From Corallococcus coralloides DSM 2259 (GTDB taxonomy: Bacteria > Myxococcota > Myxococcia > Myxococcales > Myxococcaceae): DNA of 64,000 nt. The stretch is taken from contig NC_017030.1 of the NCBI RefSeq assembly GCF_000255295.1, positions 4,712,001-4,776,000 of the forward strand, in the 5' to 3' direction. Below are positions 1-64,000 of the stretch, piece after piece. The translations under genes were made by a program, and so were the position numbers. The notes beneath the pieces were generated by a model, which did no database searches, was not told the origin of the DNA, and was given only the letters and a program-made list of their open reading frames with translations. The stretch's first letter is position 1. Each line of letters starts with the position of its first letter.

Positions 1-924
1 CTCCGGCCGGCCCGCCTTCTCCAGGGCGATGACCTCCGCCAGCCGCTGCCGCTCCTGCGGTGTCAGCGAATGGGGCGTGCCCTCCGGCCCCAGCACGACG
101 CTCGAAGCGCGCACCCGCTCCGTCCATTCGAGGAGGAAGTCCCGCTCGGGCCCTTCCCAGGCCGGGCCCGTCATGGCCTCCACCGCCACACGCAGCTCGC
201 GGGCCCAGGCTTTCTGCGCCTCCAGCTCCACACGCGCCCCGGGCAGGTGCCTCAGCCCCGCGCCCAGCAGCGCGAGCGTCCGCGCATCGAACCCCGTCTG
301 GCCCGCGTCGTACTTTGGCGACATCCATCCCCGCCCGTCGCGCACATGCGGCGCACCCAGGGTGTGGGCCCACTCGTGCAGCAGGACCGCCACCTCCAGC
401 CGCTGCCGCGCCTCCACCGGAAGCTCTCCGCCCAGGCCGCGCAACACGCAGTGCCGCCCCAGCACGCGCGCGAAGCCCAGCTCGTGCTGCGCGCCGCTGA
501 AGGTCGCCGGCGCCGCCACCAGGCCCACGACGAGGTCCACGTCCTCGCCCGCGTCCACTTCCTCCAGCGCGTCCAGCACCGGCTCCAGCGGACCGTCCGA
601 GCCGCGCCGATCCCACGCCCGCGCGGACTCCAGCTCGAACGTGATGCCCAGGGGACCGCGCACCGACTCGCTCGCGCGCTGGAGCCAGCCGGCAACGCCT
701 CGCTCCCAATGGAGCCCCCGCGCGCGGTGGTCCACGTCCGCGTACACGCGCACCCGCAACACCTTCGCCGTAGGGGCAGGGGAGGAAACCGCTGACAGGG
801 AGGTGCTCGCACGCGCGTTGTCACGCGACTGCGACGGAGCGGCGCAGCGCAGCTCCAGGAATCCGGCGAGGAGGAGCAGGACCGCCCGGAACCAGCCTGG
901 CGTCCGCGGGGACCCGGGAATCAC
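1..924 (-). CDS. Secreted metzincin-like zinc metallopeptidase (3' end cut by window)
   Basis: Partial gene: the reading frame is open to base 1, so only the first 308 residues are visible. It starts at a GTG (922-924). A hydrophobic stretch at about residues 12-26 looks like a signal peptide, so the protein is probably exported. Residues 183-193 read HEWAHTLGAPH, which fits the metzincin zinc signature HExxHxxGxxH, and a Met follows at residue 201 (GWMSP), as a Met-turn would. The region between the signal peptide and the zinc site has no domain I recognise. The start is not firm because no strong ribosome binding site precedes it. The gene is separated from its minus-strand upstream neighbour by about 100 bases. 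The substrate is unknown. Confidence 0.75.
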   Translation of the reverse strand, partial: MIPGSPRTPGWFRAVLLLLAGFLELRCAAPSQSRDNARASTSLSAVSSPAPTAKVLRVRVYADVDHRARGLHWERGVAGWLQRASESVRGPLGITFELESARAWDRRGSDGPLEPVLDALEEVDAGEDVDLVVGLVAAPATFSGAQHELGFARVLGRHCVLRGLGGELPVEARQRLEVAVLLHEWAHTLGAPHVRDGRGWMSPKYDAGQTGFDARTLALLGAGLRHLPGARVELEAQKAWARELRVAVEAMTGPAWEGPERDFLLEWTERVRASSVVLGPEGTPHSLTPQERQRLAEVIALEKAGRPE

Positions 925-1030
925 GGACAGGACCTGGCAGGTAGTGGGGAACAGTGCCCGCGAACGGGCAGGGGAGGCGGTGGGCCTCTACCGGAAGGAG
1001 GCTGCCACCGCCATCACCCGGGGACGGACC

Positions 1031-1444
1031 TCAGGCCGCGGCGTCCTCTTCCTTCGAGGGCTCCGTGGCGTTCGTGATCCAGTCGATCGCCTTGTGCTCC
1101 CAATCCGAGTCCTTCGACGCGTCGATGTAGCGCTCCCACTCGTACACGCCGCTCTGCTTGGCCATGCGCACCATCATCAGGCGGGCCACGGTGCTGTCGA
1201 GCACCACCGCCGAGCGCACCATGCCGTTCTGCCGGAGCCAGCCCATCGCCTGCTTGATGATCTCCTGGGTCTCCGGCGGGTTCGCCTTCTGGCCGCGGAT
1301 GTCCACCATCAGGCCAAAGGGCCGCCCGCGCTTGATCGCCACCTTGGCGCGAAGGTCCTCGAACCAGGCCTTGGCCTCGGCAGGGGTGATGTAGCCCGGC
1401 GCATTGAGCCGGAAGCCGTACTCCGTCCTCAGATTCTCAGCCAT
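1031..1444 (-). CDS. SpoIIAA-like (STAS-fold) small protein
   Basis: A 137-residue soluble protein without signal peptide or membrane segment. The pattern resembles SpoIIAA-like proteins: a strand ending in GLMVDIRG (about residues 43-50), a helix (ETQEIIKQAMGWL), then a hydrophobic strand with an Asp-Ser pair (RSAVVLDS) and a C-terminal YIDA/WI element. Such proteins are small STAS-related folds of mostly unknown role. The ATG at 1444 was chosen because GGGGG lies 6-10 bases upstream; an upstream in-frame ATG at 1537 would add 31 poorly conserved-looking residues. It stands alone, divergent from the ThDP enzyme gene. The family assignment rests on pattern only. Confidence 0.7.
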   Translation of the reverse strand: MAENLRTEYGFRLNAPGYITPAEAKAWFEDLRAKVAIKRGRPFGLMVDIRGQKANPPETQEIIKQAMGWLRQNGMVRSAVVLDSTVARLMMVRMAKQSGVYEWERYIDASKDSDWEHKAIDWITNATEPSKEEDAAA

Positions 1445-1841
1445 GACAACCCCCACGTTGATTATGTGGTGCTCGTGCCATTCCCGTGTGACTCCGGCTG
1501 GATGGCAGCGCGCCCACGAGCCTACTCCAGTCAGCACGGGAGTGGATCCACTCCTGCTGCACCTGCGTACGCGCGCGAACCACGTCCTCTCCGTGAAGAT
1601 AGAGACGTCCCCCCGTAAACGTGGTACTCGTCACGAAGTGTGAGAATCCAGCGTCAGGCGAACTTTCCGCTATTTTTACTTCACACTCGCTCGCTTCTCC
1701 GCTATTAAGCGGATGCAGTTTTTCAGCACCCCCGCAACACTGTCACACGCATCGAGGTCCCCCCGGACTCGGTGGCAGCGAGTCGACGCGGTAGGCAGCG
1801 TCGAACCTCACGGGTTCCGGGGCCTTGGAGACCGTCCCTCA
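1445..1841. other. 397-base divergent intergenic region with AT-rich leader hairpin
   Basis: No gene seen. The stretch 1660-1725 is clearly AT-richer than its surroundings. It holds two copies of CCGCTATT (1667-1674 and 1699-1706). The second is part of an inverted repeat, TCCGCT (1698-1703) and AGCGGA (1708-1713) with a 4-base loop, followed four bases later by GTTTTTC. This has the shape of a weak intrinsic terminator or attenuator pointing toward the ThDP enzyme gene. Promoters for both flanking genes must lie here, but I cannot name their boxes. Confidence 0.4.
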
Positions 1842-3758
1842 ATGTCCAACTCCTCGCTCGCTGAGCTCCAGGCCATCACGTCGAACACCCTGCGGAACGA
1901 GGTGCCCGTCGAGGCCCTCCGGCACGAGACGCCGGCCCCGGGGAAGACGAACGTGATGGAGGCGCGTCACGGCGATCCGATCCCGATGTACGGGGACGTG
2001 AACGCGCGGGGCTTCAAGACGGTGGAGGACATCACGGTCGCGGACTGCGTGATCGCGCACCTGGAGGCGGAAGAGGTGGACGCGGTGTTCGGCGTCCCGG
2101 GCGGCAACATCGCCCCGTTCCAGCAGGCGCTGCGCAAGCACAAGTCCATGCGCTTCATCATCGCGTCGCACGAGGGTGGCGCGGCGTTCATGGCGGACGG
2201 CTACGCGCGCGCCACCGGCAAGCTGGGCGTGTGCATGGTGACGGCGGGCCCGGGTGCCACCAACGCGCTGACGGGCGTGGCCTCCGCGCACCTGGACGGC
2301 GTGCCCCTGCTGGCCATCAGCGGCAACATCGCCACGGACCGCGTGGGCCTGATGGCCATCCAGGAGAGCAGCAGCACCCACGGCGTGAACACGGTGGAGA
2401 TGTTCCGCCAGGCGTGCGCCAGCTCCACGGGCGTGCCGGACGCGCAGAGCTTCCAGCGGCTGCTGGCGCGCTCGATGCGCACCGCGCAGGGCCTGCCCGG
2501 CGGCGCCGCGCACCTGAGCGTGCCGGCCAACATCGCGCGCCAGCCCATCCACCGCGCTTCGGTTCCCACCACGCGCGGCGCCTTCCGCGCGCGTCCGGCG
2601 ACCGCGCCCTTCGAGGACCTGCGCGCCGCCTTCACGCTGCTGCGCACCGCGCGCCGCCCGCTCATCTTCCTGGGCGCGGGCGCGCGTGAGGCGATGGCGG
2701 AGCACGCCGAGACGTTCACCGCGTTCGTCACCCAGCACGGCATCCCGGTGGCCACCAGCATGCGCGGCAAGGGGCTGTTCTCCGAGCGCGAGGCGCTGTC
2801 GCTGGGCGTGCTGGGCCTGGCCGGCAGCAAGCGCGCCGAGGCGTACCTGCGCGACGGCGTGGACGTGATGCTCGTCCTGGGCAGCCGCCTGGGTGAGTGG
2901 GCCTCCCGCAGCTTCCACCGCTACTTCCAGGCCATCCACCACGTCATCCAGGTGGACGTGAACGCCTCCAACATCGGCCAGTTCCTGCCGGTGCGGCTGC
3001 CCATCGTGGCGGACGTGGGCTCGGTGATGACGGGCCTGGCGGAGCTGGGCCAGATGATTGGCCCGTCCAGCGGCGCGCGCGTGCAGGAGCGCTGGGCGCA
3101 GGTGATGGCGCTGACGGAGCCCGCGCCCGTCGTCCGCACCCCGCAGGACCGGGACTCGGTGAAGCCGCAGGACCTGATGGCGGAGCTCGACAAGCACCTG
3201 AGCCCGGACATGGACCTGTACATCGACATGGGCAACTGCACGGGTTGGACGTCGCACCTGCTGCACATCACGCCCCCCGCGCGCATCTTCTACCCGTGCG
3301 GCCTGTCGTCCATGGGCTGGTCCTGCGGCGCCGTCATCGGCGGCAAGGTGGGCCGGCCGGACCGCTCCGCGGTGGCCATCGTCGGCGACGGCGCGTTCCT
3401 GATGAACGGCACGGAGATGATCACCGCGTCGCGCTACCGCGTGGGCACGGTGACCATCGTCCTCAACGACAACTTCCTGGGCATGGTGAACCACGGCGAG
3501 CACGTGCAGGACCGCACCGTGCCGCTGGAGGATGACTACTACGGCCTGGGCAACCCGGACCTGAAGGCCTTCTCCGAGTCGCTGGGCGCGCGCGCCTACA
3601 CGGTGAACGGCCCCGGCCAGCTGGACGCGCTGCTGCCGGAAGTGCTGCGCCGCGCGAACGAGACCGGCCAGCCGCAGGTCATCGTCGCGCACATCGACTA
3701 CCGCGAGGTTCCGCCGTACGGCGACCGCTTCGCCGCGGTGGCGTCGGACGGGAAGTAG
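1842..3758 (+). CDS. Thiamine-diphosphate-dependent enzyme, acetolactate synthase-like
   Basis: A 638-residue member of the acetolactate synthase/pyruvate decarboxylase family, which uses ThDP to decarboxylate 2-oxo acids and join the resulting acyl anion to an acceptor. The catalytic Glu of the family is E111 in SHEGGAAFMADGYAR. The ThDP/Mg motif is GDG (515-517) followed by N542. The first 60 or so residues precede the conserved domain and look disordered. The ATG at 1842 is preceded by GGAG at about 11 bases; an ATG at 1713 overlaps a leader hairpin and was not chosen. The stop is 4 bases before a FabH-like gene, so the two are almost surely co-transcribed. That pairing argues against branched-chain amino acid synthesis and for acyloin or 2-hydroxy-3-oxo product formation; this is inference. 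Confidence 0.85.
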   Translation: MSNSSLAELQAITSNTLRNEVPVEALRHETPAPGKTNVMEARHGDPIPMYGDVNARGFKTVEDITVADCVIAHLEAEEVDAVFGVPGGNIAPFQQALRKHKSMRFIIASHEGGAAFMADGYARATGKLGVCMVTAGPGATNALTGVASAHLDGVPLLAISGNIATDRVGLMAIQESSSTHGVNTVEMFRQACASSTGVPDAQSFQRLLARSMRTAQGLPGGAAHLSVPANIARQPIHRASVPTTRGAFRARPATAPFEDLRAAFTLLRTARRPLIFLGAGAREAMAEHAETFTAFVTQHGIPVATSMRGKGLFSEREALSLGVLGLAGSKRAEAYLRDGVDVMLVLGSRLGEWASRSFHRYFQAIHHVIQVDVNASNIGQFLPVRLPIVADVGSVMTGLAELGQMIGPSSGARVQERWAQVMALTEPAPVVRTPQDRDSVKPQDLMAELDKHLSPDMDLYIDMGNCTGWTSHLLHITPPARIFYPCGLSSMGWSCGAVIGGKVGRPDRSAVAIVGDGAFLMNGTEMITASRYRVGTVTIVLNDNFLGMVNHGEHVQDRTVPLEDDYYGLGNPDLKAFSESLGARAYTVNGPGQLDALLPEVLRRANETGQPQVIVAHIDYREVPPYGDRFAAVASDGK

Positions 3759-3762
3759 CACC

Positions 3763-4728
3763 ATGTCGGCCGCGACCTTCGCGCTCCTGGGAGTCGGCGC
3801 CGCTGTCCCGGAGCAGGTTCGCGGTAACGACGACCCGCTGTTCGAGCCCCTGCGCCGCGCCGCGGGAAGCGGTGGGGAGCACGCGCTCTTCTACGGCAAC
3901 CGCGAGCGCCGGGTGCTGGGCCCGGGCGAGTCCCTGGCTGCGCTCACCGCGAAGGCGGGCGCCGCCGCGCTCCAGGACGCGGGGCTGACGGCGGCGGACG
4001 TGGAGCGGCTGTACGGCTACGTGTCGGTGTCGGAGTTCATCGCGCCGAACGAGCTGTACGCGGTGCACCGGGAGCTGGGCCTGTCACAGGGCGCGCTGGT
4101 GGTGCCGGTGAACGCGGACTTCGCCAACTTCCTGATGGGCGTGGTGCTGGCCTGGGAGGCCCTGCGCGCGGGCAGCATCCGGCACGCGCTGGTGGCGGTG
4201 GGCTCCGCGTGGACCCGCAACGTGGACTACACGCAGGGCCATGCCATTGGCATTGGCGACGGGGCGGGCGCGGTGGTGGTGGGGGCGGGTGAAGGGCTCA
4301 CGCTGGTGGACTGGGGCGCGGACACCTTCAGCGACGAATACGGCGCGATGATGATGGGCTCGCGGCCGGAGTCCGGCCTCGCGTACCCGACCTATGGCAT
4401 CGCCCCCGCGGCGGGCGTGAAGGCGTTCCTGAACTCGGGGATGAACGGGCCGCCCCGGCTGGTGGAGCGGCTGCTCACGAAGCACGGTGTGGCGCGCGAG
4501 GACGTGACGCTCATCTCCCACCAGGCCACGCGCAAGCTGATGGACCACTGGGCGCAGGAGATCCGCCCGCGCGAGTACCTGGACACCTTCGAGCAGTACG
4601 GGAACATGGTGCACGCGTCCATGCCGGTGACGCTGGCCCGGTTCCGCCGCGAGCTGCGCACGAAGTACCTGGTGATGGTCGGCCTGGGCATTGGCGCGCA
4701 CCAGATGGCGTTGCTGGTGCGCGTCTAG
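3763..4728 (+). CDS. FabH-like (ketoacyl-ACP synthase III family) protein lacking the catalytic Cys
   Basis: A 321-residue thiolase-fold protein of KAS III type. The catalytic His (H253 in SHQATRK) and Asn (N281 in YGNMVHAS) of the FabH Cys-His-Asn triad are present. The segment that normally carries the nucleophile (NAACAGF in typical FabH) reads NADFANF, so Phe120 (codon 4120-4122) replaces Cys. It therefore cannot form the usual acyl-enzyme. In the PqsB/PqsC pair one subunit also lacks the Cys, so this may be a partner subunit, a decarboxylase or an acyl-binding protein. The gene follows the ThDP enzyme by 4 bases. Function unknown beyond the family. Confidence 0.8.
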   Translation: MSAATFALLGVGAAVPEQVRGNDDPLFEPLRRAAGSGGEHALFYGNRERRVLGPGESLAALTAKAGAAALQDAGLTAADVERLYGYVSVSEFIAPNELYAVHRELGLSQGALVVPVNADFANFLMGVVLAWEALRAGSIRHALVAVGSAWTRNVDYTQGHAIGIGDGAGAVVVGAGEGLTLVDWGADTFSDEYGAMMMGSRPESGLAYPTYGIAPAAGVKAFLNSGMNGPPRLVERLLTKHGVAREDVTLISHQATRKLMDHWAQEIRPREYLDTFEQYGNMVHASMPVTLARFRRELRTKYLVMVGLGIGAHQMALLVRV

Positions 4729-4740
4729 CGGGACTGCCCG

Positions 4741-5565
4741 CTACTGATCGTCGCAGGGCGTGCCCAGCCGGATGCCCGTGTAGACGCCCAGCTCGTTGTA
4801 GATGAGGGGCAGGTTCTGCTCCACGGGGACGTTGCGCAGCTCCACCTCCTTGCGCGCCTTCTCGATCCAGATGGGCTTCTGCGCGCGGTCGATGACGAGC
4901 CGCAGCTGGCCCTTCTTGGTGGTGAAGATCTCGCCTTCGGAGTCCGCGACCACGTTGGTCATCTTCTGCGGCTTGAGGTCGCCGCGGGGCCCGATGAACA
5001 CGCGGAAGTTGCGGGACTCCGCGGGCGTGAAGCCCTTGTCCACGTAGTAGTACGTGCCCTCCGAGTCGCGCAGGAGCGCGTGGGGCGCGAACTTCTGCGG
5101 GTTGGGCACGTAGGTGGCCTTGCGCAGCAGCTCCCGCGCCTGGGTGCTGGGGAGCATCTCCAGCGTCACCTTGCGCTCGCCGCAGCGCAGGGAGCAGGTG
5201 CGCTCCTTCGTGTCCACGGACAGCTGCGAGTGCACGCGCAGGTCCACGCCGTCGTAGTCGGCGGTGCCGTTGGGGTTGAAGAAGCGCGGATCCAGGAAGG
5301 TGGTGGCGTTCAGGTTCCGGGAGCGGGGGCGCGGCACCACGACCAGGGACTTGCTGTCGCCGTAGTAGAGCTGGTCCTCCAACTCGTCCGTGTCCTCGCG
5401 GGGCACGGAGACGACGTAGTGGCCTTTGCCGTCGGTGCAGACGGCGGTGGCCTCCAGGAGCATGCGCTGGCCCAGGTTCTCCGCCTTGCCCCACGGCGGT
5501 TCGACGGCGGCGGCGGGACTGGCGGAAAGGAGCACGGCCACGGGAAGGATGCGTTGGAAGAGCAT
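4741..5565 (-). CDS. Secreted protein of unknown function
   Basis: A 274-residue protein with a clear N-terminal signal peptide (MLFQRILPVAVLLSASPAAA). The mature part is rich in beta-strand-like segments and contains four Cys (CTDG, CSLRCG, PCDD), which could form disulfides outside the cytoplasm. I recognise no known domain. The ATG at 5565 is only 11 bases after the upstream gene's stop, so the pair is translated from one mRNA. Both genes are secreted and similarly sized, which suggests they act together. They lie downstream of a transmembrane Ser/Thr kinase on the same strand. The frame continues open upstream into the neighbour, but that part reads as a shadow of it. Confidence 0.7.
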   Translation of the reverse strand: MLFQRILPVAVLLSASPAAAVEPPWGKAENLGQRMLLEATAVCTDGKGHYVVSVPREDTDELEDQLYYGDSKSLVVVPRPRSRNLNATTFLDPRFFNPNGTADYDGVDLRVHSQLSVDTKERTCSLRCGERKVTLEMLPSTQARELLRKATYVPNPQKFAPHALLRDSEGTYYYVDKGFTPAESRNFRVFIGPRGDLKPQKMTNVVADSEGEIFTTKKGQLRLVIDRAQKPIWIEKARKEVELRNVPVEQNLPLIYNELGVYTGIRLGTPCDDQ

Positions 5566-5576
5566 GGTGCGCGGGC

Positions 5577-6398
5577 CTAGAGGTGCTTCTTGAAGTAGCG
5601 GGTGGCGGCCTTCTCCTGCTGGCTCGCCTCCGGGGTGGTGGTCCACACGAAGCGGTCGCCCTGCAGCGCGGGCTCCAGCGTGGCGCCGAAGCGGCAGTCC
5701 ATCTGCTTCAGGCGGGCCTTCACGGTGGTGCGGGCCTCGTCGGAGACTTCGCACAGGGCCTTCAGCGCGGTGAGGGGAGAGGCGCAGTAGCGGGCGATCT
5801 TCTGGGACTTGAGGACGGGCTCGGGGATGGTGGTCCAGTCGATGGCGCCCGCCACGGAGGTGCCGCAGGTGGTGTTCAGCGCCTGGAGCGCTTCGGCGTA
5901 GGCGGTGTCGTGGATGGTTTCCTCCGCCTTGCGGTCGAAGGCCATCAGCTTCGCGAGCTGACCGCTCTGGGTCTGCTGCTGGTGCTGGGCGTAGACCTCC
6001 TCCGGCTTGAGCTTCTGGGAGCGCGCCTCGTCGTACTGGACGGCGATGCCGTTGCCGGGACCGCCGGGGAAGTGCAGCTCCGTGTTCTTCCCCACGGTGA
6101 TGAGCGGCGAGTAGTCCTTGCCGTGCCACTGGGTCGTGTAGTTGTGGCGCAGCGTGCTGGGGCTGCTCCAGTCCTTCAGGGTGTAGGGGAGGACCAGGTT
6201 GTCCAGCACGGAGCCCGTGCCCTGGATGCGCAGGAGGAACTTCTTCTGCTCACGGGGCGCGAGGGGAACGACGGAGACCAGTTCTCCCTGCGGGCCTACG
6301 AACACCTTGCCGGCTTCCACGGGAGCGGGCGGCGCGGCCCGGGCGGGCAGGGTGCCTAGAACGGTGGCCAGCACGGCCACGGCGACGATGCATTTCAT
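5577..6398 (-). CDS. Secreted protein of unknown function
   Basis: A 273-residue protein beginning with a signal peptide (MKCIVAVAVLATVLGTLPARA). The mature protein starts with a proline-rich segment, then a beta-rich part (VFVGPQGELVSVVPL), and ends in a helical half with paired Cys (CGTS, YCAS, CEVS, DCRF). No known family recognised. The ATG at 6398 is supported by GAGGGGGA upstream; an ATG at 6455 in the same frame would add 19 residues overlapping the end of the kinase gene and gives no signal peptide, so it was rejected. The kinase stop is 53 bases upstream, and the next secreted gene follows by 11 bases. Confidence 0.7.
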   Translation of the reverse strand: MKCIVAVAVLATVLGTLPARAAPPAPVEAGKVFVGPQGELVSVVPLAPREQKKFLLRIQGTGSVLDNLVLPYTLKDWSSPSTLRHNYTTQWHGKDYSPLITVGKNTELHFPGGPGNGIAVQYDEARSQKLKPEEVYAQHQQQTQSGQLAKLMAFDRKAEETIHDTAYAEALQALNTTCGTSVAGAIDWTTIPEPVLKSQKIARYCASPLTALKALCEVSDEARTTVKARLKQMDCRFGATLEPALQGDRFVWTTTPEASQQEKAATRYFKKHL

Positions 6399-6451
6399 GT
6401 TGGATGTATCCCCCTCACCCGTCCGTAGTTGCGTGGACGGGCGGTGTTCGC

Positions 6452-8566
<2,115 letters not shown>

Positions 8567-8690
8567 GGAAGAGGCGTGTCCTGATGACAAAGGGGTGCGA
8601 AGCACCACCGTGAAACAAGGCGCCACGCTACCACGCCCCATCCGCCAGGGAACGCGCCCAACCCCCGTCGCCATCCCCCGGACAGTCGAA

Positions 8691-8720
8691 CGCCCGGACC
8701 CTCGTGAGAGGACCCGGGCG
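8691..8720 (-). terminator. Hairpin downstream of rhlE
   Basis: Arms 8691-8703 and 8708-8720 form a 13-pair stem, with two G-U wobbles when read on the minus strand, and a 4-base loop. It begins 37 bases after the rhlE stop. There is no strong U-tract, so it may be a stability hairpin or a GC-rich terminator rather than a classic intrinsic one. Confidence 0.5.
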
Positions 8721-8756
8721 TCATGAACTCCATCCCTGCTTGGCCGGGACGGGGGC

Positions 8757-10211
8757 TCAGCCCCACTTCGACATCGTGCGCCGGGGCGGAGGCGAGCTCG
8801 GCCCCGCGGCAGGCGAAGCCACCGCCGGACGGGCCTGCTGCGGACGGCCCTGGCCACCACTCCGCGGCGCCTGGGCATTGCCGCCACCACTGGCCTGACG
8901 CGGCTGGCCCCCGTTCGGACGACCCTGACCGCCGCCACCACCGCCGCGGCGCTGCCCGCCACCCCGACGCTGGCCACCCCCGCCGCCACCGCCACCGCCA
9001 CGCGACTGGCCCCGGCCACCCCGGTTCATCGGAGGACGGCTCTCCTCCACGTCACCGGGAAGGGGAGGGGGCAGGTGCGAGCGGAACGCGGCGTCCGCCA
9101 CCACCGGCACGCTGCGGCGGATGGTGCGCTCGATGTCGCGCAGGTACGCGCGCTCCTCGGAGTCGCAGAAGGACACGGCCTGGCCGCTGGCGCCCGCGCG
9201 GCCCGTGCGGCCGATGCGGTGCACGTACTGCTCCGGCACGTTGGGCAGGTCGTAGTTGAACACGTGCGACAGCCCGTCGATGTCGATGCCGCGCGCCGCG
9301 ATGTCCGTGGCCACCAGCACCCGCAGGGTGCCAGCGCGGAACTCGTCCAGCGCGCGCTCGCGGGCGTTCTGGCTCTTGTTGCCGTGGATGGCGTCCGCGC
9401 GCACGCCCGCCGCCGTCAGCTGCTTGGCCACGCGGTTGGCGCCGTGCTTCGTGCGCGTGAAGACGAGCGCGCGCGGAATCGCCTTCGCGTCCTGGAGCAG
9501 GTGCGTGAGCAGCGCGCGCTTCTCCTCGCGCTCCACGAAGTAGACCTGCTGGCTCACCGTGTCCGCGGTGCTGGACGCGGGCGACACCTCCACCCGCACC
9601 GGCTCCTTCAGGATGTTGCGCGCCAGGTCCATGATGTCCGGCGGCAGCGTCGCGCTGAAGAACAGCGTCTGGCGCACCGGCGGCAGCACCTTGATGACCC
9701 GCCGCACGTCGTGGATGAACCCCATGTCCAGCATGCGGTCCGCCTCATCCAGCACGAACACTTCCAGCGCGCGCAGGGTCACGAACCCCTGGTCGATGAG
9801 ATCCAGCAGGCGCCCCGGCGTCGCCACCAGGATGTCCACGCCCTGGCGCAGCGCCTGGACCTGCGGATTCTGGCCCACGCCGCCGAACACCACCGCGTGG
9901 CGCAGGGGCAGGTTCTTGCCGTAGGTGGCGAAGCTGTCACTCACCTGGCTGGCCAGCTCGCGCGTGGGCGTCAGCACCAGGCAGCGCACCGGACGCGCGC
10001 CGCCCGCGGGCGCCTTCGCCGACAGCCGCTGGAGGATGGGCAGCGCGAACGCCGCCGTCTTGCCCGTGCCCGTCTGGGCCACGCCCAGCACGTCCTTGCC
10101 CGCCAGGGCATGGGGAATCGCCTTCGCCTGGATGGGCGTCGGCGTGGTGTAGCCCTCCGCCTTGACGGCCTTGAGGAGCGAATCGGTCAACTGCAGTTCG
10201 TCGAAAGTCAT
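8757..10211 (-). CDS. rhlE: DEAD-box ATP-dependent RNA helicase, RhlE type
   Basis: 484 residues. The two RecA-like domains carry AQTGTGKT (45-52), PTREL, TPGR, DEAD (155-158), SAT, then the C-terminal [10 protein letters not shown] and [10 protein letters not shown] motifs. The FDELQL start with a Q motif (TPTPIQ) and the length match RhlE-type helicases, which unwind short RNA duplexes in ribosome assembly and RNA turnover. The last 100 residues are a basic Gly/Arg-rich tail with RGGGGG runs, a common RNA-binding feature. ATG 10211 gives the usual family N-terminus; the next in-frame ATG upstream (10250) only adds unrelated residues. The leader contains strong hairpins, hinting at post-transcriptional control. 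Confidence 0.92.
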
Positions 10212-10730
10212 GAAATCCCGAATAAGGAGGGTCGGCGCACTCCCCCTCAAGCGGGGGACCGACCGCGCAGCGCGCCCTCCCGCGGTATTGCGGGGGCGCC
10301 TTGCGGTACGCGGTCAGGCCAATCAATGGCCCGAGGCACCTGCGAACGTCTTGGAACCCCTGTGCGTCCGGAACGATTCCCGGTGCCGCCCAGGGCCTGG
10401 CCACACTGCCTGCAACGGGCGGCAATGTCCCGGGAAATCCTCCCCGCCCGCCTGCCCACGGCCGCTGTGGAGATTTCGGACAGGGCTGTTGGCCGCCTGT
10501 CCCCATCGTCCACAACTCCCCAATCCAGGCGCCGACGGGCCCCTCTCTCGGCCCCCTCTCAAGCCGCCGGAATCATTGGAGTCCAAAGGAACTGCCATGG
10601 CCCATCCGTGGGCAGACCCTTGGAATGATTGGGAAATCCCCCAGCACCTGCCGCTTGGCATGACCATTGCTAGCCTTTGCCGCGTCGCGCCGTACTGGCG
10701 CGGGCGGTGGACCCTGGTGAGGAGCGGGAC
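10212..10730. other. 519-base divergent intergenic region: structured rhlE leader and opg promoter
   Basis: No gene seen. On the rhlE side, 10231-10263 can fold with an outer GTCGG/CCGAC pair and an inner CCCCC/GGGGG stem. A second hairpin spans about 10272-10300 (GCGCC..CCCGC against GCGGG..GGCGC). Both would lie in the rhlE 5' untranslated region. On the other side a sigma-54 promoter sits at 10656-10671. Nothing recognisable was found between about 10310 and 10650; sigma-54 activator sites may lie there. Confidence 0.5.
10656..10671 (+). promoter_or_regulatory. Sigma-54 promoter for the opg operon
   Basis: TGGCATGACCATTGCT matches the sigma-54 consensus TGGCACG-RNNN-TTGCW at every defined position but one (T for C at position 6), with the required spacing between the -24 GG and -12 GC. 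Transcription would start near 10682, about 50 bases before the opgG start codon. Confidence 0.75.
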
Positions 10731-12260
10731 TTGAAGCGGTGGCAGCGACAGACGGTGGGGATGGCCTGGGGGTTGGGGCTGTGCGTGGCTTCGCTGGCGT
10801 GTGCCCAGCAACCGAAGGCGGGGTCGGTGAAGGCCTCCGGGTTTTCCGCCCAGACGGTGGAGGAGAAGGCCCGCGCGCTGGCCGCGAAGCCGTACCAGGA
10901 GCCGCCCATCGGCGTGCCCCCGTCCTTCGAGAAGCTCACCTACGATCAGTACCGGGACATCCGCTTCCGCGACTCCGCGTCGCTGTGGCGTGAAGAGGCG
11001 CTGCCTTTCAGGGCACAGTTCTTCCACCCCGGTTTTTTCTACACCCGTCCGGTGGGCGTGAACGTGGTGGAGGGCGGCAAGGCGCGCCCCGTGCCTTTCT
11101 CCACGGAGCAGTTCACCTACGGCCCCCTGGTGGGCACTCCGCCCAAGGGCAAGGTGAACGGCTTCGCGGGCTTCCGCCTCAACGCGCCGCTCAACACGAA
11201 GGACTACTACGACGAGCTGGTGGTCTTCCTGGGCGCCAGCTACTTCCGCGCGCTGGGCAAGGGCAACCTGTACGGCCTGTCCGCGCGCGGGCTCGCCATC
11301 GACACGGCGCAGCCAGGGGGCGAGGAGTTCCCCACGTTCCGCGAGTTCTGGCTGGAGACGCCGGCGAAGGGCTCGGACACGGTGGTGGTCCACGCGCTGA
11401 TGGACAGCCCCAGCGTCACGGGCGCGTACCGCTTCGCCATCCGCCCGGGTGAGCGGACCGTGATGGACGTGGAGTCCACGGTGTTCGCGCGCAAGGCGGT
11501 GCGCCAGCTGGGCGTGGCGCCGCTCACCAGCATGTTCCTCTTCGGGGAGAACGACCGGGGTGACTTCGACGACTTCCGCCCGGAGGTGCACGACTCCGAC
11601 GGCATCTCCGTGTGGATGAAGAACGGCGAGAAGCTGTGGCGCCCCCTGAAGAACCCGAAGCAGATCCAGACGAGCAGCTTCCACACGGACGGGCTGTCGG
11701 GCTTCGGCCTGTTGCAGCGCGACCAGGCGTTCAGCAGCTACGAGGACCTGGAGGCGCGCTCCGAGCGTCGTCCGGGCGCCTGGGTGGAGCCGGTGGGTGA
11801 CTGGGGCGCGGGCTCCGTGCGGCTCGTGGAGCTGCCCACCCGCGAGGAGATCCACGACAACATCGTGGCCTTCTGGGTGCCGGATGCACCGGTGCAGGCG
11901 GGTGCACAACTTCGCTTCTCCTACCGGCTGTCCTGGGGCTTTGCCCCCGAGGGCGCGAAGGCCGGAGGTTCCACCGTCGCGGCGACGCGTGTCGCGGCGG
12001 GCAGCAAGCCGGGGGCGCGTCGCTTCGTCCTCGATTTCACGAAGGCCAGCACGGAAGGCACAGGCCCTGTGGAGGCGGTCGTCACCGCTTCGCGCGGCCA
12101 GGTGCTGCACCCGCGCGCCGAGGTCCACGCCGTCACCGGTGGCTTCCGCGCGGCCTTCGAGCTCATGCCCGACGGAGAAGGCCCCGTCGAGCTGCGCTGC
12201 TTCCTGAAACGCGGTTCCGAGACCCTCACCGAGACCTGGAGCTACCTGTGGATTCCGTGA
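10731..12260 (+). CDS. opgG: Periplasmic glucan biosynthesis protein OpgG (MdoG)
   Basis: 509 residues, the usual length for OpgG/OpgD, a two-domain beta-rich periplasmic protein needed to make osmoregulated periplasmic glucans. Family features seen are FEKLTYDQYRDIRF near the start, the RFAIRPG segment, FLFGENDRGDFDDFRPEVHD and HTDGLSGFG. The start is a TTG at 10731 with GAGGAG 5-10 bases before it; the N-terminus is a signal peptide ending in ACA before QQP. A Cys there might alternatively be a lipidation site, but the lipobox is weak. It is the first gene after a sigma-54 promoter and is followed by an unknown gene (overlapping by 13 bases) and opgH, so it depends on an enhancer-binding activator. 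Confidence 0.92.
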   Translation: MKRWQRQTVGMAWGLGLCVASLACAQQPKAGSVKASGFSAQTVEEKARALAAKPYQEPPIGVPPSFEKLTYDQYRDIRFRDSASLWREEALPFRAQFFHPGFFYTRPVGVNVVEGGKARPVPFSTEQFTYGPLVGTPPKGKVNGFAGFRLNAPLNTKDYYDELVVFLGASYFRALGKGNLYGLSARGLAIDTAQPGGEEFPTFREFWLETPAKGSDTVVVHALMDSPSVTGAYRFAIRPGERTVMDVESTVFARKAVRQLGVAPLTSMFLFGENDRGDFDDFRPEVHDSDGISVWMKNGEKLWRPLKNPKQIQTSSFHTDGLSGFGLLQRDQAFSSYEDLEARSERRPGAWVEPVGDWGAGSVRLVELPTREEIHDNIVAFWVPDAPVQAGAQLRFSYRLSWGFAPEGAKAGGSTVAATRVAAGSKPGARRFVLDFTKASTEGTGPVEAVVTASRGQVLHPRAEVHAVTGGFRAAFELMPDGEGPVELRCFLKRGSETLTETWSYLWIP

Positions 12261-12763
12261 CCACGCACCCGTTCATCTCCTTCGCTCCGGCGATGCCCCA
12301 GGAAGCCCGCGCGGACACCCGCGCCGCGCTGGAGAGCTTCTTCCAGGACTTCGGCTTCACCGGCCGCAACGACCTGGAGAAGCTGGCGGGCTGGGTCCTG
12401 GGCACGCGTGAGCTGTCCCTGTCTCCGGAGGCCGCGCTGGCGCTCGCGCGGTGGCGGGTGGAGGGCTGGCTGGCGGAGGTGCTGGGGCCCGCGCACGTGG
12501 GGCCGTCGCTGATGGTGCGCGGCCGGGCCGCGTTCGTGCTGGTGGGCGGCGCGCGCTGGGGCGCGGACGTGCTGATGCGCGCTCCGTCCTCGCTGCCGGA
12601 GGCGTGGCGCCGCGCGGTGTGTGAAGCAGTGCCCATGTCCGCCCCGGCGGAGGTGCCCTGCCAGATGCGCGAGCAGGTGCTCGTGCTCAATCCCTTCATG
12701 GACATGCTGCGCCGCTGGCTGCGTCCCGCCGCCGGCCAGGCGGGCGTGTCGCCGTCGCGCTAG
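12248..12763 (+). CDS. Unknown protein encoded between opgG and opgH
   Basis: 171 residues, no signal peptide and no obvious membrane segment. The GTG at 12248 overlaps the end of opgG by 13 bases and has GGAG 6 bases upstream; a second GTG at 12257 would overlap the opgG stop as GTGA. Either way translation is coupled to opgG. The sequence is mostly helical (ADTRAALESFFQDF, LEKLAGWVLGTRELSLSPEAALALARW) with a central beta part (GRAAFVLVGGARWG). I recognise no family. Its position in every reading of this operon suggests a cytoplasmic helper or regulator of glucan synthesis, but that is inferred from location only. Confidence 0.75.
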   Translation: MDSVTTHPFISFAPAMPQEARADTRAALESFFQDFGFTGRNDLEKLAGWVLGTRELSLSPEAALALARWRVEGWLAEVLGPAHVGPSLMVRGRAAFVLVGGARWGADVLMRAPSSLPEAWRRAVCEAVPMSAPAEVPCQMREQVLVLNPFMDMLRRWLRPAAGQAGVSPSR

Positions 12764-12812
12764 GCGCGGCACCTCACACATTCGCGAAGCCGCACGGGAG
12801 CCCGGAGTCCGC

Positions 12813-14837
12813 ATGAACGCCCAACCCTACACTCCGGCCCTGGCGCGCCCGCGCCGCGTGATGGTGCTGGGACTGGCGGCCCTGTCCACGGGGTTCGCCT
12901 GCGTGGAGATGCACCGGCTGCTCGCGGCCCACGGCACCACGGTGCCGGAGCTGTTCGTGCTGGGGCTGTTCGCGGTGTGCTTCGCGTGGATCGCCCTGTC
13001 GTTCTGGAGCGGCGTCGCGGGCTTCATCCAACTGGTGGCGAACCAGCGGGTGCCGGGGCTGCGCTGGCCCACGGAAGAGGAGGCCGCGCAGCCACTCACG
13101 CGCCGCACCGCGGTGGTGATGCCCGTCTACAACGAGGACCCGGCCGCCGTGTTCGCGCACGTGCAGGCCACGTATGAGTCCATCGCCGCGACGGGGCAGC
13201 TGGACGCGTTCGACTTCTACGTGCTGAGCGACTCCACGCGGGCGGAGTCGTGGGTGGCTGAGGAGCTGGCGTGGTCGGAGCTGTGCCGCCGGGTGGGCGG
13301 GCAGGGGCGCATCTTCTACCGCCGCCGCTCCGACAACACGGCCAAGAAGGCAGGCAACCTGGCGGAGTTCTGTGAGCGCTGGGGCCGCCGCTACGACTTC
13401 CTGCTGGTGCTGGACGCCGACAGCCTGATGGCGGGCGACAGCGTGGTGAAGATGGCCCGGCTGATGGAGCTGAACCCGGGCGCCGGCATCCTCCAGGTGC
13501 CGCCGCAGAACGTGGGGCGCTCCACGCTGTTCGCGCGGCTGCAGCAGTTCGCCGGGCGCGTCTATGGCCCCATCGTGGCCGCGGGCGCGGCGGCGTGGCA
13601 GCTGGGGGACTCCAACTACTGGGGCCACAACGCCATCCTGCGCATGGCGCCCTTCATCGAGCACTGCGGCCTGCCGGTGCTGCCGGGTCAGCAGCCGTTC
13701 GGCGGCCACATCCTCAGCCACGACTTCGTGGAGGCCGCGCTGATGCGCCGCGCCGGCTACACGGTGTGGCTGGTGCCGGAGCTGGGGGGCAGCTACGAGC
13801 AGCCGCCGCCGGACCTGCTCGCGTACGCGCAGCGCGACCGCCGCTGGTGCCAGGGCAACCTCCAGCACCTGGGGCTGGTGATGGCGGGCGGCCTGCACCC
13901 GATGAGCCGGATGCACTTCCTCATGGGCGTGATGTCCTACGTGGCGTCGCCCCTGTGGCTCATCTTCCTGGTGGCGGGCCTGTTCGCCGCGCTGCACGAG
14001 TGGTTCTTCGCGCCCGCGACGCTGGTGGAGTTCCAGTCCACGCTGCCGGGCGGAGACGCGTTCGACACGGTGGGCGCGCTGCGGCTGATGGCGCTGTCGC
14101 TGGCGCTCCTGTGGATCCCCCGGCTGATGGGACTGGGCCTGCTGCTGGCGAACCGCGAGGAGGCCACGCGGATGGGCGGCCGCTTCAAGCTGGTGCTGAG
14201 CGTGATGCTGGAGGGCGTGGTGTCCACGCTGATGGCGCCGGTGATGATGCTCTTCCAGTCGCACTTCGTGTTCGGGACGCTGTTTGGCTACAAGGTGAAC
14301 TGGTCCAGCCAGCAGCGCGAGGACACGGACCTGCCGTGGTCGGAGGCGCTGCGCAGGCACAAGTGGCACATGGTGATGGGCGGGGTGCTCGCGGCGCTGA
14401 CGGTCGCGGTGGCGCCGGGCATGCTGGCGTGGCTGTCGCCGGTCATCGTGGGGCTGTGGCTGGCTCCGGCCATCTCCGTCTTCACCTCCCGCGCGTCGCT
14501 GGGCCTGTGGCTGCAGCGCAAGGGCCTGCTCCTCATTCCGGAGGAGGCTGAGCCGCCCGCCGTGCTGGTGCGCGCGCAGGAGCTGGCGGAGGAGGAGATG
14601 GAGCCGGTGGACGACGCGTTGGATCACGTGCTGACCGACCCTCGCGCGCACGCGCTGCACCTGGCGCTGCTGGAGTCCCACCCGGCGGCGAGCGTCCCCG
14701 CGGCGCTGGCCTCCGCCCGGCGCAAGCTGCTGGCGGGCGGGGTGGAGCCCCTTTCCCCCCAGGAGAAGTCCGCGGTGCTGCTGGACGCGCGCACGCTGTC
14801 GGAGCTGCGCGGCCGGCGGCTGGGCGTGCAGGCCTGA
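12813..14837 (+). CDS. opgH: Glucan glucosyltransferase OpgH (MdoH)
   Basis: 674 residues. A family 2 glycosyltransferase embedded in the inner membrane that polymerises UDP-glucose into the beta-glucan backbone and moves it to the periplasm. Two membrane segments near the N-terminus are followed by a cytoplasmic catalytic domain with VVMPVYNEDP, DADS (metal-binding Asp), GHNAILR and RDRRWCQGN (the QxxRW-type acceptor motif), then further membrane segments (LWLIFLVAGLFAAL and others). It is shorter than the enterobacterial enzyme (about 850 residues), mainly at the N-terminus. ATG 12813 has CGGAG upstream. It is the last gene of the opgG operon, about 50 bases after the unknown middle gene. 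Confidence 0.92.
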   Translation: MNAQPYTPALARPRRVMVLGLAALSTGFACVEMHRLLAAHGTTVPELFVLGLFAVCFAWIALSFWSGVAGFIQLVANQRVPGLRWPTEEEAAQPLTRRTAVVMPVYNEDPAAVFAHVQATYESIAATGQLDAFDFYVLSDSTRAESWVAEELAWSELCRRVGGQGRIFYRRRSDNTAKKAGNLAEFCERWGRRYDFLLVLDADSLMAGDSVVKMARLMELNPGAGILQVPPQNVGRSTLFARLQQFAGRVYGPIVAAGAAAWQLGDSNYWGHNAILRMAPFIEHCGLPVLPGQQPFGGHILSHDFVEAALMRRAGYTVWLVPELGGSYEQPPPDLLAYAQRDRRWCQGNLQHLGLVMAGGLHPMSRMHFLMGVMSYVASPLWLIFLVAGLFAALHEWFFAPATLVEFQSTLPGGDAFDTVGALRLMALSLALLWIPRLMGLGLLLANREEATRMGGRFKLVLSVMLEGVVSTLMAPVMMLFQSHFVFGTLFGYKVNWSSQQREDTDLPWSEALRRHKWHMVMGGVLAALTVAVAPGMLAWLSPVIVGLWLAPAISVFTSRASLGLWLQRKGLLLIPEEAEPPAVLVRAQELAEEEMEPVDDALDHVLTDPRAHALHLALLESHPAASVPAALASARRKLLAGGVEPLSPQEKSAVLLDARTLSELRGRRLGVQA

Positions 14838-14879
14838 TCCCGGTTGCATGCGCCCGCTTCGCCCTGGATGCTCCGGGGC

Positions 14880-16520
14880 ATGAAACGGGTCTCGTCCGCC
14901 GCCACGCTCGCGCTGTTCGTCTCCTCCGGGGTCTTCGCCGCGGAGGCTCCCGCATCCAAGCCCGCCGAGGATCGCTGGTGGAAGCACGTGGAGGTGCTGG
15001 CCAGTGACGCGATGGAGGGTCGCGACACGGGCAGCAAGGGCTATGCGACGGCCGCGGGCTACGTGTCCAAGGAGCTGGCCGCGCTGGGCGTGAAGCCGAT
15101 GCTGAAGACGGGCTTCCTCCAGCCCATGGCGCTCCAGTCGCGCCGCCTCATCGAGGCGAAGTCCAGCATCGCGCTGGTGAAGGACGGCAAGGCGCTGCCG
15201 CTGGTGCAGGGCGAGGACGTCGTGCTGTCCTCGCGGCAGGGCGACAACGGCACCGTGGAAGCGCCGCTGGTGTTCGTGGGCTACGGCCTGTCCATCCCGG
15301 AGCTGGGCCACGACGACTACGCGGGCCTGGACCTGAAGGGCAAGGTGGTGGTGCTGCTCCAGGGTGGGCCGGGGAACATCCCCGGGCCGGTGAAGTCGCA
15401 CTTCTCCTCGTGGGAGGAGCGGCTGAAGGTGCTCAAGGCTGCGGGGGTCGTGGGCGTCGTGTACCTCCAGAACCCGAAGCTGCTGGAGCTGCCGTGGGAG
15501 CGCATGGTGGGTGCCAACAAGAACCCCACGGTGGTGTTCGCGGATCCGTCGCTCAACGAGTCGCGCGGGCTGAAGGTCGCGGTGGTGGCGAACGAGGCGC
15601 AGTCGCAGAAGTGGCTGGAGGGCGCGCCGCACACCTACGAGGAGCTGGTCGCGCTGGCCAACGCGGACAAGCCGCTGCCGAAGTTCGACCTGCCGCTGCG
15701 CATGAAGGCGAAGCTGGCCTTCGACGTGAAGCCGCTCAAGTCCATGAACGTGGTGGGCGTGATGCCTGGAACGGATCCGGTGCTCTCGAAGGAGTACGTG
15801 GTGCTCAGCGCGCACCTGGACCACGTGGGGGTGGGCGAGCCGGTGAAGGGGGACCGCATCTACAACGGCGCCATGGACAACGCGTCCGGCGTGGCGGCGG
15901 TGCTGGAGGTCGCGCGGCAGCTGCATGAGCAGAAGGACAAGCTGAAGCGCTCGGTGGTGTTCGCGCTGGTGACGGGGGAGGAGAAGGGGCTGCTCGGGTC
16001 GAAGTACTTCGCGTCCCGGCCGCCGGTGCCCATCACCTCCATCGTGGCGGACTTCAACCTGGACATGTTCATGCCCCACTGGCCGTTCACCTCCGTGGTG
16101 GCGCACGGCAAGGACGAGTCCTCGCTCGCGGTGCCGCTGGCGGAGGTGGCGGCGAAGCTGGACGTGCAGGTGCTCCCGGATCCGGAGCCGGACCGCAACC
16201 TGTTCGTGCGAAGCGACCAGTACTCGTTCATCCGCGAGGGTGTGCCCGCGCTGTTCTTCAAGTTCGGCTACACGCCGGATTCGGAGGAGCAGAAGGTGTT
16301 CAAGCAGTGGCTGACCGAGCGCTACCACGCGCCCTCGGATGACCTGTCGCAGCAGCCCGTGGACCACGAAGGCGCCGCGCGCTTCATCACCTTCCTGACC
16401 GCGCTGACGAACGCGGTGGCGGATGCTCCCGGCCGGCCGTACTGGAACGACGACAGCTTCTTCCGCCGCTTCGCGAAGCCGGCGCCGAAGTCGGATCAGG
16501 AGACGGCTCCGGCCCCGTGA
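14880..16520 (+). CDS. Secreted M28-family zinc peptidase with PA domain
   Basis: 546 residues with a signal peptide (VSSAATLALFVSSGVFAAEA). A PA-type insert (about residues 120-230, with GKVVVLLQGG) precedes the M28 aminopeptidase core. The five zinc ligands of the family are visible: His in SAHLDHVG, Asp in DNASGVAAVLEVA, the Glu pair in TGEEKGLLGS, Asp in NLDMF and His in YHAPSDD. It should therefore be a di-zinc aminopeptidase acting outside the cytoplasm on peptides, a plausible nutrient enzyme for a predatory bacterium. ATG 14868 is an alternative start. Its stop is 12 bases from the stop of the convergent cyclase gene, so they share little or no terminator space. Confidence 0.9.
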   Translation: MKRVSSAATLALFVSSGVFAAEAPASKPAEDRWWKHVEVLASDAMEGRDTGSKGYATAAGYVSKELAALGVKPMLKTGFLQPMALQSRRLIEAKSSIALVKDGKALPLVQGEDVVLSSRQGDNGTVEAPLVFVGYGLSIPELGHDDYAGLDLKGKVVVLLQGGPGNIPGPVKSHFSSWEERLKVLKAAGVVGVVYLQNPKLLELPWERMVGANKNPTVVFADPSLNESRGLKVAVVANEAQSQKWLEGAPHTYEELVALANADKPLPKFDLPLRMKAKLAFDVKPLKSMNVVGVMPGTDPVLSKEYVVLSAHLDHVGVGEPVKGDRIYNGAMDNASGVAAVLEVARQLHEQKDKLKRSVVFALVTGEEKGLLGSKYFASRPPVPITSIVADFNLDMFMPHWPFTSVVAHGKDESSLAVPLAEVAAKLDVQVLPDPEPDRNLFVRSDQYSFIREGVPALFFKFGYTPDSEEQKVFKQWLTERYHAPSDDLSQQPVDHEGAARFITFLTALTNAVADAPGRPYWNDDSFFRRFAKPAPKSDQETAPAP

Positions 16521-16532
16521 GCCGCGGCGCCT

Positions 16533-19500
16533 TCACGCATCCAGGTGCGGTTCGTTGACACCGGGGCGGGCCTCCAGGAAGCGGAGCGCGCAGCGGATGT
16601 CGGACGACGCGGTCTCGCGTGGGGCGTTCCGGGCCGCTTCGATGCGGCGGCGGGCGGCGGCCCTGGCGTCGTTGCCCTCGGCGCTTCGCGGGGGCGCGGC
16701 GTCGGCTTCGGCCAGGTCGACCGCGGCGCGGAGCAGATCCACGAGCTGGAAGAGGGCAGGGTCCTCGCGCAGCTCGGGAGCACCGTCCAGGCCGGCGAAG
16801 CCTTCCCTCGCGGCGCGCAGGTCACCGCACGCGGCGTCCAGCGCGGCCCGGTGCGCGATGAACCGCAGGGCCTGCCAGCGGGACGCGCGGCCCAGGATGG
16901 TGACCGCCTCCGTCAGCGCCGCGCGTGCCTGCTTCCAGTCACCCCGGGCCAGCGAGGCGCGGCCCAGCTCGCCCAGCGCCGTGCCTTCCAGCAGCCGCTG
17001 CCCCAACAGCCGTGACAGGCGCACCGCGGACTCCAGGTGCTCGCAGGCCTCCGAGATGCCGCCCGCGTCCATCAGGTAGCAGCCCAGGTTGATGCTCGCG
17101 AGCGCCTGCCCCGCGCGGTCCTCCACGCTCAGCGCGCGGCCCAGCGCCTCGCCCAGGAGCATCACGGCTTCGCCGTCGTCGCCCGCCTCGCCAATGGCGA
17201 CCGCGCAGTTGGTGAGGAAGCCCACCTCGAACGTCACGTCGCCCACCTCGCGGAACAGCGCCAGCGACGCGCGCAGGTGGGGGATGGCCGCCTCCGGCCC
17301 ACGGCGCACCTGTTCGACGAGGCCCAGGTTGCCCACCGCGTAGGCCTCCAGCCAGCGGTCGCTTCCAGAAGGCAGCGCCTGCGCGTCGCGCATCAGCGTC
17401 CACGCGGCGGCCCCGTCCCCGGCGTGACGGGCGACGATGGACAGGTCCACGAGCACGCGCTTCTCCGACGTCGTCTCGTCCAGCGTGTGGAAGACGCCGC
17501 GCGCCTCCTCCAGGGCCTGGCGCGCATACTCCGCCTGTCCTGCGTCCATGTACGCGCGGCCCAGCACCGCGAGCGCCTCCGCGCGCTTCAGCGGCGCCAC
17601 GGCGACGTGGGCGGAAGACTCCAGCGCCCGCTCCAGCCGCTCCACGAGCAGCCCCACCGGTCCACGCGTGCGCGCATCCGGCTCCAGCGCCACCAGCGTC
17701 TCCAGCGCCCGGCTCAGGGACTCGGCGGTCGCGGGACGGACGGCCATCGCGTTGTCGCACGCGGCCAGCAGGTTCTCGCGCTCCAGGGCCAGCCGCCGCA
17801 GCGCCGTCGCGCCGCCCGTCTTCTGCACGCGCTCCCGCAGCCGGCCCGCGACCTGGAGGTACGTGTCCGCGTGCCGGGCCTCGCACGCCGCCTCGTCGCC
17901 CATCTCGCGCAGCCGCAGCGCCGCGTACTCGCGGATGCTCTCGTACAACCCCAGTCGCAGGAAGCCGCCGGGAGCTCCCACTTCGCGCGCGCACAGGAGC
18001 GACTGGGAGCGCAGCGAGTGCACCACCTCCAGCACGTCCGGCGAGCCCTCCGGCAGCACCAGCACGGCTTCGGCGGCCTCCAGCGTGAAGCCGCCCCGGA
18101 ACACCGAGCACTGCGCCAGCGCGGCGCGCTCGGCGGGCTCCAGCAGGTTCCACGACCAGTCGATGGCCCCCCGCAGCGTCGCCTGTCGCGCGGGCGCGTC
18201 CCGCCGTCCCACGCGCAGCAGGTCGAAGCGCTTCGACAGCCGTTCGCGCAGTTGCTCCACGCCCAGCACGCTCACTCGCGCGGCGGCCAGCTCGATGGCC
18301 AGCGCGATGCCGTCCAGCTGCCGCACGATGTCCGCGACGCGCGGGGTGTCCGCGTCCGTCAGCATGAAGTCGCCGCGCGTCTCCCGGGCGCGCTGCACGA
18401 ACAGGCGCACCGCGTCCGAGCGCAGGAGGACATCCCAGCGCGTCTCATCCGGATCCGGCAGGCCCAGCGGGGCCAGGTCCAGCACGCGCTCTCCGGGCAG
18501 GCGCAGGGCTTCTCGCGTGGTGACGAGGAAACGGGCGCACGGCGCCAGCACCCGCCAGCGCCCCAGCGTCGCGGGCACGTGCCGCACCACCTGCTCCACG
18601 TTGTCCAGGATGACCAGCACGTCGCCACATCCCGCGAGCGCGTGCCCCAGCCGCTCCGCGGGCGGGCTGCCGTCTCCGTCCGCGGTGAGCGGCACGCCCA
18701 GGGCCCGGCCCACCGCGTGGCAGAGGTCGCCCTCCGTCAGCGCCTCCTCCAGGTCGCACCGCCAGACGCCGCCCTCCCATGTGCCCGCGTCCGACTCCAG
18801 CGCGCCGAAGTGCGTGGCCAGCCGCGTCTTGCCCATGCCTCCCGGGCCCAGGATGCTGATCAACCGCGCGCCCTCCGACACCCACTGGCGAAGGGTGTTC
18901 AGCTCCTCCGCGCGCCCCACCAGGTCCTGCCGCAGCGTGGGCACGTTGCCGGGCCGCTCGCGCGGGGCGCGCAGGGGGCCGAAGCGGCGGTGCGCGAGCG
19001 ACGCGGGCAGCAGCTCCACCAGCGCCACGCTGTCGCTCACGCCACGCAGGCGGAAGGACCCCAGCGAGCGCGCGATGGGCATCCCCAGCGACGCCAGCTC
19101 CGGCTGGATGCGGGCCCACGCCGCGCCGCTCAGCAGCACCTGTCCGCCATGTCCCGCGCCCGCGACCCGCGCCGCGATGTTCACCGGAGGCCCCAGGTAG
19201 TCCAGCCGGTGCGTGGCCGGATCCAGGCGGCAGTCGGGCTCGCCCACGTGCACGCCCATGCGCACGCGCAGCCCCCGGTGGCTCAGTCCTTCCGGCGCGT
19301 GCTCCTCCGCCGCGTCCGGTTCTTCGAGCAGCGCCTCTGGCCAGCTCGCGTGCAGCAGGGCTTCCTGCGCGCGCAGGCACCAGTGCGCGGCCTCCACCGG
19401 CGACGCGAACGCGACCATGAAGGCATCGCCCTGCGACTTCACCTCGTAGCCGTCAGTGCCTGGCAGCAGCGCGCGCAGCACGCCGTCATGCAGCTCCAGC

Positions 19501-19679
19501 GCGTCGCGCATGGCCTGCCCACAGCGCTCCCACAGCCGCGTGGACCCCTGGATGTCGGTGAAGACGAGCGCCACCGAGCCGGTGGGCGGCAGGTGCCGGG
19601 CGGGCGGCGGAGCACATACGGAGGCGCCTTCGTCGGCCGGGGGCGCGACGACCGTGAGTCTTCGGAAGGCCTCTCCCAT
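16533..19679 (-). CDS. Adenylate cyclase domain fused to STAND-type ATPase and TPR repeats
   Basis: 1048 residues. A class III nucleotide cyclase domain (about 35-225) has the two metal Asp (D42 in FTDIQGST and D85 in KSQGDAF), the purine-selecting Lys81 and Asp160 and the transition-state Asn167 and Arg171 (DYLGPPVNIAAR), so it looks catalytically complete and specific for ATP. Then comes an NTPase module with Walker A GPGGMGKT, Walker B LVILDNVEQ and the TTREALRLPGERV segment typical of NB-ARC/STAND proteins, and a C-terminal region of TPR-like helices (GRAYMDAGQAEYARQALEEA and others). No membrane segment. Such proteins couple ligand sensing by the TPR/ATPase part to a cAMP output. ATG 19679 is chosen for GGGGAGAG 6 bases upstream. 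Confidence 0.88.
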   Translation of the reverse strand: MGEAFRRLTVVAPPADEGASVCAPPPARHLPPTGSVALVFTDIQGSTRLWERCGQAMRDALELHDGVLRALLPGTDGYEVKSQGDAFMVAFASPVEAAHWCLRAQEALLHASWPEALLEEPDAAEEHAPEGLSHRGLRVRMGVHVGEPDCRLDPATHRLDYLGPPVNIAARVAGAGHGGQVLLSGAAWARIQPELASLGMPIARSLGSFRLRGVSDSVALVELLPASLAHRRFGPLRAPRERPGNVPTLRQDLVGRAEELNTLRQWVSEGARLISILGPGGMGKTRLATHFGALESDAGTWEGGVWRCDLEEALTEGDLCHAVGRALGVPLTADGDGSPPAERLGHALAGCGDVLVILDNVEQVVRHVPATLGRWRVLAPCARFLVTTREALRLPGERVLDLAPLGLPDPDETRWDVLLRSDAVRLFVQRARETRGDFMLTDADTPRVADIVRQLDGIALAIELAAARVSVLGVEQLRERLSKRFDLLRVGRRDAPARQATLRGAIDWSWNLLEPAERAALAQCSVFRGGFTLEAAEAVLVLPEGSPDVLEVVHSLRSQSLLCAREVGAPGGFLRLGLYESIREYAALRLREMGDEAACEARHADTYLQVAGRLRERVQKTGGATALRRLALERENLLAACDNAMAVRPATAESLSRALETLVALEPDARTRGPVGLLVERLERALESSAHVAVAPLKRAEALAVLGRAYMDAGQAEYARQALEEARGVFHTLDETTSEKRVLVDLSIVARHAGDGAAAWTLMRDAQALPSGSDRWLEAYAVGNLGLVEQVRRGPEAAIPHLRASLALFREVGDVTFEVGFLTNCAVAIGEAGDDGEAVMLLGEALGRALSVEDRAGQALASINLGCYLMDAGGISEACEHLESAVRLSRLLGQRLLEGTALGELGRASLARGDWKQARAALTEAVTILGRASRWQALRFIAHRAALDAACGDLRAAREGFAGLDGAPELREDPALFQLVDLLRAAVDLAEADAAPPRSAEGNDARAAARRRIEAARNAPRETASSDIRCALRFLEARPGVNEPHLDA

Positions 19680-20043
19680 CTCCCGCTCTCCCCGATGCCA
19701 GGAACCCCCACCCGCTCCCACCCTCCTGTCGCCCGTGAGGGTGACACCCGTGCCGCTGGCGTCTCACATGGAAAGCAGTACGGGCCGGAACGGCAACGCG
19801 CACCTGCCGGGCAGGGTGGTGCGCCGCTAGTGAGCACTTGTGATCGCGCCGCGCGCGCATCCATCCACGGACGACATCCGCATGGCCCCGCGGGGCCGGC
19901 CGTCATCGCCTGCTCGCTTGCCGCTGGCGCCGGGGTCTGCCGGGCCCCATTCCAAGGAGGACGGGGGGCCGTGTTAGGACGGAGACACGTCCCGTCCCCG
20001 CGGCTGGAGCGCGAGGGCGCGACGCCTCTTCCTGGAAGGACTC
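19680..20043. other. 364-base divergent intergenic region
   Basis: No gene seen. A possible -10-like GTGTTAGGAC (19971-19980) overlaps an inverted repeat GGACGG (19977-19982)/CCGTCC (19992-19997) about 50 bases before the lipoprotein gene. The rest shows no structure I can name. The cyclase promoter must also lie here. Confidence 0.35.
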
Positions 20044-20859
20044 ATGCGTTCGACTTCGGCACTGGCGTTGATGATGGCTACTCTCGCGGTGGGCGCGCTG
20101 TCGGCTTGCGGCGACGACGACAAGAAGGACAACACCCCGGACTCGGGCACGAACACCGACGCCGGCACGAGCACGGGCAACGGCCAGTGCCCCGCCTCCG
20201 CCATCATCTGTGAGGACTTCGAAGACGGGGAGACCGGCTGGAAGCAGCCGGACGAGGACCACCACGCCACCATCGCCGTCGACAGCACGCGCCCCCGCTC
20301 CGGCAAGGCCTCTGTGCACGTGAAGACGGACCCGGGCTACAACGAGGACACGGGCTCGGGGGACCAGCAGGCCATCGCGCACCTGCGCAGGGACATCCCG
20401 GCGTTCGGCACGAAGCTCTACACGCGCGCGTACGTGTACCTGGACCGGGCCTCGCCCGAGGGCGTGATGGGGACGTACTTCATCCTCTTCTCCCCGAAGG
20501 ACAACGACTTCGGCGGCATCGAGCTCCAGGGAATGCACAGCGGCGCCTTCGCGCTGGATGACTGGAGCGGCATCAAGGGCACGGGCTGGAACCACCAGGA
20601 GGGCACGGAGGTCACGGTGTCGCCCAACAAGTGGACCTGCATCGAGTGGGGCGTGGAGCGTGCCAACAGCTCCGCCACCACGGGCCACGCGCTGGTGTGG
20701 GTGGATGGGAAGCTGGCCTTCGACTTCCCGAACGTGGGCATCCGGCCGTTCACCAACTTCGGGGTGGGCTACGGCTTCGTGCACCCCAAGGGCGACTCCG
20801 AGTCGGAGACGTGGATCGACGACCTCGCGGTGGCGCCCGAGCGCATCGGCTGCGAGTGA
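20044..20859 (+). CDS. Lipoprotein with lectin/polysaccharide-lyase-like beta-sandwich
   Basis: 271 residues. The leader ends in a good lipobox (LSAC), so it is lipid-anchored outside the cytoplasm. An Asp/Asn/Thr/Gly-rich spacer (about 25-46) follows, then CEDFEDGETGW, the typical opening of concanavalin-like jelly-roll domains that bind or cut polysaccharides. It ends with ETWIDDLAVAPERIGC, and two Cys (ICEDFE and IGC) could bridge the domain ends. The pattern is common in myxobacterial surface proteins. No catalytic residues can be assigned. GGAAGGA sits 4-10 bases before the ATG. The next gene starts 4 bases after the stop, so the two are likely co-transcribed although one is surface-located and the other cytoplasmic. 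Confidence 0.75.
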   Translation: MRSTSALALMMATLAVGALSACGDDDKKDNTPDSGTNTDAGTSTGNGQCPASAIICEDFEDGETGWKQPDEDHHATIAVDSTRPRSGKASVHVKTDPGYNEDTGSGDQQAIAHLRRDIPAFGTKLYTRAYVYLDRASPEGVMGTYFILFSPKDNDFGGIELQGMHSGAFALDDWSGIKGTGWNHQEGTEVTVSPNKWTCIEWGVERANSSATTGHALVWVDGKLAFDFPNVGIRPFTNFGVGYGFVHPKGDSESETWIDDLAVAPERIGCE

Positions 20860-20863
20860 CGCC

Positions 20864-21676
20864 ATGTCGCTGAACCGCGTCGCGGACGAGACCCTTCACA
20901 TCCTGGAGCAGGGCACGTACGTGCCGCTGTCCGGGCGGGAGGTGTCCATTCGCGACGCGGTGTCGCGCGCGGTCGAAGGCACCGTGCTGGTGCGTCCCGG
21001 TGACTTCGAACACCTCACGCGGCCCTCGCCTGTGCCGGGCTTCACCATCGAGGTGACGCCGGAGAAGACGGGCGACGCCGCGCGCAGGCTGGTGGAGCAG
21101 GAGGGCGAGGAGCGGGTGCTCGCGCTCAACTTCGCGTCGGCGGTGAACCCGGGCGGCGGCTTCCTCACGGGCGCGAAGGCGCAGGAGGAGGACCTGGCGC
21201 GGTGCTCGGCGCTGTACCCGTGCCTGTTGAAGTGGCCGGAGTACTACGACGTGAACCGCAAGCTGCGCTCGCCGCTGTACACGGATCACTTCCTCTATTC
21301 GCCGGACGTGCCGTTCTTCCGCAACGAGCACTACGACCTCCTGGAACGGCCGTTCTCGGTGTCGCTGCTGACGGCGCCCGCGCCCAACGCGAGGGAGCTG
21401 CCGGCGAAGGATCCGGAGGTCGCGCAGAAGGTGCGCGACGTGCTGTTCGCGCGAGCGCTCAAGGTGTTGCAGGTGGCGGCGCACCACGGGCACCGCACGA
21501 TCATCCTGGGGGCCTGGGGCTGCGGCGCGTTCCGCAACAACCCGCACGACGCGGCGGAGGCCTTCGCGCGAGGGCTGTCCACGATGGCGGGCGCGTTCAG
21601 CCGCGTGGTGTTCGCGGTGTACGAGCGCGGCGGGAAGGGGCCGAACCTGAGCACCTTCCGCGAGCGCTTCGGCTGA
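20864..21676 (+). CDS. Bacterial-type poly(ADP-ribose) glycohydrolase (TIGR02452 family)
   Basis: 270 residues, a macrodomain-fold cytoplasmic enzyme that removes ADP-ribose from poly(ADP-ribosyl)ated targets. The diagnostic PARG loop GGG-x(6-8)-QEE is present: NPGGGFLTGAKAQEEDLAR (about residues 87-105). The C-terminal half has ILGAWGCGAFRNNP, another conserved element of the family. The GTPLYTDHF-like segment is here SPLYTDHFLYSPDVPFF. The ATG at 20864 follows the lipoprotein stop by 4 bases. No ADP-ribosyltransferase gene is visible in the window, so what it reverses is unknown; incoming toxins or host-like ADP-ribosylation are possible. Confidence 0.85.
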   Translation: MSLNRVADETLHILEQGTYVPLSGREVSIRDAVSRAVEGTVLVRPGDFEHLTRPSPVPGFTIEVTPEKTGDAARRLVEQEGEERVLALNFASAVNPGGGFLTGAKAQEEDLARCSALYPCLLKWPEYYDVNRKLRSPLYTDHFLYSPDVPFFRNEHYDLLERPFSVSLLTAPAPNARELPAKDPEVAQKVRDVLFARALKVLQVAAHHGHRTIILGAWGCGAFRNNPHDAAEAFARGLSTMAGAFSRVVFAVYERGGKGPNLSTFRERFG

Positions 21677-21718
21677 GGGCCTGTCTGGCGTTCACGCGCG
21701 CCTGCTAATCTGCGGGGC

Positions 21719-24004
21719 ATGCGATGGAGCTGGGTGGGGCTCTTGGCCGTGGTGCTCGCGTGCGCTGGCACTCCGCGTCCGGTGGTGGATACGCCTGGAC
21801 CGGCGGAGGATGTGGCGTGGATGTTCCGGGTCGTGGATCCGGACGGGCATCCCGTGGCCGGTGCGCGGGTGAGCGTCTGGCGCGCGGATCATCCGCCAAC
21901 ATACAACGTACGGTCGGGCACGACGGACGCACAGGGCACGGGCCACCATCTCCTGAAGCCGGGTTGGTATGCCGCGGAGGTCCAGGCGCGTGGCTTCGTG
22001 ACGGCATTCCGCACGGACATCCGGCTCGCGCCGGAATCCAAGCCGGCGCTCGACGTGTCCCTGACACGCTCTGCGTCACTCTCCGGGCGTGTGGTGGATG
22101 TGGAGGGGAAGCCCGTGCCGGACGTCCGGCTCCGGTTCGCTTCCTCCAACGTCGCCGCGCCCTTCGTGGAAGCCACCAGTGATGCGCAGGGCCAGTTCCA
22201 CTTCGAGGGCGCGGCCGCGGGCGAGGGCCTGCTCTACGTCGACAAGTGGGAGTGGAGCCCGCAGCGGTTGAAGATGCTCACGCCCCAGCCCGAGCTCACC
22301 GTCGTGATGGGGCGGCTGTCGTCCCTGCTCGTGCGGGTGGTGGACCCCGAAGGCCACCTGCTCCCGATGGCCAGGAGCTACGTCACCCCGCTGGATGGCC
22401 GGTTGGGCGTGGCGTACGAGTTCAAGCGAACGCCTGACGGACTGCTCCACCAACAACTCCCGGCGCAGCGCTACAGCGTGACAGGCCACTACAATCCGGC
22501 TCCCGGCTGCTGGTGGGGGCGCAGCGTGGACGTCGACGTCCTCCCCGGGCAGCAGGCCGAAGTCACCGTGAGCTTCGAGGGCGTCGCCACCACGAGCCCC
22601 TGGACGGGACGCGCGGTGACCCCCGATGGGCAGCCGCTGGCGGGCCTGTCGCTGTTTGCGACGTCGAACCCGTCTCCAGCAGGCATGCGCACCGGCGGCT
22701 TTTGCGAGACCACCACCGGACCCGACGGGCGCTTCGAGTGGATGCAGGCGCTCGCATGGCCCTACACGCTCAAGATCCGAACACGGGACTCTCGCGAGCA
22801 GGTGGGCGAGGCGGAGCAAGCGCCTTCCGACATGAAGGATGGACCCGTGGTGTTCCACTCGCCTGGAGCGCTGGTGGGACGCGTCCTCGGCCCTGACGGG
22901 AAGCCGCTGACCCGGTTCGACGTCGACTGGACCTCCAATGCCAACCCTGAAGGCCACTTCTTCCGGCGGTTGGATGCATCTCGCGCCTATTCGCTGATCG
23001 CCAGTGCTCCGAACCTGGCCCCGACGCGCGTGCGTGTCGAAGGCCGCGCACACGAGGTGCGGACGGTCCCGGACATCACGCTCGACGCCGGGCACTCCGT
23101 GGTGGGCCGGGTGTTCCAGGAGGATGGCCGCACACCCGTGCCCGAGGCGGGAGTCGAGCTGGTGGACCCCGCCGATGTGGACATCCGGCGCTCGCCCTCT
23201 CCCTATGAGCTTCCCGCCGACATGGCCGGCCGCTTCAAGTTCGACCATGTGCCCCGGCGGCGGCAATACCTTCGGGTGAATGACAAGAGGGCCGGAACCC
23301 TCCTGTATGAGCTGGGGACTCGCGAGGATCGGGTGGACCTCACGCTGAAACCCGACGGAGCGCTCGTAGGCTTCGTGACGGATGGCGCGCGGGTTCCGCT
23401 CGCGGGCGTGAAGGTGCGGGTGCGTTGCGAGGCCGGGCTCGATGCCCGTACCGAGACTGACGAAGCGGGCCACTACGTGCTCCGCGTTCCCGCGGACCGG
23501 GAGTGCTTCGTGCACGTCTCCGAGGAAGATCTCCGGGATGCGCCCTGGCCCAGGCCGCCGCCGCTCGTCTTCGCGCCCCAGGCTGTCTCGCTCTCACCGC
23601 GCGAGCGCGAGCGCAGGGATTTCGTGCCCCGAAGCACGGGCGCCTCGCTTCGGGTCGGCTTCCCCGAGCCACGCGAACGACTGGAGCCGTTCCTTGTCCC
23701 TGGCGACGCGCGCATGCCGAAGAACTTCGCGGAGTTGATGGCGCTTCAGCGGTCCGCCTTCAGCAACGACCCGCCCGCGTTTTCGTGGCGCTCGAATGAT
23801 CCGGACCTGCCTGGATATCAATTCCTGCAGAAGAACTTCGCCTTCAGCCATCTGCCAAGGAAGCGCTACACGCTCTTCGTCGTCGAACCCCAGGACACCG
23901 CGTTCGCGGTCCTGCGCGTGCCGGTGGACTTGACCCACGAGGAGACGAAGTCCCTCCCGCTCCGCTTCCCCCTGGAGAGTGGAGGGACGATGCTTGTCGA
24001 TTGA
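21719..24004 (+). CDS. Lipoprotein of repeated carboxypeptidase-regulatory-like modules, copy A
   Basis: 761 residues. A short leader, MRWSWVGLLAVVLAC, ends in a plausible lipobox (VLAC). The rest consists of about seven beta-sandwich modules of carboxypeptidase regulatory/Cna-B-like type, each recognisable by a D-G-x-P-x-x-G-x-x-V core followed by T-D-x-x-G and a G-x-Y strand (for example VVDPDGHPVAGARV near residue 40 and GFVTDGARVPLAGVKV near 545). The motif PGQQAEVTVSFEG marks the module boundary near 270. The C-terminal segment with FSHLPRKRYTLFVVEPQD is shared with copy D. Such modules usually serve as surface stalks or adhesins. First gene of a four-gene array; a TGCTAATCT box lies just upstream of the ATG. 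Confidence 0.75.
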   Translation: MRWSWVGLLAVVLACAGTPRPVVDTPGPAEDVAWMFRVVDPDGHPVAGARVSVWRADHPPTYNVRSGTTDAQGTGHHLLKPGWYAAEVQARGFVTAFRTDIRLAPESKPALDVSLTRSASLSGRVVDVEGKPVPDVRLRFASSNVAAPFVEATSDAQGQFHFEGAAAGEGLLYVDKWEWSPQRLKMLTPQPELTVVMGRLSSLLVRVVDPEGHLLPMARSYVTPLDGRLGVAYEFKRTPDGLLHQQLPAQRYSVTGHYNPAPGCWWGRSVDVDVLPGQQAEVTVSFEGVATTSPWTGRAVTPDGQPLAGLSLFATSNPSPAGMRTGGFCETTTGPDGRFEWMQALAWPYTLKIRTRDSREQVGEAEQAPSDMKDGPVVFHSPGALVGRVLGPDGKPLTRFDVDWTSNANPEGHFFRRLDASRAYSLIASAPNLAPTRVRVEGRAHEVRTVPDITLDAGHSVVGRVFQEDGRTPVPEAGVELVDPADVDIRRSPSPYELPADMAGRFKFDHVPRRRQYLRVNDKRAGTLLYELGTREDRVDLTLKPDGALVGFVTDGARVPLAGVKVRVRCEAGLDARTETDEAGHYVLRVPADRECFVHVSEEDLRDAPWPRPPPLVFAPQAVSLSPRERERRDFVPRSTGASLRVGFPEPRERLEPFLVPGDARMPKNFAELMALQRSAFSNDPPAFSWRSNDPDLPGYQFLQKNFAFSHLPRKRYTLFVVEPQDTAFAVLRVPVDLTHEETKSLPLRFPLESGGTMLVD

Positions 24005-24050
24005 TGCCAATGCCGCCGCCTCCACGACAGCCCCTGCTAACCTGCGGGGC

Positions 24051-26345
24051 ATGCGATGGAGCTGGGTGGGGCTCTTGGCCGTGGTGCTCGCGTGCGCGGA
24101 GGCGCCGCGTAAGGTGCAAACGAAGACCCGGTGGCCCGTGGAGGAGGTGGCGTTCACCGTCCGCACGGTGGATCCTGCCGGGCAACCCGTGCCCGGCGTG
24201 GCGCTGGTGGCACGCCGCGCGGACCAGGGGAGCCTCATCTCCCGGTCCGGGACTTCCGACGCGACCGGGACGGTGCGGCTTCGGGTGATGCCGGGCTGGT
24301 ATGTCGTCCAGGCGGAGGCGCCGGGGTTCGTGCGCACGCTCCACACGGACGCGCGGATTCCTCCGGGTGAGGAGGTCCGACTCGAGCTGACGCTGGCGCG
24401 TGCGGCGCCGTTCGCGGGGCGCGTGGTGGATCTGGAGGGACGGCCCGTCGCGGGGGCGCAACTCCGGCTCACTCCGTCCGCGGATGAGGAAGCAGCGCTG
24501 CATACCGAAAGCGATGGGGACGGACGCTTCCGCTTCGACAACGTGCCCGCGGGAGCCGTGAAGCTTCTCGCGGAGAAGGAGGAATGGAGCCCCACTCGGC
24601 TGAAGCTCGCGGCGCCACAGCCGGAGTTGACGGTGGTGATGGGCGGACTCAGCTCGCTGCGGGTCCAGGTGCGCAGGCCTGATGGCACGCTGTCATCCGC
24701 CGCTTCCTCCTCGATCTACCCCGAGGACGAGAAGGACTTCTTCGAGCTGTTCCCAGAGGAGCGCTCCGACGCCAAGGTCTTCCAGGGGCTTCGCGCCGGG
24801 CGATACCGCGTCTCCGGCAGGTACGCTCCCGCGTCCGGCGACTGTCTGTGGACTCGCGCCATTGAAGTCCAGGTCCTTCCGGGCCAGCAGGCGGAAGCGA
24901 CGGTGAGCTTCGAAGGAATCCAGGATGTTGGACCCTGGCGAGGCGTGGCCGTGGATGCGAGTGGCAAGGCCCTTGCCCCGGGGCAGGTGACGGCCTGGCT
25001 GGCGGATGGAGCGCTGGATGCCATGGGCCTGCATGGCCGGTGTGACGTCCGTTCGGAGCCGGATGGCTCCTTCGCCCTTCCGCACGTGTTCAAGGCACCG
25101 GTCAGCCTGGAATGGGCGGCCCAACCCACCATGCGCTGGTGGGTCAGCGAGCCGCTTCCAAGGGGAACGGGGGAACCGGTGACGTTCCGTCCCGGCATCG
25201 GATTGCTGAAGGGACGCATCCTGCGGCCGGATGGGCGACCCCAGGAGCGCTTCAAGGTCCACTCATATTCCGAGGAGGATCCGCGTGGCGAATACGACCA
25301 GATCGTCCCGTCGTCACACACGTACCAGTGGCTCATCGAAGCGGAGGGCTTCGCTCCCGCGCTCGTGCGCGGGGAGGGGCGTGAGCATGAAATCCTCACC
25401 GTCCCGGATGTCGTCCTCGACGTGGGCCGCACCGTCCACGGTCGCGTCGTCGCGGAGGATGGCAAGACGGGCGTGCCCGGGCAGCAGGTCGAGCTCGTGG
25501 AGGTCTTCGATCTGGAGACCCGGTGGAGGCGCCGGCCTCACACTGTGACGAGCGGTGCGGACGGGCACTTCCAGTTCGACCACGTGGCCAACCGCGGCCA
25601 GTTCCTGCGCGTGGACGCGAAGGCGCAAGGCACCGTCCTGCGTGGGCTCGAACCCGATGAGGTGTCGGTGCAGCTGCGGCTCGTGCCGGGTGCGGAGCTC
25701 GAGGGCTTCGTGACGGAGGGGGCTCGGGTTCCCCTGGCCGGGGTGAACCTGGAGGTCCGCTGCGAGGGTGGCTTCAAGGTGGACGCCCGAACCGACGCCA
25801 TGGGCCATTACTCGGTGCGCGTTCCGGCGAACCGCCCGTGCTTCATGCACGCCGAAGCGAGTCTCCTGAACGTCATGCCGAGGCCCCAGCCGCCTCGGGT
25901 GTTTTTCTCGCCGCGGCGGATCCTCCTGGCTCCGGCTTCGCATCACCGGTTGGACTTCGAGCCACGGCACGGGCCCGCTCACCTGCGAGTGAGCGTCAAT
26001 GCGTCCCGCGAGTTCGTCACGGCGTTCGTCCTGCCGGGGGATGTTCCGTGGCCGGGCTCACCGGGAGCCCTGGATGACCTCATCCGGGCCGGCTTCAAAC
26101 CGGAGCCATGGTCGAACTCATGGGTGTCGGAGGAAGGAGACTCCGTCTTCGTCCCCAGCTACAGGTCAGGAGCGCGGTTCGACTTCAGGAAGCTTCCCCT
26201 CGGGCGCTACACGCTCTTCATCCGGGAGGAGGAGCAGGGGCTCGACGAACTCCTGCGCATCCCCGTGGACCTGTCCCGGGACGGCGTGCATGCCGTCGAC
26301 TCAGAGCGGCCCGCTCGGAAGGGCGGAAGGCTGTACACACGCTGA
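24051..26345 (+). CDS. Lipoprotein of repeated carboxypeptidase-regulatory-like modules, copy B
   Basis: 764 residues, same leader as copy A (MRWSWVGLLAVVLAC) but continuing AEAPRKVQTKTRWPVEEVAF, a version shared with copy C. Module cores include VDPAGQPVPGVALV, VVDLEGRPVAGAQLRL and EGARVPLAGVNLEVRC. The boundary motif here is PGQQAEATVSFEG. A segment with S-H-T-Y-Q-W-L-I (about 425) and the ending KGGRLYTR also separate the B/C pair from A/D. The ATG at 24051 lies after a TGCTAACCT box almost identical to that before copy A. An upstream in-frame ATG (23979) lies inside copy A and was rejected. Predicted surface-anchored; no enzymatic signature seen. Confidence 0.75.
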   Translation: MRWSWVGLLAVVLACAEAPRKVQTKTRWPVEEVAFTVRTVDPAGQPVPGVALVARRADQGSLISRSGTSDATGTVRLRVMPGWYVVQAEAPGFVRTLHTDARIPPGEEVRLELTLARAAPFAGRVVDLEGRPVAGAQLRLTPSADEEAALHTESDGDGRFRFDNVPAGAVKLLAEKEEWSPTRLKLAAPQPELTVVMGGLSSLRVQVRRPDGTLSSAASSSIYPEDEKDFFELFPEERSDAKVFQGLRAGRYRVSGRYAPASGDCLWTRAIEVQVLPGQQAEATVSFEGIQDVGPWRGVAVDASGKALAPGQVTAWLADGALDAMGLHGRCDVRSEPDGSFALPHVFKAPVSLEWAAQPTMRWWVSEPLPRGTGEPVTFRPGIGLLKGRILRPDGRPQERFKVHSYSEEDPRGEYDQIVPSSHTYQWLIEAEGFAPALVRGEGREHEILTVPDVVLDVGRTVHGRVVAEDGKTGVPGQQVELVEVFDLETRWRRRPHTVTSGADGHFQFDHVANRGQFLRVDAKAQGTVLRGLEPDEVSVQLRLVPGAELEGFVTEGARVPLAGVNLEVRCEGGFKVDARTDAMGHYSVRVPANRPCFMHAEASLLNVMPRPQPPRVFFSPRRILLAPASHHRLDFEPRHGPAHLRVSVNASREFVTAFVLPGDVPWPGSPGALDDLIRAGFKPEPWSNSWVSEEGDSVFVPSYRSGARFDFRKLPLGRYTLFIREEEQGLDELLRIPVDLSRDGVHAVDSERPARKGGRLYTR

Positions 26346-26373
26346 CGCAAACGCATCGCGTATGCTTCGTGCC

Positions 26374-28692
26374 ATGCGATGGAGCTGGGTGGGGCTCTTG
26401 GCGGTGGTGCTCGCGTGCGCGGAAGCGCCGCGTCCGGTGCAAACGAAGACCCGGTGGCCCGTGGAGGAGGTGGCGTTCACCGTCCGCACGGTGGATCCGG
26501 CCGGGCAGCCCGTGCCCGGCGTGGCGCTGGTGGCACGTGGCGCGGATCGAGGGAGCCTGGTCATCAAGTCGGGCACCACGGATGCGACCGGCACGGCGCG
26601 GCTTCAGGTGATGCCGGGCTGGTATGTCCTCCAGGCGGAGGCGGCGGGCTTCGTGAGCGTGACCCGCACGGACGCGCGGGTCCCCGTCACCGGAGAGGCG
26701 CGTCTGGACGTGACGCTGGAGCGCGCGGCGCCCATCGCCGGGCGCGTGGTGGATGCGGCAGGGAAGCCCGTCGCGTGGGCCACGCTTCGACTCCGCCGTT
26801 CCAACGAAACCGTGTCCGTGCCGGAGACCCAGAGCGATGCGGAAGGGCGCTTCCGCTTCGACGGTGTTCCCGCTGGGAGCGTGATGCTTCAGGCGGAGAA
26901 GTACAAATGGAGTCCGACGCGGTTGGAACTCGTGGCGCCCGCGCCGGAGTTGACCGTGGTGATGGGGGGGCCCGGCTCGCTGCGCGTTCAGGTGCGCGGG
27001 CCCGATGGACAGCCATTGTCTGGAGGGCCTTTCTCCATCTCGTCCATGGATGACTTCGTGTCCATGGATGACATGAGCCCCGACGAGCTGTCCCCGGAGG
27101 AGGCGCAAGATGCCACCGTCTTCCCGCAGCTTCCCGCAGGGCGCTACAGCATCTCCGGCAGGTACACTCCCGTGCCCGGCTGTGAGTGGACTCGCGGCAT
27201 CGTGGTCCAGGTGCTTCCAGGCCAGCAGGCGGAAGCGACGGTGAGCTTCGAAGGCCTTCATGACGCTGGACCCTGGCGAGGGCGGGCCGTGGATGCCAAC
27301 GGCAAGGCGCTTGACCACGGGACAGTGACTGCCTGGTGGGCGGATGAAGAGCCGCATGGGCTGGGCTTGAGCGGCAGGTGCAAGGGCGTCGTGGGGCAGG
27401 ACGGCTCCTTCGCCATTCCGCACGTCTTCAAGGCTCCGGTCCTCCTGACATGGGAGGTCACCGAAGGGGCCCGGGGCCGGGAGGCGAGAGGTCCGTTTCC
27501 CACGGGAACGGGCGAAGCGGTGGTGTTCCGCAGTGTCATTGGAAGTCTGAAGGGCCGTGTCGTGCGCCCGGATGGACAGCCCGTGGGCTTCTTCGAAGTC
27601 AACGGACTCTCCCCGAACAATCCGCGGGGCGAGTACGTGCGATACGTGGACTTGACCCACACCTATCAGTGGGTCATCGACGTGTGGGGATTCGCCCCTG
27701 TGCTCGTGCGCGCGCAAGGGCGAGAAGGAGAAGTGCTCCAGGTCCCGGATGTCGTCCTCGAGGAGGGCCGCACCGTCCATGGCCGTGTCTTCGCGAGTAA
27801 CGGCCGCACGGGCGTGCCCCATCAGGAGGTCGAGCTCATGGAGGAGTTCGACCTGGACGGCAATGGACGCCCTCGCTCGCGGTGGGCGATGACCGACGCC
27901 GAGGGCCGCTTCGAACTCAAGCATGTGCCAGGCCGGCGCCAGTTCCTGCGCGTCGCTTCGAAGGAACACGGGACCGTGCTCCATGCGCTCGAAACCAATG
28001 AGACGGCGGCGCGGTTGCGGCTCGTTCCCAACGCGGAGCTGCACGGATTCGTGACGGATGGCGCGCAGGTTCCGCTGGCGGGGGTGAACCTGGAGGTCCG
28101 CTGCGAAGGTGGGTTCAAGATGAGCGCCAGAAGCGACGGGTCGGGCCACTACGCCATGAACATCCCGGCAGACCGCGAGTGCTTCGTGCATCCCGAAGGG
28201 AGCCCCCTGAACCTCCGGCCGCCTCGGCCGCCCCAGCCGCCTCCGGTGTTCTTCTCCTCGACGCGGCTGCGTGTTCCGTCCGGCTCACGGCAGTCGTCGG
28301 ATTTCGAGCCCCGTCAGGGGCCCGCGTCGCTGGAGGTGAGCGTCGAGGCCACTCTTGAGTTCGTCACCGCGTTCGTGCTTCCGGGAGACGTTGCATGGCC
28401 TCGCTCGCCCGAGGCGCTGGATGCCCTGATGCGGGCGGGTTTCGGAGCCGACCCGATGCCGAACACATGGGAGTCGGAGGACGGGAGTGAGTCCTTCGTT
28501 CCCCACTTCCTGTTGGGGGCGGACTTCCGCTTCAGTCATCTTCCCCTGGGGCACTACACGGTCTTCATCCGGGACGAGATGGACGGAGCGGACGCGATCC
28601 TGCGAATCCCCGTGGAGCTGACCAGGACCGGCGTGCACGTCATCAAGTCCGCGCGGCCCGGTCGCGGAGGCGGAAGGCCATACACGCGCTGA
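26374..28692 (+). CDS. Lipoprotein of repeated carboxypeptidase-regulatory-like modules, copy C
   Basis: 772 residues, closest to copy B (leader followed by AEAPRPVQTKTRWPVEEVAF, and ending GGGRPYTR). Differences from B concentrate in an acidic insert around residues 225-240 (DDFVSMDDMSPDELSPEE), where B has EDEKDFFELFPEE, suggesting a variable exposed loop. Seven modules are again visible. The ATG at 26374 is chosen because all four copies share the identical first residues; an ATG at 26362 four codons earlier is possible. It follows copy B by 28 bases and is probably on the same transcript. The pair B/C looks like the most recent duplication in the array. Confidence 0.75.
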   Translation: MRWSWVGLLAVVLACAEAPRPVQTKTRWPVEEVAFTVRTVDPAGQPVPGVALVARGADRGSLVIKSGTTDATGTARLQVMPGWYVLQAEAAGFVSVTRTDARVPVTGEARLDVTLERAAPIAGRVVDAAGKPVAWATLRLRRSNETVSVPETQSDAEGRFRFDGVPAGSVMLQAEKYKWSPTRLELVAPAPELTVVMGGPGSLRVQVRGPDGQPLSGGPFSISSMDDFVSMDDMSPDELSPEEAQDATVFPQLPAGRYSISGRYTPVPGCEWTRGIVVQVLPGQQAEATVSFEGLHDAGPWRGRAVDANGKALDHGTVTAWWADEEPHGLGLSGRCKGVVGQDGSFAIPHVFKAPVLLTWEVTEGARGREARGPFPTGTGEAVVFRSVIGSLKGRVVRPDGQPVGFFEVNGLSPNNPRGEYVRYVDLTHTYQWVIDVWGFAPVLVRAQGREGEVLQVPDVVLEEGRTVHGRVFASNGRTGVPHQEVELMEEFDLDGNGRPRSRWAMTDAEGRFELKHVPGRRQFLRVASKEHGTVLHALETNETAARLRLVPNAELHGFVTDGAQVPLAGVNLEVRCEGGFKMSARSDGSGHYAMNIPADRECFVHPEGSPLNLRPPRPPQPPPVFFSSTRLRVPSGSRQSSDFEPRQGPASLEVSVEATLEFVTAFVLPGDVAWPRSPEALDALMRAGFGADPMPNTWESEDGSESFVPHFLLGADFRFSHLPLGHYTVFIRDEMDGADAILRIPVELTRTGVHVIKSARPGRGGGRPYTR

Positions 28693-28720
28693 CGTGAGTC
28701 CATCGCGTATGCTTCGCGCC

Positions 28721-31003
28721 ATGCGATGGAGCTGGGTGGGGCTCGTTGCCGTGATGCTCGCTTGCGCGGGCACGCGTCCGGAATTGGAAACGCCCGGACC
28801 GGCGAATGAAGTGACGTGGGTGTTCCGGGTCGTGGATCCGGAGGGACAGCCTGTATCCGGCGCGCGGGTGAACGTCTGGCGCGCGGATCTGTCGCCTTCG
28901 TACGCGCAGCCCGGGACGACGGACGCGCAGGGGACGGGCAGCCTTCTCCTGAAGCCGGGCTGGTATGGCACGGAGGTCCAGGCGCGCGGCTTCGTGACGG
29001 CCTTCCGCGAGGACATCCGGATCGCGCCGGAATCCAAGCCGCGGCTCGAACTGGCCCTGGCGCGCTCAGCGCCACTCGCCGGTCGCGTGGTGGATGCGGA
29101 GGGGAAGCCCGTGCCGGGCGTCCGGCTCCGGTTCGCTTCCTCCAACGCCGCCGCCCCCTTCGTGCAAGCCGTCAGTGGCGAGGAGGGCCAGTTCAACCTC
29201 GAGGGCGCGGCCGCAGGGGAGGGCCTGCTCTACTCCGACAAGGAGGGATGGAGCTGGCAGCGACTGAAGGTCGTCACTCCCCAGCCCCAGCTCACCGTCG
29301 TGATGGGACGGCTCTCGTCGTTGCTCGTGCGGGTGGTGGATCCCCAGGGACGCCTGATTCCAAACTCCCACAGCAGCATCACCTACCTGGACCGGCCGGT
29401 GGGCATCCGGCATCAGTCCGAGCAGACGCCTGAAGGAACAGTTCACCAAATGCTCCCGGCGCAGCGCTATCGCGTGAGCGCCACCTACGCCGCGGCCCCT
29501 CGTTGCTGGTGGCGTCGCGCCGTGGATGCCGACGTCCTCCCCGGACAGCAGGCAGAAGTCACCGTGAGCTTCGAAGGAGCCACCAGCGCGGGCCCGTGGA
29601 CGGGCAGGGCAGTAACTCCCGACGGGCGGCCGCTGGCCAACATGAAGCTGCGGGCCACGGCGCCTCCCTCCGCGGAGGGCAGGGAGGCCGAAGACGCGTG
29701 TGAGGGTACGACCGGTCCGGACGGACACTTCGAGTTGCCGCATCCGCAGGCAGGGCTCCACCAACTCAGGGTCTGGCATTCGGCTGGGTCCCATGTGCGG
29801 GTCGGCGAGGCGCAACTCGCACCTTCCGACCTGAAGGACGGACCCGTGGTGTTCCGCTCTCCCGGCACCCTGGTGGGACGCGTGACCGGCCCTGACGGGA
29901 AACCCATGGCCTACTTCGACGTCGACTGGCAGAGCCAGTCCGACCGTGAAGGCCGCTTCATCCGGGGGCCGATCGTTTCCCGCACCTATTCGCTGCGAGT
30001 CGACGCTGCGTATGTGGCCCCCGCGCGCGTGCGTGTCGAGGCTCGCGCCCACGAGGAGCGAGAGGTCCCGGACATCCAGCTCGACTCAGGGCATTCCGTG
30101 CTGGGCAGGTTGCTCGAGAACGATGGCGTCACACCCGTGTCCAAGGTCTGGATTGAGCTGGTGGATCCTGCTGACGTGGACATCAAGCTTTGGAACTCCC
30201 GCTTTGGGGCCCACACCGACGAGGCCGGTCGCTTCCGATTGGATCACGTGCCTCGACGCCCGCAGTACCTGCGGCTGAATCGCCATGAAGGCGGGACCCT
30301 CCTGTATGAGCTCGGGGCCCGTGAAAGCCGGTTGGACCTGCGGATGAAGCCCGACGGGGCGCTCGAAGGCTTCGTGACGGATGGAGCGCGCGTTCCGCTC
30401 GCGGGCGTGATGCTGGAGGCGCGGTGTGGAGCCGGGCTCGACACCCGCACGAAGACCGACGAGGCCGGCCACTACGTGCTCCGCGTTCCCGCGGACCGGG
30501 ATTGCTTCGTGCATTTTCCGGTGGAGCTGCGCTGGCTCTATGCGTGGCCGCGGCCCACGCCGCCTGTCTTCTCTCCCCAGTCTGTTTCCCTCTCACCCCG
30601 CGAGCGCGAACGCAGGGACTTCGTCTCGAGGAGCAGCGGGGCGGGACTCCAGGTCCACTTCCCGGAGGTTCGCGAACATCTGGAGACGTTCCTCGTTCCT
30701 GGCGATACGCGCATGCCGCAGACGTTCACGGAGCTGAAAGCGCTCCAGCGGTCCGCCTTCATCAGTGATCCGGTTGTCCGCGCGTGGCGTACGGATGATC
30801 CGGACATGCCCGACGCTCGATATTGGCAGAAGGACTTCTCCTTCAGCCATCTGCCGGACAAGCGCTACACGCTCTTCGCCATCGAGCCCCAGGACGGCGC
30901 GTTCGCGGTCCTGCGAGTGCCCGTGGACCTGAAGCCGGGCGAGACGAAGTCCCTCCAGCCTGGCTTCCCCTCCGACAGTGGAGGCACGTGGTTCGTGCCC
31001 TGA
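28721..31003 (+). CDS. Lipoprotein of repeated carboxypeptidase-regulatory-like modules, copy D
   Basis: 760 residues, closest to copy A across the whole length (for example VRLRFASSNAAAPFVQA against VRLRFASSNVAAPFVEA, and the C-terminal FSHLPDKRYTLFAIEPQD). Its leader reads MRWSWVGLVAVMLAC. Its upstream flank, however, is like that of copy C, not A. Seven modules are visible, with the boundary motif PGQQAEVTVSFEG. It ends 8 bases before the stop of a convergent histidine kinase gene. Predicted lipid-anchored surface protein; no catalytic motif seen. The four copies may display related but distinct binding faces. Confidence 0.75.
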   Translation: MRWSWVGLVAVMLACAGTRPELETPGPANEVTWVFRVVDPEGQPVSGARVNVWRADLSPSYAQPGTTDAQGTGSLLLKPGWYGTEVQARGFVTAFREDIRIAPESKPRLELALARSAPLAGRVVDAEGKPVPGVRLRFASSNAAAPFVQAVSGEEGQFNLEGAAAGEGLLYSDKEGWSWQRLKVVTPQPQLTVVMGRLSSLLVRVVDPQGRLIPNSHSSITYLDRPVGIRHQSEQTPEGTVHQMLPAQRYRVSATYAAAPRCWWRRAVDADVLPGQQAEVTVSFEGATSAGPWTGRAVTPDGRPLANMKLRATAPPSAEGREAEDACEGTTGPDGHFELPHPQAGLHQLRVWHSAGSHVRVGEAQLAPSDLKDGPVVFRSPGTLVGRVTGPDGKPMAYFDVDWQSQSDREGRFIRGPIVSRTYSLRVDAAYVAPARVRVEARAHEEREVPDIQLDSGHSVLGRLLENDGVTPVSKVWIELVDPADVDIKLWNSRFGAHTDEAGRFRLDHVPRRPQYLRLNRHEGGTLLYELGARESRLDLRMKPDGALEGFVTDGARVPLAGVMLEARCGAGLDTRTKTDEAGHYVLRVPADRDCFVHFPVELRWLYAWPRPTPPVFSPQSVSLSPRERERRDFVSRSSGAGLQVHFPEVREHLETFLVPGDTRMPQTFTELKALQRSAFISDPVVRAWRTDDPDMPDARYWQKDFSFSHLPDKRYTLFAIEPQDGAFAVLRVPVDLKPGETKSLQPGFPSDSGGTWFVP

Positions 31004-31011
31004 ACCTGCGC

Positions 31012-32607
31012 CTACGCCCCCTCCACCGGCAGCGTCACCACGAACGCGGCACCGCCGCCGGGCGCGTCCTCCACCCAGACGCGGCCGCCGTGCGCTTCCA
31101 GGATCTGCTGCACGATGTAGAGCCCCAGTCCCAGGCCTCCCGTGCGCGCGGAGCCCTGCACCTGGGCGAAGCGCTGGAAGATGCGCTCCCGCTCGGCGAC
31201 GGGGACTCCCGGGCCGCCGTCCCGCACGGTCAGCCGCAGCTGCCCGTCCTGACGGCGCAGCGCCACCTGCACCGGCGTGCCCTGGCCGTATCTCAGCGCA
31301 TTGGAGAGCAGGTTGCTCAACACCTGCTCCATCCGGATCCGGTCGAACCGGCACGGCGCGGGCCCCTCCACGCGCGCGTCCAGCTCCACGCCGGCCTGCT
31401 TCGCCTCGTCCGCGAAGCGCGCCACCAGGTCCTGCACCAGCGGCGCCAGGTCTCCGCTCGCCAGCTCGAAGTCCAGCTTGCCCGTGCGAATGCGGCTCAC
31501 GTCCAGCAGGTTGTCCAGGAGCGCCGCCAGCCGCTTGAGCTGCCGGTCCGCCGCGTCCAGCCGCACCGTGACCTTCTCGGAGCCCACGGGCTCGTGGCCC
31601 TTGGACTCGGACATGCGGCGCAGAAGGTCGACTTGAAGACGCAGCGACGTGAGCGGCGTGCGCAGCTCGTGGCTCGCCACCGACAGGAAGTCGTCGCGCG
31701 TGCGCACCGCCTCCTGCAGCGCCTCCTCCGTCTCCTTCAGCGCGGTGATGTCCAGGATGGCCCCGCGCACCACCATCACCTTGCCGTTCGCGTCGCGGAT
31801 GACTCGCGACCGGCTGATCAGCCAGTGCCAGGTGTTGTCCGGCCAGTGCGTGCGGAAGGTGGAGGAGTACGACAGCACGTCGTTGTGGAAGATGGCCGAC
31901 ACCTGCGCTTCCACTGACGGCCGGTCGTCCGGATGCAGCGACGCCAGGAACCGCTCGTGCGTCCACTCCGCCAACGGCTGCGGGTAGCCGTAGAGCCGGT
32001 CATGCCCCTCCGAGCGGAACACCTGCCCGGTGACGAGGTTCGTCTCCCAGACCGCCATCTGCGCGGACTCCAGCGCCACCTGGAACCGCTCGCCCAGCTG
32101 GCGGAAGCGCTCCTCGGTGCGCGCGACCTCCGTCTCCGCGCGCTGACGGCGGGTGATGTCCGTGGCCAGCACCCACGTCTCGCCGCCCACCGGCCGCACG
32201 GACAGCTCCAGCCAGACGCCCGACGGCAGCTCCGACAGGAAGCGCGCCGGCTCGCGCGTGGTGAGCGCGTCCAGGAGCCGCTCGTGCAACGTCGTGCCGG
32301 CGAGCATCGGCTGCGCCGCCCACGGCGTCATTCCCTGGCAGGTGCCATAGGGCAGGCCCAGCAGCGACGCCGCGCGGTGGTTGAGCTCGTGGATGGTTCC
32401 CTGCGCGTCGAGCGCGAGGAACGCCTCGGACATCATCTCCCGCAGGACCTGCAAGCGGGTCTGCGCGGACATGCTGGCCTCGTCGGCCGGAACCGGGGGC
32501 TGATTCGCGTCTCGCGGCGCGCGCGCGGCAGCCGGGCCCGGTGAGGACGCATCGTCCTTGGACGCCTGGCGAACGGGTTCGAACGGACCACCGGGGAGGG
32601 GACTCAT
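31012..32607 (-). CDS. Cytoplasmic PAS-domain sensor histidine kinase
   Basis: 531 residues, no membrane segments. After a Pro/Ala-rich start there are two PAS domains (about 45-160, with GTIHELNHRAASLLGL, and about 175-300, with the PAC-like segment GAILDITALKETEEAL). The dimerisation/phosphoacceptor helix has SVASHELRTPLTSLR with His313, and the ATPase domain has the N box (NLLSNALRYG), G1 (DGGPGVP) and G2 (GGLGLGLYIV). It should autophosphorylate in response to a cytoplasmic signal sensed by PAS. No response regulator gene is adjacent, so it is an orphan kinase, common in myxobacteria. The ATG at 32607 is preceded by GGGAG at about 12 bases. Confidence 0.9.
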   Translation of the reverse strand: MSPLPGGPFEPVRQASKDDASSPGPAAARAPRDANQPPVPADEASMSAQTRLQVLREMMSEAFLALDAQGTIHELNHRAASLLGLPYGTCQGMTPWAAQPMLAGTTLHERLLDALTTREPARFLSELPSGVWLELSVRPVGGETWVLATDITRRQRAETEVARTEERFRQLGERFQVALESAQMAVWETNLVTGQVFRSEGHDRLYGYPQPLAEWTHERFLASLHPDDRPSVEAQVSAIFHNDVLSYSSTFRTHWPDNTWHWLISRSRVIRDANGKVMVVRGAILDITALKETEEALQEAVRTRDDFLSVASHELRTPLTSLRLQVDLLRRMSESKGHEPVGSEKVTVRLDAADRQLKRLAALLDNLLDVSRIRTGKLDFELASGDLAPLVQDLVARFADEAKQAGVELDARVEGPAPCRFDRIRMEQVLSNLLSNALRYGQGTPVQVALRRQDGQLRLTVRDGGPGVPVAERERIFQRFAQVQGSARTGGLGLGLYIVQQILEAHGGRVWVEDAPGGGAAFVVTLPVEGA

Positions 32608-32675
32608 CGGGTTTGCACGCTCCCGCACGGCCCCCGCGCCCGTCAAGCGAGCGCACGGGGTGTCCGGGCCGTCTG

Positions 32676-33929
32676 TCAGCCCAGCGGATCGGTGAGGGGT
32701 TCAGGCATGACCCACAGTTCCGTGGGCCGCGCGTAGGCCTTGTCGAACGCGAAGAGAATTCCGTTCCACCGATCCCAGAAGTCCGCCCAGCTGTACTCGG
32801 TCGGAGGGGAGGTGAGGGGGTTGCCGTCGCGGTCCGGCTGGGCATACGCATAGTCCGCATAGGTCCAGCGCACGGTGCCGAAGTCCGTCATCAGCAAGGG
32901 CGTCAGAATCTGGAGCACGGCGGCGCGAGACACCTCGTCGGTGGGCGAGCCCGCGGGCGTGAAGACGGGCTGGGCCTGGTCATGCTGTTCGCGCCACGCG
33001 ACGAAGTTGGTGCCCATGGCGACGAGCGCGTCCCGGCGCGCGGGCGTGGGCGCGAGCCGGGCGTCCTCGTAGAGGGCGAACGCGGCGATGAGCAGGCTCT
33101 TCCAGTGCATGCCGGGGAAGAGCAGGTCCATGCGGGTGGGGCGCGGCGAGTCCTCCGCGTGCGCGACGGCGTAGGCATACGCCTGCTGCGCCTCGGCATT
33201 GTTGGCGTCCACCAGGGTGAACTCGGTGAGCACTCGCGCGGGCGTGATGGGCCCGGTGGCGCCAGCGCGCCAGTCCAGGAACAGGCGCGCCGAACCGCCG
33301 ATGTCGTTGAAGATGGCGAGGTTGCCTTCGTGGAGCGTGCGCTCCAGCGTGAGGACGATGGCCTCCACCTTGTCGAGCGGCGTCGCGCCCGGGGCGCTCC
33401 AGTACAGCGAGCCCATGCGCGACGCGGTGGCCAGCAGGGTGCGCACGTCCGTGAGCGCCCCGACGTTGAGCGCGCTCGTCATCACGCTGAGCGCCGCGGC
33501 CGCGTCCACCGTCAGGCCCTGCGCGATGAGCTGGAGGGACAGGTCCTGGAGCCGCAGCCGCAGCACGCCGCCCAGCCCCAGCCGGTCCAGCGCGCCCGTC
33601 AGCGACGCCGAGGGCTGGAGCCGCGCGGTGTTGATGAAGTGCCGCGCGAGCGCTGCGCCGTACATGCCCTTGCCGCCGGCCTGGGACGCATGCGGCGCGA
33701 AGGTGAACCAGTTGGGGCGCGCGCTGCTGGTGCCACCGGGTTGCAGCGTGGGGTCGATGATGCCGCCCAGCTCATACGCGATGTCGATGTAGCCCAGCGT
33801 GATGGTGCGGTTGTCCTCCAGCGGCGTGGGCGCGGACTGCGCCTGGGCGGAGGCGGAAGCCAGGACGAGGAGCGCGCCGAGGAGCGCGGCGGTGGAGCGG
33901 CGCACGTCGGTGCGAAAGGGATTCGCCAA
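32676..33929 (-). CDS. Secreted helical protein of unknown function
   Basis: About 417 residues, starting with a signal peptide (RRSTAALLGALLVLASASAQA). The start is uncertain: in-frame TTG codons occur at 33965 and 33929 and a GTG at 33905, none with a convincing ribosome binding site; 33929 is a compromise. The mature protein is helical and rich in Ala and Leu, with PNWFTFAPHASQAGGKGMYGAALARHF near residue 70 and several Trp-rich stretches at the C-terminus (YSWADFWDRWNGILFAFDKA). The segment F-A-P-H-A-S and R-H-F could bind a metal, but I recognise no family. It lies 68 bases upstream of the histidine kinase on the same strand. Confidence 0.7.
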   Translation of the reverse strand: MANPFRTDVRRSTAALLGALLVLASASAQAQSAPTPLEDNRTITLGYIDIAYELGGIIDPTLQPGGTSSARPNWFTFAPHASQAGGKGMYGAALARHFINTARLQPSASLTGALDRLGLGGVLRLRLQDLSLQLIAQGLTVDAAAALSVMTSALNVGALTDVRTLLATASRMGSLYWSAPGATPLDKVEAIVLTLERTLHEGNLAIFNDIGGSARLFLDWRAGATGPITPARVLTEFTLVDANNAEAQQAYAYAVAHAEDSPRPTRMDLLFPGMHWKSLLIAAFALYEDARLAPTPARRDALVAMGTNFVAWREQHDQAQPVFTPAGSPTDEVSRAAVLQILTPLLMTDFGTVRWTYADYAYAQPDRDGNPLTSPPTEYSWADFWDRWNGILFAFDKAYARPTELWVMPEPLTDPLG

Positions 33930-34093
33930 GGTGGGGGTCCAGGGTTGGGGGGGCTGGCCACCCAAGCTAGACAGCGGGGGCCCAGGTCCAAACCCCAGCC
34001 CCCGCGGTGGGATTCATGCGGCGTTGAGTGGACGACCCTTGGGCCGCGCTCGCGCGGGGTTGACGCGCGAAGTCAGTGCTCAACTCCCGGAAT

Positions 34094-34897
34094 TCATGCG
34101 CCCTTGGGAGGCGCGAAGTACGAGACGAACGGCGCCACGTCCCGGTAGCCCATGCGGCGGTAGACGGGCGCGCCGGCCTCCGTGGCATGCAGCACCGTGC
34201 GCTCCAGCCCCCACGCGTGCTTCGCCTCCTCCAGCGCGCGCCGGAGCACCGTCTCCGCGGCGCTCTTGCGGCGGTGCTCCGCGAGCGTCGCCACGAGCGC
34301 GATGTAGGCGATGCCATCCACGCGCAGCGCCACCGTGCTCGTCGACGGCGCGCCGTCGTGGCAGCCGACGAAGGCCCGGCTCTCGGGGCCGAAGATGCCG
34401 GGGGCGGCCAGGGCTTCACGTCCCAGCGCCTGGGGCGTGTCGTAGCTGGCGGCGTTCACGTCCGCGACGGCGTTGTAGCCCCAGGTGTCGCGCACCGGCC
34501 GCAGGTCGAGCGGCGGCAGGGGCCGCACCGGCTCCAGCAGCCGGTCCGCCACCATGCCCGTCGTGGCCATCCCCGGCTTGAGCCCCCGCGAGGCGAGCAG
34601 CGCGTCCGCCTGCTCCCGCAGCCCCGGCGCCAGCCACTCCGGCGTCAGCGTGAAGGCCCACCCGTGCGGTCCCTGCGCGAAGTAGCTCGCGGCCGAGTCC
34701 ACCGCGCGCAGCAGCTCCGCCTCCGTCTCCGCCGGCCGGTTGAGGAACGCCATGTTCATCAGCGACCACGTGACGTGGCCCGCGGTGATGAACACGTCCG
34801 CGCGCTCCACGACCTCGCCCCGGGGCAGACCCAGCGTCATGAGCCTCCAGGCTCCACGGAACTGCGCATGCGATTCGTCGATCTCGGCTCGCGACAT
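34094..34897 (-). CDS. GNAT-family N-acetyltransferase
   Basis: 267 residues. The C-terminal half (about 125-267) has the GNAT pattern: a strand IAYIALVATLAEHRRKSAAETVLRRALEEA in which the V-A-T-x-x-x-x-R-x-x-x-A segment occupies the acetyl-CoA pyrophosphate-binding loop, then TVLHATEAGAPVYRRMGYRDV, the usual final motif. The canonical Q/RxxGxG/A loop is here RRKSAA, so the Gly are replaced. The N-terminal half may be a second, degenerate GNAT domain (FITAGHVTWSLMNMAFLNRP). The substrate is unknown. The ATG at 34897 has GGAGAA upstream. Confidence 0.75.
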   Translation of the reverse strand: MSRAEIDESHAQFRGAWRLMTLGLPRGEVVERADVFITAGHVTWSLMNMAFLNRPAETEAELLRAVDSAASYFAQGPHGWAFTLTPEWLAPGLREQADALLASRGLKPGMATTGMVADRLLEPVRPLPPLDLRPVRDTWGYNAVADVNAASYDTPQALGREALAAPGIFGPESRAFVGCHDGAPSTSTVALRVDGIAYIALVATLAEHRRKSAAETVLRRALEEAKHAWGLERTVLHATEAGAPVYRRMGYRDVAPFVSYFAPPKGA

Positions 34898-35022
34898 GAG
34901 GGTTCTCCAGAAGGGTCCAGGAAGTCGGATTCTCCGCATTAGGAGCGGCTCACGTCTACGTGCGTGCGGGGAGGGGCCCTGCTAAAGCGAGGGCGCAACC
35001 CGGGTGCGAGGAGTGGGTCGCG

Positions 35023-35445
35023 ATGACTCCCATGGAAGGCCAGTCCTGGCAGACAACCTGCCGGGTCTGTGGCAGGCAGACCTGTCCGAAACCGGAGGCG
35101 GTGGCCTCCTGGATGCGCACGATGCTGGACCGCGTGCACGGCGCGCAGATGCGCGGCGCGGGTCAACGGGGCCTGCGCGAGGCCCTGGCGATGGAGGGCG
35201 TGCTCATCACCACGCACCTGGAGGTGTGGTCGCGGGCGCTGGAAGGCGTGTGCCCGGACTGCATCGCGGAGGTCGCTCCGGAGACGGACGCGAAGCTCCA
35301 GGATCCGGAGGCGATGCATGAGGCGGCGCTGGCGCGCTGGCGCACCTCCGCGCCGGAGCTGGTCAGCGACGCGGTGGAGGCCGCGGTGGACGACACGCTC
35401 CAGGCCGCGCGCGAGGCCGCGACCCGGAACAAGCCGCGGAGCTGA
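35023..35445 (+). CDS. Small protein with N-terminal Cys-rich (zinc-ribbon-like) motif
   Basis: 140 residues. The N-terminus has CRVCGRQTC and a second pair, CPDC, lies near residue 80, giving the CxxC...CxxC arrangement of a zinc ribbon. The C-terminal third is Ala/Glu-rich and helical (DAVEAAVDDTLQAAREAA). No signal peptide. The ATG at 35023 follows GAGGAG by about 9 bases. The stop abuts the end of the convergent ferritin-like gene. I do not recognise a family; a nucleic-acid or protein-binding role is possible but unproven. Confidence 0.65.
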   Translation: MTPMEGQSWQTTCRVCGRQTCPKPEAVASWMRTMLDRVHGAQMRGAGQRGLREALAMEGVLITTHLEVWSRALEGVCPDCIAEVAPETDAKLQDPEAMHEAALARWRTSAPELVSDAVEAAVDDTLQAAREAATRNKPRS

Positions 35446-36774
35446 TCAGGCCCAGAGCTCCTGCTCCAGCGTGTCGAGCAACGCCAGCGCGACCTCTGGC
35501 GTGGGCAGTCCCGCCTCCGTGACGAGCGCTGAAGCGAGCGGCACCGCGACCTCCGCGCGCAGCAGGGCCACCGCGCGCTTCTGGGCCTCGCGCAGCGCTG
35601 CCTGCTCTGGCGCGGACAGCCGCGAGCGCGCCCACCGGTCGATGTCCCACGACAGGCCCGCGTGCCGCGTCTCGTCCTCGGCGATGCGGACCATGGCCTC
35701 GCGCACCTCGGCGTCGCGCGCGTGCAGCGCCTGGTGATGGGCCACCAGCGCGCCGTACGTCTCGCGCACGCATCCCTCCACGGCGTTGTCGAACGCCACG
35801 TCGGCCAGCGGTCGCGGCGGCACGGCAGCGACGGCGGGTGGCGGAGGCGTGGCCCCGTAACGGCGCGCGAGCCGTCCCGCCATCTCCGCGTGCAGGACTT
35901 CATCCACGGCGCTCGCGAGCGCCGCGTCCTGGAGGGCTGCCTCCGCGCCATGCAGGGCCAGCTCCTCACGCAGCCTCAAGAAGGCGTGGATGGACGCGGC
36001 CTCCAGGTGCGCCGTCCGCGCGAAGTGGTGTCCCAGCGCGTCCTCGCAGCCACCGGCGACCGTGCCTTCCAGCCCCACGGGCCGGCGGCCCACGGCGCAT
36101 TGGCCGGTGCCTTTCTCCAGCACATGCTTCTCCACCTCCGTGACGTCGCCGTTGGTGGACACCCGGACCACGTGCTGCGTGAGGTCCGAGCCCTCGCCGC
36201 ACGCGAAGCCCCTCGTGCCCACGATGTTGTAGCTGCCATCCGGATTGCGCTTCACCGCGCCTCGATCCAGATCGCCGCAGGTCAGCTCGTAGCCCGACGC
36301 GAAGGCCACGAGCGCCGCGTCCTGCCGGGTCTCCACGCTGCCCAGCAGCGCCTTGAGCTCCTGCAGCGACGTCCAGGTCTTCACCTCGTCGCCGCGTGTC
36401 GTCGCCAGGAAGTACTTCGTGCAGAGGAGGGTGCAGGTGGCGAAGAAGCCGTCATGGGAGCGTGCTTCCTCCAACGCGGTCTGACACGCGCTCGGGTCGG
36501 TGGCGGTCGCGCATGCCTGTCCGGTGGAGGCCCGGGTCTCGTAGCGCGCCGGGGCCTCGAGGTCGTAGCTCGTGATTTGACGCAGCTCGACGGAGTCCAC
36601 CGCCGGCTGGATGCTCAGGTCGTCGATGGCGGGGAGTCTCTGCGGCGAGCACTCGATGGCCGAGTAGCCCCGCAGGTCCGTGTGGCCGGTGCCGCAGCCC
36701 GCGAGCACCAGCGGCGTCGCGAGCGAGGTCCGCAGCGCGCGAGAGAAGAGATGCCGCAATCGGTTCGTGTTCAT
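35446..36774 (-). CDS. Lipoprotein with C-terminal ferritin-like di-iron domain
   Basis: 442 residues. The leader ends in a perfect lipobox (LAGC), so the protein is lipidated and outside the inner membrane. An N-terminal region with paired Cys (about 30-255, including CATATDPSAC, CTLLCTKY, and ELTCGD) has no family I know. The C-terminal 190 residues form a ferritin-like four-helix bundle: Glu in EAASIHAFLRLREELALHG, ExxH in DEVLHAEMA, Glu in CVRETYGALVA, and ExxH in EDETRHAGLSWD. These could bind two irons. A di-iron oxidase or oxidative-stress role outside the cytoplasm is possible. ATG 36774 has GGGAG upstream. Confidence 0.75.
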   Translation of the reverse strand: MNTNRLRHLFSRALRTSLATPLVLAGCGTGHTDLRGYSAIECSPQRLPAIDDLSIQPAVDSVELRQITSYDLEAPARYETRASTGQACATATDPSACQTALEEARSHDGFFATCTLLCTKYFLATTRGDEVKTWTSLQELKALLGSVETRQDAALVAFASGYELTCGDLDRGAVKRNPDGSYNIVGTRGFACGEGSDLTQHVVRVSTNGDVTEVEKHVLEKGTGQCAVGRRPVGLEGTVAGGCEDALGHHFARTAHLEAASIHAFLRLREELALHGAEAALQDAALASAVDEVLHAEMAGRLARRYGATPPPPAVAAVPPRPLADVAFDNAVEGCVRETYGALVAHHQALHARDAEVREAMVRIAEDETRHAGLSWDIDRWARSRLSAPEQAALREAQKRAVALLRAEVAVPLASALVTEAGLPTPEVALALLDTLEQELWA

Positions 36775-36911
36775 GGACGCCTGCTCCCGTAGGTCGAGGT
36801 ATCCCGCGAGCAGAGCAACAGCGATGCCATCGCCATGCCCCTCTGGAACCCCTGTCCGGCGAGCGTGTCCACGTGCTCGGAAACCTGAGGCGTCTTCAGA
36901 AAACCGAGGCC

Positions 36912-37661
36912 CTAGAACGACTCCTTGAACGGCCGCAGGTCCACTTCCTGTGTCCACGCGGAACGGTGCTGCCGGTGCAGCTGCCAGTACGTCTCCGCGA
37001 TGGCGTCGATGTGGAGCAACCCGTCCTCGCCCAGCGCCTTCACCCGCTCCGGCGCCAGCGTGTGCAGCCGTTCACCGTCGATGCCGCCGTCGATGAGCAC
37101 GTGGGCCACGTGCAGCCCCTGCGGACCGAACTCGCGCGCCATGCCCTGGGAGATCATCCGCAGGCCCGCCTTCGCGGCGGCGAAGTGCGCGAAGCCCGCG
37201 CGGCCTCGAAGGCTGGCGGATGCGCCGGTGAAGATGACGGTGCCCCGGCCCAGGGGCACCAGCCTCCGGGCCGCCTCGCGTCCAACGAGGAACCCTCCGA
37301 AGCAGCCCACCCGCCAGAAGTCCTCGAAGGTCGCGGCGTCCAGGTCGCGGAAGGGCACCTGCCGGTTGTTGCCGGCGTTGAACACGACCAGGTCCACGGG
37401 GGCGAAGCCCGCTCCCGGAGCCAGGGCCCGGTCGAACAGCCGCGCGACGTCCGCCTCCCGCGTCGCGTCCGCGACCACCGCCTCGCCACTGCCGCCCGCG
37501 GCCGTGAGCCCCGCGACCACGCGATCCAACTTCTCCCGCGTGCGCCCCGCGACGAGCACGTGGTGGCCTTCCGAGGCGAACTTCCGGCACAGGGCCGCGC
37601 CCAGGCCCTGTTCAGCGCCGACGCCCACGACGACCGCGGTGGGCTTGAGGGAGGAGGTCAT
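36912..37661 (-). CDS. Short-chain dehydrogenase/reductase family protein with Phe in place of catalytic Tyr
   Basis: 249 residues, Rossmann fold with the cofactor loop GVGAEQGLG near residue 15, the NAG motif (FNAGNN) and a Ser in TGASASLRG. The catalytic YxxxK is FAAAK, with Phe160 (codon 37182-37184) instead of Tyr and Lys164 kept. The Lys and Ser remain, so cofactor binding is likely, but normal hydride transfer chemistry would be impaired unless another residue supplies the proton. The later AREFGPQGLHVAHVLIDGGIDG segment is normal for the fold. ATG 37661 has GGGAGC at about 10 bases. It follows a canonical SDR gene by 34 bases and is probably in the same operon. Confidence 0.82.
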   Translation of the reverse strand: MTSSLKPTAVVVGVGAEQGLGAALCRKFASEGHHVLVAGRTREKLDRVVAGLTAAGGSGEAVVADATREADVARLFDRALAPGAGFAPVDLVVFNAGNNRQVPFRDLDAATFEDFWRVGCFGGFLVGREAARRLVPLGRGTVIFTGASASLRGRAGFAHFAAAKAGLRMISQGMAREFGPQGLHVAHVLIDGGIDGERLHTLAPERVKALGEDGLLHIDAIAETYWQLHRQHRSAWTQEVDLRPFKESF

Positions 37662-37695
37662 CGGAAGCAGCTCCGGGAAGAGGGGACTGGCTGCA

Positions 37696-38481
37696 TCAAA
37701 TCGCCTGGGGCGCGCGGAACAAGGGCGCACCCAGCGCCGCGCCGTTGACGCCACCATCAACGAACAGATCCTGCCCGCTCACGTAGGACGCGTCGTCGGA
37801 GGCGAGGAAGAGCACCGTCTTCGCGATCTCCTCCGGCCTGCCCATGCGCCCCAGGGGAATGGTGGCGGACATGCCGCGCTCCATCTTCGCGAAGGCCTCC
37901 GGCGTGGGCGCGTTCTTCTCCCAGATGGGCGTGTTCGTCGCGCCAGGGGACACGACGTTGACGCGGATGCCCTTGGGCGCGAGCTCCGCCGCCAGCACGC
38001 TCCCCATCGCCTTCAGCGCGCCCTTGCTCGCGGCATAGGCCGAGTACCCCGGCATCCCCAGCTCGCTGTGCACGGAGCTGGTGAGGATGACCGACGCGCC
38101 GGGCTTCAGGTGCGCCGCCGCGGCCTGCACCGTGAAGAACACGCCGGTGACGTTGGTCTGGAGCACGGACGTGAAGTCGTCGTGTGACGTCTTGCCCACG
38201 AACGTCTGTCCCGCGATGCCCGCGTTCGCGAACACGATGTCCAGCCCGCCAAAGCGCTCCACCGTCGCCGCCACCGCGCGCTCCAGCGCCGCCGGATCCG
38301 TGGCGTCCGCCTGCACCGCCAGCACGTTCGAGCCCAGCTCCTTCACCGCCGCGTCCAGCGTCTCCCGGTTGCGTCCGGTGATGGCCACCCGAGCCCCCTC
38401 CGCCACGAACAGCCGCGCCGTCGCCAGCCCGATGCCACTGTTACCGCCCGTGATCAGCGCCGTCTTTCCCTTGAGCCGCAT
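37696..38481 (-). CDS. SDR-family NAD(P)-dependent oxidoreductase
   Basis: 261 residues, classical short-chain dehydrogenase. TGGNSGIG (about 11-18) binds the cofactor, NAG follows strand 4, and the catalytic Ser (TSSVHSELG) and YxxxK (YAASKGALKAM) are both intact, followed by PGATNTPIW and the C-terminal FLASDDASYVSGQDLFVDGG. The substrate cannot be read from the sequence. It is transcribed away from an HxlR-type regulator across a 112-base gap with two palindromic operators, the nearer of which is 21 bases from the start codon. Regulation by that HxlR protein, possibly in response to an electrophile or quinone, is likely. Confidence 0.92.
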   Translation of the reverse strand: MRLKGKTALITGGNSGIGLATARLFVAEGARVAITGRNRETLDAAVKELGSNVLAVQADATDPAALERAVAATVERFGGLDIVFANAGIAGQTFVGKTSHDDFTSVLQTNVTGVFFTVQAAAAHLKPGASVILTSSVHSELGMPGYSAYAASKGALKAMGSVLAAELAPKGIRVNVVSPGATNTPIWEKNAPTPEAFAKMERGMSATIPLGRMGRPEEIAKTVLFLASDDASYVSGQDLFVDGGVNGAALGAPLFRAPQAI

Positions 38482-38501
38482 CCGACTGCCTCCGGTTTGA
38501 G

Positions 38502-38520
38502 TGGTTTCATTATGAAACCA
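38502..38520. promoter_or_regulatory. Palindromic operator 1 for the HxlR regulator
   Basis: TGGTTTCATTATGAAACCA is a perfect 9-1-9 inverted repeat between the divergent SDR and HxlR genes. It is in an AT-rich patch 21 bases upstream of the SDR start codon, where binding would block transcription. Confidence 0.75.
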
Positions 38521-38542
38521 ATTGCCGGATGAATAAAAGGCC

Positions 38543-38561
38543 CGGTTTCGTTATGCAACCA
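38543..38561. promoter_or_regulatory. Palindromic operator 2 for the HxlR regulator
   Basis: CGGTTTCGTTATGCAACCA matches operator 1 at 16 of 19 positions. The two centres are 41 bases apart, about four helix turns, so two dimers could sit on the same face of the DNA. It lies 33 bases upstream of the HxlR start codon. Confidence 0.7.
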
Positions 38562-38593
38562 GTTGTGGGAAGTCCCTCTGGAAGGAGGCGGGG

Positions 38594-39046
38594 ATGAAGC
38601 GGACGAGCATGGAGGGGGCGGTGTGCCCGGTGGCCCGGTCCCTGGACGTCATCGGGGACTGGTGGTCGCTGCTCATCGTGCGCGATGCGCAGTACGGCCT
38701 GCGCCGCTTCGGCGAGTTCCAGAAGAGCCTGGGCGTGGCGAAGAACATCCTGGCCCAGCGCCTGAAGCACCTGGTGGACCACGGCATCCTCGAAACGCAG
38801 CCGGCCTCGGACGGCAGCGCCTGGCAGGAGTACGTGCTGACGGAGAAGGGGCGGAGCCTCTTTCCCATCCTGGTCGCGCTGGGGCAGTGGGGACAGGAGC
38901 ACTGCTTCGAGGCGGGCGAGCCCCGGACGCGGGTGCTCGACAAGGCGCACGGGCAGCCGGTGAAGCCGCTGGAGGTTCGCGCCGCGGACGGCAGGGTGCT
39001 GACGGTCCAGGACGTGCGCCTGGAGCGGCCGGCCACACAAGGCTAG
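38594..39046 (+). CDS. HxlR-family winged-helix transcriptional regulator
   Basis: 150 residues. CPVARSLDVIGDWWSLLIVRD near the N-terminus is the HxlR signature, with the conserved Cys11 that several family members use as a redox or electrophile sensor. The winged helix continues with RFGEFQKSLGVAKNILAQRLKHLVDHGIL and YVLTEKGRSLFPIL. A C-terminal extension of about 45 residues follows. ATG 38594 has GGAGG 5-9 bases upstream. It is divergent from the SDR gene pair and very probably represses that operon and itself through the two palindromes between them. Confidence 0.92.
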   Translation: MKRTSMEGAVCPVARSLDVIGDWWSLLIVRDAQYGLRRFGEFQKSLGVAKNILAQRLKHLVDHGILETQPASDGSAWQEYVLTEKGRSLFPILVALGQWGQEHCFEAGEPRTRVLDKAHGQPVKPLEVRAADGRVLTVQDVRLERPATQG

Positions 39047-39080
39047 CGCCACCCGGAGCCGGGCTGGTTAGGGTGTGCCC

Positions 39081-40727
39081 ATGACGCGCCCTGCATTGGA
39101 TTCGTGGTCACTGCCCTGGATGGGGCTGGGGCTGAGCAGCAACCTGAGCGCCTCGGACGTGCCGCATCCGTACCGGCTGCTCGACGCCTCGCCCGGTCTC
39201 TTCGACTTCGTGGAGTACAGCGCGCCCATCGCGCTGGAGGAGGCGAGGGCCCAGGCCACGCTCTTCCCGGAGATGTGGCGCCGCCGCTCGGACGTGCCCG
39301 TCCTCTTCCATCCCGTGCACCTGAACCTGTGGGGCCCGGAGCTGGAGCCCGCGTCGGCACTCAAGGAATTGGATGCGCACGCGCGCGCGGTGGGCAGCCC
39401 GTGGGTGGGCAACGACGTGGGCTGGTGGCACGCGGGCGGCCAGCCCTTCCCGGGCTACCTCTACGTCACGCCGCCGTTCAACGAAGCGGGCGTGCGGGAC
39501 AGCGCGGCGCACGCGCTCCACATCCAGGCGGGCCTGAGCGTCCCGCTGGTGACTGAAAACCCCGCCGTGCTCGCCACACGCGGCGGACTGCACGCGCTGG
39601 ACTTCATGGCGAAGCTGCACGCGCGCACGGGCCTGCCGCTGCTCCTGGACCTGGGCCACCTCTTCAGCCACCAGCTGTCCGCGGGCCTGCCCCTGCGCGC
39701 GGGGCTGGATGGGTTCCCGCTGGATCAGGTCGTGGAGATCCACATCGCGGGCGGCGTGGTGACGCGCAGGGGAGGGCGGACCTTCTACGTGGATGACCAC
39801 ACGCAGCCCGTGCGCGAGGAGCTGTTCGAGCTGCTGGCGGAGGTGCTCCCGCGCTGCTCGCGCCTGCGCGCCGTCACCTTCGAGGGCGACGGCCATCCGC
39901 CGGAGGTGGCGCTCGCGTCGCTGAGGCGGCTGCGCGCGCTCGTCCCGAAGCAGTCCCGCGCTCCCATCGACATCCCCGCATCGCGCGAGCCCGTGCCCGC
40001 GCTCAGTGGGGACAGCCGCCCGTGGGCGCTGTTCGATGCGGGCCACGGCGTCACCCCGGCCTCGGAAAACGAGGACCCCGAAGGCACGCGCGCGGACCGG
40101 GACTTCCGGCTGGCGGTGGTGGCGGAGCAGCTGGACAAGGACTGGCCCCTCACGCGCCTTCTGCTCGCGGCGACGCCGGAGGGGCTGGAGTCCTTCACCC
40201 GCTCGCGCGAGTACCGAGGCCTCTTCGACGGGCTGGGCAAGTCCCTGTCCCACGCGTTCGCGTCCTGGGCGCGCAAGCGCGTGATGGCCGCGCCGTCGGA
40301 CGGAGTGGCCGCCACGCTGTCCCTGGAGATGATGCTCCCGCACGCCTTCCTCCAGGCGCCACCGGCTCCGGCTCCAGGGCAGGTGGCGCTGGCCGAGGAC
40401 GTCCGCCTGGGCGCCTTTCCCGCCGACCTGACGGAGCTGGTGTTCGCCGCACGGGCGTTGCGGCGGCATCTCACCGGCCGTGCGTGGGCCTGCGGGGCGC
40501 TGGAGGTGTCCGGCCTGGAGGCCCTGGCGCAGGTGGCGGCCCGGCCGGGTCCAGGCCCGTGGCGCTTCGCCATCCGCCGGAAGGGGACGGGCTTCGAGGT
40601 CCTGACGCTGCCCCCGGAGGTGGCCTCGGGGCTCCAGGGGCTCGCGGACGGGCCGCTCCCGGTGGAGGCCGTGCCTGCCTGGCTGCTCGCGGAAGGGCAG
40701 GCGCGTGGGCTCTTGCGGAGGGCATAA
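39081..40727 (+). CDS. DUF692-family (MNIO) multinuclear iron oxidase with long C-terminal extension
   Basis: 548 residues. The first 295 or so residues are a DUF692 TIM barrel. Metal-ligand positions of the family are visible: His in FHPVHLNLWG, Glu in VTENPAV, Asp and His in LDLGHLFSHQ, Glu and His in EIHIAGG, Asp and His in DDHTQPV, and Glu in TFEGDG. Known members (MbnB, TglH, ChrH) use two or three irons to modify Cys residues of small peptides, with a separate partner protein. Here about 250 further residues follow, helical first, then a small beta/helix part at the end (FEVLTLPPEVASGLQGLADG) that could be a fused partner or peptide-binding domain. No precursor peptide gene is visible beside it. 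Starts 34 bases after the HxlR stop; ATG 39081 chosen over GTG 39075. Confidence 0.82.
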   Translation: MTRPALDSWSLPWMGLGLSSNLSASDVPHPYRLLDASPGLFDFVEYSAPIALEEARAQATLFPEMWRRRSDVPVLFHPVHLNLWGPELEPASALKELDAHARAVGSPWVGNDVGWWHAGGQPFPGYLYVTPPFNEAGVRDSAAHALHIQAGLSVPLVTENPAVLATRGGLHALDFMAKLHARTGLPLLLDLGHLFSHQLSAGLPLRAGLDGFPLDQVVEIHIAGGVVTRRGGRTFYVDDHTQPVREELFELLAEVLPRCSRLRAVTFEGDGHPPEVALASLRRLRALVPKQSRAPIDIPASREPVPALSGDSRPWALFDAGHGVTPASENEDPEGTRADRDFRLAVVAEQLDKDWPLTRLLLAATPEGLESFTRSREYRGLFDGLGKSLSHAFASWARKRVMAAPSDGVAATLSLEMMLPHAFLQAPPAPAPGQVALAEDVRLGAFPADLTELVFAARALRRHLTGRAWACGALEVSGLEALAQVAARPGPGPWRFAIRRKGTGFEVLTLPPEVASGLQGLADGPLPVEAVPAWLLAEGQARGLLRRA

Positions 40728-40795
40728 GCAAGGCCACATGTCGGCCGGTCAACGGATCCTTGCGCCCACCTGTCTGGTGGGGTAGTGCCCGCCGC

Positions 40796-41434
40796 ATGTC
40801 GTCACCCCTCGTCGTTGGCATCGCGGGCGGCACCGCGTCCGGCAAGACCACGGTGGCCCGCAAGGTGCGTGAGGCTCTCGCCGACTGCCGGGTCGCCTTC
40901 ATTGATCAGGATTCGTACTACCGGGACCTGAAGGACATGTCCCTCGAAGAGCGGCGGGAGGTGAACTTCGACCACCCCGACGCGTTCGACACGGAGCTGC
41001 TGGTCAGTCACCTGCGCGCGCTCAAGCAGGGCCAGGCCATCCAGAAGCCCGTCTACGACTTCGTCACGTCCGGACGTCAGCCGCACACGCAACGCGTGGA
41101 CCCCGGAGACATCGTCCTCATCGAGGGCATCCTCGTGCTGCACATGAAGGAAGTGCGCGACGAGATGGACGTGAAGATCTACGTCGACGCGGACGACGAC
41201 CTGCGCATCCTTCGCCGCCTCACCCGCGACATCAAGGACCGCGGCCGCGACTTCGACCACGTGGTGGGCCAGTACCTGCGCCACGTGCGCCCCATGCACA
41301 TGGGCTTCGTGGAGCCGTCCAAGCACCACGCGGACATCATCATCCCGCACGGCGGCAACAACGACATCGCCATCGGGATGCTCGTGGGCGCGCTCCGGGC
41401 GCGGCTCGCCACGCAGCACCAGTCGCAGCGCTAG
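40796..41434 (+). CDS. udk: Uridine kinase
   Basis: 212 residues, the normal length of uridine kinase, which phosphorylates uridine and cytidine in pyrimidine salvage. Walker A is GGTASGKTT (about 10-18). DQDSYYRDL, NFDHPDAFD, YDFVTSGRQ and the LIEGILVLH strand are all standard for the family, as is RRLTRDIKDRGRD in the lid. It starts at ATG 40796, 68 bases after the MNIO gene, with only a weak GGGG upstream; it could be the second gene of that unit or have its own promoter. Its stop codon directly touches the stop of the convergent MetX-like gene. Confidence 0.95.
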   Translation: MSSPLVVGIAGGTASGKTTVARKVREALADCRVAFIDQDSYYRDLKDMSLEERREVNFDHPDAFDTELLVSHLRALKQGQAIQKPVYDFVTSGRQPHTQRVDPGDIVLIEGILVLHMKEVRDEMDVKIYVDADDDLRILRRLTRDIKDRGRDFDHVVGQYLRHVRPMHMGFVEPSKHHADIIIPHGGNNDIAIGMLVGALRARLATQHQSQR

Positions 41435-42487
41435 CTAGCCGCGCAGCCAGCGCAGGAAGTCCTGCACTGGCCCCTTCAGCCGGTGCGCGTCCGACAGCAG
41501 GGTGCCGTGGTCCCCCGGCCCCTGCAGCTCCACGAACCGCGCCTGCACCCCCGCCGCCGTCAGCTGGTGGTAGGTGTCCCGCACGCGGCCCGCCGGAGCC
41601 AGCGCGTCCGTCGCGCCCGCGAGCAGCAGCACCCGCGCGCGGATCTTCGAGAACGTCTCCGTCAGGTCGCAGCCCGCGTACGCGGAGCAGAGCATCGACC
41701 ACGCGACCGGATCGAACGTGTCCGCGAACGACGCGGCCTCCGCCTCCAGCGCCGCCTGCGCCGCGGCGCTGTCCGGATACGCGCTGCCCAGGTGGTCGCG
41801 TCCGTAGAGCAGCTTGAGGTAGTCCAGGCGCAGCCGCGCCAGCGTCCGGTTCGGGGCGCGCTCGCGCAGGGGCGGGGTGTCCTCGTTGTCGGGCGCCATG
41901 CGCAGCACCTGCGACGTGAGGCCCAGCTTCTCGCGCAGCCCCTCCGGCAGCGCCCGCGCCGCGCCCAGCACCACCACGCCGTCCGCCAGCTCCGGGAACA
42001 GCGCCGCCAGCCGCAGCGCCACCAGCCCGCCCAGGCCAATCCCCACCACCGCCCGCACGCGCGTGAGCCCCAGGGCCCGCAGCAGCGCGGACACGCCGCG
42101 CGCCATGTCCAGCACGGTGAGCGGCGGCAGCGCCGTGCCCCACGGCCTCCCGCTGTGCGGATCCGGCGTCAGCGGCGACGTGGAGCCGAACGGGCTGCCC
42201 AGCAGGTTGGGCACGATGACCGGCGTCACGGCCGGATCCAGCGCCTTGCCCGGGCCGATCAGCTCCCGCCCCCAGCCCGAAGGTTGGAACGCACCGTTCA
42301 CTTCCGTGCTCAAGGCCTGATGGGAATGGGACAGGTCGTGCAGCACCACCACCGCTTTGCCATCCGACGGTTTCCCATAGGCCTGCCAGGCAATCTGGGG
42401 GCTTCCCAGCAGGTCCCCTTCCTCCAGCGGAAGGGGCACGGTGAACAGTTGGATTCCCTCGGCCTGGGGCACGATGATGGGGCTCAT
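41435..42487 (-). CDS. MetX-like alpha/beta hydrolase lacking the nucleophilic Ser
   Basis: 350 residues with the MetX (homoserine O-acetyltransferase) layout: IAWQAYGKP, VVVLHDLSHSHQA, NLLGSPFGSTSP and the long lid insert. The nucleophile elbow, GGSMGG in active family members, is GIGLGG, so Ser is replaced by Gly151 (codon 42035-42037; AGC to GGC is one base). The Asp of the triad (AGATDALAP) and the His (GDHGTLL) remain. It therefore cannot make an acyl-enzyme in the usual way. It may be a pseudoenzyme, a lyase-type variant or a binding protein. The start codon faces a divergent gene 35 bases away. Confidence 0.82.
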   Translation of the reverse strand: MSPIIVPQAEGIQLFTVPLPLEEGDLLGSPQIAWQAYGKPSDGKAVVVLHDLSHSHQALSTEVNGAFQPSGWGRELIGPGKALDPAVTPVIVPNLLGSPFGSTSPLTPDPHSGRPWGTALPPLTVLDMARGVSALLRALGLTRVRAVVGIGLGGLVALRLAALFPELADGVVVLGAARALPEGLREKLGLTSQVLRMAPDNEDTPPLRERAPNRTLARLRLDYLKLLYGRDHLGSAYPDSAAAQAALEAEAASFADTFDPVAWSMLCSAYAGCDLTETFSKIRARVLLLAGATDALAPAGRVRDTYHQLTAAGVQARFVELQGPGDHGTLLSDAHRLKGPVQDFLRWLRG

Positions 42488-42522
42488 ATCATTGCCTGCC
42501 CGTACGCACAGGAGCCTGTCGC

Positions 42523-43452
42523 TTGAAGCGCTACTTCGGAATCATCGTTGTCATCGCCCTGGTGATCGTCGCCGCGGTGGCGAGTCACCGCACCGCCTCC
42601 GCGCGGGCCACCGAGGCGGAGCGGGACGCGGACTTCCGCCGCATCCAGTCCGTCTACATGGAGCGCGTGGGCTGGATGCGCTCCAACCCGGATGAGGCGT
42701 CCTATAAGGACGAGCTGAAGTCCTTCTTCAAGGCGTACTTCGACGACGTCGAAGCGCACCTGGACCGCTTCGGAGGAAACAAGAAGTTCGACAGCTACCT
42801 GGCGGAGTTGGAGCAGCGCGCGGAGTCGGGCGGAGAGAAGAAGGACAACCGCGCGACGGATCGCAAGGCCTTCTACGAGTACGCGCGCAAGCAGTTCGAC
42901 GCCCTGCACGAGGGCCGCTACCGGCCGGTGTTGAGCGCCACGGACAAGGGCATGCGCCTGGACGTGGTGTCCAACGACGTGGTGATGGTGATGGGCAAGC
43001 CGCAGATCCGCCTGCAGCTGGTGCTCTGGGGCGCGCAGCGCGTGGAGAAGGACGAGGGCAAGGTGAAGAAGATGGTCACCAGCGCCGCGTTCGACACGGT
43101 GTGGAAGCTCACCGACGCGAAGGGCAAGCTGCTGGGCGAGATGCGCGGCGGCGACCCGTCGATGAAGATCGACTACCCGGAGCGCCTCATCGCCGGGTTC
43201 CCTCCGCAGATGCTGCTGGGCCACTACGACCTGGACCTGCTGCCCGCGGAGGTGGCGAAGCTGGAGATGACCATCAACGTCGCTTCGCACGCGGCGTCCG
43301 GTGGCAACGCCAACGCCACCTACGCGTGGAAGCTGGACGTGCCGTCCGAGTGGAAGCTGGGCGCCAACGAGACGTGGGAAGGCGCCACGCAGGAGGAGCG
43401 GCCGGAGGAGGAGATCGACCCGGCCAAGGCCTCCGCCAAGAAGGGCGAGTAG
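42523..43452 (+). CDS. Membrane-anchored or secreted protein of unknown function
   Basis: 309 residues starting at a TTG (42523) with AGGAG 9 bases upstream. One hydrophobic segment at the N-terminus (FGIIVVIALVIVAAVASH) acts as an uncleaved anchor or signal peptide. The soluble part begins with a helical region rich in charged residues (about 35-105, coiled-coil-like) and continues as a beta-rich domain with repeated Lys/Asp/Leu strands (LQLVLWGAQRVEKDEG, LEMTINVASHAASGG). The last 25 residues are acidic and disordered. I do not recognise a family. It is divergent from the MetX-like gene, with only 35 bases between the two start codons, so their promoters overlap. Confidence 0.7.
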   Translation: MKRYFGIIVVIALVIVAAVASHRTASARATEAERDADFRRIQSVYMERVGWMRSNPDEASYKDELKSFFKAYFDDVEAHLDRFGGNKKFDSYLAELEQRAESGGEKKDNRATDRKAFYEYARKQFDALHEGRYRPVLSATDKGMRLDVVSNDVVMVMGKPQIRLQLVLWGAQRVEKDEGKVKKMVTSAAFDTVWKLTDAKGKLLGEMRGGDPSMKIDYPERLIAGFPPQMLLGHYDLDLLPAEVAKLEMTINVASHAASGGNANATYAWKLDVPSEWKLGANETWEGATQEERPEEEIDPAKASAKKGE

Positions 43453-43465
43453 CCCTTCGTTTCCG

Positions 43466-45661
43466 TCACTTCACGACGGCGAAGTGCGACCCCAGCCGGT
43501 ACGCGGACAGCGTGCCGGCGTCGTCCAGGAAGTACAGGTTGAGGCGCACGTCGGCCTGGAGCGCGACGAGCCCCACCCCCGCGCTCACCTCCGCGAGCAC
43601 CTGACCGCCGCGAGGATCCACCGCGCGCACCACCTCTCCCGCGATGAGCGTCACGTCGCGGGCGGTGCGCGCCGGCAGCGCGGTGATCAGCGGCTCACCG
43701 GCCGCTCCCACCCGCCAGTCCACCTGTCCGTTCAGCGCCACGCGAGCGGCGGCCCCAGACGCGCTCGTCACCACCACCGCGCGCGGCAGCGGCGCCAGCG
43801 CATAGGGCCCGGGCCCCAGGTGCAGCGCGCGCTCCCAGACCTTGCGTCCGCGCGCGTCCAGGCACACCAGGAACCCGTCCTGCTCACGCATCCCGGCCAG
43901 GAGCACCCGCTGGCCCACCGGCAGCGGCGTGGAAGGCAGGAGGAGGTCCGGCTCGAACGTCCACTGCGCCTCGCCGGTATGCGCGTCCGCCAGCAGCAGC
44001 GCGTGATGTGAGCCGCGCCCCAACAGCGCCAGGAAGCGCCGGCCCCACGCCACCGGAGCGCCATGGAAGGGCAGGGGCGAGCGCAGCCGGTAGCGCACCT
44101 GCCCGTCCTCCAGGTCCAGGCCGTACAGGTAGCCCGAGTCCGTGGACAAGAGCGCCCGGTGTCCCTGTGTGGCCATCCACCCGCGCTGCGTGCGCGGCGG
44201 GGCCAGGCGCCACACCTCGCGGCCCGTGGCCTCCGCGAAGGCCACCGCCGTGCGGTCCTCCGACAGCGTCAAGAGCAGCCCGTCCTGGCGCAAGAGCAGC
44301 GGCCCCAGCGGGATACCGTCGTGGTCGTGCAGCCACCGCGCGCCCGAGCCCCGGCCGGTGAAGCCGTACACGCGCGTGTCGTCCGCCGCCACCGCGTGGC
44401 CATCCGCGGACGCCGCCACGCCCAGCGACGCGGCCCGCCGCCACAAGAGCGCGCCATCCTTGCGAGAGAACGCGCCCGCGAGCCCCGGTGCGCAGTACAC
44501 CGGCCCGTGCCGGCCCAGGAGCAGCCGCGCCTCCTCCGGCTCCTCCAGTCCGCGCTGCTCCCAGAGCTTCTCGAAGCGCAGCCGCCGCAGCTTCCCGGGC
44601 ACCTTCAGCGGACGGGACTCGCCGCGCGTCGGGGGACTCTTCCGCTCGCGCGCTTCACCTTCCGCCTCGGGCGGCTTGTGCGCGCCTCGCAGGTGCGACA
44701 GGCCCTCGCGGCAGCGCTCCGCCATCTCCACGAGGTACGGGTTGGAGACCTGGACCCGGTGCGCCTCCGCGAACGCCAGTCCCAGCGCCTCCCCCAGCTG
44801 GAAGAGGGCGGACAGCAGCGCCTTGGGCTCCAGCTCGAACCACGTGCCGGTGGGCCCCAGCTTCGCCCGCCGTCCGGGCAGGTCCAGCGTCAGGCGGGGT
44901 CGCACGCCCGCGGGCTCGAACTCGAAGCGGGCCTCGCCCAATTCCACGGCCCGTGCCAGCTCCACGGCCTGCCGGGACAGCTCCAGCACCGTGAGGAACG
45001 GCGGCCCCGGCGCACGCCACGCCTGCGGACGTCCCGGCAGCGCCAGCCACACCTCGCCCGCGCCCAGGAGCGGCGCCAGCGCCCCGGAGGTGCCCTTCGA
45101 CGGCGCCTCGCGCGAGGCCGGGGAGATGTCCTTCAGCTCGAAGCCGAACCCCGGCACGGAGACGGGTTCAATCCGCAGCGGGGTGGGGGGAACGGGCTTT
45201 TCTTCCGCATGCGGGGCGGCCTTGCCCAGGCCCTGGAGCGCCTCGCCCAGCTTCCGGGCGGCCGTGGCGGACAGGGCCTTGGGCGCGAGCTTCGTCACGT
45301 CCTGGAGGAATCTCTGGCCACTCTGGCGGGTGGCCTTTGTCAGCTCGTCGGCGTCCACCCGGATGGGCGGGCGCAACAGGTGGGCGGGCCGGGCGAGGCT
45401 CGCCACCGACAGCTCGATGTCCGGCCCGACGCGCCGCAACACCAGCTCCAGGTGCGCCTCCGTCAGCGACACCTGCGCCAGCCGCCGCTTCCCCGCGTGC
45501 AGGGCCGCCACCGCCTCCACCAGGGCGGGGACGACCTCCGCCAGGGGCTCCTCCACCGCCCCGGACAGCAGGTTCACGCCGTCCAGCTCCAGCGCGATGG
45601 AATCGAGCGGGGAGGCTGACGGTTCGCGCTTCCAATGGTGTCCGATGCGAAGACGGGTCAT
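43466..45661 (-). CDS. Cytoplasmic PQQ-like beta-propeller protein with unknown N-terminal half
   Basis: 731 residues with no signal peptide. The N-terminal 350 residues have two similar-looking halves (for example LELVLRRVGPDIELSVASL and RFEFEPAGVRPRLTLDLPG) and no family I recognise. The C-terminal 350 residues are a beta-propeller of PQQ-type repeats: GPVYCAPGLAGAFSRKDGALLWRR, TAVAFAEATGREVWRLA, GYLYGLDLEDGQVRYRL, HALLLADAHTGEAQWTF and FLVCLDARGRKVWERAL. Such propellers usually act as scaffolds. Lack of an export signal is unusual, because most propellers of this type are exported. Start uncertain between ATG 45661 and 45700; the shorter gives MTRLRIGHHW. Confidence 0.78.
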   Translation of the reverse strand: MTRLRIGHHWKREPSASPLDSIALELDGVNLLSGAVEEPLAEVVPALVEAVAALHAGKRRLAQVSLTEAHLELVLRRVGPDIELSVASLARPAHLLRPPIRVDADELTKATRQSGQRFLQDVTKLAPKALSATAARKLGEALQGLGKAAPHAEEKPVPPTPLRIEPVSVPGFGFELKDISPASREAPSKGTSGALAPLLGAGEVWLALPGRPQAWRAPGPPFLTVLELSRQAVELARAVELGEARFEFEPAGVRPRLTLDLPGRRAKLGPTGTWFELEPKALLSALFQLGEALGLAFAEAHRVQVSNPYLVEMAERCREGLSHLRGAHKPPEAEGEARERKSPPTRGESRPLKVPGKLRRLRFEKLWEQRGLEEPEEARLLLGRHGPVYCAPGLAGAFSRKDGALLWRRAASLGVAASADGHAVAADDTRVYGFTGRGSGARWLHDHDGIPLGPLLLRQDGLLLTLSEDRTAVAFAEATGREVWRLAPPRTQRGWMATQGHRALLSTDSGYLYGLDLEDGQVRYRLRSPLPFHGAPVAWGRRFLALLGRGSHHALLLADAHTGEAQWTFEPDLLLPSTPLPVGQRVLLAGMREQDGFLVCLDARGRKVWERALHLGPGPYALAPLPRAVVVTSASGAAARVALNGQVDWRVGAAGEPLITALPARTARDVTLIAGEVVRAVDPRGGQVLAEVSAGVGLVALQADVRLNLYFLDDAGTLSAYRLGSHFAVVK

Positions 45662-45758
45662 TGACGTTCGTTGACAAGCCAGTTTAGCGGTGGCTAGCAT
45701 CCGCCGCCCATACGGACCTACATTTTTGTAACCGTTCGGAATTCTTGGGGAATACTCG

Positions 45759-46736
45759 ATGACATTTTACGAGGCCGCCCTCCGTGTACTGGAGAGCGAA
45801 GGTCGCCCCCTGCATTTCCTTGAAATCACGGAGAAGTCCATCCAGCTGAGCCTGCTGTCCCACATTGGTAAGACGCCGGAAGTGACGATGCTGTCGCGAC
45901 TGGCCGCCATGGCGCGACGGACGCGGGATCGCAAGGTGATTGTCACGGCGAAGGATACCTTCGCTTTGACGGACTGGTCGCTCTCCGAGGACGTCGAGGC
46001 ACTTGCACAGACGGGCGTGATGGAGCCGCATCCGGAGGAGGAGTTGCCTCCGCTGCGGCCGGTGGAGCGTCACCCGGAGCCCCGCACGGACAACGTCCGC
46101 GCGTCGGGCCGTGGCACGGAGCGCAAGCGCCGCCGTGACGAGGGCGACGAGGAGCGGGCGGGTCGCCGCAAGCGCTTCCCGCCGCTGCCGGAGGTGGTGT
46201 TCGAGATCCTCAGCGAGGCGGAAGCCGGACTGCGCACGGATCAGCTCATCGAGCGCGCCAAGGCCAAGGAGCTGTGCGCGGAGGAGACCACGGTGGAGGC
46301 GGTGCTCACCGCCCTGCTGGAGGACAACCAGCGCCGCATCGACGCGGGCCGCCGGCCCCAGTACGCCTTCAACCAGGAGACCGGCGAGGTGTCCCTGGAG
46401 CGCGCGGGCGCGCCGAGCGAGGCGCCGCCCCTGGAGCTCCAGGCCGCCTTCGCGCAGGCCCTGGGCATCCCGCTGGAGGGGGGCCGCCCGGTGCTGGGCA
46501 AGCCCGCCGCCGCCGGGGAGCCCCTGGTGGACGAGGCCCTCATCACCACCGCGCGCACGGCCCTCAAGGACGCGCGCCGGGCGGTGGCGCGCGGGCTGCG
46601 CAAGCGCCTGGGCGACGCGGACGTGGGCACCTTCGAGAAGTCCGTGGTGAAGATGATGCACGGGCTGGGCTTCCGCGAGCTGAAGGTCGCCAAGCGCTCC
46701 AAGGAAGGCCCCCTGCTCACCGCGCGCAAGCGCTAG
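45759..46736 (+). CDS. HARE-HTH protein, N-terminal part of a gene split by an in-frame amber
   Basis: 325 residues up to a TAG at 46734-46736. Residues 1-75 are a HARE-HTH domain (MTFYEAALRVLESEGRPLHF...), a winged-helix module found in RNA polymerase delta subunit and in DNA-modification-linked proteins. A basic, charged linker (RGTERKRRRDEGDEERAGRRKR) and a second helical module (VVFEILSEAEAGLRTDQLIERA) follow. From about residue 285 the sequence enters an Mrr-like fold (FEKSVVKMMHGLGFRELKVAK) and stops mid-domain at TARKR. The same frame continues two codons later as the next entry. ATG 45759 follows GGGGAA. The protein as encoded lacks the second half of its last domain. Confidence 0.75.
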   Translation: MTFYEAALRVLESEGRPLHFLEITEKSIQLSLLSHIGKTPEVTMLSRLAAMARRTRDRKVIVTAKDTFALTDWSLSEDVEALAQTGVMEPHPEEELPPLRPVERHPEPRTDNVRASGRGTERKRRRDEGDEERAGRRKRFPPLPEVVFEILSEAEAGLRTDQLIERAKAKELCAEETTVEAVLTALLEDNQRRIDAGRRPQYAFNQETGEVSLERAGAPSEAPPLELQAAFAQALGIPLEGGRPVLGKPAAAGEPLVDEALITTARTALKDARRAVARGLRKRLGDADVGTFEKSVVKMMHGLGFRELKVAKRSKEGPLLTARKR

Positions 46737-46742
46737 GGCAGC

Positions 46743-48056
46743 GTGGAGCTGCGCTACGCGGTCCGCATGCTCAAGGGCATGCCGGGCATCGACCGCAAGA
46801 CGGTGCAGGAGCTGCGGCGCGACCTGGGCCACTACTCGACGCAGGTGGGCCTGCTGGTGAGCGCGGGCGAGGTGCGCGGCGACGCGCGCTCGGAAGCGCA
46901 GGCCAATGGCTCGCTGGTGATGCTGTGGTGCGGTGACGCCCTGGGGGAGAAGTTCCTGGAGGCGAAGACCGCCGTCACCGTCACCCAGGTAGAGCTGTAC
47001 GACATCGACGAGCGCTTCTTCGAGGCCGCGAAGCTGGACGCCGAGGAGGCCCAGCGCCGCCGCGAGGAGCGCAAGAGCGAGAAGCAGGCCCGCGAGGAGG
47101 GCGGTGGCGAGGTCGAGGTCGCCGCCACCACCGAGAAGCCGGAGCGCGCGGAGCGTCCCGAGCGGGGCGACCGTTCGGAGCGCTCCGAGCGCCGCCGCGA
47201 CCGTCAGCGCGAACGCGCCGAGGCCCGCGAAGCCGCCCAGTCCGGCGGCGAGGGCACCGAGGCCAAGGCCTCGCCGGTGGCCCCCGCGCCGCCGGCCGCC
47301 GCCGGGTTCACGCCCGCGTCGGAGGAGGACGAGTCCGAGGAGGGCGACGACGAGGGTGAGGACGATGACCTGGAGGCCGCCAGCGCCTTCGTGGGTGGAG
47401 CCAAGGAGGGCGCCGAGGCCGGGGCCGCCGAAGGCAGCGCCTCCGAGCGCAAGCGCCGCCGCCGCCGTCGCCGGGGCCGTCGCGGCCGTGGCTCGCGCGG
47501 AGCGGAGGGCACGCCCGCGGGTGAAGCCGGCGCTCCCGCCGGTGAGGCCGGCGCCAACGCGGGTGAGGCCGGTGCCACCCCGGTGGCCGTGGCCGGCGCG
47601 GGTGAAGGCAATGGCTCCTCGGGCGGCATCACGGCCGACGCCGCCACGGTGGGTGCGCCCGGTGAGGGCGTGGAGTCCTCCGGTGGCATCGCCGCGCCGT
47701 CGCCGGGTGGCAGCGTCACCGGTGAGACGGTCGCGCTCGCGGGGGAATCCCTGCCCGTGACGACGGAGGCCAGCCCCGCGAACGGGGAGGCCGCCGCCAC
47801 GCCGCCCGCCGTGGGCAACGCCTGGCAGGCGGGCGAAGCGGTGCAGGCTTCGCCGGAGTCCGACGAGGCCGCGCGGGCCCGGGCCGAAGCGGCATCCGAC
47901 GCGGTGACCCCGGTCGCCGCGCAGGCGCTGCCTCCGGAAGAGGCTCCCGCCGAGGCGTCCTCGCAGCCCGCGGAAGTCCGCGAGGCCCGCGAGGTGCACG
48001 AGGCGCCGGTGTCCCCTGGGACGGACGGTTCGTCCGAGGGCAACAAGGAAGGCTGA
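46743..48056 (+). CDS. C-terminal part of the split HARE-HTH/Mrr-like gene
   Basis: 437 residues if started at GTG 46743, in the same frame as the preceding stop (TAG, GGC, AGC, GTG). The first 105 residues (ELRYAVRMLKG to VELYDIDERFFE) look like the second half of the Mrr-like fold whose first half ends the upstream gene; an isolated start here would begin inside a core strand. The rest is low-complexity: an acidic/basic charged stretch, an Arg-rich block (KRRRRRRRGRRGRGSRG) suited to nucleic acid binding, GEAGA repeats and an Ala/Glu-rich tail. Codon use and absence of frameshifts suggest the region is still maintained or only recently broken. Separate translation, read-through or a sequencing error are all possible. 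Confidence 0.65.
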   Translation: MELRYAVRMLKGMPGIDRKTVQELRRDLGHYSTQVGLLVSAGEVRGDARSEAQANGSLVMLWCGDALGEKFLEAKTAVTVTQVELYDIDERFFEAAKLDAEEAQRRREERKSEKQAREEGGGEVEVAATTEKPERAERPERGDRSERSERRRDRQRERAEAREAAQSGGEGTEAKASPVAPAPPAAAGFTPASEEDESEEGDDEGEDDDLEAASAFVGGAKEGAEAGAAEGSASERKRRRRRRRGRRGRGSRGAEGTPAGEAGAPAGEAGANAGEAGATPVAVAGAGEGNGSSGGITADAATVGAPGEGVESSGGIAAPSPGGSVTGETVALAGESLPVTTEASPANGEAAATPPAVGNAWQAGEAVQASPESDEAARARAEAASDAVTPVAAQALPPEEAPAEASSQPAEVREAREVHEAPVSPGTDGSSEGNKEG

Positions 48057-48110
48057 TCCCCCGCACGGAATCGGGTGCGGTGGACGCGGGAGTGTTAGCC
48101 TGTGGGGGCC

Positions 48111-49028
48111 ATGAAGCCGGCCCTGCTGCTAACCTCCTGCGTGCTGTTCTTCGGGGCCTGCCGCTCGCAGGCCCCGCGCTATCCGGTGGCGCCGGTGGAG
48201 CTCTCCGGGACCACCCTGCGGGACAACGCCCTCCTGGGTTTCGGCCCGGAAGGCGTGCGGGACCTGTTCGATGACGCGCTGGAGTCCTCCGGCCGCTTCG
48301 AGGTGGTGGCCGACGAGTCCCCCAAGAAGTCCCGCCCCTGGAGGCTGTCGCTGGAGGTGCCCTTCACCCGCGAGGTGCTGAAGGACGGCAACCCGCACAG
48401 CTACGCGGAGGTGGGCGCCAACCTTTCCCTGGAGCGCTTTGGCGGCAACATGCCCCAGCGCTACGAGGTCGTGGGCCTGGGCGAGGCGGCGGTGGAGGTG
48501 GACTCGGCGGAGGGGCGGCGGGCCGCGATGCGCAGCGCGCTGGAGAGCGTGCTGCGGCAGGTGACGGAGTCCGCAGTGCTGCAGCTCGCCGCGCTGGAGC
48601 GCACGGACGAGGCGCTGGTGGCGGACCTCCAGGCCTCCGACTCGCGCATCCGTGAGTTCGCCCTGCGCACGCTGGCCGAGCGCAAGCACCCGGCCGCCGC
48701 GCCGCTCCTGATTGAGCGCCTGAAGGACACCGGCGACGCGGAGCAGGTGCGCCGCACCATCGGCGCGCTGGCGGAGATGAAGGCGAAGAGCGCGGTGCCG
48801 GCGCTCATCGACCTGGCGCGCGGCCGGGACTCGGGCTTCCTGCAGGAGATCGTCTTCGCGGTGGGCGAGATTGGCGGCCCGGAGGCGGAGGCGTACCTGT
48901 ACACGGTGGCCCAGGGCCACGACACGCCGTCGGTCCAGGCCGCCGCGCAGCAGGCGCTGGACACGCTCTACGCATCACGCAACCACGCAACCGCGGAGGC
49001 GCGTGGCCAGAGCCACGCGGACCCCTAG
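48111..49028 (+). CDS. Lipoprotein with HEAT-like repeats
   Basis: 305 residues. The leader ends in GAC with lipobox FGAC. The first part of the mature protein (about 20-150) is beta-rich and may be a periplasmic binding domain (RLSLEVPFTREVL). The second part contains HEAT/PBS-like helical repeats (ADLQASDSRIREFALRTLAERKHPAAAPLLIERL and LIDLARGRDSGFLQEIVFAVGEIG), which normally mediate protein contact. ATG 48111 follows a TGTTAGCCT box and TGTGGGGG. It begins a compact run of genes with gaps of 3, 3 and 12 bases (lipoprotein, birA, coaX), so it may be transcribed with them. Confidence 0.78.
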   Translation: MKPALLLTSCVLFFGACRSQAPRYPVAPVELSGTTLRDNALLGFGPEGVRDLFDDALESSGRFEVVADESPKKSRPWRLSLEVPFTREVLKDGNPHSYAEVGANLSLERFGGNMPQRYEVVGLGEAAVEVDSAEGRRAAMRSALESVLRQVTESAVLQLAALERTDEALVADLQASDSRIREFALRTLAERKHPAAAPLLIERLKDTGDAEQVRRTIGALAEMKAKSAVPALIDLARGRDSGFLQEIVFAVGEIGGPEAEAYLYTVAQGHDTPSVQAAAQQALDTLYASRNHATAEARGQSHADP

Positions 49029-49031
49029 CGC

Positions 49032-49634
49032 ATGATGAAGCAATCGCTGTCGATGGTGGGGGGCCTGGCCCTCCTGGCCTCCACGCTCGTGGGTTCCGGC
49101 TGCGCGAAGCGCGTCGAGTCGGACACGCGCCCCTCGCCCGAGTCCATTGCCCAGTACTACCCGCTGGCCGTGGGCAACGCGTGGACGTACCGGATTGACG
49201 GGCGCGACGACAAACCCGTCACGGTGGAGATCGTCAAGGAGCAGGACGGCTACTTCGTGGACAACCAGGGCGGCCAGCTCACGGTGGACGCCTTCGGCCT
49301 GCGCGACCCCAAGCGCTACCTGCTGCGCGGCCCGCTGGAGGCCGGGCGCGGCTGGAACAACGTCGTGTCCGTGTCCTCCACGGAGCGCTACCAGCTGGTT
49401 CAGGTGGGCTTCGCCTGCAAGGTGCCCGCGGGCTCGTTCCCCAACTGCGTGAGCGTGGAGGGGCGCAACAAGGTGGATGGGCAGACCACGCTGGTCAACA
49501 CGATGACCTTCGCCGCCGGCGTGGGCCTGGTCCGCGTGGACGTGGCCACGGAGCACGAGGGCAAGCGCGTGCCGCAGACGGAGCTGGAGCTCATCTCCTA
49601 CAAGGCGGATGCCGCCGTGCCCGCTCCCAACTGA
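49032..49634 (+). CDS. Lipoprotein of unknown function
   Basis: 200 residues. A signal sequence ends in VGSGC, a usable lipobox. The mature protein begins with a short flexible stretch and then YYPLAVGNAWTYRIDG, an opening shared by many small bacterial surface lipoproteins with a beta-barrel/lipocalin-like shape. It continues as alternating strands with two Cys (FACKVP and FPNCVSV) that may bridge. No catalytic motif. ATG 49032 and 49035 are both possible starts. It begins 3 bases after the HEAT lipoprotein stop and ends 3 bases before birA. Confidence 0.72.
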   Translation: MMKQSLSMVGGLALLASTLVGSGCAKRVESDTRPSPESIAQYYPLAVGNAWTYRIDGRDDKPVTVEIVKEQDGYFVDNQGGQLTVDAFGLRDPKRYLLRGPLEAGRGWNNVVSVSSTERYQLVQVGFACKVPAGSFPNCVSVEGRNKVDGQTTLVNTMTFAAGVGLVRVDVATEHEGKRVPQTELELISYKADAAVPAPN

Positions 49635-49637
49635 AGC

Positions 49638-50639
49638 GTGGAGACGACGAACGAGCTCACGCAGGACGCGCGCATCCTGAACTTCCTCGCGGAAGGCGGG
49701 GAGGGCTTCATCTCCGGTGAGGCGCTGTCCAACCGGCTGGGCCTGTCGCGCACGGCGGTGTGGAAGCACGTGGAGGCCCTGCGGCTGAAGGGCTACCGCA
49801 TCGAAGCCGTGCCTGCGAAGGGCTACCGGCTGGTGAGCCGGCCGGACCGGCTCTTCGCGCTGGAGGTCCACCCGCTGCTCGCCACGCGCGCGGTGGGCCG
49901 CGTGCTGCACCACCACGACACCATCGGCTCCACCAACGCGGCGGCCTTCCGGCTGGCCCAGGACGGCGCCGTGCACGGCACGGTGGTGGTGGCCGAGCAG
50001 CAGACGGCGGGGAAGGGGCGCCGGGGGCGCGCCTGGGTGTCGCCGCCGAACCTCAACCTGTACTTCTCCGCCATCCTGCGCCCGGAGCTGCCCCCGCAGC
50101 GCGCGCCGGAGCTCACGCTGGTGGCCGCCGTGGCCCTGGCGGAGACGCTGCGCGACGCGGGCGCGGACGCCGCCATCAAGTGGCCCAACGACGTGCAGAT
50201 TTCCGGCAGGAAGGTGGCCGGCATCCTCACGGAGCTGTCCGCCGAACCCGAGCGCGTGCACTTCGTCATCGTGGGCGTGGGGGTGAACCTCAACGCGGGC
50301 GAGGAGCACTTCCCCGACGAGCTGCGCGCCACGGCCACGTCGCTCTCCCTGGCGCTGGGGCGGCCCGCGGCGCGCGCGCCCTTCGCCGCGGCCTTGTGGA
50401 ACCGGCTGGAGACCTGGCTGGACACGTACCTGGCCACCGGCTTCGACGCGGTGCGCACCCGCTGGAAGGCGCTCTCCAGCACCCTGGGGGTCCAGGTCCG
50501 GGTGCGGACGGACCGGGGGGACTGGGAGGGGTTCGCGGAGGACATCGACCCCACGGGCGCCCTGATGGTGCGCATGGCGGATGGCCGCGTGGAGCGCGTG
50601 CTGGCGGGGGACGTGGAGCAGCTGCGTCCCCAGCGCTAG
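49638..50639 (+). CDS. birA: Bifunctional biotin-protein ligase/biotin operon repressor BirA
   Basis: 333 residues. Residues 10-68 form the winged-helix DNA-binding domain (GEALSNRLGLSRTAVWKHVEAL), so this is the repressor-type (class II) enzyme. The ligase domain has STNAAAFRLA, the biotinyl-AMP loop GKGRRGRAW, KWPNDVQISGRKVAGILTE and a C-terminal SH3-like part (GDWEGFAEDIDPTGALMVRM). It attaches biotin to the carboxylase carrier protein. The start is GTG 49638, 3 bases after the lipoprotein stop. CoaX follows by 12 bases; birA-coaX pairing is common in bacteria. Confidence 0.94.
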   Translation: METTNELTQDARILNFLAEGGEGFISGEALSNRLGLSRTAVWKHVEALRLKGYRIEAVPAKGYRLVSRPDRLFALEVHPLLATRAVGRVLHHHDTIGSTNAAAFRLAQDGAVHGTVVVAEQQTAGKGRRGRAWVSPPNLNLYFSAILRPELPPQRAPELTLVAAVALAETLRDAGADAAIKWPNDVQISGRKVAGILTELSAEPERVHFVIVGVGVNLNAGEEHFPDELRATATSLSLALGRPAARAPFAAALWNRLETWLDTYLATGFDAVRTRWKALSSTLGVQVRVRTDRGDWEGFAEDIDPTGALMVRMADGRVERVLAGDVEQLRPQR

Positions 50640-50651
50640 AGTGCGCCCCTG

Positions 50652-51418
<767 letters not shown>

Positions 51419-51422
<4 letters not shown>

Positions 51423-52564
51423 GCACCGCCGCCGACCCCAGCATTCCGGCCCCGCCCCCGGGCTGCCCCTTCAACGCGGAGTTCCTGCCGCCCAACCTGC
51501 GCAAGCACGTGGACCCCAACGCCCCCGTGCCCCTGCGGATGATGGCGGCCAAGTCCCTGGTGCCGCTCAATCCGGCGGACATGCTGGGCGCCCTCTACAT
51601 GCTCACGTTCGACCCGGACGCGAACGTGCGTGAGACGGCCGCCAAGACGTCCTCGGGCCTGCCGGACCGCATCCTCGGCTCCGCGCTGCGCGACGAGGGC
51701 GTGCAGCCCCCCGTGCTGGGCTACTTCCTGGGCCTGCTCAAGGACAAGGAAGCCTACGCGGAGATGCTCGTCCTCAACTCGGAGACGCCGGACGACGCCG
51801 TGGCCAGCGTGGCCGGCACGTGCAGCCCGAAGGTGGCGGAGATCATCTCCCAGAACCAGCTGCGCCTGCTGCGCAACGAGGACATCATCCGCGGCCTGTG
51901 CGCCAACCCCGGCGTCCCGGTGTCGCTGGTGGACAGCGTCTGCGACTTCGCGGTCCGCAGCGGCCTGGTGCTGGCGGACGTGCCCGCGATGCAGGCCGCG
52001 CGCGTGCGCATCTACGGCCCGCAGGCCGCCGCCGCGCCGCCGGATCCGGGCCCCACCGCGGAGGAGGTGCTCCAGGAGCTGGGCACGGAGGCGCAGGCCG
52101 AGGACGCCGCTCCCATGGAGGAGGGCAAGCGCATGACGCTTGCTCAGCGCATCATGAAGATGTCCATCGCGGAGAAGATCAAGCTGGGCACGCTGGGCAA
52201 CAAGGAGGCCCGCTCCGCCCTCATCCGCGACACCAACAAGCTCGTCTGCGTGGCCGTCATCCGCAGCCCCCGCATCACCGACGGCGAGGTGCTCGCGTGC
52301 GCCGCGAACCGCGCCATCAACGAGGACGTGCTGCGCGTCATCTACAACAACCGCGAGTGGACGAAGATGCAGAAGGTGAAGCTCGCGCTGGTGAAGAACC
52401 CCAAGGTGCCGCTCACCGTCACCATGAAGTTCCTCAACACGCTGCGCGACGCGGAGCTGAAGGACCTCTCCCGCGACAAGAACGTGCCCGCCGCCGTGCA
52501 GTCCTTCGCCAAGAAGCTGCACGAGAAGAAGACGGCCCCCAAGCAGGCGCCCGGCGGCAAGTAG
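51419..52564 (+). CDS. Cytoplasmic helical protein of unknown function
   Basis: 381 residues, no signal peptide. Mostly helical with repeat-like spacing ([38 protein letters not shown], then [20 protein letters not shown] and [30 protein letters not shown]), reminiscent of HEAT or leucine-rich-variant solenoids. An acidic linker near residue 210 separates two such solenoid halves. The Lys-rich C-terminus may be flexible. No catalytic motif. It is translationally coupled to coaX through ATGA and ends 73 bases from the convergent frzS. I do not recognise it; being next to a motility gene may be chance. Confidence 0.75.
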
Positions 52565-52577
52565 CCGGGCCGTGGAG

Positions 52578-52611
52578 CGGGGGAGGGCGGCTCAACCCGC
52601 GCCTTCCCCCG
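52578..52611. terminator. Bidirectional terminator-like hairpin
   Basis: CGGGGGAGGGCGG (52578-52590) pairs imperfectly with CCGCGCCTTCCCCCG (52597-52611) around a short loop. It lies between two convergent genes (stops at 52564 and 52637), where a shared terminator is expected. No clear U-tract on either side. Confidence 0.5.
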
Positions 52612-52636
52612 ATTCGTCAGGCGGTACCGCGGTGCT

Positions 52637-54432
52637 TCAGGCAGCGGCTTCCTCGTCGGCGTCGTCGCCCACGGCGGTGCCCGGCTCGTCCAGCAGCTGC
52701 TGCGCGATGGCCAGCGCCTTCTTCGTCTTCTCGCGCAGCTTCTCGTCGCCCTTGATGCGCGCGTAGAGCTTCGTCACGCGCTCCTCGTTGCGCACCGCCG
52801 CCTGCTCCAGCTCGGTGATGCGCGCGCGCAGGCCGTCCGCCTCCGCGGCCGCCTGGGCGCTCTGGTTGGAGAGGTCCGCCTGGGCCTGCTCCAACTGGCC
52901 GCGCAGGCCTTCCAGCTCGCCTCGCAGGCCCTCCAGCTCGCCCTGCGCCGCCTCCACCTGCGAGCGCAGCCCTTCGGCCTCCTCGCGCGCCGCCTGGAGG
53001 TCCGCGTCCTGCTGGGCCACCTGGGCGCGCAGGCTGTCCGCCTCGCCCTGGAGCGCCTGGGCCTGGGCCTGGTGCTGATCCAGCTCCGTCTGGAGCGCGC
53101 CCAGCTTGGCGGTGGCGCCGCGCGCCTCCTCCTTCGCGGTGGCCAGCTGCTGATCCACGCGCTTGCGCTCCGTGGTGAGCTGCTCGGTGCGCGTGGTGAG
53201 CGTCTTGATCTGCGCGTCGCGGCGGTTCAGCTCCTCATCGGAGGTGGAGGCCTTCTGCTCCAGCTCCAGGTGCTGATCCTTCAGCTCGATGATCTCCTGG
53301 TCCTTCTGGTTCAGCTCCGACTTGAGCCGCAGGATCTCCTTGTCGCGCTTGTTGACGGTGTCGCGCAGCGCGAAGGTGTCCTTGTCGCTCTTGCCGGCGG
53401 TGGAGCGGGACGCCTCCAGCTCCGTGGCCTTCTCCTGGAGCTCGGACTCCAGCGACTGCACGCGCTCCTCGACCTGCGTCGTCTCCGAGCGCGCGTCCTC
53501 CAGCGCGCTCTGCAGCTCCGCCACCTTCGCGCGCAGGTTGCGCAGCTCCGCCAGGTCCGCGCGGACGGGCCGGGAGCGGCGGCCGGCGTCACCGGAGCGG
53601 CGACGGCGGCGGGACGGGCCGCGGCGGGCGGCGGCACCGCGCGCAGCGGCGTGGGGGCGGCGCGCGCGGGCGGCGGGGTGGGGGCGGCGACGGGCTCCGG
53701 ATCCACCGGCGGCATGAAGCCGACGACGGTCTTCTCCTCCGGCTCGTCCAGGCCGCCCAGCATGTCCAGCGAGTCGTCGTTGTCCGGGCCCAGCGAGTCG
53801 AGCGCGGAGATCTCCTCCAGGCCGGACGGGGACTCCATCTCCTCCGGCGGCGCGATGACGGGCTCCTCGGGCGTGCCCGTCACGGGCTCGGACATGTCGC
53901 TGAAGGCGTCGTCGAGCATGTCCAGGTCTTCCCCGGCCACCGGGGCGTCCTCGCTCGTGTCGACGGCGATCTCCTCCGAGCCGAAGTCCGTCGCGGGCTC
54001 CTCGCCCAGCGAGTCCAGCGTGAGGCTCTCGTCCTCCACCACCTCGTTGCTGACAGGGGGCTCCGGGAAGCCGATCACGCCGCCCACGCGGTCGATGAGG
54101 GCGTCCGTGTCCACCGGCTTCGCCACGTACTCATCCGCGCGCGCCTTCAGCTTGCTGTGCGCCGCGAAGCCGTCCGGGCTGCCGATGATGACGATGGGGA
54201 CCGTCTTCAGCTCGTCGTCCTTCTTCAGCTTGCCGCAGATGAGGTAGCCGTTCTGTCCCGCGGACAGGTCCACCGCGAGCACCACGAGGTCCGGCCGCTC
54301 ACGGCGGATCAGCTCCACGCTGCCCTTGCCGTCGCCCGTCGTCTGCGCGGAGAAGCCCCGCGCCTCCAGGGCCTGCTGCAGGTTGGTGGCGAGGGTGGCG
54401 TCGCTTTCGACGATCAGGATTCGCTTGGACAT
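52637..54432 (-). pseudogene. frzS: frzS, social-motility pseudo-receiver/coiled-coil protein, interrupted by a frameshift
   Basis: The N-terminal 122 residues closely resemble M. xanthus FrzS from memory (MSKRILIVES..., LVVLAVDLSAGQNGYLICGKL, DEYVAKPVD), an atypical receiver domain lacking the normal phosphorylation pocket. An acidic and Pro/Ala-rich linker follows. Near 53560-53577 the reading frame changes: the first frame continues as nonsense (RTWRSCATCARRW) to a stop at 53311, while the frame one base back reads ADLAELRNLRAKVAELQ and goes on as the long coiled coil to 52637 (LEGLRGELEGLRGQLEQA). A one-base loss in or near CCCGGCCCG explains this. FrzS localises to cell poles and is needed for type IV pilus motility in M. 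xanthus. Either the gene is broken, it is a sequencing error, or both parts are made separately. Confidence 0.85.
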
Positions 54433-54555
54433 GAAGGGACGGCCATCCTGGGGGTGCGGCGCGCGGTGTTTCACCGCGAGAGACAGCAGCGGCGGCGCGC
54501 GAGAGTGAAGACGCCGTCGAGGCTATCGGCCATGTGTGGGACCGTCAATCTTCAC

Positions 54556-54574
54556 ACCGGGCGCAACGCCCGGT
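54556..54574 (-). terminator. Hairpin after the anti-sigma gene
   Basis: ACCGGGCG (54556-54563) and CGCCCGGT (54567-54574) form a perfect 8-pair stem with a CAA loop, 47-65 bases beyond the anti-sigma stop on the minus strand. No U-tract, so terminator assignment is tentative. Confidence 0.4.
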
Positions 54575-54620
54575 ATTCAGTTGAGCAGCCGACCACCCGA
54601 GCCCCCGCTTTGCGAGGGCT

Positions 54621-55472
54621 TCAGGGCTGTAGCGAGACAGGCTGCACGCTCACCGCGGGCTTCACCTGCGCGGGGCGCACGAGCCCGTTCGAGCGGTGCT
54701 CCTGATCCCGCAGCATCTGCAGGATGGCGGCGTCGTCCAGATCCGTCACCAGCTCGTAGGTGACGTCCTGATCACGCCACGTCACGACGTTGTACGCCTG
54801 GCTCGAGTCCACGGCGACGTTCTCCACCGTGGGGCCCTCGTCCTTGATCACCCGCTGCCCTGTCGCCGGATAGACGAACACGCCGATGTTGCGCTTGGGC
54901 TCATTGGTGAGGCGGGGCTGCGTCTCGTAGCTGACGTAGACGACTTCCTGGCCGTTGAGCGTGGAGAAGCGCGCGCCCACGGGCCGCGCCTGCTGGAGGC
55001 GGGGCAGGGTGATGCGGTGCTCCACCTTGTCGTTGAACCACGCTTCGATCTGCTCCGGCGTGCCCGCGACGAACTCCAGGGGCCGCTGGCGCGTGTGGCG
55101 CTGCACGGCCTCCAGGATGGTGGCCTTCTGCGCCTTGCCCGACTGATACATCATCCAGCCGCCGCTCGCCGTCACCACCACCAGGGCCATGGCCCCGGCG
55201 CGCAGCCACTGGCTCACCTGCGCGCGGCGGTGCTCGCGGTGCAGGCCGGACTGGATGCCCGCGCGCAGCGACGCCGGCGCGCGCGTGCCCTGGGCGGAGA
55301 TGGAGTGCTTCGCCGCGCGGCGAAGCGTCTGACGAAGCTGCATCTCCTCGTCCACCCGCGCGACACACGCGGCGCAGCCTTCGAGATGCGACTCCACGTC
55401 GTGGCGTTCCTCGGGCTGGAATTCGCCGTCGAGGTACGGATACAGCAACCGCTCGAGTTCCTGGCAGGTCAT
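54621..55472 (-). CDS. Membrane-anchored zinc-finger anti-sigma factor
   Basis: 283 residues. The N-terminal domain has the anti-sigma zinc motif HLEGCAAC (H-x3-C-x2-C, about residues 29-36), with CQELERLLYPYLDGE before it, typical of RsrA/ChrR-like ZAS domains that bind ECF sigma factors. One membrane segment follows (about 92-108, AGAMALVVVTASGGWMMY). The remaining 170 residues would lie in the periplasm as a beta-rich sensor domain (VGARFSTLNGQEVVYVSYE). It starts 50 bases after the stop of the ECF sigma gene on the same strand, the normal order for a sigma/anti-sigma pair. It should hold the sigma factor inactive until a periplasmic stress signal arrives. Confidence 0.88.
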   Translation of the reverse strand: MTCQELERLLYPYLDGEFQPEERHDVESHLEGCAACVARVDEEMQLRQTLRRAAKHSISAQGTRAPASLRAGIQSGLHREHRRAQVSQWLRAGAMALVVVTASGGWMMYQSGKAQKATILEAVQRHTRQRPLEFVAGTPEQIEAWFNDKVEHRITLPRLQQARPVGARFSTLNGQEVVYVSYETQPRLTNEPKRNIGVFVYPATGQRVIKDEGPTVENVAVDSSQAYNVVTWRDQDVTYELVTDLDDAAILQMLRDQEHRSNGLVRPAQVKPAVSVQPVSLQP

Positions 55473-55522
55473 GGGCGCTCGATGAGGTGGGCGGAGGGAT
55501 GCGACGCCCCTCCAACCTCTTT

Positions 55523-56167
55523 CTAGCCTGCCTTCTTCCGGCGCCGGAACTCTTCCAGATCCGCGGGAGCCTGCACCGGCTCACCGTCGTGCCGGAATAC
55601 GCCCTGGCCTTCCGCGTACTCGCGCAGCGTCTTCTGCAGCAGCTTGCGGCCACGGAAGAGGCGGCTCATCACGGTGCCCACGGGGCACTCCAGAATCTCC
55701 GCGATCTCCTTGTAGGAGAACTCCTGGAGGTCCGCGAGGATGACCACCAGCCGGAAGTCGATGGGCAGCGAGTCGATGGCGCGCAGCACGTCGTCCGACA
55801 GGAGCCGGTCGAAGAAGTACTGCTCCGGGTTGGCCGCGAAGTCCGTCGCGTCCCGGCTCACGAAGCGCTCATGCACCGCCTCGCGCTCCACGCCCTCCAC
55901 CACCGTGCGCTCCTTCACCTTGCGGCGATAGCGGTTGATGAAGGTGTTCGTGAGGATCTTGAAGAGCCAGGCCTTGATGTTGGTCCCGCGCTCGAACTTG
56001 TCGAAGAAGCGGTAGGCCCGCATGCAGGTGTCCTGCACCAGGTCCTCGGCGTCGCGCTCGTTCTTGGTCAACCGGAGCGCCGCCGAATACAGCGGGTCCA
56101 GGTGTGCCAGCGCCAGCTCTTCGAATTCCTGCTTCGTCCGGTTGGGTTGCCTGAAGTCCAGCATCAT
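55523..56167 (-). CDS. ECF RNA polymerase sigma factor (RpoE-like)
   Basis: 214 residues. Sigma region 2 has [26 protein letters not shown] (-10 recognition) and the [10 protein letters not shown] segment; region 4 has [33 protein letters not shown], the helix-turn-helix for the -35 element. No region 1.1 or 3, as in all ECF factors. ATG codons at 56167 and 56164 are both preceded by GGGAG. Downstream lies its anti-sigma gene. It belongs to the large RpoE-like group; which genes it controls cannot be read here. Position close to frzS and the frz operon is suggestive of a motility link but unproven. Confidence 0.93.
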
Positions 56168-56224
56168 GCTCCCGCCTTCCAGGGGCCCGAAATGATTGGG
56201 GAATGCGTCGCCTGCCTAACGGTC

Positions 56225-56252
56225 AATCTATGCACCGGAACAGACGGGTCAA
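56225..56252 (-). promoter_or_regulatory. Vegetative-type promoter for the ECF sigma gene
   Basis: On the minus strand TTGACC (56247-56252) and TAGATT (56225-56230) are separated by 16 bases. Both match the housekeeping consensus well. Transcription would start near 56218, about 50 bases before the start codon. Confidence 0.5.
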
Positions 56253-56341
56253 CAACGCTTTCCCCTGCCGCGCCGCCCGCATGCCCGCTTCTGGAGTGCG
56301 GAGACGCCCGGCGGGATCATTTATTCCTCAGGGTGGGAACA

Positions 56342-56401
56342 GGACGGGACACCCGTCCAAAGGTCTGATGCCGACAACCGGCCAGCACGAGGCTGGCCGG
56401 T
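56342..56401 (-). terminator. Two hairpins after the alanine dehydrogenase gene
   Basis: The nearer hairpin to the ald stop has a perfect 10-pair stem, ACCGGCCAGC (56377-56386) with GCTGGCCGGT (56392-56401) and a 5-base loop. A second follows, GGACGGG (56342-56348) with CCCGTCC (56352-56358). Neither has a clear U-tract, but two stable stems 20 bases past a stop are typical of GC-rich termination. Confidence 0.6.
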
Positions 56402-56422
56402 CTTGGGGCAGACGACCTTCAG

Positions 56423-57550
56423 CTACTTCTTGCCGCTGAGTGCGTCCATCAGGGGCACATAGTCGTACCCCATGTCCTTGGCGACGGCCTCGTAGGTGAT
56501 GTGGCCGTTGTAGGTGTTGATGGCGCGCTGGAGGGCGCGGTCGGACTTCACGGCCTCCACCAGGCCCAGGTCCGCGATCTTCCGCGAGTAGGGGCGGGTG
56601 GTGTTGGTGAGCGCGAAGGTGGACGTCTGGGGCACCGCGCCGGGCATGTTCGCCACGCAGTAGTGGACGACGTCGCTCACGGTGAAGGTGGGGTTGTCGT
56701 GCGTGGTGGGCTTGCAGGTCTCGATGCAGCCGCCCTGGTCCACCGCCACGTCGACGACGACGGAGCCGGGCTCCATCTCGCCGATGAGCTCACGCGACAC
56801 CAGCTTCGGGGCCTTGCCGCCGGGGATGAGCACCGCGCCGACGACGAGGTCCGACTCGCGCACGGTGCGCGCGATGGACTCCGTGTCCGACGCCAGCGTC
56901 TGCGCGCGGCCGAGGAACACGTCGTCCAGGTAGGTGAGGCGCTCCAGGTTCACGTCCAGGATGGTCACTTCCGCGCCCATGCCGACGGCGACCTTGGCGG
57001 CGCACAGGCCCACCACGCCACCGCCGATGACGGCCACGCGGCCGCGGCGCACGCCGGGCACGCCGCCCAGCAGGATGCCCTTGCCACCGTGGGCCTTCTC
57101 CAGGCACGCGGCGCCCACCTGGATGGCCATCTTGCCGGCCACCTCGGACATGGGCTTGAGCAGCGGGAGGCTGCCGTCATCCAACTGGAGCGTCTCGTAG
57201 GCGACCGCGGTCACCTTCTTCTTGATCAGCGTCTTGGTCAGCTCCGGATCCACGCCGGCCAGGTGGAAGTACGTGTAGACGATCTGCCCGGGCTGCATGC
57301 GCTCGTACTCCGGCGCGATGGGCTCCTTCACCTTCACGATCATCTCCGCGCGCTTCCACACCTCATCCGCGCTGTTGATGATCTGCGCACCGACGCGCTG
57401 GTACTCCGAATCCGGGATGCCGGAGCCGACGCCAGCGTTCGTCTCGACCAGCACCGTGTGCCCCGCCATGGTGAGCGCGCGCACGCCCGCAGGCACCATG
57501 CCGACACGGTACTCGCGGGTTTTGATCTCCTTGGGGACTCCGACGATCAC
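56423..57550 (-). CDS. ald: Alanine dehydrogenase
   Basis: 375 residues, normal length for alanine dehydrogenase, which converts L-alanine to pyruvate and ammonia with NAD. The N-terminus [19 protein letters not shown] is diagnostic; catalytic Lys and His are in [11 protein letters not shown] and [12 protein letters not shown], and the NAD-binding fold shows [20 protein letters not shown]. The GTG start at 57550 has GGAGG 5-6 bases upstream. The enzyme fits amino-acid-based growth of myxobacteria. It is divergent from the radical SAM gene. Confidence 0.95.
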
Positions 57551-57594
57551 GACTGCCTCCGACGAATGGGGGACTGCCTGGAAAACGTGGCGGA

Positions 57595-57623
57595 CCCATA
57601 GACCAGGGCATGAGCGCTTTCAA
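57595..57623 (-). promoter_or_regulatory. Possible ald promoter
   Basis: On the minus strand TTGAAA (57618-57623) and TATGGG (57595-57600) lie 17 bases apart. The -35 is good and the -10 weak. A start near 57588 would give a leader of about 38 bases. Confidence 0.4.
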
Positions 57624-57731
57624 GGCGCGCTCTGGCGTGGAAACGGGTCGGCCGTGATGGGCCTCATTCATCCATCCATATGACGCGAGGCGTTGGACGC
57701 AGGGCGGCCCACCCGTGTTAGTTAACAGCGC

Positions 57732-59042
57732 ATGACGCACGCGCCGAAACTGCTCTTCGCCGACCCCAAGGGCCGGGTCATGGAGCATCCCTACCTCATC
57801 GCCACCCTGCGCAGCGGCGAGGAGCTGGTGCCCCCGCAGGACAAGCCCATCGCCCTGCCAGCGGCCGGGCGCCTGGTGCACCTGCCTGGCCGCCTGCCCG
57901 TGGGACTCAACCCGGACTCCGGTGAGCTGGAGCTGGTGCGCGAGATGAAGGTGGGCGGAAAGACCTTCGTGCCCAATGCCGTGGGCGCGCTGCTGCCTCC
58001 CGGCTACACGCGCACGTTCCTGCCCGGAGAGGTGAAGGGCAGCGGGCCGGTGCTGCCGCAGTGGGCGTACACGGCGGCGGCGTGGGGTGAGAAGGGGCCG
58101 CTCGCGTGGGCCATCCACACCGACCGGCGCTCGCACTGGGAGCCGGAGGCGTACTCCACGCCGGAGCTGCAGGGCCTGGTGTCCGCGCACATGGAGCGCT
58201 TCCCGGACAGCCGCGTGCTCAAGCAGCTGAAGACGTGCGCGCTCTTGTACCGGTGCTTCACGTCGCAGAACATCTTCTATGCGCGCGACGAGGGCGCCAT
58301 CCCCGCGTCGGTGATGTGCAACGCGCGCTGCGTGGGCTGCATCTCGGATCAGCCCGCGGACGGCCCGCCGGCCTCGCACGAGCGCATGGATGACGGCCCC
58401 TCCGCGGAGGAGATGGCGGCCATCGGCCTGTATCACCTGGAGCACGCGCCGGGCCGCACCATGGTGAGCTTCGGCCAGGGCTGTGAAGGTGAGCCGCTCA
58501 CGCGCTGGAAGTTCATCGCGGAGTCCATCCGCCTGATGCGCGCGAAGACGGACAAGGGCTCCATCAACATCAACACCAACGCCAGCCTCACGCACGGGCT
58601 CAGGGCCCTGCTGGACGCGGGGCTGGACGCCGTGCGCGTGTCGCTCAACTCCGCGTCCAAGGGGCTCTACGAGGCCTACTACAAGCCGGTGAAGTACGGC
58701 TGGGAGGACGTGGAGGCGTCCATCGCGCTGGCGCGCGAGCGGGGCGCGTACCTGGCGCTCAACCTGCTCCTGTTCCCCGGCGTCACCGACCGCGAGGGTG
58801 AAGTGCAGGCACTGGAGAACCTGGTGCGCAAGTACCGCGTGGATCAGGTGCAGACGCGCTCGCTCTGCATTGATCCGCTCCAGTACCTGGAGGTCGCGCG
58901 CGGCGTGGGCGCGGGCGGCGAGCCGGTGGGCATCCGCACGCTGCTCCAGCGGCTGAAGGCGGCGCGGCCGGGGCTGATCATCGGCAACTTCGCGCGCGGC
59001 CTGGACGAGCGGGAGAACGCCGCGGGCTCACCGGAGGTTTGA
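57732..59042 (+). CDS. Radical SAM protein
   Basis: 436 residues. The iron-sulfur cluster motif CNARCVGC (Cys196, Cys200, Cys203; CxxxCxxC) identifies a radical SAM enzyme, followed by SFGQGCEGEPL, the SAM-binding region and ININTNASL, then a TIM-barrel continuing with VRVSLNSASKGLYEAYY. The first 190 residues precede the cluster and have no family I know, ending in LKTCALLYRCFTSQN with two extra Cys. No peptide-binding or auxiliary cluster region is obvious at the C-terminus. The reaction is unknown. ATG 57732 lies a few bases after GTGTTAGTTAAC. The next gene is a TPR lipoprotein 32 bases downstream. Confidence 0.85.
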   Translation: MTHAPKLLFADPKGRVMEHPYLIATLRSGEELVPPQDKPIALPAAGRLVHLPGRLPVGLNPDSGELELVREMKVGGKTFVPNAVGALLPPGYTRTFLPGEVKGSGPVLPQWAYTAAAWGEKGPLAWAIHTDRRSHWEPEAYSTPELQGLVSAHMERFPDSRVLKQLKTCALLYRCFTSQNIFYARDEGAIPASVMCNARCVGCISDQPADGPPASHERMDDGPSAEEMAAIGLYHLEHAPGRTMVSFGQGCEGEPLTRWKFIAESIRLMRAKTDKGSININTNASLTHGLRALLDAGLDAVRVSLNSASKGLYEAYYKPVKYGWEDVEASIALARERGAYLALNLLLFPGVTDREGEVQALENLVRKYRVDQVQTRSLCIDPLQYLEVARGVGAGGEPVGIRTLLQRLKAARPGLIIGNFARGLDERENAAGSPEV

Positions 59043-59074
59043 CCGTCCGGGAGGGAAGGGCTACGCAGGACGGC

Positions 59075-59776
59075 ATGTCCGCTTCCTCCTTCCGTTCCGC
59101 GTTCCGCCTCGCCGTCTTCTGTCTCTCCTCCGGCGCCGTCCTCGGTGCGTGCAGCAAGGCGCCCGAGGAGCCGGAGTTCGACCACGGCCTGAAGAAGCCG
59201 CTCGTGCGCAAGCTGCGCGAGGAGCTGGCGGAGACGCCGTGCGACAAGGCGAAGGCGCAGCAGCTGGCGCAGCTGCTCCTGGACACCGGCGACATGAAGG
59301 GCCTCACCCGCGTGACGGACACGTTCGGTGAGAAGTGCGGCCCCAACATCGTCCTGCTCCAGCTGGCGTACACGGCCAACGCGCGCGCCGGAGAGAAGGA
59401 GCTGGCGCTGAAGGCCGCCACCGCGCTGGTGGCCGCGCAGCCGGACAACGCGAGCTACCACGTGTGGCGCGGCCTCTCGCTGGAGGCGCTGGGGCGCACC
59501 GAGGAGACCGCCGCGGAGCTGCAGAAGGCCTTCGACCTCCAGCCCGGCCAGCGTCCCATCCTCAACTCGCTGGTGAAGACCTACGACGCGCTGGGCAAGC
59601 CCTGCGAGGCGCTGGCCGCGTACCAGCGCTTCGTGGAGAGCGCGAAGCCCTCCGAGGCGAAGTCCGCGGAGGTGCAGGGGCAGCTGCAGGAGCGGGCCGC
59701 CAAGACGAGCTGCCCGGCCCAGGAGACCGCGGCGCCCGATGCGTCCGTGACACCCGAGGCGGCGGCGAAGCCCTGA
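59075..59776 (+). CDS. TPR-repeat lipoprotein
   Basis: 233 residues. The leader ends in LGAC, a good lipobox. Helical TPR-like repeats follow: LVRKLREELAETPCDKAKAQQLAQLLLDTGD, VLLQLAYTANARAGEKELALKAATALVAAQPDN and VWRGLSLEALGRTEETAAELQKAFDLQPGQ. The C-terminus is Ala/Pro-rich. TPR lipoproteins usually assemble surface complexes. ATG 59075 has AGGACGG upstream, and a start earlier in the frame lacks a signal. It follows the radical SAM gene by 32 bases and converges on frzZ, with 13 bases between the stops. Confidence 0.82.
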   Translation: MSASSFRSAFRLAVFCLSSGAVLGACSKAPEEPEFDHGLKKPLVRKLREELAETPCDKAKAQQLAQLLLDTGDMKGLTRVTDTFGEKCGPNIVLLQLAYTANARAGEKELALKAATALVAAQPDNASYHVWRGLSLEALGRTEETAAELQKAFDLQPGQRPILNSLVKTYDALGKPCEALAAYQRFVESAKPSEAKSAEVQGQLQERAAKTSCPAQETAAPDASVTPEAAAKP

Positions 59777-59789
59777 GGCGCCAAGGCGA

Positions 59790-60659
59790 CTACTCGGCGC
59801 CAGGGGGCATCAGCTCCTTGGCGACGAGGTTGCCCATCACGGCGTCCTTGGGGATGTAGCCGTCGGCGCCGGCCTCGCGGCAGATGCGCTGGAGCTCCTC
59901 GACGTTCTCACCGGAGCACAGCAGCACCTTGATGCCCTTGAAGAGGCTGTTGCTCTTGATGAAGCGGCAGAACTGTTCGCCGTTCACGTTGGGCATGCGC
60001 ACGTCCAGCAGCACCAGGTCCGGGCGCGTCTGCTTCTTCAGGATGATCTTCGTGGCCTTGTCCGCGGTGTCCGCGACGTGGACCTCGAAGCCCTTGGAGA
60101 CCAGATCCGCTTCGATGATCCGCGCGGTCATCTCACTGTCATCCACGATGAGGATGCGCGGCTTGCGCCCCCCGGCGGCCATCGGCGCCTTGGGGAGTCC
60201 GCCGGAACCCGTGGCGGGTGCGGCCGGAGCCGCGGCGGGAGCAGGGGCGGCGGGAGCCGCGGCCGGGGCGGGGGAGGGGACGGGGATGTTCAGCGCCGGG
60301 GCGCCGATCATGCCCATGACGCCTCCCAGCACGCCCTCCAGGCCTCCGCTCTTGAGGATGTAGCCGTCCGCGCCGGAGTTCTTCACCTTCGCTTCCAGCT
60401 CCTGCTCGGAGATGTCCGAGTAGAGGACGAGCTTGGAGGTGACGCCCTTCACCGTGCGGAGGTACTCGACGACGTCGTCGCCGAACATCTCCGGCATGTT
60501 CACGTCCATGAGGATGAGCGCGAACGGGCCCTCGGTGAGCTTCTGGTTGAGCGTAGCCAGGTCCGGCGCGCCAATGGCCTCGTAGCCGGCGGCCGTCAGG
60601 GCCCGGACGGTGAGCTCCAGAAGCATCGGGCTGTCGTCAATGACCAGTACGCGGGACAT
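59790..60659 (-). CDS. frzZ: FrzZ, double receiver-domain output protein of the Frz system
   Basis: 289 residues with two receiver domains joined by a Pro/Ala linker (about 125-165). The first has the acidic pair DD (8-9), Asp52 in LMDVNMPEMFG and Lys103 in ILKSGG; the second has VDDSE, Asp219 in LLDVRMPNVNG and the Lys in IPKDAV. In M. xanthus FrzZ is phosphorylated by FrzE and is an output for cell reversal. There is no effector domain. The start ATG at 60657-60659 has GAGGAGG 4-5 bases upstream. It is divergent from frzA, the arrangement known in M. xanthus, which supports the assignment together with the genes that follow. Confidence 0.93.
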   Translation of the reverse strand: MSRVLVIDDSPMLLELTVRALTAAGYEAIGAPDLATLNQKLTEGPFALILMDVNMPEMFGDDVVEYLRTVKGVTSKLVLYSDISEQELEAKVKNSGADGYILKSGGLEGVLGGVMGMIGAPALNIPVPSPAPAAAPAAPAPAAAPAAPATGSGGLPKAPMAAGGRKPRILIVDDSEMTARIIEADLVSKGFEVHVADTADKATKIILKKQTRPDLVLLDVRMPNVNGEQFCRFIKSNSLFKGIKVLLCSGENVEELQRICREAGADGYIPKDAVMGNLVAKELMPPGAE

Positions 60660-60762
60660 CGTCCTCCTCAGGGGCTGCCAGCGCACAACCCTACACCTTT
60701 GGGTCACGATGGACCATCGAAACGGAGAGCAGGCGGCCGGTCCGGCATTGGACGAAGGACCC

Positions 60763-60792
60763 TTGACCCCCTTTCTCCCGGTCTTGGATACT
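60763..60792 (+). promoter_or_regulatory. Candidate promoter of the frz operon
   Basis: TTGACC (60763-60768) and GATACT (60787-60792) are 18 bases apart, matching the housekeeping -35/-10 pattern. Transcription would begin near 60799, about 40 bases before the frzA ATG. Confidence 0.55.
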
Positions 60793-60839
60793 TCGCTGCC
60801 TTGACCCCGAACTCCTCCCCCCTCCAACGCGCCTTGCGC

Positions 60840-61322
60840 ATGGCGCCAGACCGTACGGTGGCCGCCCAGGCCCGGCCGGAGCAGGAATTCTTCTGCTTCC
60901 GCGTGGGCGAGCTGCGCTTCGGCGTCCCCAGTGAGAACGTGCTCGAGGTGCTGCGTGCCGGGCTGCTCACGCCGCTGCCGCGCACGCCGTCCTTCATCCT
61001 GGGCGTCACCGGCCACCGCGGCCAGGTGCTGCCCGTGGTGGACCTCTTGCGCTTCCTCAGCAAGGGCGAGGCGCGCATCGGTCCTCGCACCCGCATCTTC
61101 GTGGGCGTCAGCGGCAGCTACGTGTCCGGCGTGGTGGCGGACACCGTGCTCGGCCTGCGCCGCATCCCCGTGGCGGACATCCTGCCGCCACCTTTGGGCG
61201 GGGATCAGGCCGCGGAGCACCTGTTGGGCGTGGTGCAGGGTTCGGGGCCTTCGGATGGCCTGAACCTGCTCAACTTCTCCAAGCTCCTGCAGACGGCCCG
61301 TCAGCGCGCGGTGGTGCGATGA
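60840..61322 (+). CDS. frzA: FrzA, CheW-like coupling protein
   Basis: 160 residues, the length I recall for M. xanthus FrzA. CheW fold: FFCFRVGELRFGVPSENVLEVLRAG at the N-terminus, LGVTGHRGQVLPVVDLLRFL in the middle (the receptor/kinase contact) and VVADTVLGLRRIPVADI after it. It couples the FrzCD receptor to the FrzE kinase. ATG 60840 was chosen on length; a TTG at 60801 just after the predicted promoter would add 13 residues. Its stop overlaps the frzB start as ATGA. Confidence 0.93.
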   Translation: MAPDRTVAAQARPEQEFFCFRVGELRFGVPSENVLEVLRAGLLTPLPRTPSFILGVTGHRGQVLPVVDLLRFLSKGEARIGPRTRIFVGVSGSYVSGVVADTVLGLRRIPVADILPPPLGGDQAAEHLLGVVQGSGPSDGLNLLNFSKLLQTARQRAVVR

Positions 61323-61729
61323 GCGGCAACGTCCTTTTGGATGAGGAAGCCCCCGAGCAGGAACGGGCCCTGGGAGAGGTGGACGTCCTCTTCTTCCAGA
61401 TTGGTGATTCGGAGTACGGCACGGACGCGTCGTCCGTGCTGCGCATCGACCGGGCGCTCCCGGACGACCTGACCGTGCGCGAGCTGGGCCTGCCCCACAA
61501 GGGCCACCGCGCGCTCGTGTTCGACACCCCCGAGGGCGAGGGCCACCTGAAGGTGGACGGCGTCAACGGGGTGCGCTCCATCCCGCTCGCCGGGCTGCGC
61601 CGCATGCCGGCCGCCGCCGCGGCGGCTTCGTATGCGGTGGGCGTCTGCCTCGACCTGGATGAAGGGGCGGGCCGTCCCGTGTTGCTCATTGATTTGGCGG
61701 AAACCTTGAAGACGCAAGGAAGGCACTGA
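61319..61729 (+). CDS. frzB: FrzB, CheW-like protein
   Basis: 136 residues. A divergent CheW-like protein: VDVLFFQIGDSEYGTDASSVLRIDRAL, HKGHRALVFDTP, then a segment where ordinary CheW has its receptor-binding loop, and a final VLLIDLAETLK. It is shorter than FrzA and lacks part of the usual second beta-barrel, in line with FrzB being the accessory CheW-like protein of the Frz system. ATG 61319 overlaps the frzA stop (ATGA). frzCD follows by 5 bases, so the three genes are translationally linked. Confidence 0.9.
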   Translation: MSGNVLLDEEAPEQERALGEVDVLFFQIGDSEYGTDASSVLRIDRALPDDLTVRELGLPHKGHRALVFDTPEGEGHLKVDGVNGVRSIPLAGLRRMPAAAAAASYAVGVCLDLDEGAGRPVLLIDLAETLKTQGRH

Positions 61730-61734
61730 CACAC

Positions 61735-62994
61735 ATGTCCCTGGAGAGCCCCAACGAGAAGCCCGCGAAGTCCCGCGGCGCGAGGAAGTCCCCGGGCGTG
61801 AAGGCCGGCGCGGAGTCCGTCATCGCCAACACGGTGACGGATCCGTTCAAGCCCTTCACCGACACGTTGATGTCGGTGCTGTCCGGCAACCTGAACGCGC
61901 GCGTGCCGCAGGACCGCGTGCAGGCGGACCCCACCGGCTTCGGCCACCTGCTCAACCAGGTGCTGGAGCAGTTCTCCTCCGCCGAACACCGCAAGCAGGT
62001 GGCGGCGCAGGAGATCGATCAGGCGCTCGACTCGCTCATCATCCTGGTGCGTGAAGGCGACCTGTCGCGCTGGAACACGTCCACCGAGGACCCCCAGCTC
62101 GGGCCCCTGCTGGAGGGCTTCGGCAAGGTCATCGAGACGCTGCGCATCTTCGTGCGGGAGATCAACGAGGCCGCGCTGCGGCTGTCGTCCTCCGCCAACC
62201 AGGTGCTGGCGGCGTCCACGCAGCACGAGACGTCCTCCACCGAGCAGGCCGCGGCCATCCACGAGACGACCGCGACCATGGAGGAGCTGAAGCACGCCTC
62301 CGCGCAGATCGCGGAGAACGCGGGCAGCGTGGCGCGCGTGGCGGAGGAGACGCTGGGCGCGGCCCGCGCGGGCCGTGGCGCCATTGGCGAGTTCATCCAG
62401 GCCATGCAGCAGATCCGCAGCGACGGCGTCGCGGTGGCGGACTCCATCTCCAAGCTGTCCAAGCGCGTGGAGCGCATTGGCACGGTGGTGGAGGTCATCG
62501 ACGAGATCGCGGACCGCTCCGACCTCCTGGCGCTCAACGCGGCGCTGGAAGGCAGCCGCGCGGGTGAGGCGGGCAAGGGCTTCTCCATCGTCGCGGCGGA
62601 GATGCGCCGCCTGGCGGAGAACGTCCTGGAGTCCACCAAGGAGATCAAGAACCTGATCACCGAGATCCGCGAGGCCACGCAGGCCGCCGCGGGCGCCGCG
62701 GACGCGTCCAAGCACGCCACGGAGTCCGGCGAGAAGCTGGGCGCGGTGGCGGCGCAGGCGGTGGAGGGCATCCTCGCCGGCGTGCAGGAGACGAGCGACG
62801 CGGCCCGGGTCATCAACCTGGCGACGCAGCAGCAGCGCACGGCCACCGAGCAGGTGGTGGCGTCCATGGCGGAGATCGAGGATGTGACGCGCCAGACGAC
62901 GCAGGCGTCGAAGCAGGCCACCGGGGCGGCCGCCGAGCTCACCCAGCTCGCGGGCCGGCTCGCGGAGCTCATCAAGCGGTTCAAGGCCGACTAG
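61735..62994 (+). CDS. frzCD: FrzCD, cytoplasmic methyl-accepting chemotaxis protein
   Basis: 419 residues with no membrane segment, as expected for FrzCD. The basic N-terminal stretch (NEKPAKSRGARKSPGVKAGA) matches the region thought to bind DNA in M. xanthus. A HAMP-like linker region (LSRWNTSTEDPQLGPLLEGF) is followed by the long signalling helix pair, with the hairpin tip RSDLLALNAALEGSRAGEAGKGFSIVAAEMRRLA, the most conserved MCP element. Glu/Gln pairs near STEQAAAIHETTATMEELK and ATEQVVASMAEIED are likely methylation sites. It is the receptor that controls FrzE. Confidence 0.95.
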   Translation: MSLESPNEKPAKSRGARKSPGVKAGAESVIANTVTDPFKPFTDTLMSVLSGNLNARVPQDRVQADPTGFGHLLNQVLEQFSSAEHRKQVAAQEIDQALDSLIILVREGDLSRWNTSTEDPQLGPLLEGFGKVIETLRIFVREINEAALRLSSSANQVLAASTQHETSSTEQAAAIHETTATMEELKHASAQIAENAGSVARVAEETLGAARAGRGAIGEFIQAMQQIRSDGVAVADSISKLSKRVERIGTVVEVIDEIADRSDLLALNAALEGSRAGEAGKGFSIVAAEMRRLAENVLESTKEIKNLITEIREATQAAAGAADASKHATESGEKLGAVAAQAVEGILAGVQETSDAARVINLATQQQRTATEQVVASMAEIEDVTRQTTQASKQATGAAAELTQLAGRLAELIKRFKAD

Positions 62995-62997
62995 GCG

Positions 62998-63041
62998 TTC
63001 TCCTGAGGGGAGAAATGGGTCGAGGGGCGCGCATAGCGCCC
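62998..63041 (+). other. Two small hairpins between frzCD and frzE
   Basis: TTCTCC (62998-63003)/GGAGAA (63009-63014) and GGGCGC (63025-63030)/GCGCCC (63036-63041), each a perfect 6-pair stem with a 5-base loop, lie in the 62-base gap. They could adjust frzE expression relative to frzCD or be chance. Confidence 0.35.
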
Positions 63042-63056
63042 TGACGCCCGCGACCC

Positions 63057-64000
63057 ATGGACACCGAGGCCCTCAAGAAATCCCTCCTGAAGAAGTTCCA
63101 GGAGGTCACGGCCGACCGACTCCAGAAGATCCAGCTGGGAGTCATCGACCTGGAGAAGGAGACCGCGGATCAGGCCGCGGACGACGTCGCGCGCGAACTG
63201 CACACGATGAAGGGCGAGGCCCGCATGTTGGGCCTGGCCGCCATCGGGCAGCTCGCGCACGCCGCCGAGGACGTCCTGCGCGCCGAGCGCGAAGGCAAGA
63301 CGGCCACCGAGACGGCCACGGACGTCATGCTCCGTGCCTGCGACGTGCTGTCGGACCTCATCGAGGACCTGGACGCGGCCCACACCGGCACGTCCGTCAC
63401 CGAGGAGATGGTGAAGGCGTTGTCGGAGGTGTCCGGCCACCCCGTGCCCGCGCTGGGCCCGGTGCGCAAGCCCGCCGCCCAGCCTCCGCCCGCCGCGCCG
63501 CCCAAGCCCGCGGTGCAGGCGCCGGTGGCACCTCCCGCCGCGGTGGTGCAGGCCCCCGTGCCTGCCCCGGCGCCCGCGCAGGCCACGCCCCGTGTGGCGG
63601 AGCCTGTCGCCGTGGCCGCTCCGGCCGCGAAGGAAGAGGAAGCTCCGAGCGCCGCGAAGAGCAACTCCATCGCGGACCGCAGCATCCGCGTGAACGTGGA
63701 GGTGCTGGACTCGCTGGGCCTGCTCGCCGGCGACCTGCTGGTGGAGAGCGCACGCGGCCGGCTTCGCAGCACGGAGACGGCGCAGCTCTTCGAGCGCTTC
63801 AGCCGGCTGGGCGACCGCTTCCTGCGCATCTCCGAGGACGTGGACGTCCCGGACGCCATCCGCGCGGAGCTGGAGCGCGCGGAGGCGGACCTGCACATGC
63901 TGCGCGACGACGCGTTCCGCTTCGTGCGCCGCAACGGGGACGGCATCAACACGCTGCACGGCAACCTGGCCCAGCTGGCGGACCACGTGGCCGAGGCGCG
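63057..64000 (+). CDS. frzE: FrzE, CheA-type histidine kinase (5' part, cut by window)
   Basis: The first 314 residues are visible; the gene runs past the window end. The N-terminal Hpt (P1) domain carries the phosphorylated His49 in ARELHTMKGEARMLG. A long Pro/Ala-rich linker (about 128-205) replaces an ordinary P2 domain, and the helical segment from about 208 (SIADRSIRVNVEVLDSLGLLAGDLLVES) is the start of the dimerisation domain. The ATP-binding, CheW-like and receiver parts expected in FrzE lie outside. ATG 63057 lacks a strong ribosome binding site, but translation from there matches the FrzE N-terminus. Confidence 0.93.
   Translation, partial: MDTEALKKSLLKKFQEVTADRLQKIQLGVIDLEKETADQAADDVARELHTMKGEARMLGLAAIGQLAHAAEDVLRAEREGKTATETATDVMLRACDVLSDLIEDLDAAHTGTSVTEEMVKALSEVSGHPVPALGPVRKPAAQPPPAAPPKPAVQAPVAPPAAVVQAPVPAPAPAQATPRVAEPVAVAAPAAKEEEAPSAAKSNSIADRSIRVNVEVLDSLGLLAGDLLVESARGRLRSTETAQLFERFSRLGDRFLRISEDVDVPDAIRAELERAEADLHMLRDDAFRFVRRNGDGINTLHGNLAQLADHVAEA

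Follow-up and report, generated by a model that had tools for sequence, protein, structure and literature searches.

In the 64,000-nucleotide window of the Corallococcus coralloides DSM 2259 genome analyzed here, four large lipoprotein genes (A to D) form what is probably a birth-and-death array of outer-membrane-type lipoproteins, in which units made of a gene body and its downstream flank have been joined at a constant leader by homologous recombination. According to this reading, large lipoprotein genes would be gained and lost at one fixed chromosomal spot, the mobile unit being the body with the intergenic flank behind it, which would hold the promoter core of the next gene. Units would join at a nearly constant 48-base leader coding the entire signal peptide and the lipobox. 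Leader-to-leader recombination, inside the array or with DNA of relatives, and presumably of the RecA type, would remove, add or replace units in frame, and a new body would arrive behind a functioning promoter, start and export signal.

The four genes lie head-to-tail on the plus strand, with 760–772 codons per gene. On the left, the array is bordered by a PARG-type gene (PF10021; 20558..21676, plus strand; domain match at residues 109-256), whose true start probably lies further in, and on the right by a PAS/histidine kinase gene convergent to it (31012..32646, minus strand). Flank P1 (21677..21718), with a -10-like box TAATCT at 21706-21711, precedes gene A (21719..24004, 761 aa; leader at 21719..21766). 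The A-B intergenic region, flank P2 (24005..24050; box TAACCT at 24038-24043), is followed by gene B (24051..26345, 764 aa; leader at 24051..24098). Flank P3 occurs twice, between B and C (26346..26373; box TATGCT at 26361-26366) and between C and D (28693..28720; box TATGCT at 28708-28713), ahead of gene C (26374..28692, 772 aa; leader at 26374..26421) and gene D (28721..31003, 760 aa; leader at 28721..28768). All these features are on the plus strand, and the gaps within the array measure 46, 28 and 28 bases. Two out-of-frame open reading frames, at 21724-22182 (152 aa) and 26379-27053 (224 aa), start at the second ATG of the leaders of A and C and probably arose by chance. Further to the left, a 1062-aa reading frame with adenylate/guanylate cyclase, AAA and TPR domains lies on the minus strand (16533-19721).

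The locus was compared among 16 genomes of Corallococcus, a genus of predators living in soil, with one genome per species, labeled G000 (the genome of the window) to G015. Close family members are present in 12 of them (E ≤ 1e-30), and the array family occupies a single spot, bounded by the PARG-type and kinase genes, with zero to four cassettes. The kinase gene has a single match in each of the 16 genomes (E ≤ 1e-120), the PARG-type gene is conserved in the 15 other genomes, and the border genes are 79–96% identical to those of the window. Copy number and order, which the original prediction had proposed to compare among strains, differ among these species in the number, type and arrangement of cassettes: A-B-C-D in G000, X-C-B in G014, C-D in G012 (D in two pieces), X-B in G001, X-E in both G003 and G006, X with a D-like gene bearing a large internal loss in G013, Y-Y in G015, and one gene in G002 (E), G004 (C), G011 (Y) and G007 (a Y split into two parts, both about 85% like one of the G015 Y genes). 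Type X stands in first place in all five of its genomes; Y, its sister type by body comparison, comes first in three genomes and additionally second in G015. Bodies of different types are 28–62% identical, and A and D 66%. The sites of G005, G008, G009 and G010 are empty, with about 20–57 bases between the aligned ends of the border genes. In the kinase-gene tree these genomes fall in two places, both inside the Y-bearing half of the genus. This placement fits losses, with separate gains as a possible alternative.

The 23 array genes are accompanied by four copies located elsewhere (G000:C1:4260931-4263204, G013:C1:2641647-2643929, G015:C107 and G007:C354), making 27 family genes. The outside copies of G015 and G007 share one neighborhood, while the other pairs are alike over parts of the gene only. 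All four outside copies have more divergent leaders. Seven loci from a named collection all belong to Corallococcus (C. exercitus, C. interemptor, C. carmarthensis, C. terminator, two of C. praedator, and Corallococcus sp. AS-1-6). Close members were found in none of 80 genomes from other genera of Myxococcaceae (E ≤ 1e-60, best 11 candidates per genome), and a 14-member profile, again scoring the best 11 candidates per genome, detected weaker relatives in 12 of the 80. Near full-length distant relatives (E around 1e-110) were noticed at three loci of another genus of the family (L111-L113, in G056, G063 and G073), where the matches begin past most of the signal peptide. No description of the array was found in the titles and abstract openings of the matches listed on Corallococcus lipoproteins, comparative genomics and myxobacterial kin recognition.

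The encoded proteins begin with a short lipoprotein signal, MRWSWVGLLAVVLAC. Judged by eye, a hydrophobic stretch and a V/L-A/G-C lipobox are present in all 24 full-length family proteins, in which position +2 is never Lys (Ala in 23, Val in one) and position +7 is never Ala. Under the +2/+7 residue rule quoted in PMC5562445, these residues suggest that the family is anchored in the outer membrane. Each of A-D contains three to four stretches matching the carboxypeptidase regulatory-like domain of Pfam. The structure model of protein A (mean pLDDT of 84) is nearly all beta, and a reading of its strand list would give about eight beta-sandwich domains in tandem. A Foldseek search against the PDB gave mainly proteins built of serial Ig- or Cna-like domains (pilins, TIE protein, contactin), with low query TM-scores of 0.06–0.13 among the 50 matches listed; no function of A follows from the matches. 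No toxin domain appears among the Pfam matches of A-D, and defense-system models gave no match to the four array proteins. Differences between bodies peak at residues 676-708, 349-366, 226-240 and 574-588, and right behind the cysteine.

Within the window, the mosaic described by the original prediction was recovered. The bodies group as A with D (66% protein identity) and B with C (62%), the remaining four pairs showing 39–41%, whereas the near flanks group as A with B (18/20 identical over bases -20 to -1) and C with D (19/20). The 16-base start shared by all four genes has exactly four mismatch-free occurrences in the 10,080,619-base genome, all in the array, and the identical block in fact extends to 24 bases. 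The contention that this discordance reveals exchange at the leader did not stand as it was argued. Indeed, the flank before one gene is the tail of the gene preceding it, and a discordant grouping of flanks and bodies therefore follows from tandem phase alone, which weakens the argument to the point that it was rejected as proof of exchange. Over bases -60 to -21, 27 of 40 positions are identical between C and D and 10 of 40 between A and B: A and B share just a short core, some 20 bases long, and the likeness of C and D extends further upstream because this stretch consists of the tails of the sister genes B and C. Hence, the A-B core is the one flank likeness that needs a cause other than tandem phase. 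The outer flank of A matches the one ahead of the leading G014 gene (X) at 39/40 bases, and the last 20 bases before A are 15/20 like those of that gene and 18/20 like those of B, which is suggestive, over few sites, of a junction in the upstream flank of A. The other part of the claim, a leader acting as a recombination seam, is supported by the comparison across genomes and by the trees.

Across the genomes, the downstream flank is fixed for the body type: X is followed by P2 in five of five cases, A by P2 (1/1), and internal C and internal B by P3 (3/3 and 1/1). Upstream, type C and the A/D group are each found behind P1, P2 and P3, type B behind P2 and P3, and type E behind P1 and P2; directly behind P1, bodies of types X, Y, C, E and A occur in different genomes. 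Since the downstream flank is tied to the body and the upstream flank is free, the unit comprises the body and the downstream flank, joined at the leader. Candidate junctions illustrate this arrangement. The first gene of G012 has an outer flank resembling the one ahead of X, the leading gene in G014 (37/40, vs. 15/40 for the second gene, a C), and a body like that of the C gene (1923/2193, vs. 1041/2142 for X), with a leader identical to both (48/48). Likewise, the second genes of G001 and G003 are alike in promoter core (19/20) and leader (47/48), and their bodies, of types B and E, match at 1445/2196 positions; compared with B of G000, the second gene of G001 is closer in its body (1650/2211) and not in its leader (44/48). 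Some deletions ended outside a leader, as indicated in G014 and G001 by what appear to be the last nine codons of a lost D, after the stop of B and before the kinase gene (25/27 and 22/27 like D, respectively; next best type 19 and 18).

Leader and body histories were compared using 19 of the 23 array genes, leaving aside three broken genes, the gene of G002, whose leader carries an insertion, and the four outside copies. Separate leader and body trees, proposed by the original prediction, disagree: the 48-base leader rejects the body topology with a delta lnL of 67–69 (AU p < 1e-13), or 63.6 when identical rows are kept. Taken with the differing array content and order, this is the contrary of the pattern named as refuting the original prediction. 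For ten control windows of the same length, taken from the most conserved ungapped stretches of the bodies, delta lnL was 5–17, and six of them also mildly reject the body tree (AU p 0.008–0.04). All ten windows are more variable than the leader (0.26–0.35 vs. 0.10) and are thus not matched for constraint, which is why simulation and column-shuffle controls were added. When 60 leader alignments were generated by simulation along the body tree under the fitted model, delta lnL averaged 8.7 and reached at most 15.2. On its own tree, the leader attains an lnL of -219.5, better than all 40 column-shuffled alignments (best -233.2); hence it holds a tree-like structure of its own. By parsimony, the leader requires 49 steps on the body tree, compared with 51.8 ± 2.9 under shuffled labels, and 92 of 500 shuffles are equally good, whereas each of the ten body windows beats all 500 shuffles. 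In these 19 intact genes, hardly any of the body phylogeny is visible in the leader. The signal index is 0.41 in the window across the start (-12 to 11), between -0.06 and 0.11 inside codons 1-16, and 0.65 in the first window beyond the lipobox, so that the switch from leader to body is abrupt at codon 17, right behind the lipobox cysteine. When genomes were left out one at a time, the control-window index stayed at 0.59–0.69 and the leader index at 0.01–0.16, except without G001, where it rose to 0.28 (9 of 300 shuffles equally good) and a weak link between leader and body appears. Nor does the leader tree hold for the -20 to -1 core (105 steps vs. 109.4 when shuffled; 64 of 300 shuffles equally good). 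Together, leader trees, flank linkage and junctions across genomes bear out the proposal that different bodies came to stand behind a promoter core and signal peptide that stayed nearly constant.

The leader and the bases preceding it are also marked by constraint. A TANNNT box stands 6–8 bases ahead of the start in 26 of the 27 family genes (spacing of 6 in six genes, 7 in 18 and 8 in two; 6 or 8 in the outside copies), including each of A, B, C and D, the sole gene lacking it being the broken gene of G007; the background rate is 33 of 3844 ATGs (one strand of the compared locus stretches). Shine-Dalgarno-like motifs (GGAG, GAGG, AGGA) are present in none of the 27 genes within the stretch scanned for them. 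A 2011 survey takes such boxes as a mark of leaderless genes and found them in 8 of 33 delta-Proteobacteria (PMC3160421). Each array gene thus probably makes its own leaderless mRNA, transcribed from its own -10 box and with the start codon at its very 5' end. Such transcripts may be widespread in the genus: in G000, TANNNT-N7-ATG occurs 220 times vs. 139 for the reversed pattern, and the counts at a spacing of 3 are 110 vs. 116. A scan for sigma-70 consensus promoters found none, which leaves the conserved -10-like box as the basis for proposing promoters. The second codon reads CGA in 25 of the 27 genes, including all four outside the array, where silent sites constant in the leader are constant too. 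Despite this, CGA makes up 5.6% of the Arg codons of the bodies, which argues for selection on the letters themselves. In our reading, promoter core, start and signal peptide would be kept near-identical by selection, and we infer that the resulting leader repeat serves as the recombination substrate.

The shortness of the leader and the constraint acting on it limit the reading of an array joined at its leaders. It is nevertheless quite improbable that no exchange occurred, i.e., that selection on leaderless translation and on the signal peptide fixed the leader and that its odd tree reflects chance likeness over few free sites. The CGA codon and the constant silent sites, found in outside copies too, would fit this explanation, as would the absence of leader homogenization within arrays (similarity not above expectation, p 0.28); grouping of leaders by genome was not found either. 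However, simulations on the body tree at fitted rates stay far below the observed value, the leader is tree-like in itself, and units occur in different orders and behind different flanks. The different bodies behind P1 and the leader tree are also left unexplained if genes were simply duplicated together with the flank behind them and the window's pattern arose with no later exchange; this very unlikely account explains the C-D likeness through the tails of B and C, but falls short once the other genomes are considered. Another candidate is programmed phase variation, with a site-specific recombinase working close to the starts as it does in the mycoplasma Vpma/Vsp loci. It would fit a constant start sequence for each lipoprotein gene with variable bodies, yet it is extremely improbable given four genes on one strand, each with a -10-like box. 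No match to the tyrosine recombinases (PF00589), the one recombinase family searched for, lies nearer than about 271 kb to the array, and switching by a tyrosine recombinase was rejected on that distance.

A further possibility, which we regard as rather unlikely, is that whole blocks or single genes were imported from other lineages via the long conserved border genes, leader-to-leader events being minor. The conservation of these borders is in line with such import, as are the divergence rates. In four same-type pairs (B, C, E, X), body dS is 0.21–0.26 vs. 0.09–0.15 for the neighbors, left-border values of two pairs with G001 being excluded for bad alignment. Besides, C of G000 shows no more than 65% likeness to its counterpart in G012, the nearest relative of G000 by kinase gene. 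In a fifth pair (Y, G015/G011), however, the body dS of 0.20 equals that of the neighbor (0.19), and border-gene import explains neither the abrupt change at codon 17 nor flanks that are tied to the body downstream and free upstream. The dN/dS ratios are 0.36–0.47 for eight body pairs and 0.17–0.43 for neighbors, and none of the body values shows positive selection over the whole body.

An array joined at its leaders would provide a simple way to alter a surface protein while it continues to be expressed and exported. As promoter core, start and export signal would form one constant segment, a joined body should be expressed and exported immediately. Variable bodies built as a row of beta-sandwich domains and held by a lipid anchor would suit a role in binding or recognition, and as a guess the bodies might be surface proteins of a binding or adhesin-like kind, whose diversity would stem from encounters with kin, prey or phage. 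That the array is an active recognition repertoire, in which lineages of natural Corallococcus populations add, drop and swap bodies at the leader so frequently that the sets on display differ between neighbors and decide kin merging or prey contact, appears unlikely on present evidence; alongside TraA and SitA, the locus is nonetheless a candidate for variation in self/non-self recognition or prey contact. It would offer a small, readily checked example of how surface proteins evolve by modules in a predatory bacterium with social behavior, and with its conserved borders and empty sites, one PCR should suffice to survey it in strain collections.

Several known systems share part of this organization. 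Like SitA, the polymorphic lipoprotein toxins of myxobacteria (PMC5562445), the array genes encode variable myxobacterial lipoproteins of the outer-membrane type, a location that is predicted here; unlike SitA, they show no toxin domain and no immunity gene between copies, and they vary along the whole body. A SitA-type toxin was rejected, as A-D lack such a domain and the gaps leave no room for immunity genes. The mycoplasma Vpma locus, which encodes surface lipoproteins and rearranges beside start codons (PMC2268961), is similar in holding a lipoprotein family at one locus with change adjoining the start codons, but it requires the adjacent recombinase Xer1 and one promoter, whereas no tyrosine recombinase match lies beside the array and each of A-D has a putative promoter box. 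Closer parallels are described in staphylococci and streptococci. Staphylococcal esaG and streptococcal tipC are tandem immunity paralogues with conserved blocks as recombination points (PMC9484751), and they share with the array tandem paralogues at one locus, loss and expansion, and discordant block trees. In esaG, however, three blocks lie within and behind the gene, whereas the Corallococcus array has a single 5' block corresponding to the whole signal peptide, its bodies stay whole, and its products are lipoproteins instead of immunity proteins. The csa1/lpl tandem lipoprotein clusters of Staphylococcus aureus, described as “gene accordions” (PMC7360770), likewise combine tandem lipoprotein paralogues, changes in copy number and a unit spanning gene borders. 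They belong to a different protein family and change has been shown there within clones, whereas the array was compared among species, with one genome each, and also has empty sites among them. Two features that define these clusters were found in Corallococcus, namely head-to-tail paralogues at one locus whose number varies among the 16 genomes and a conserved block whose tree conflicts with that of the variable part. By analogy, the Corallococcus array would work like the staphylococcal tandem paralogue clusters described in these two reports (PMC9484751; PMC7360770).
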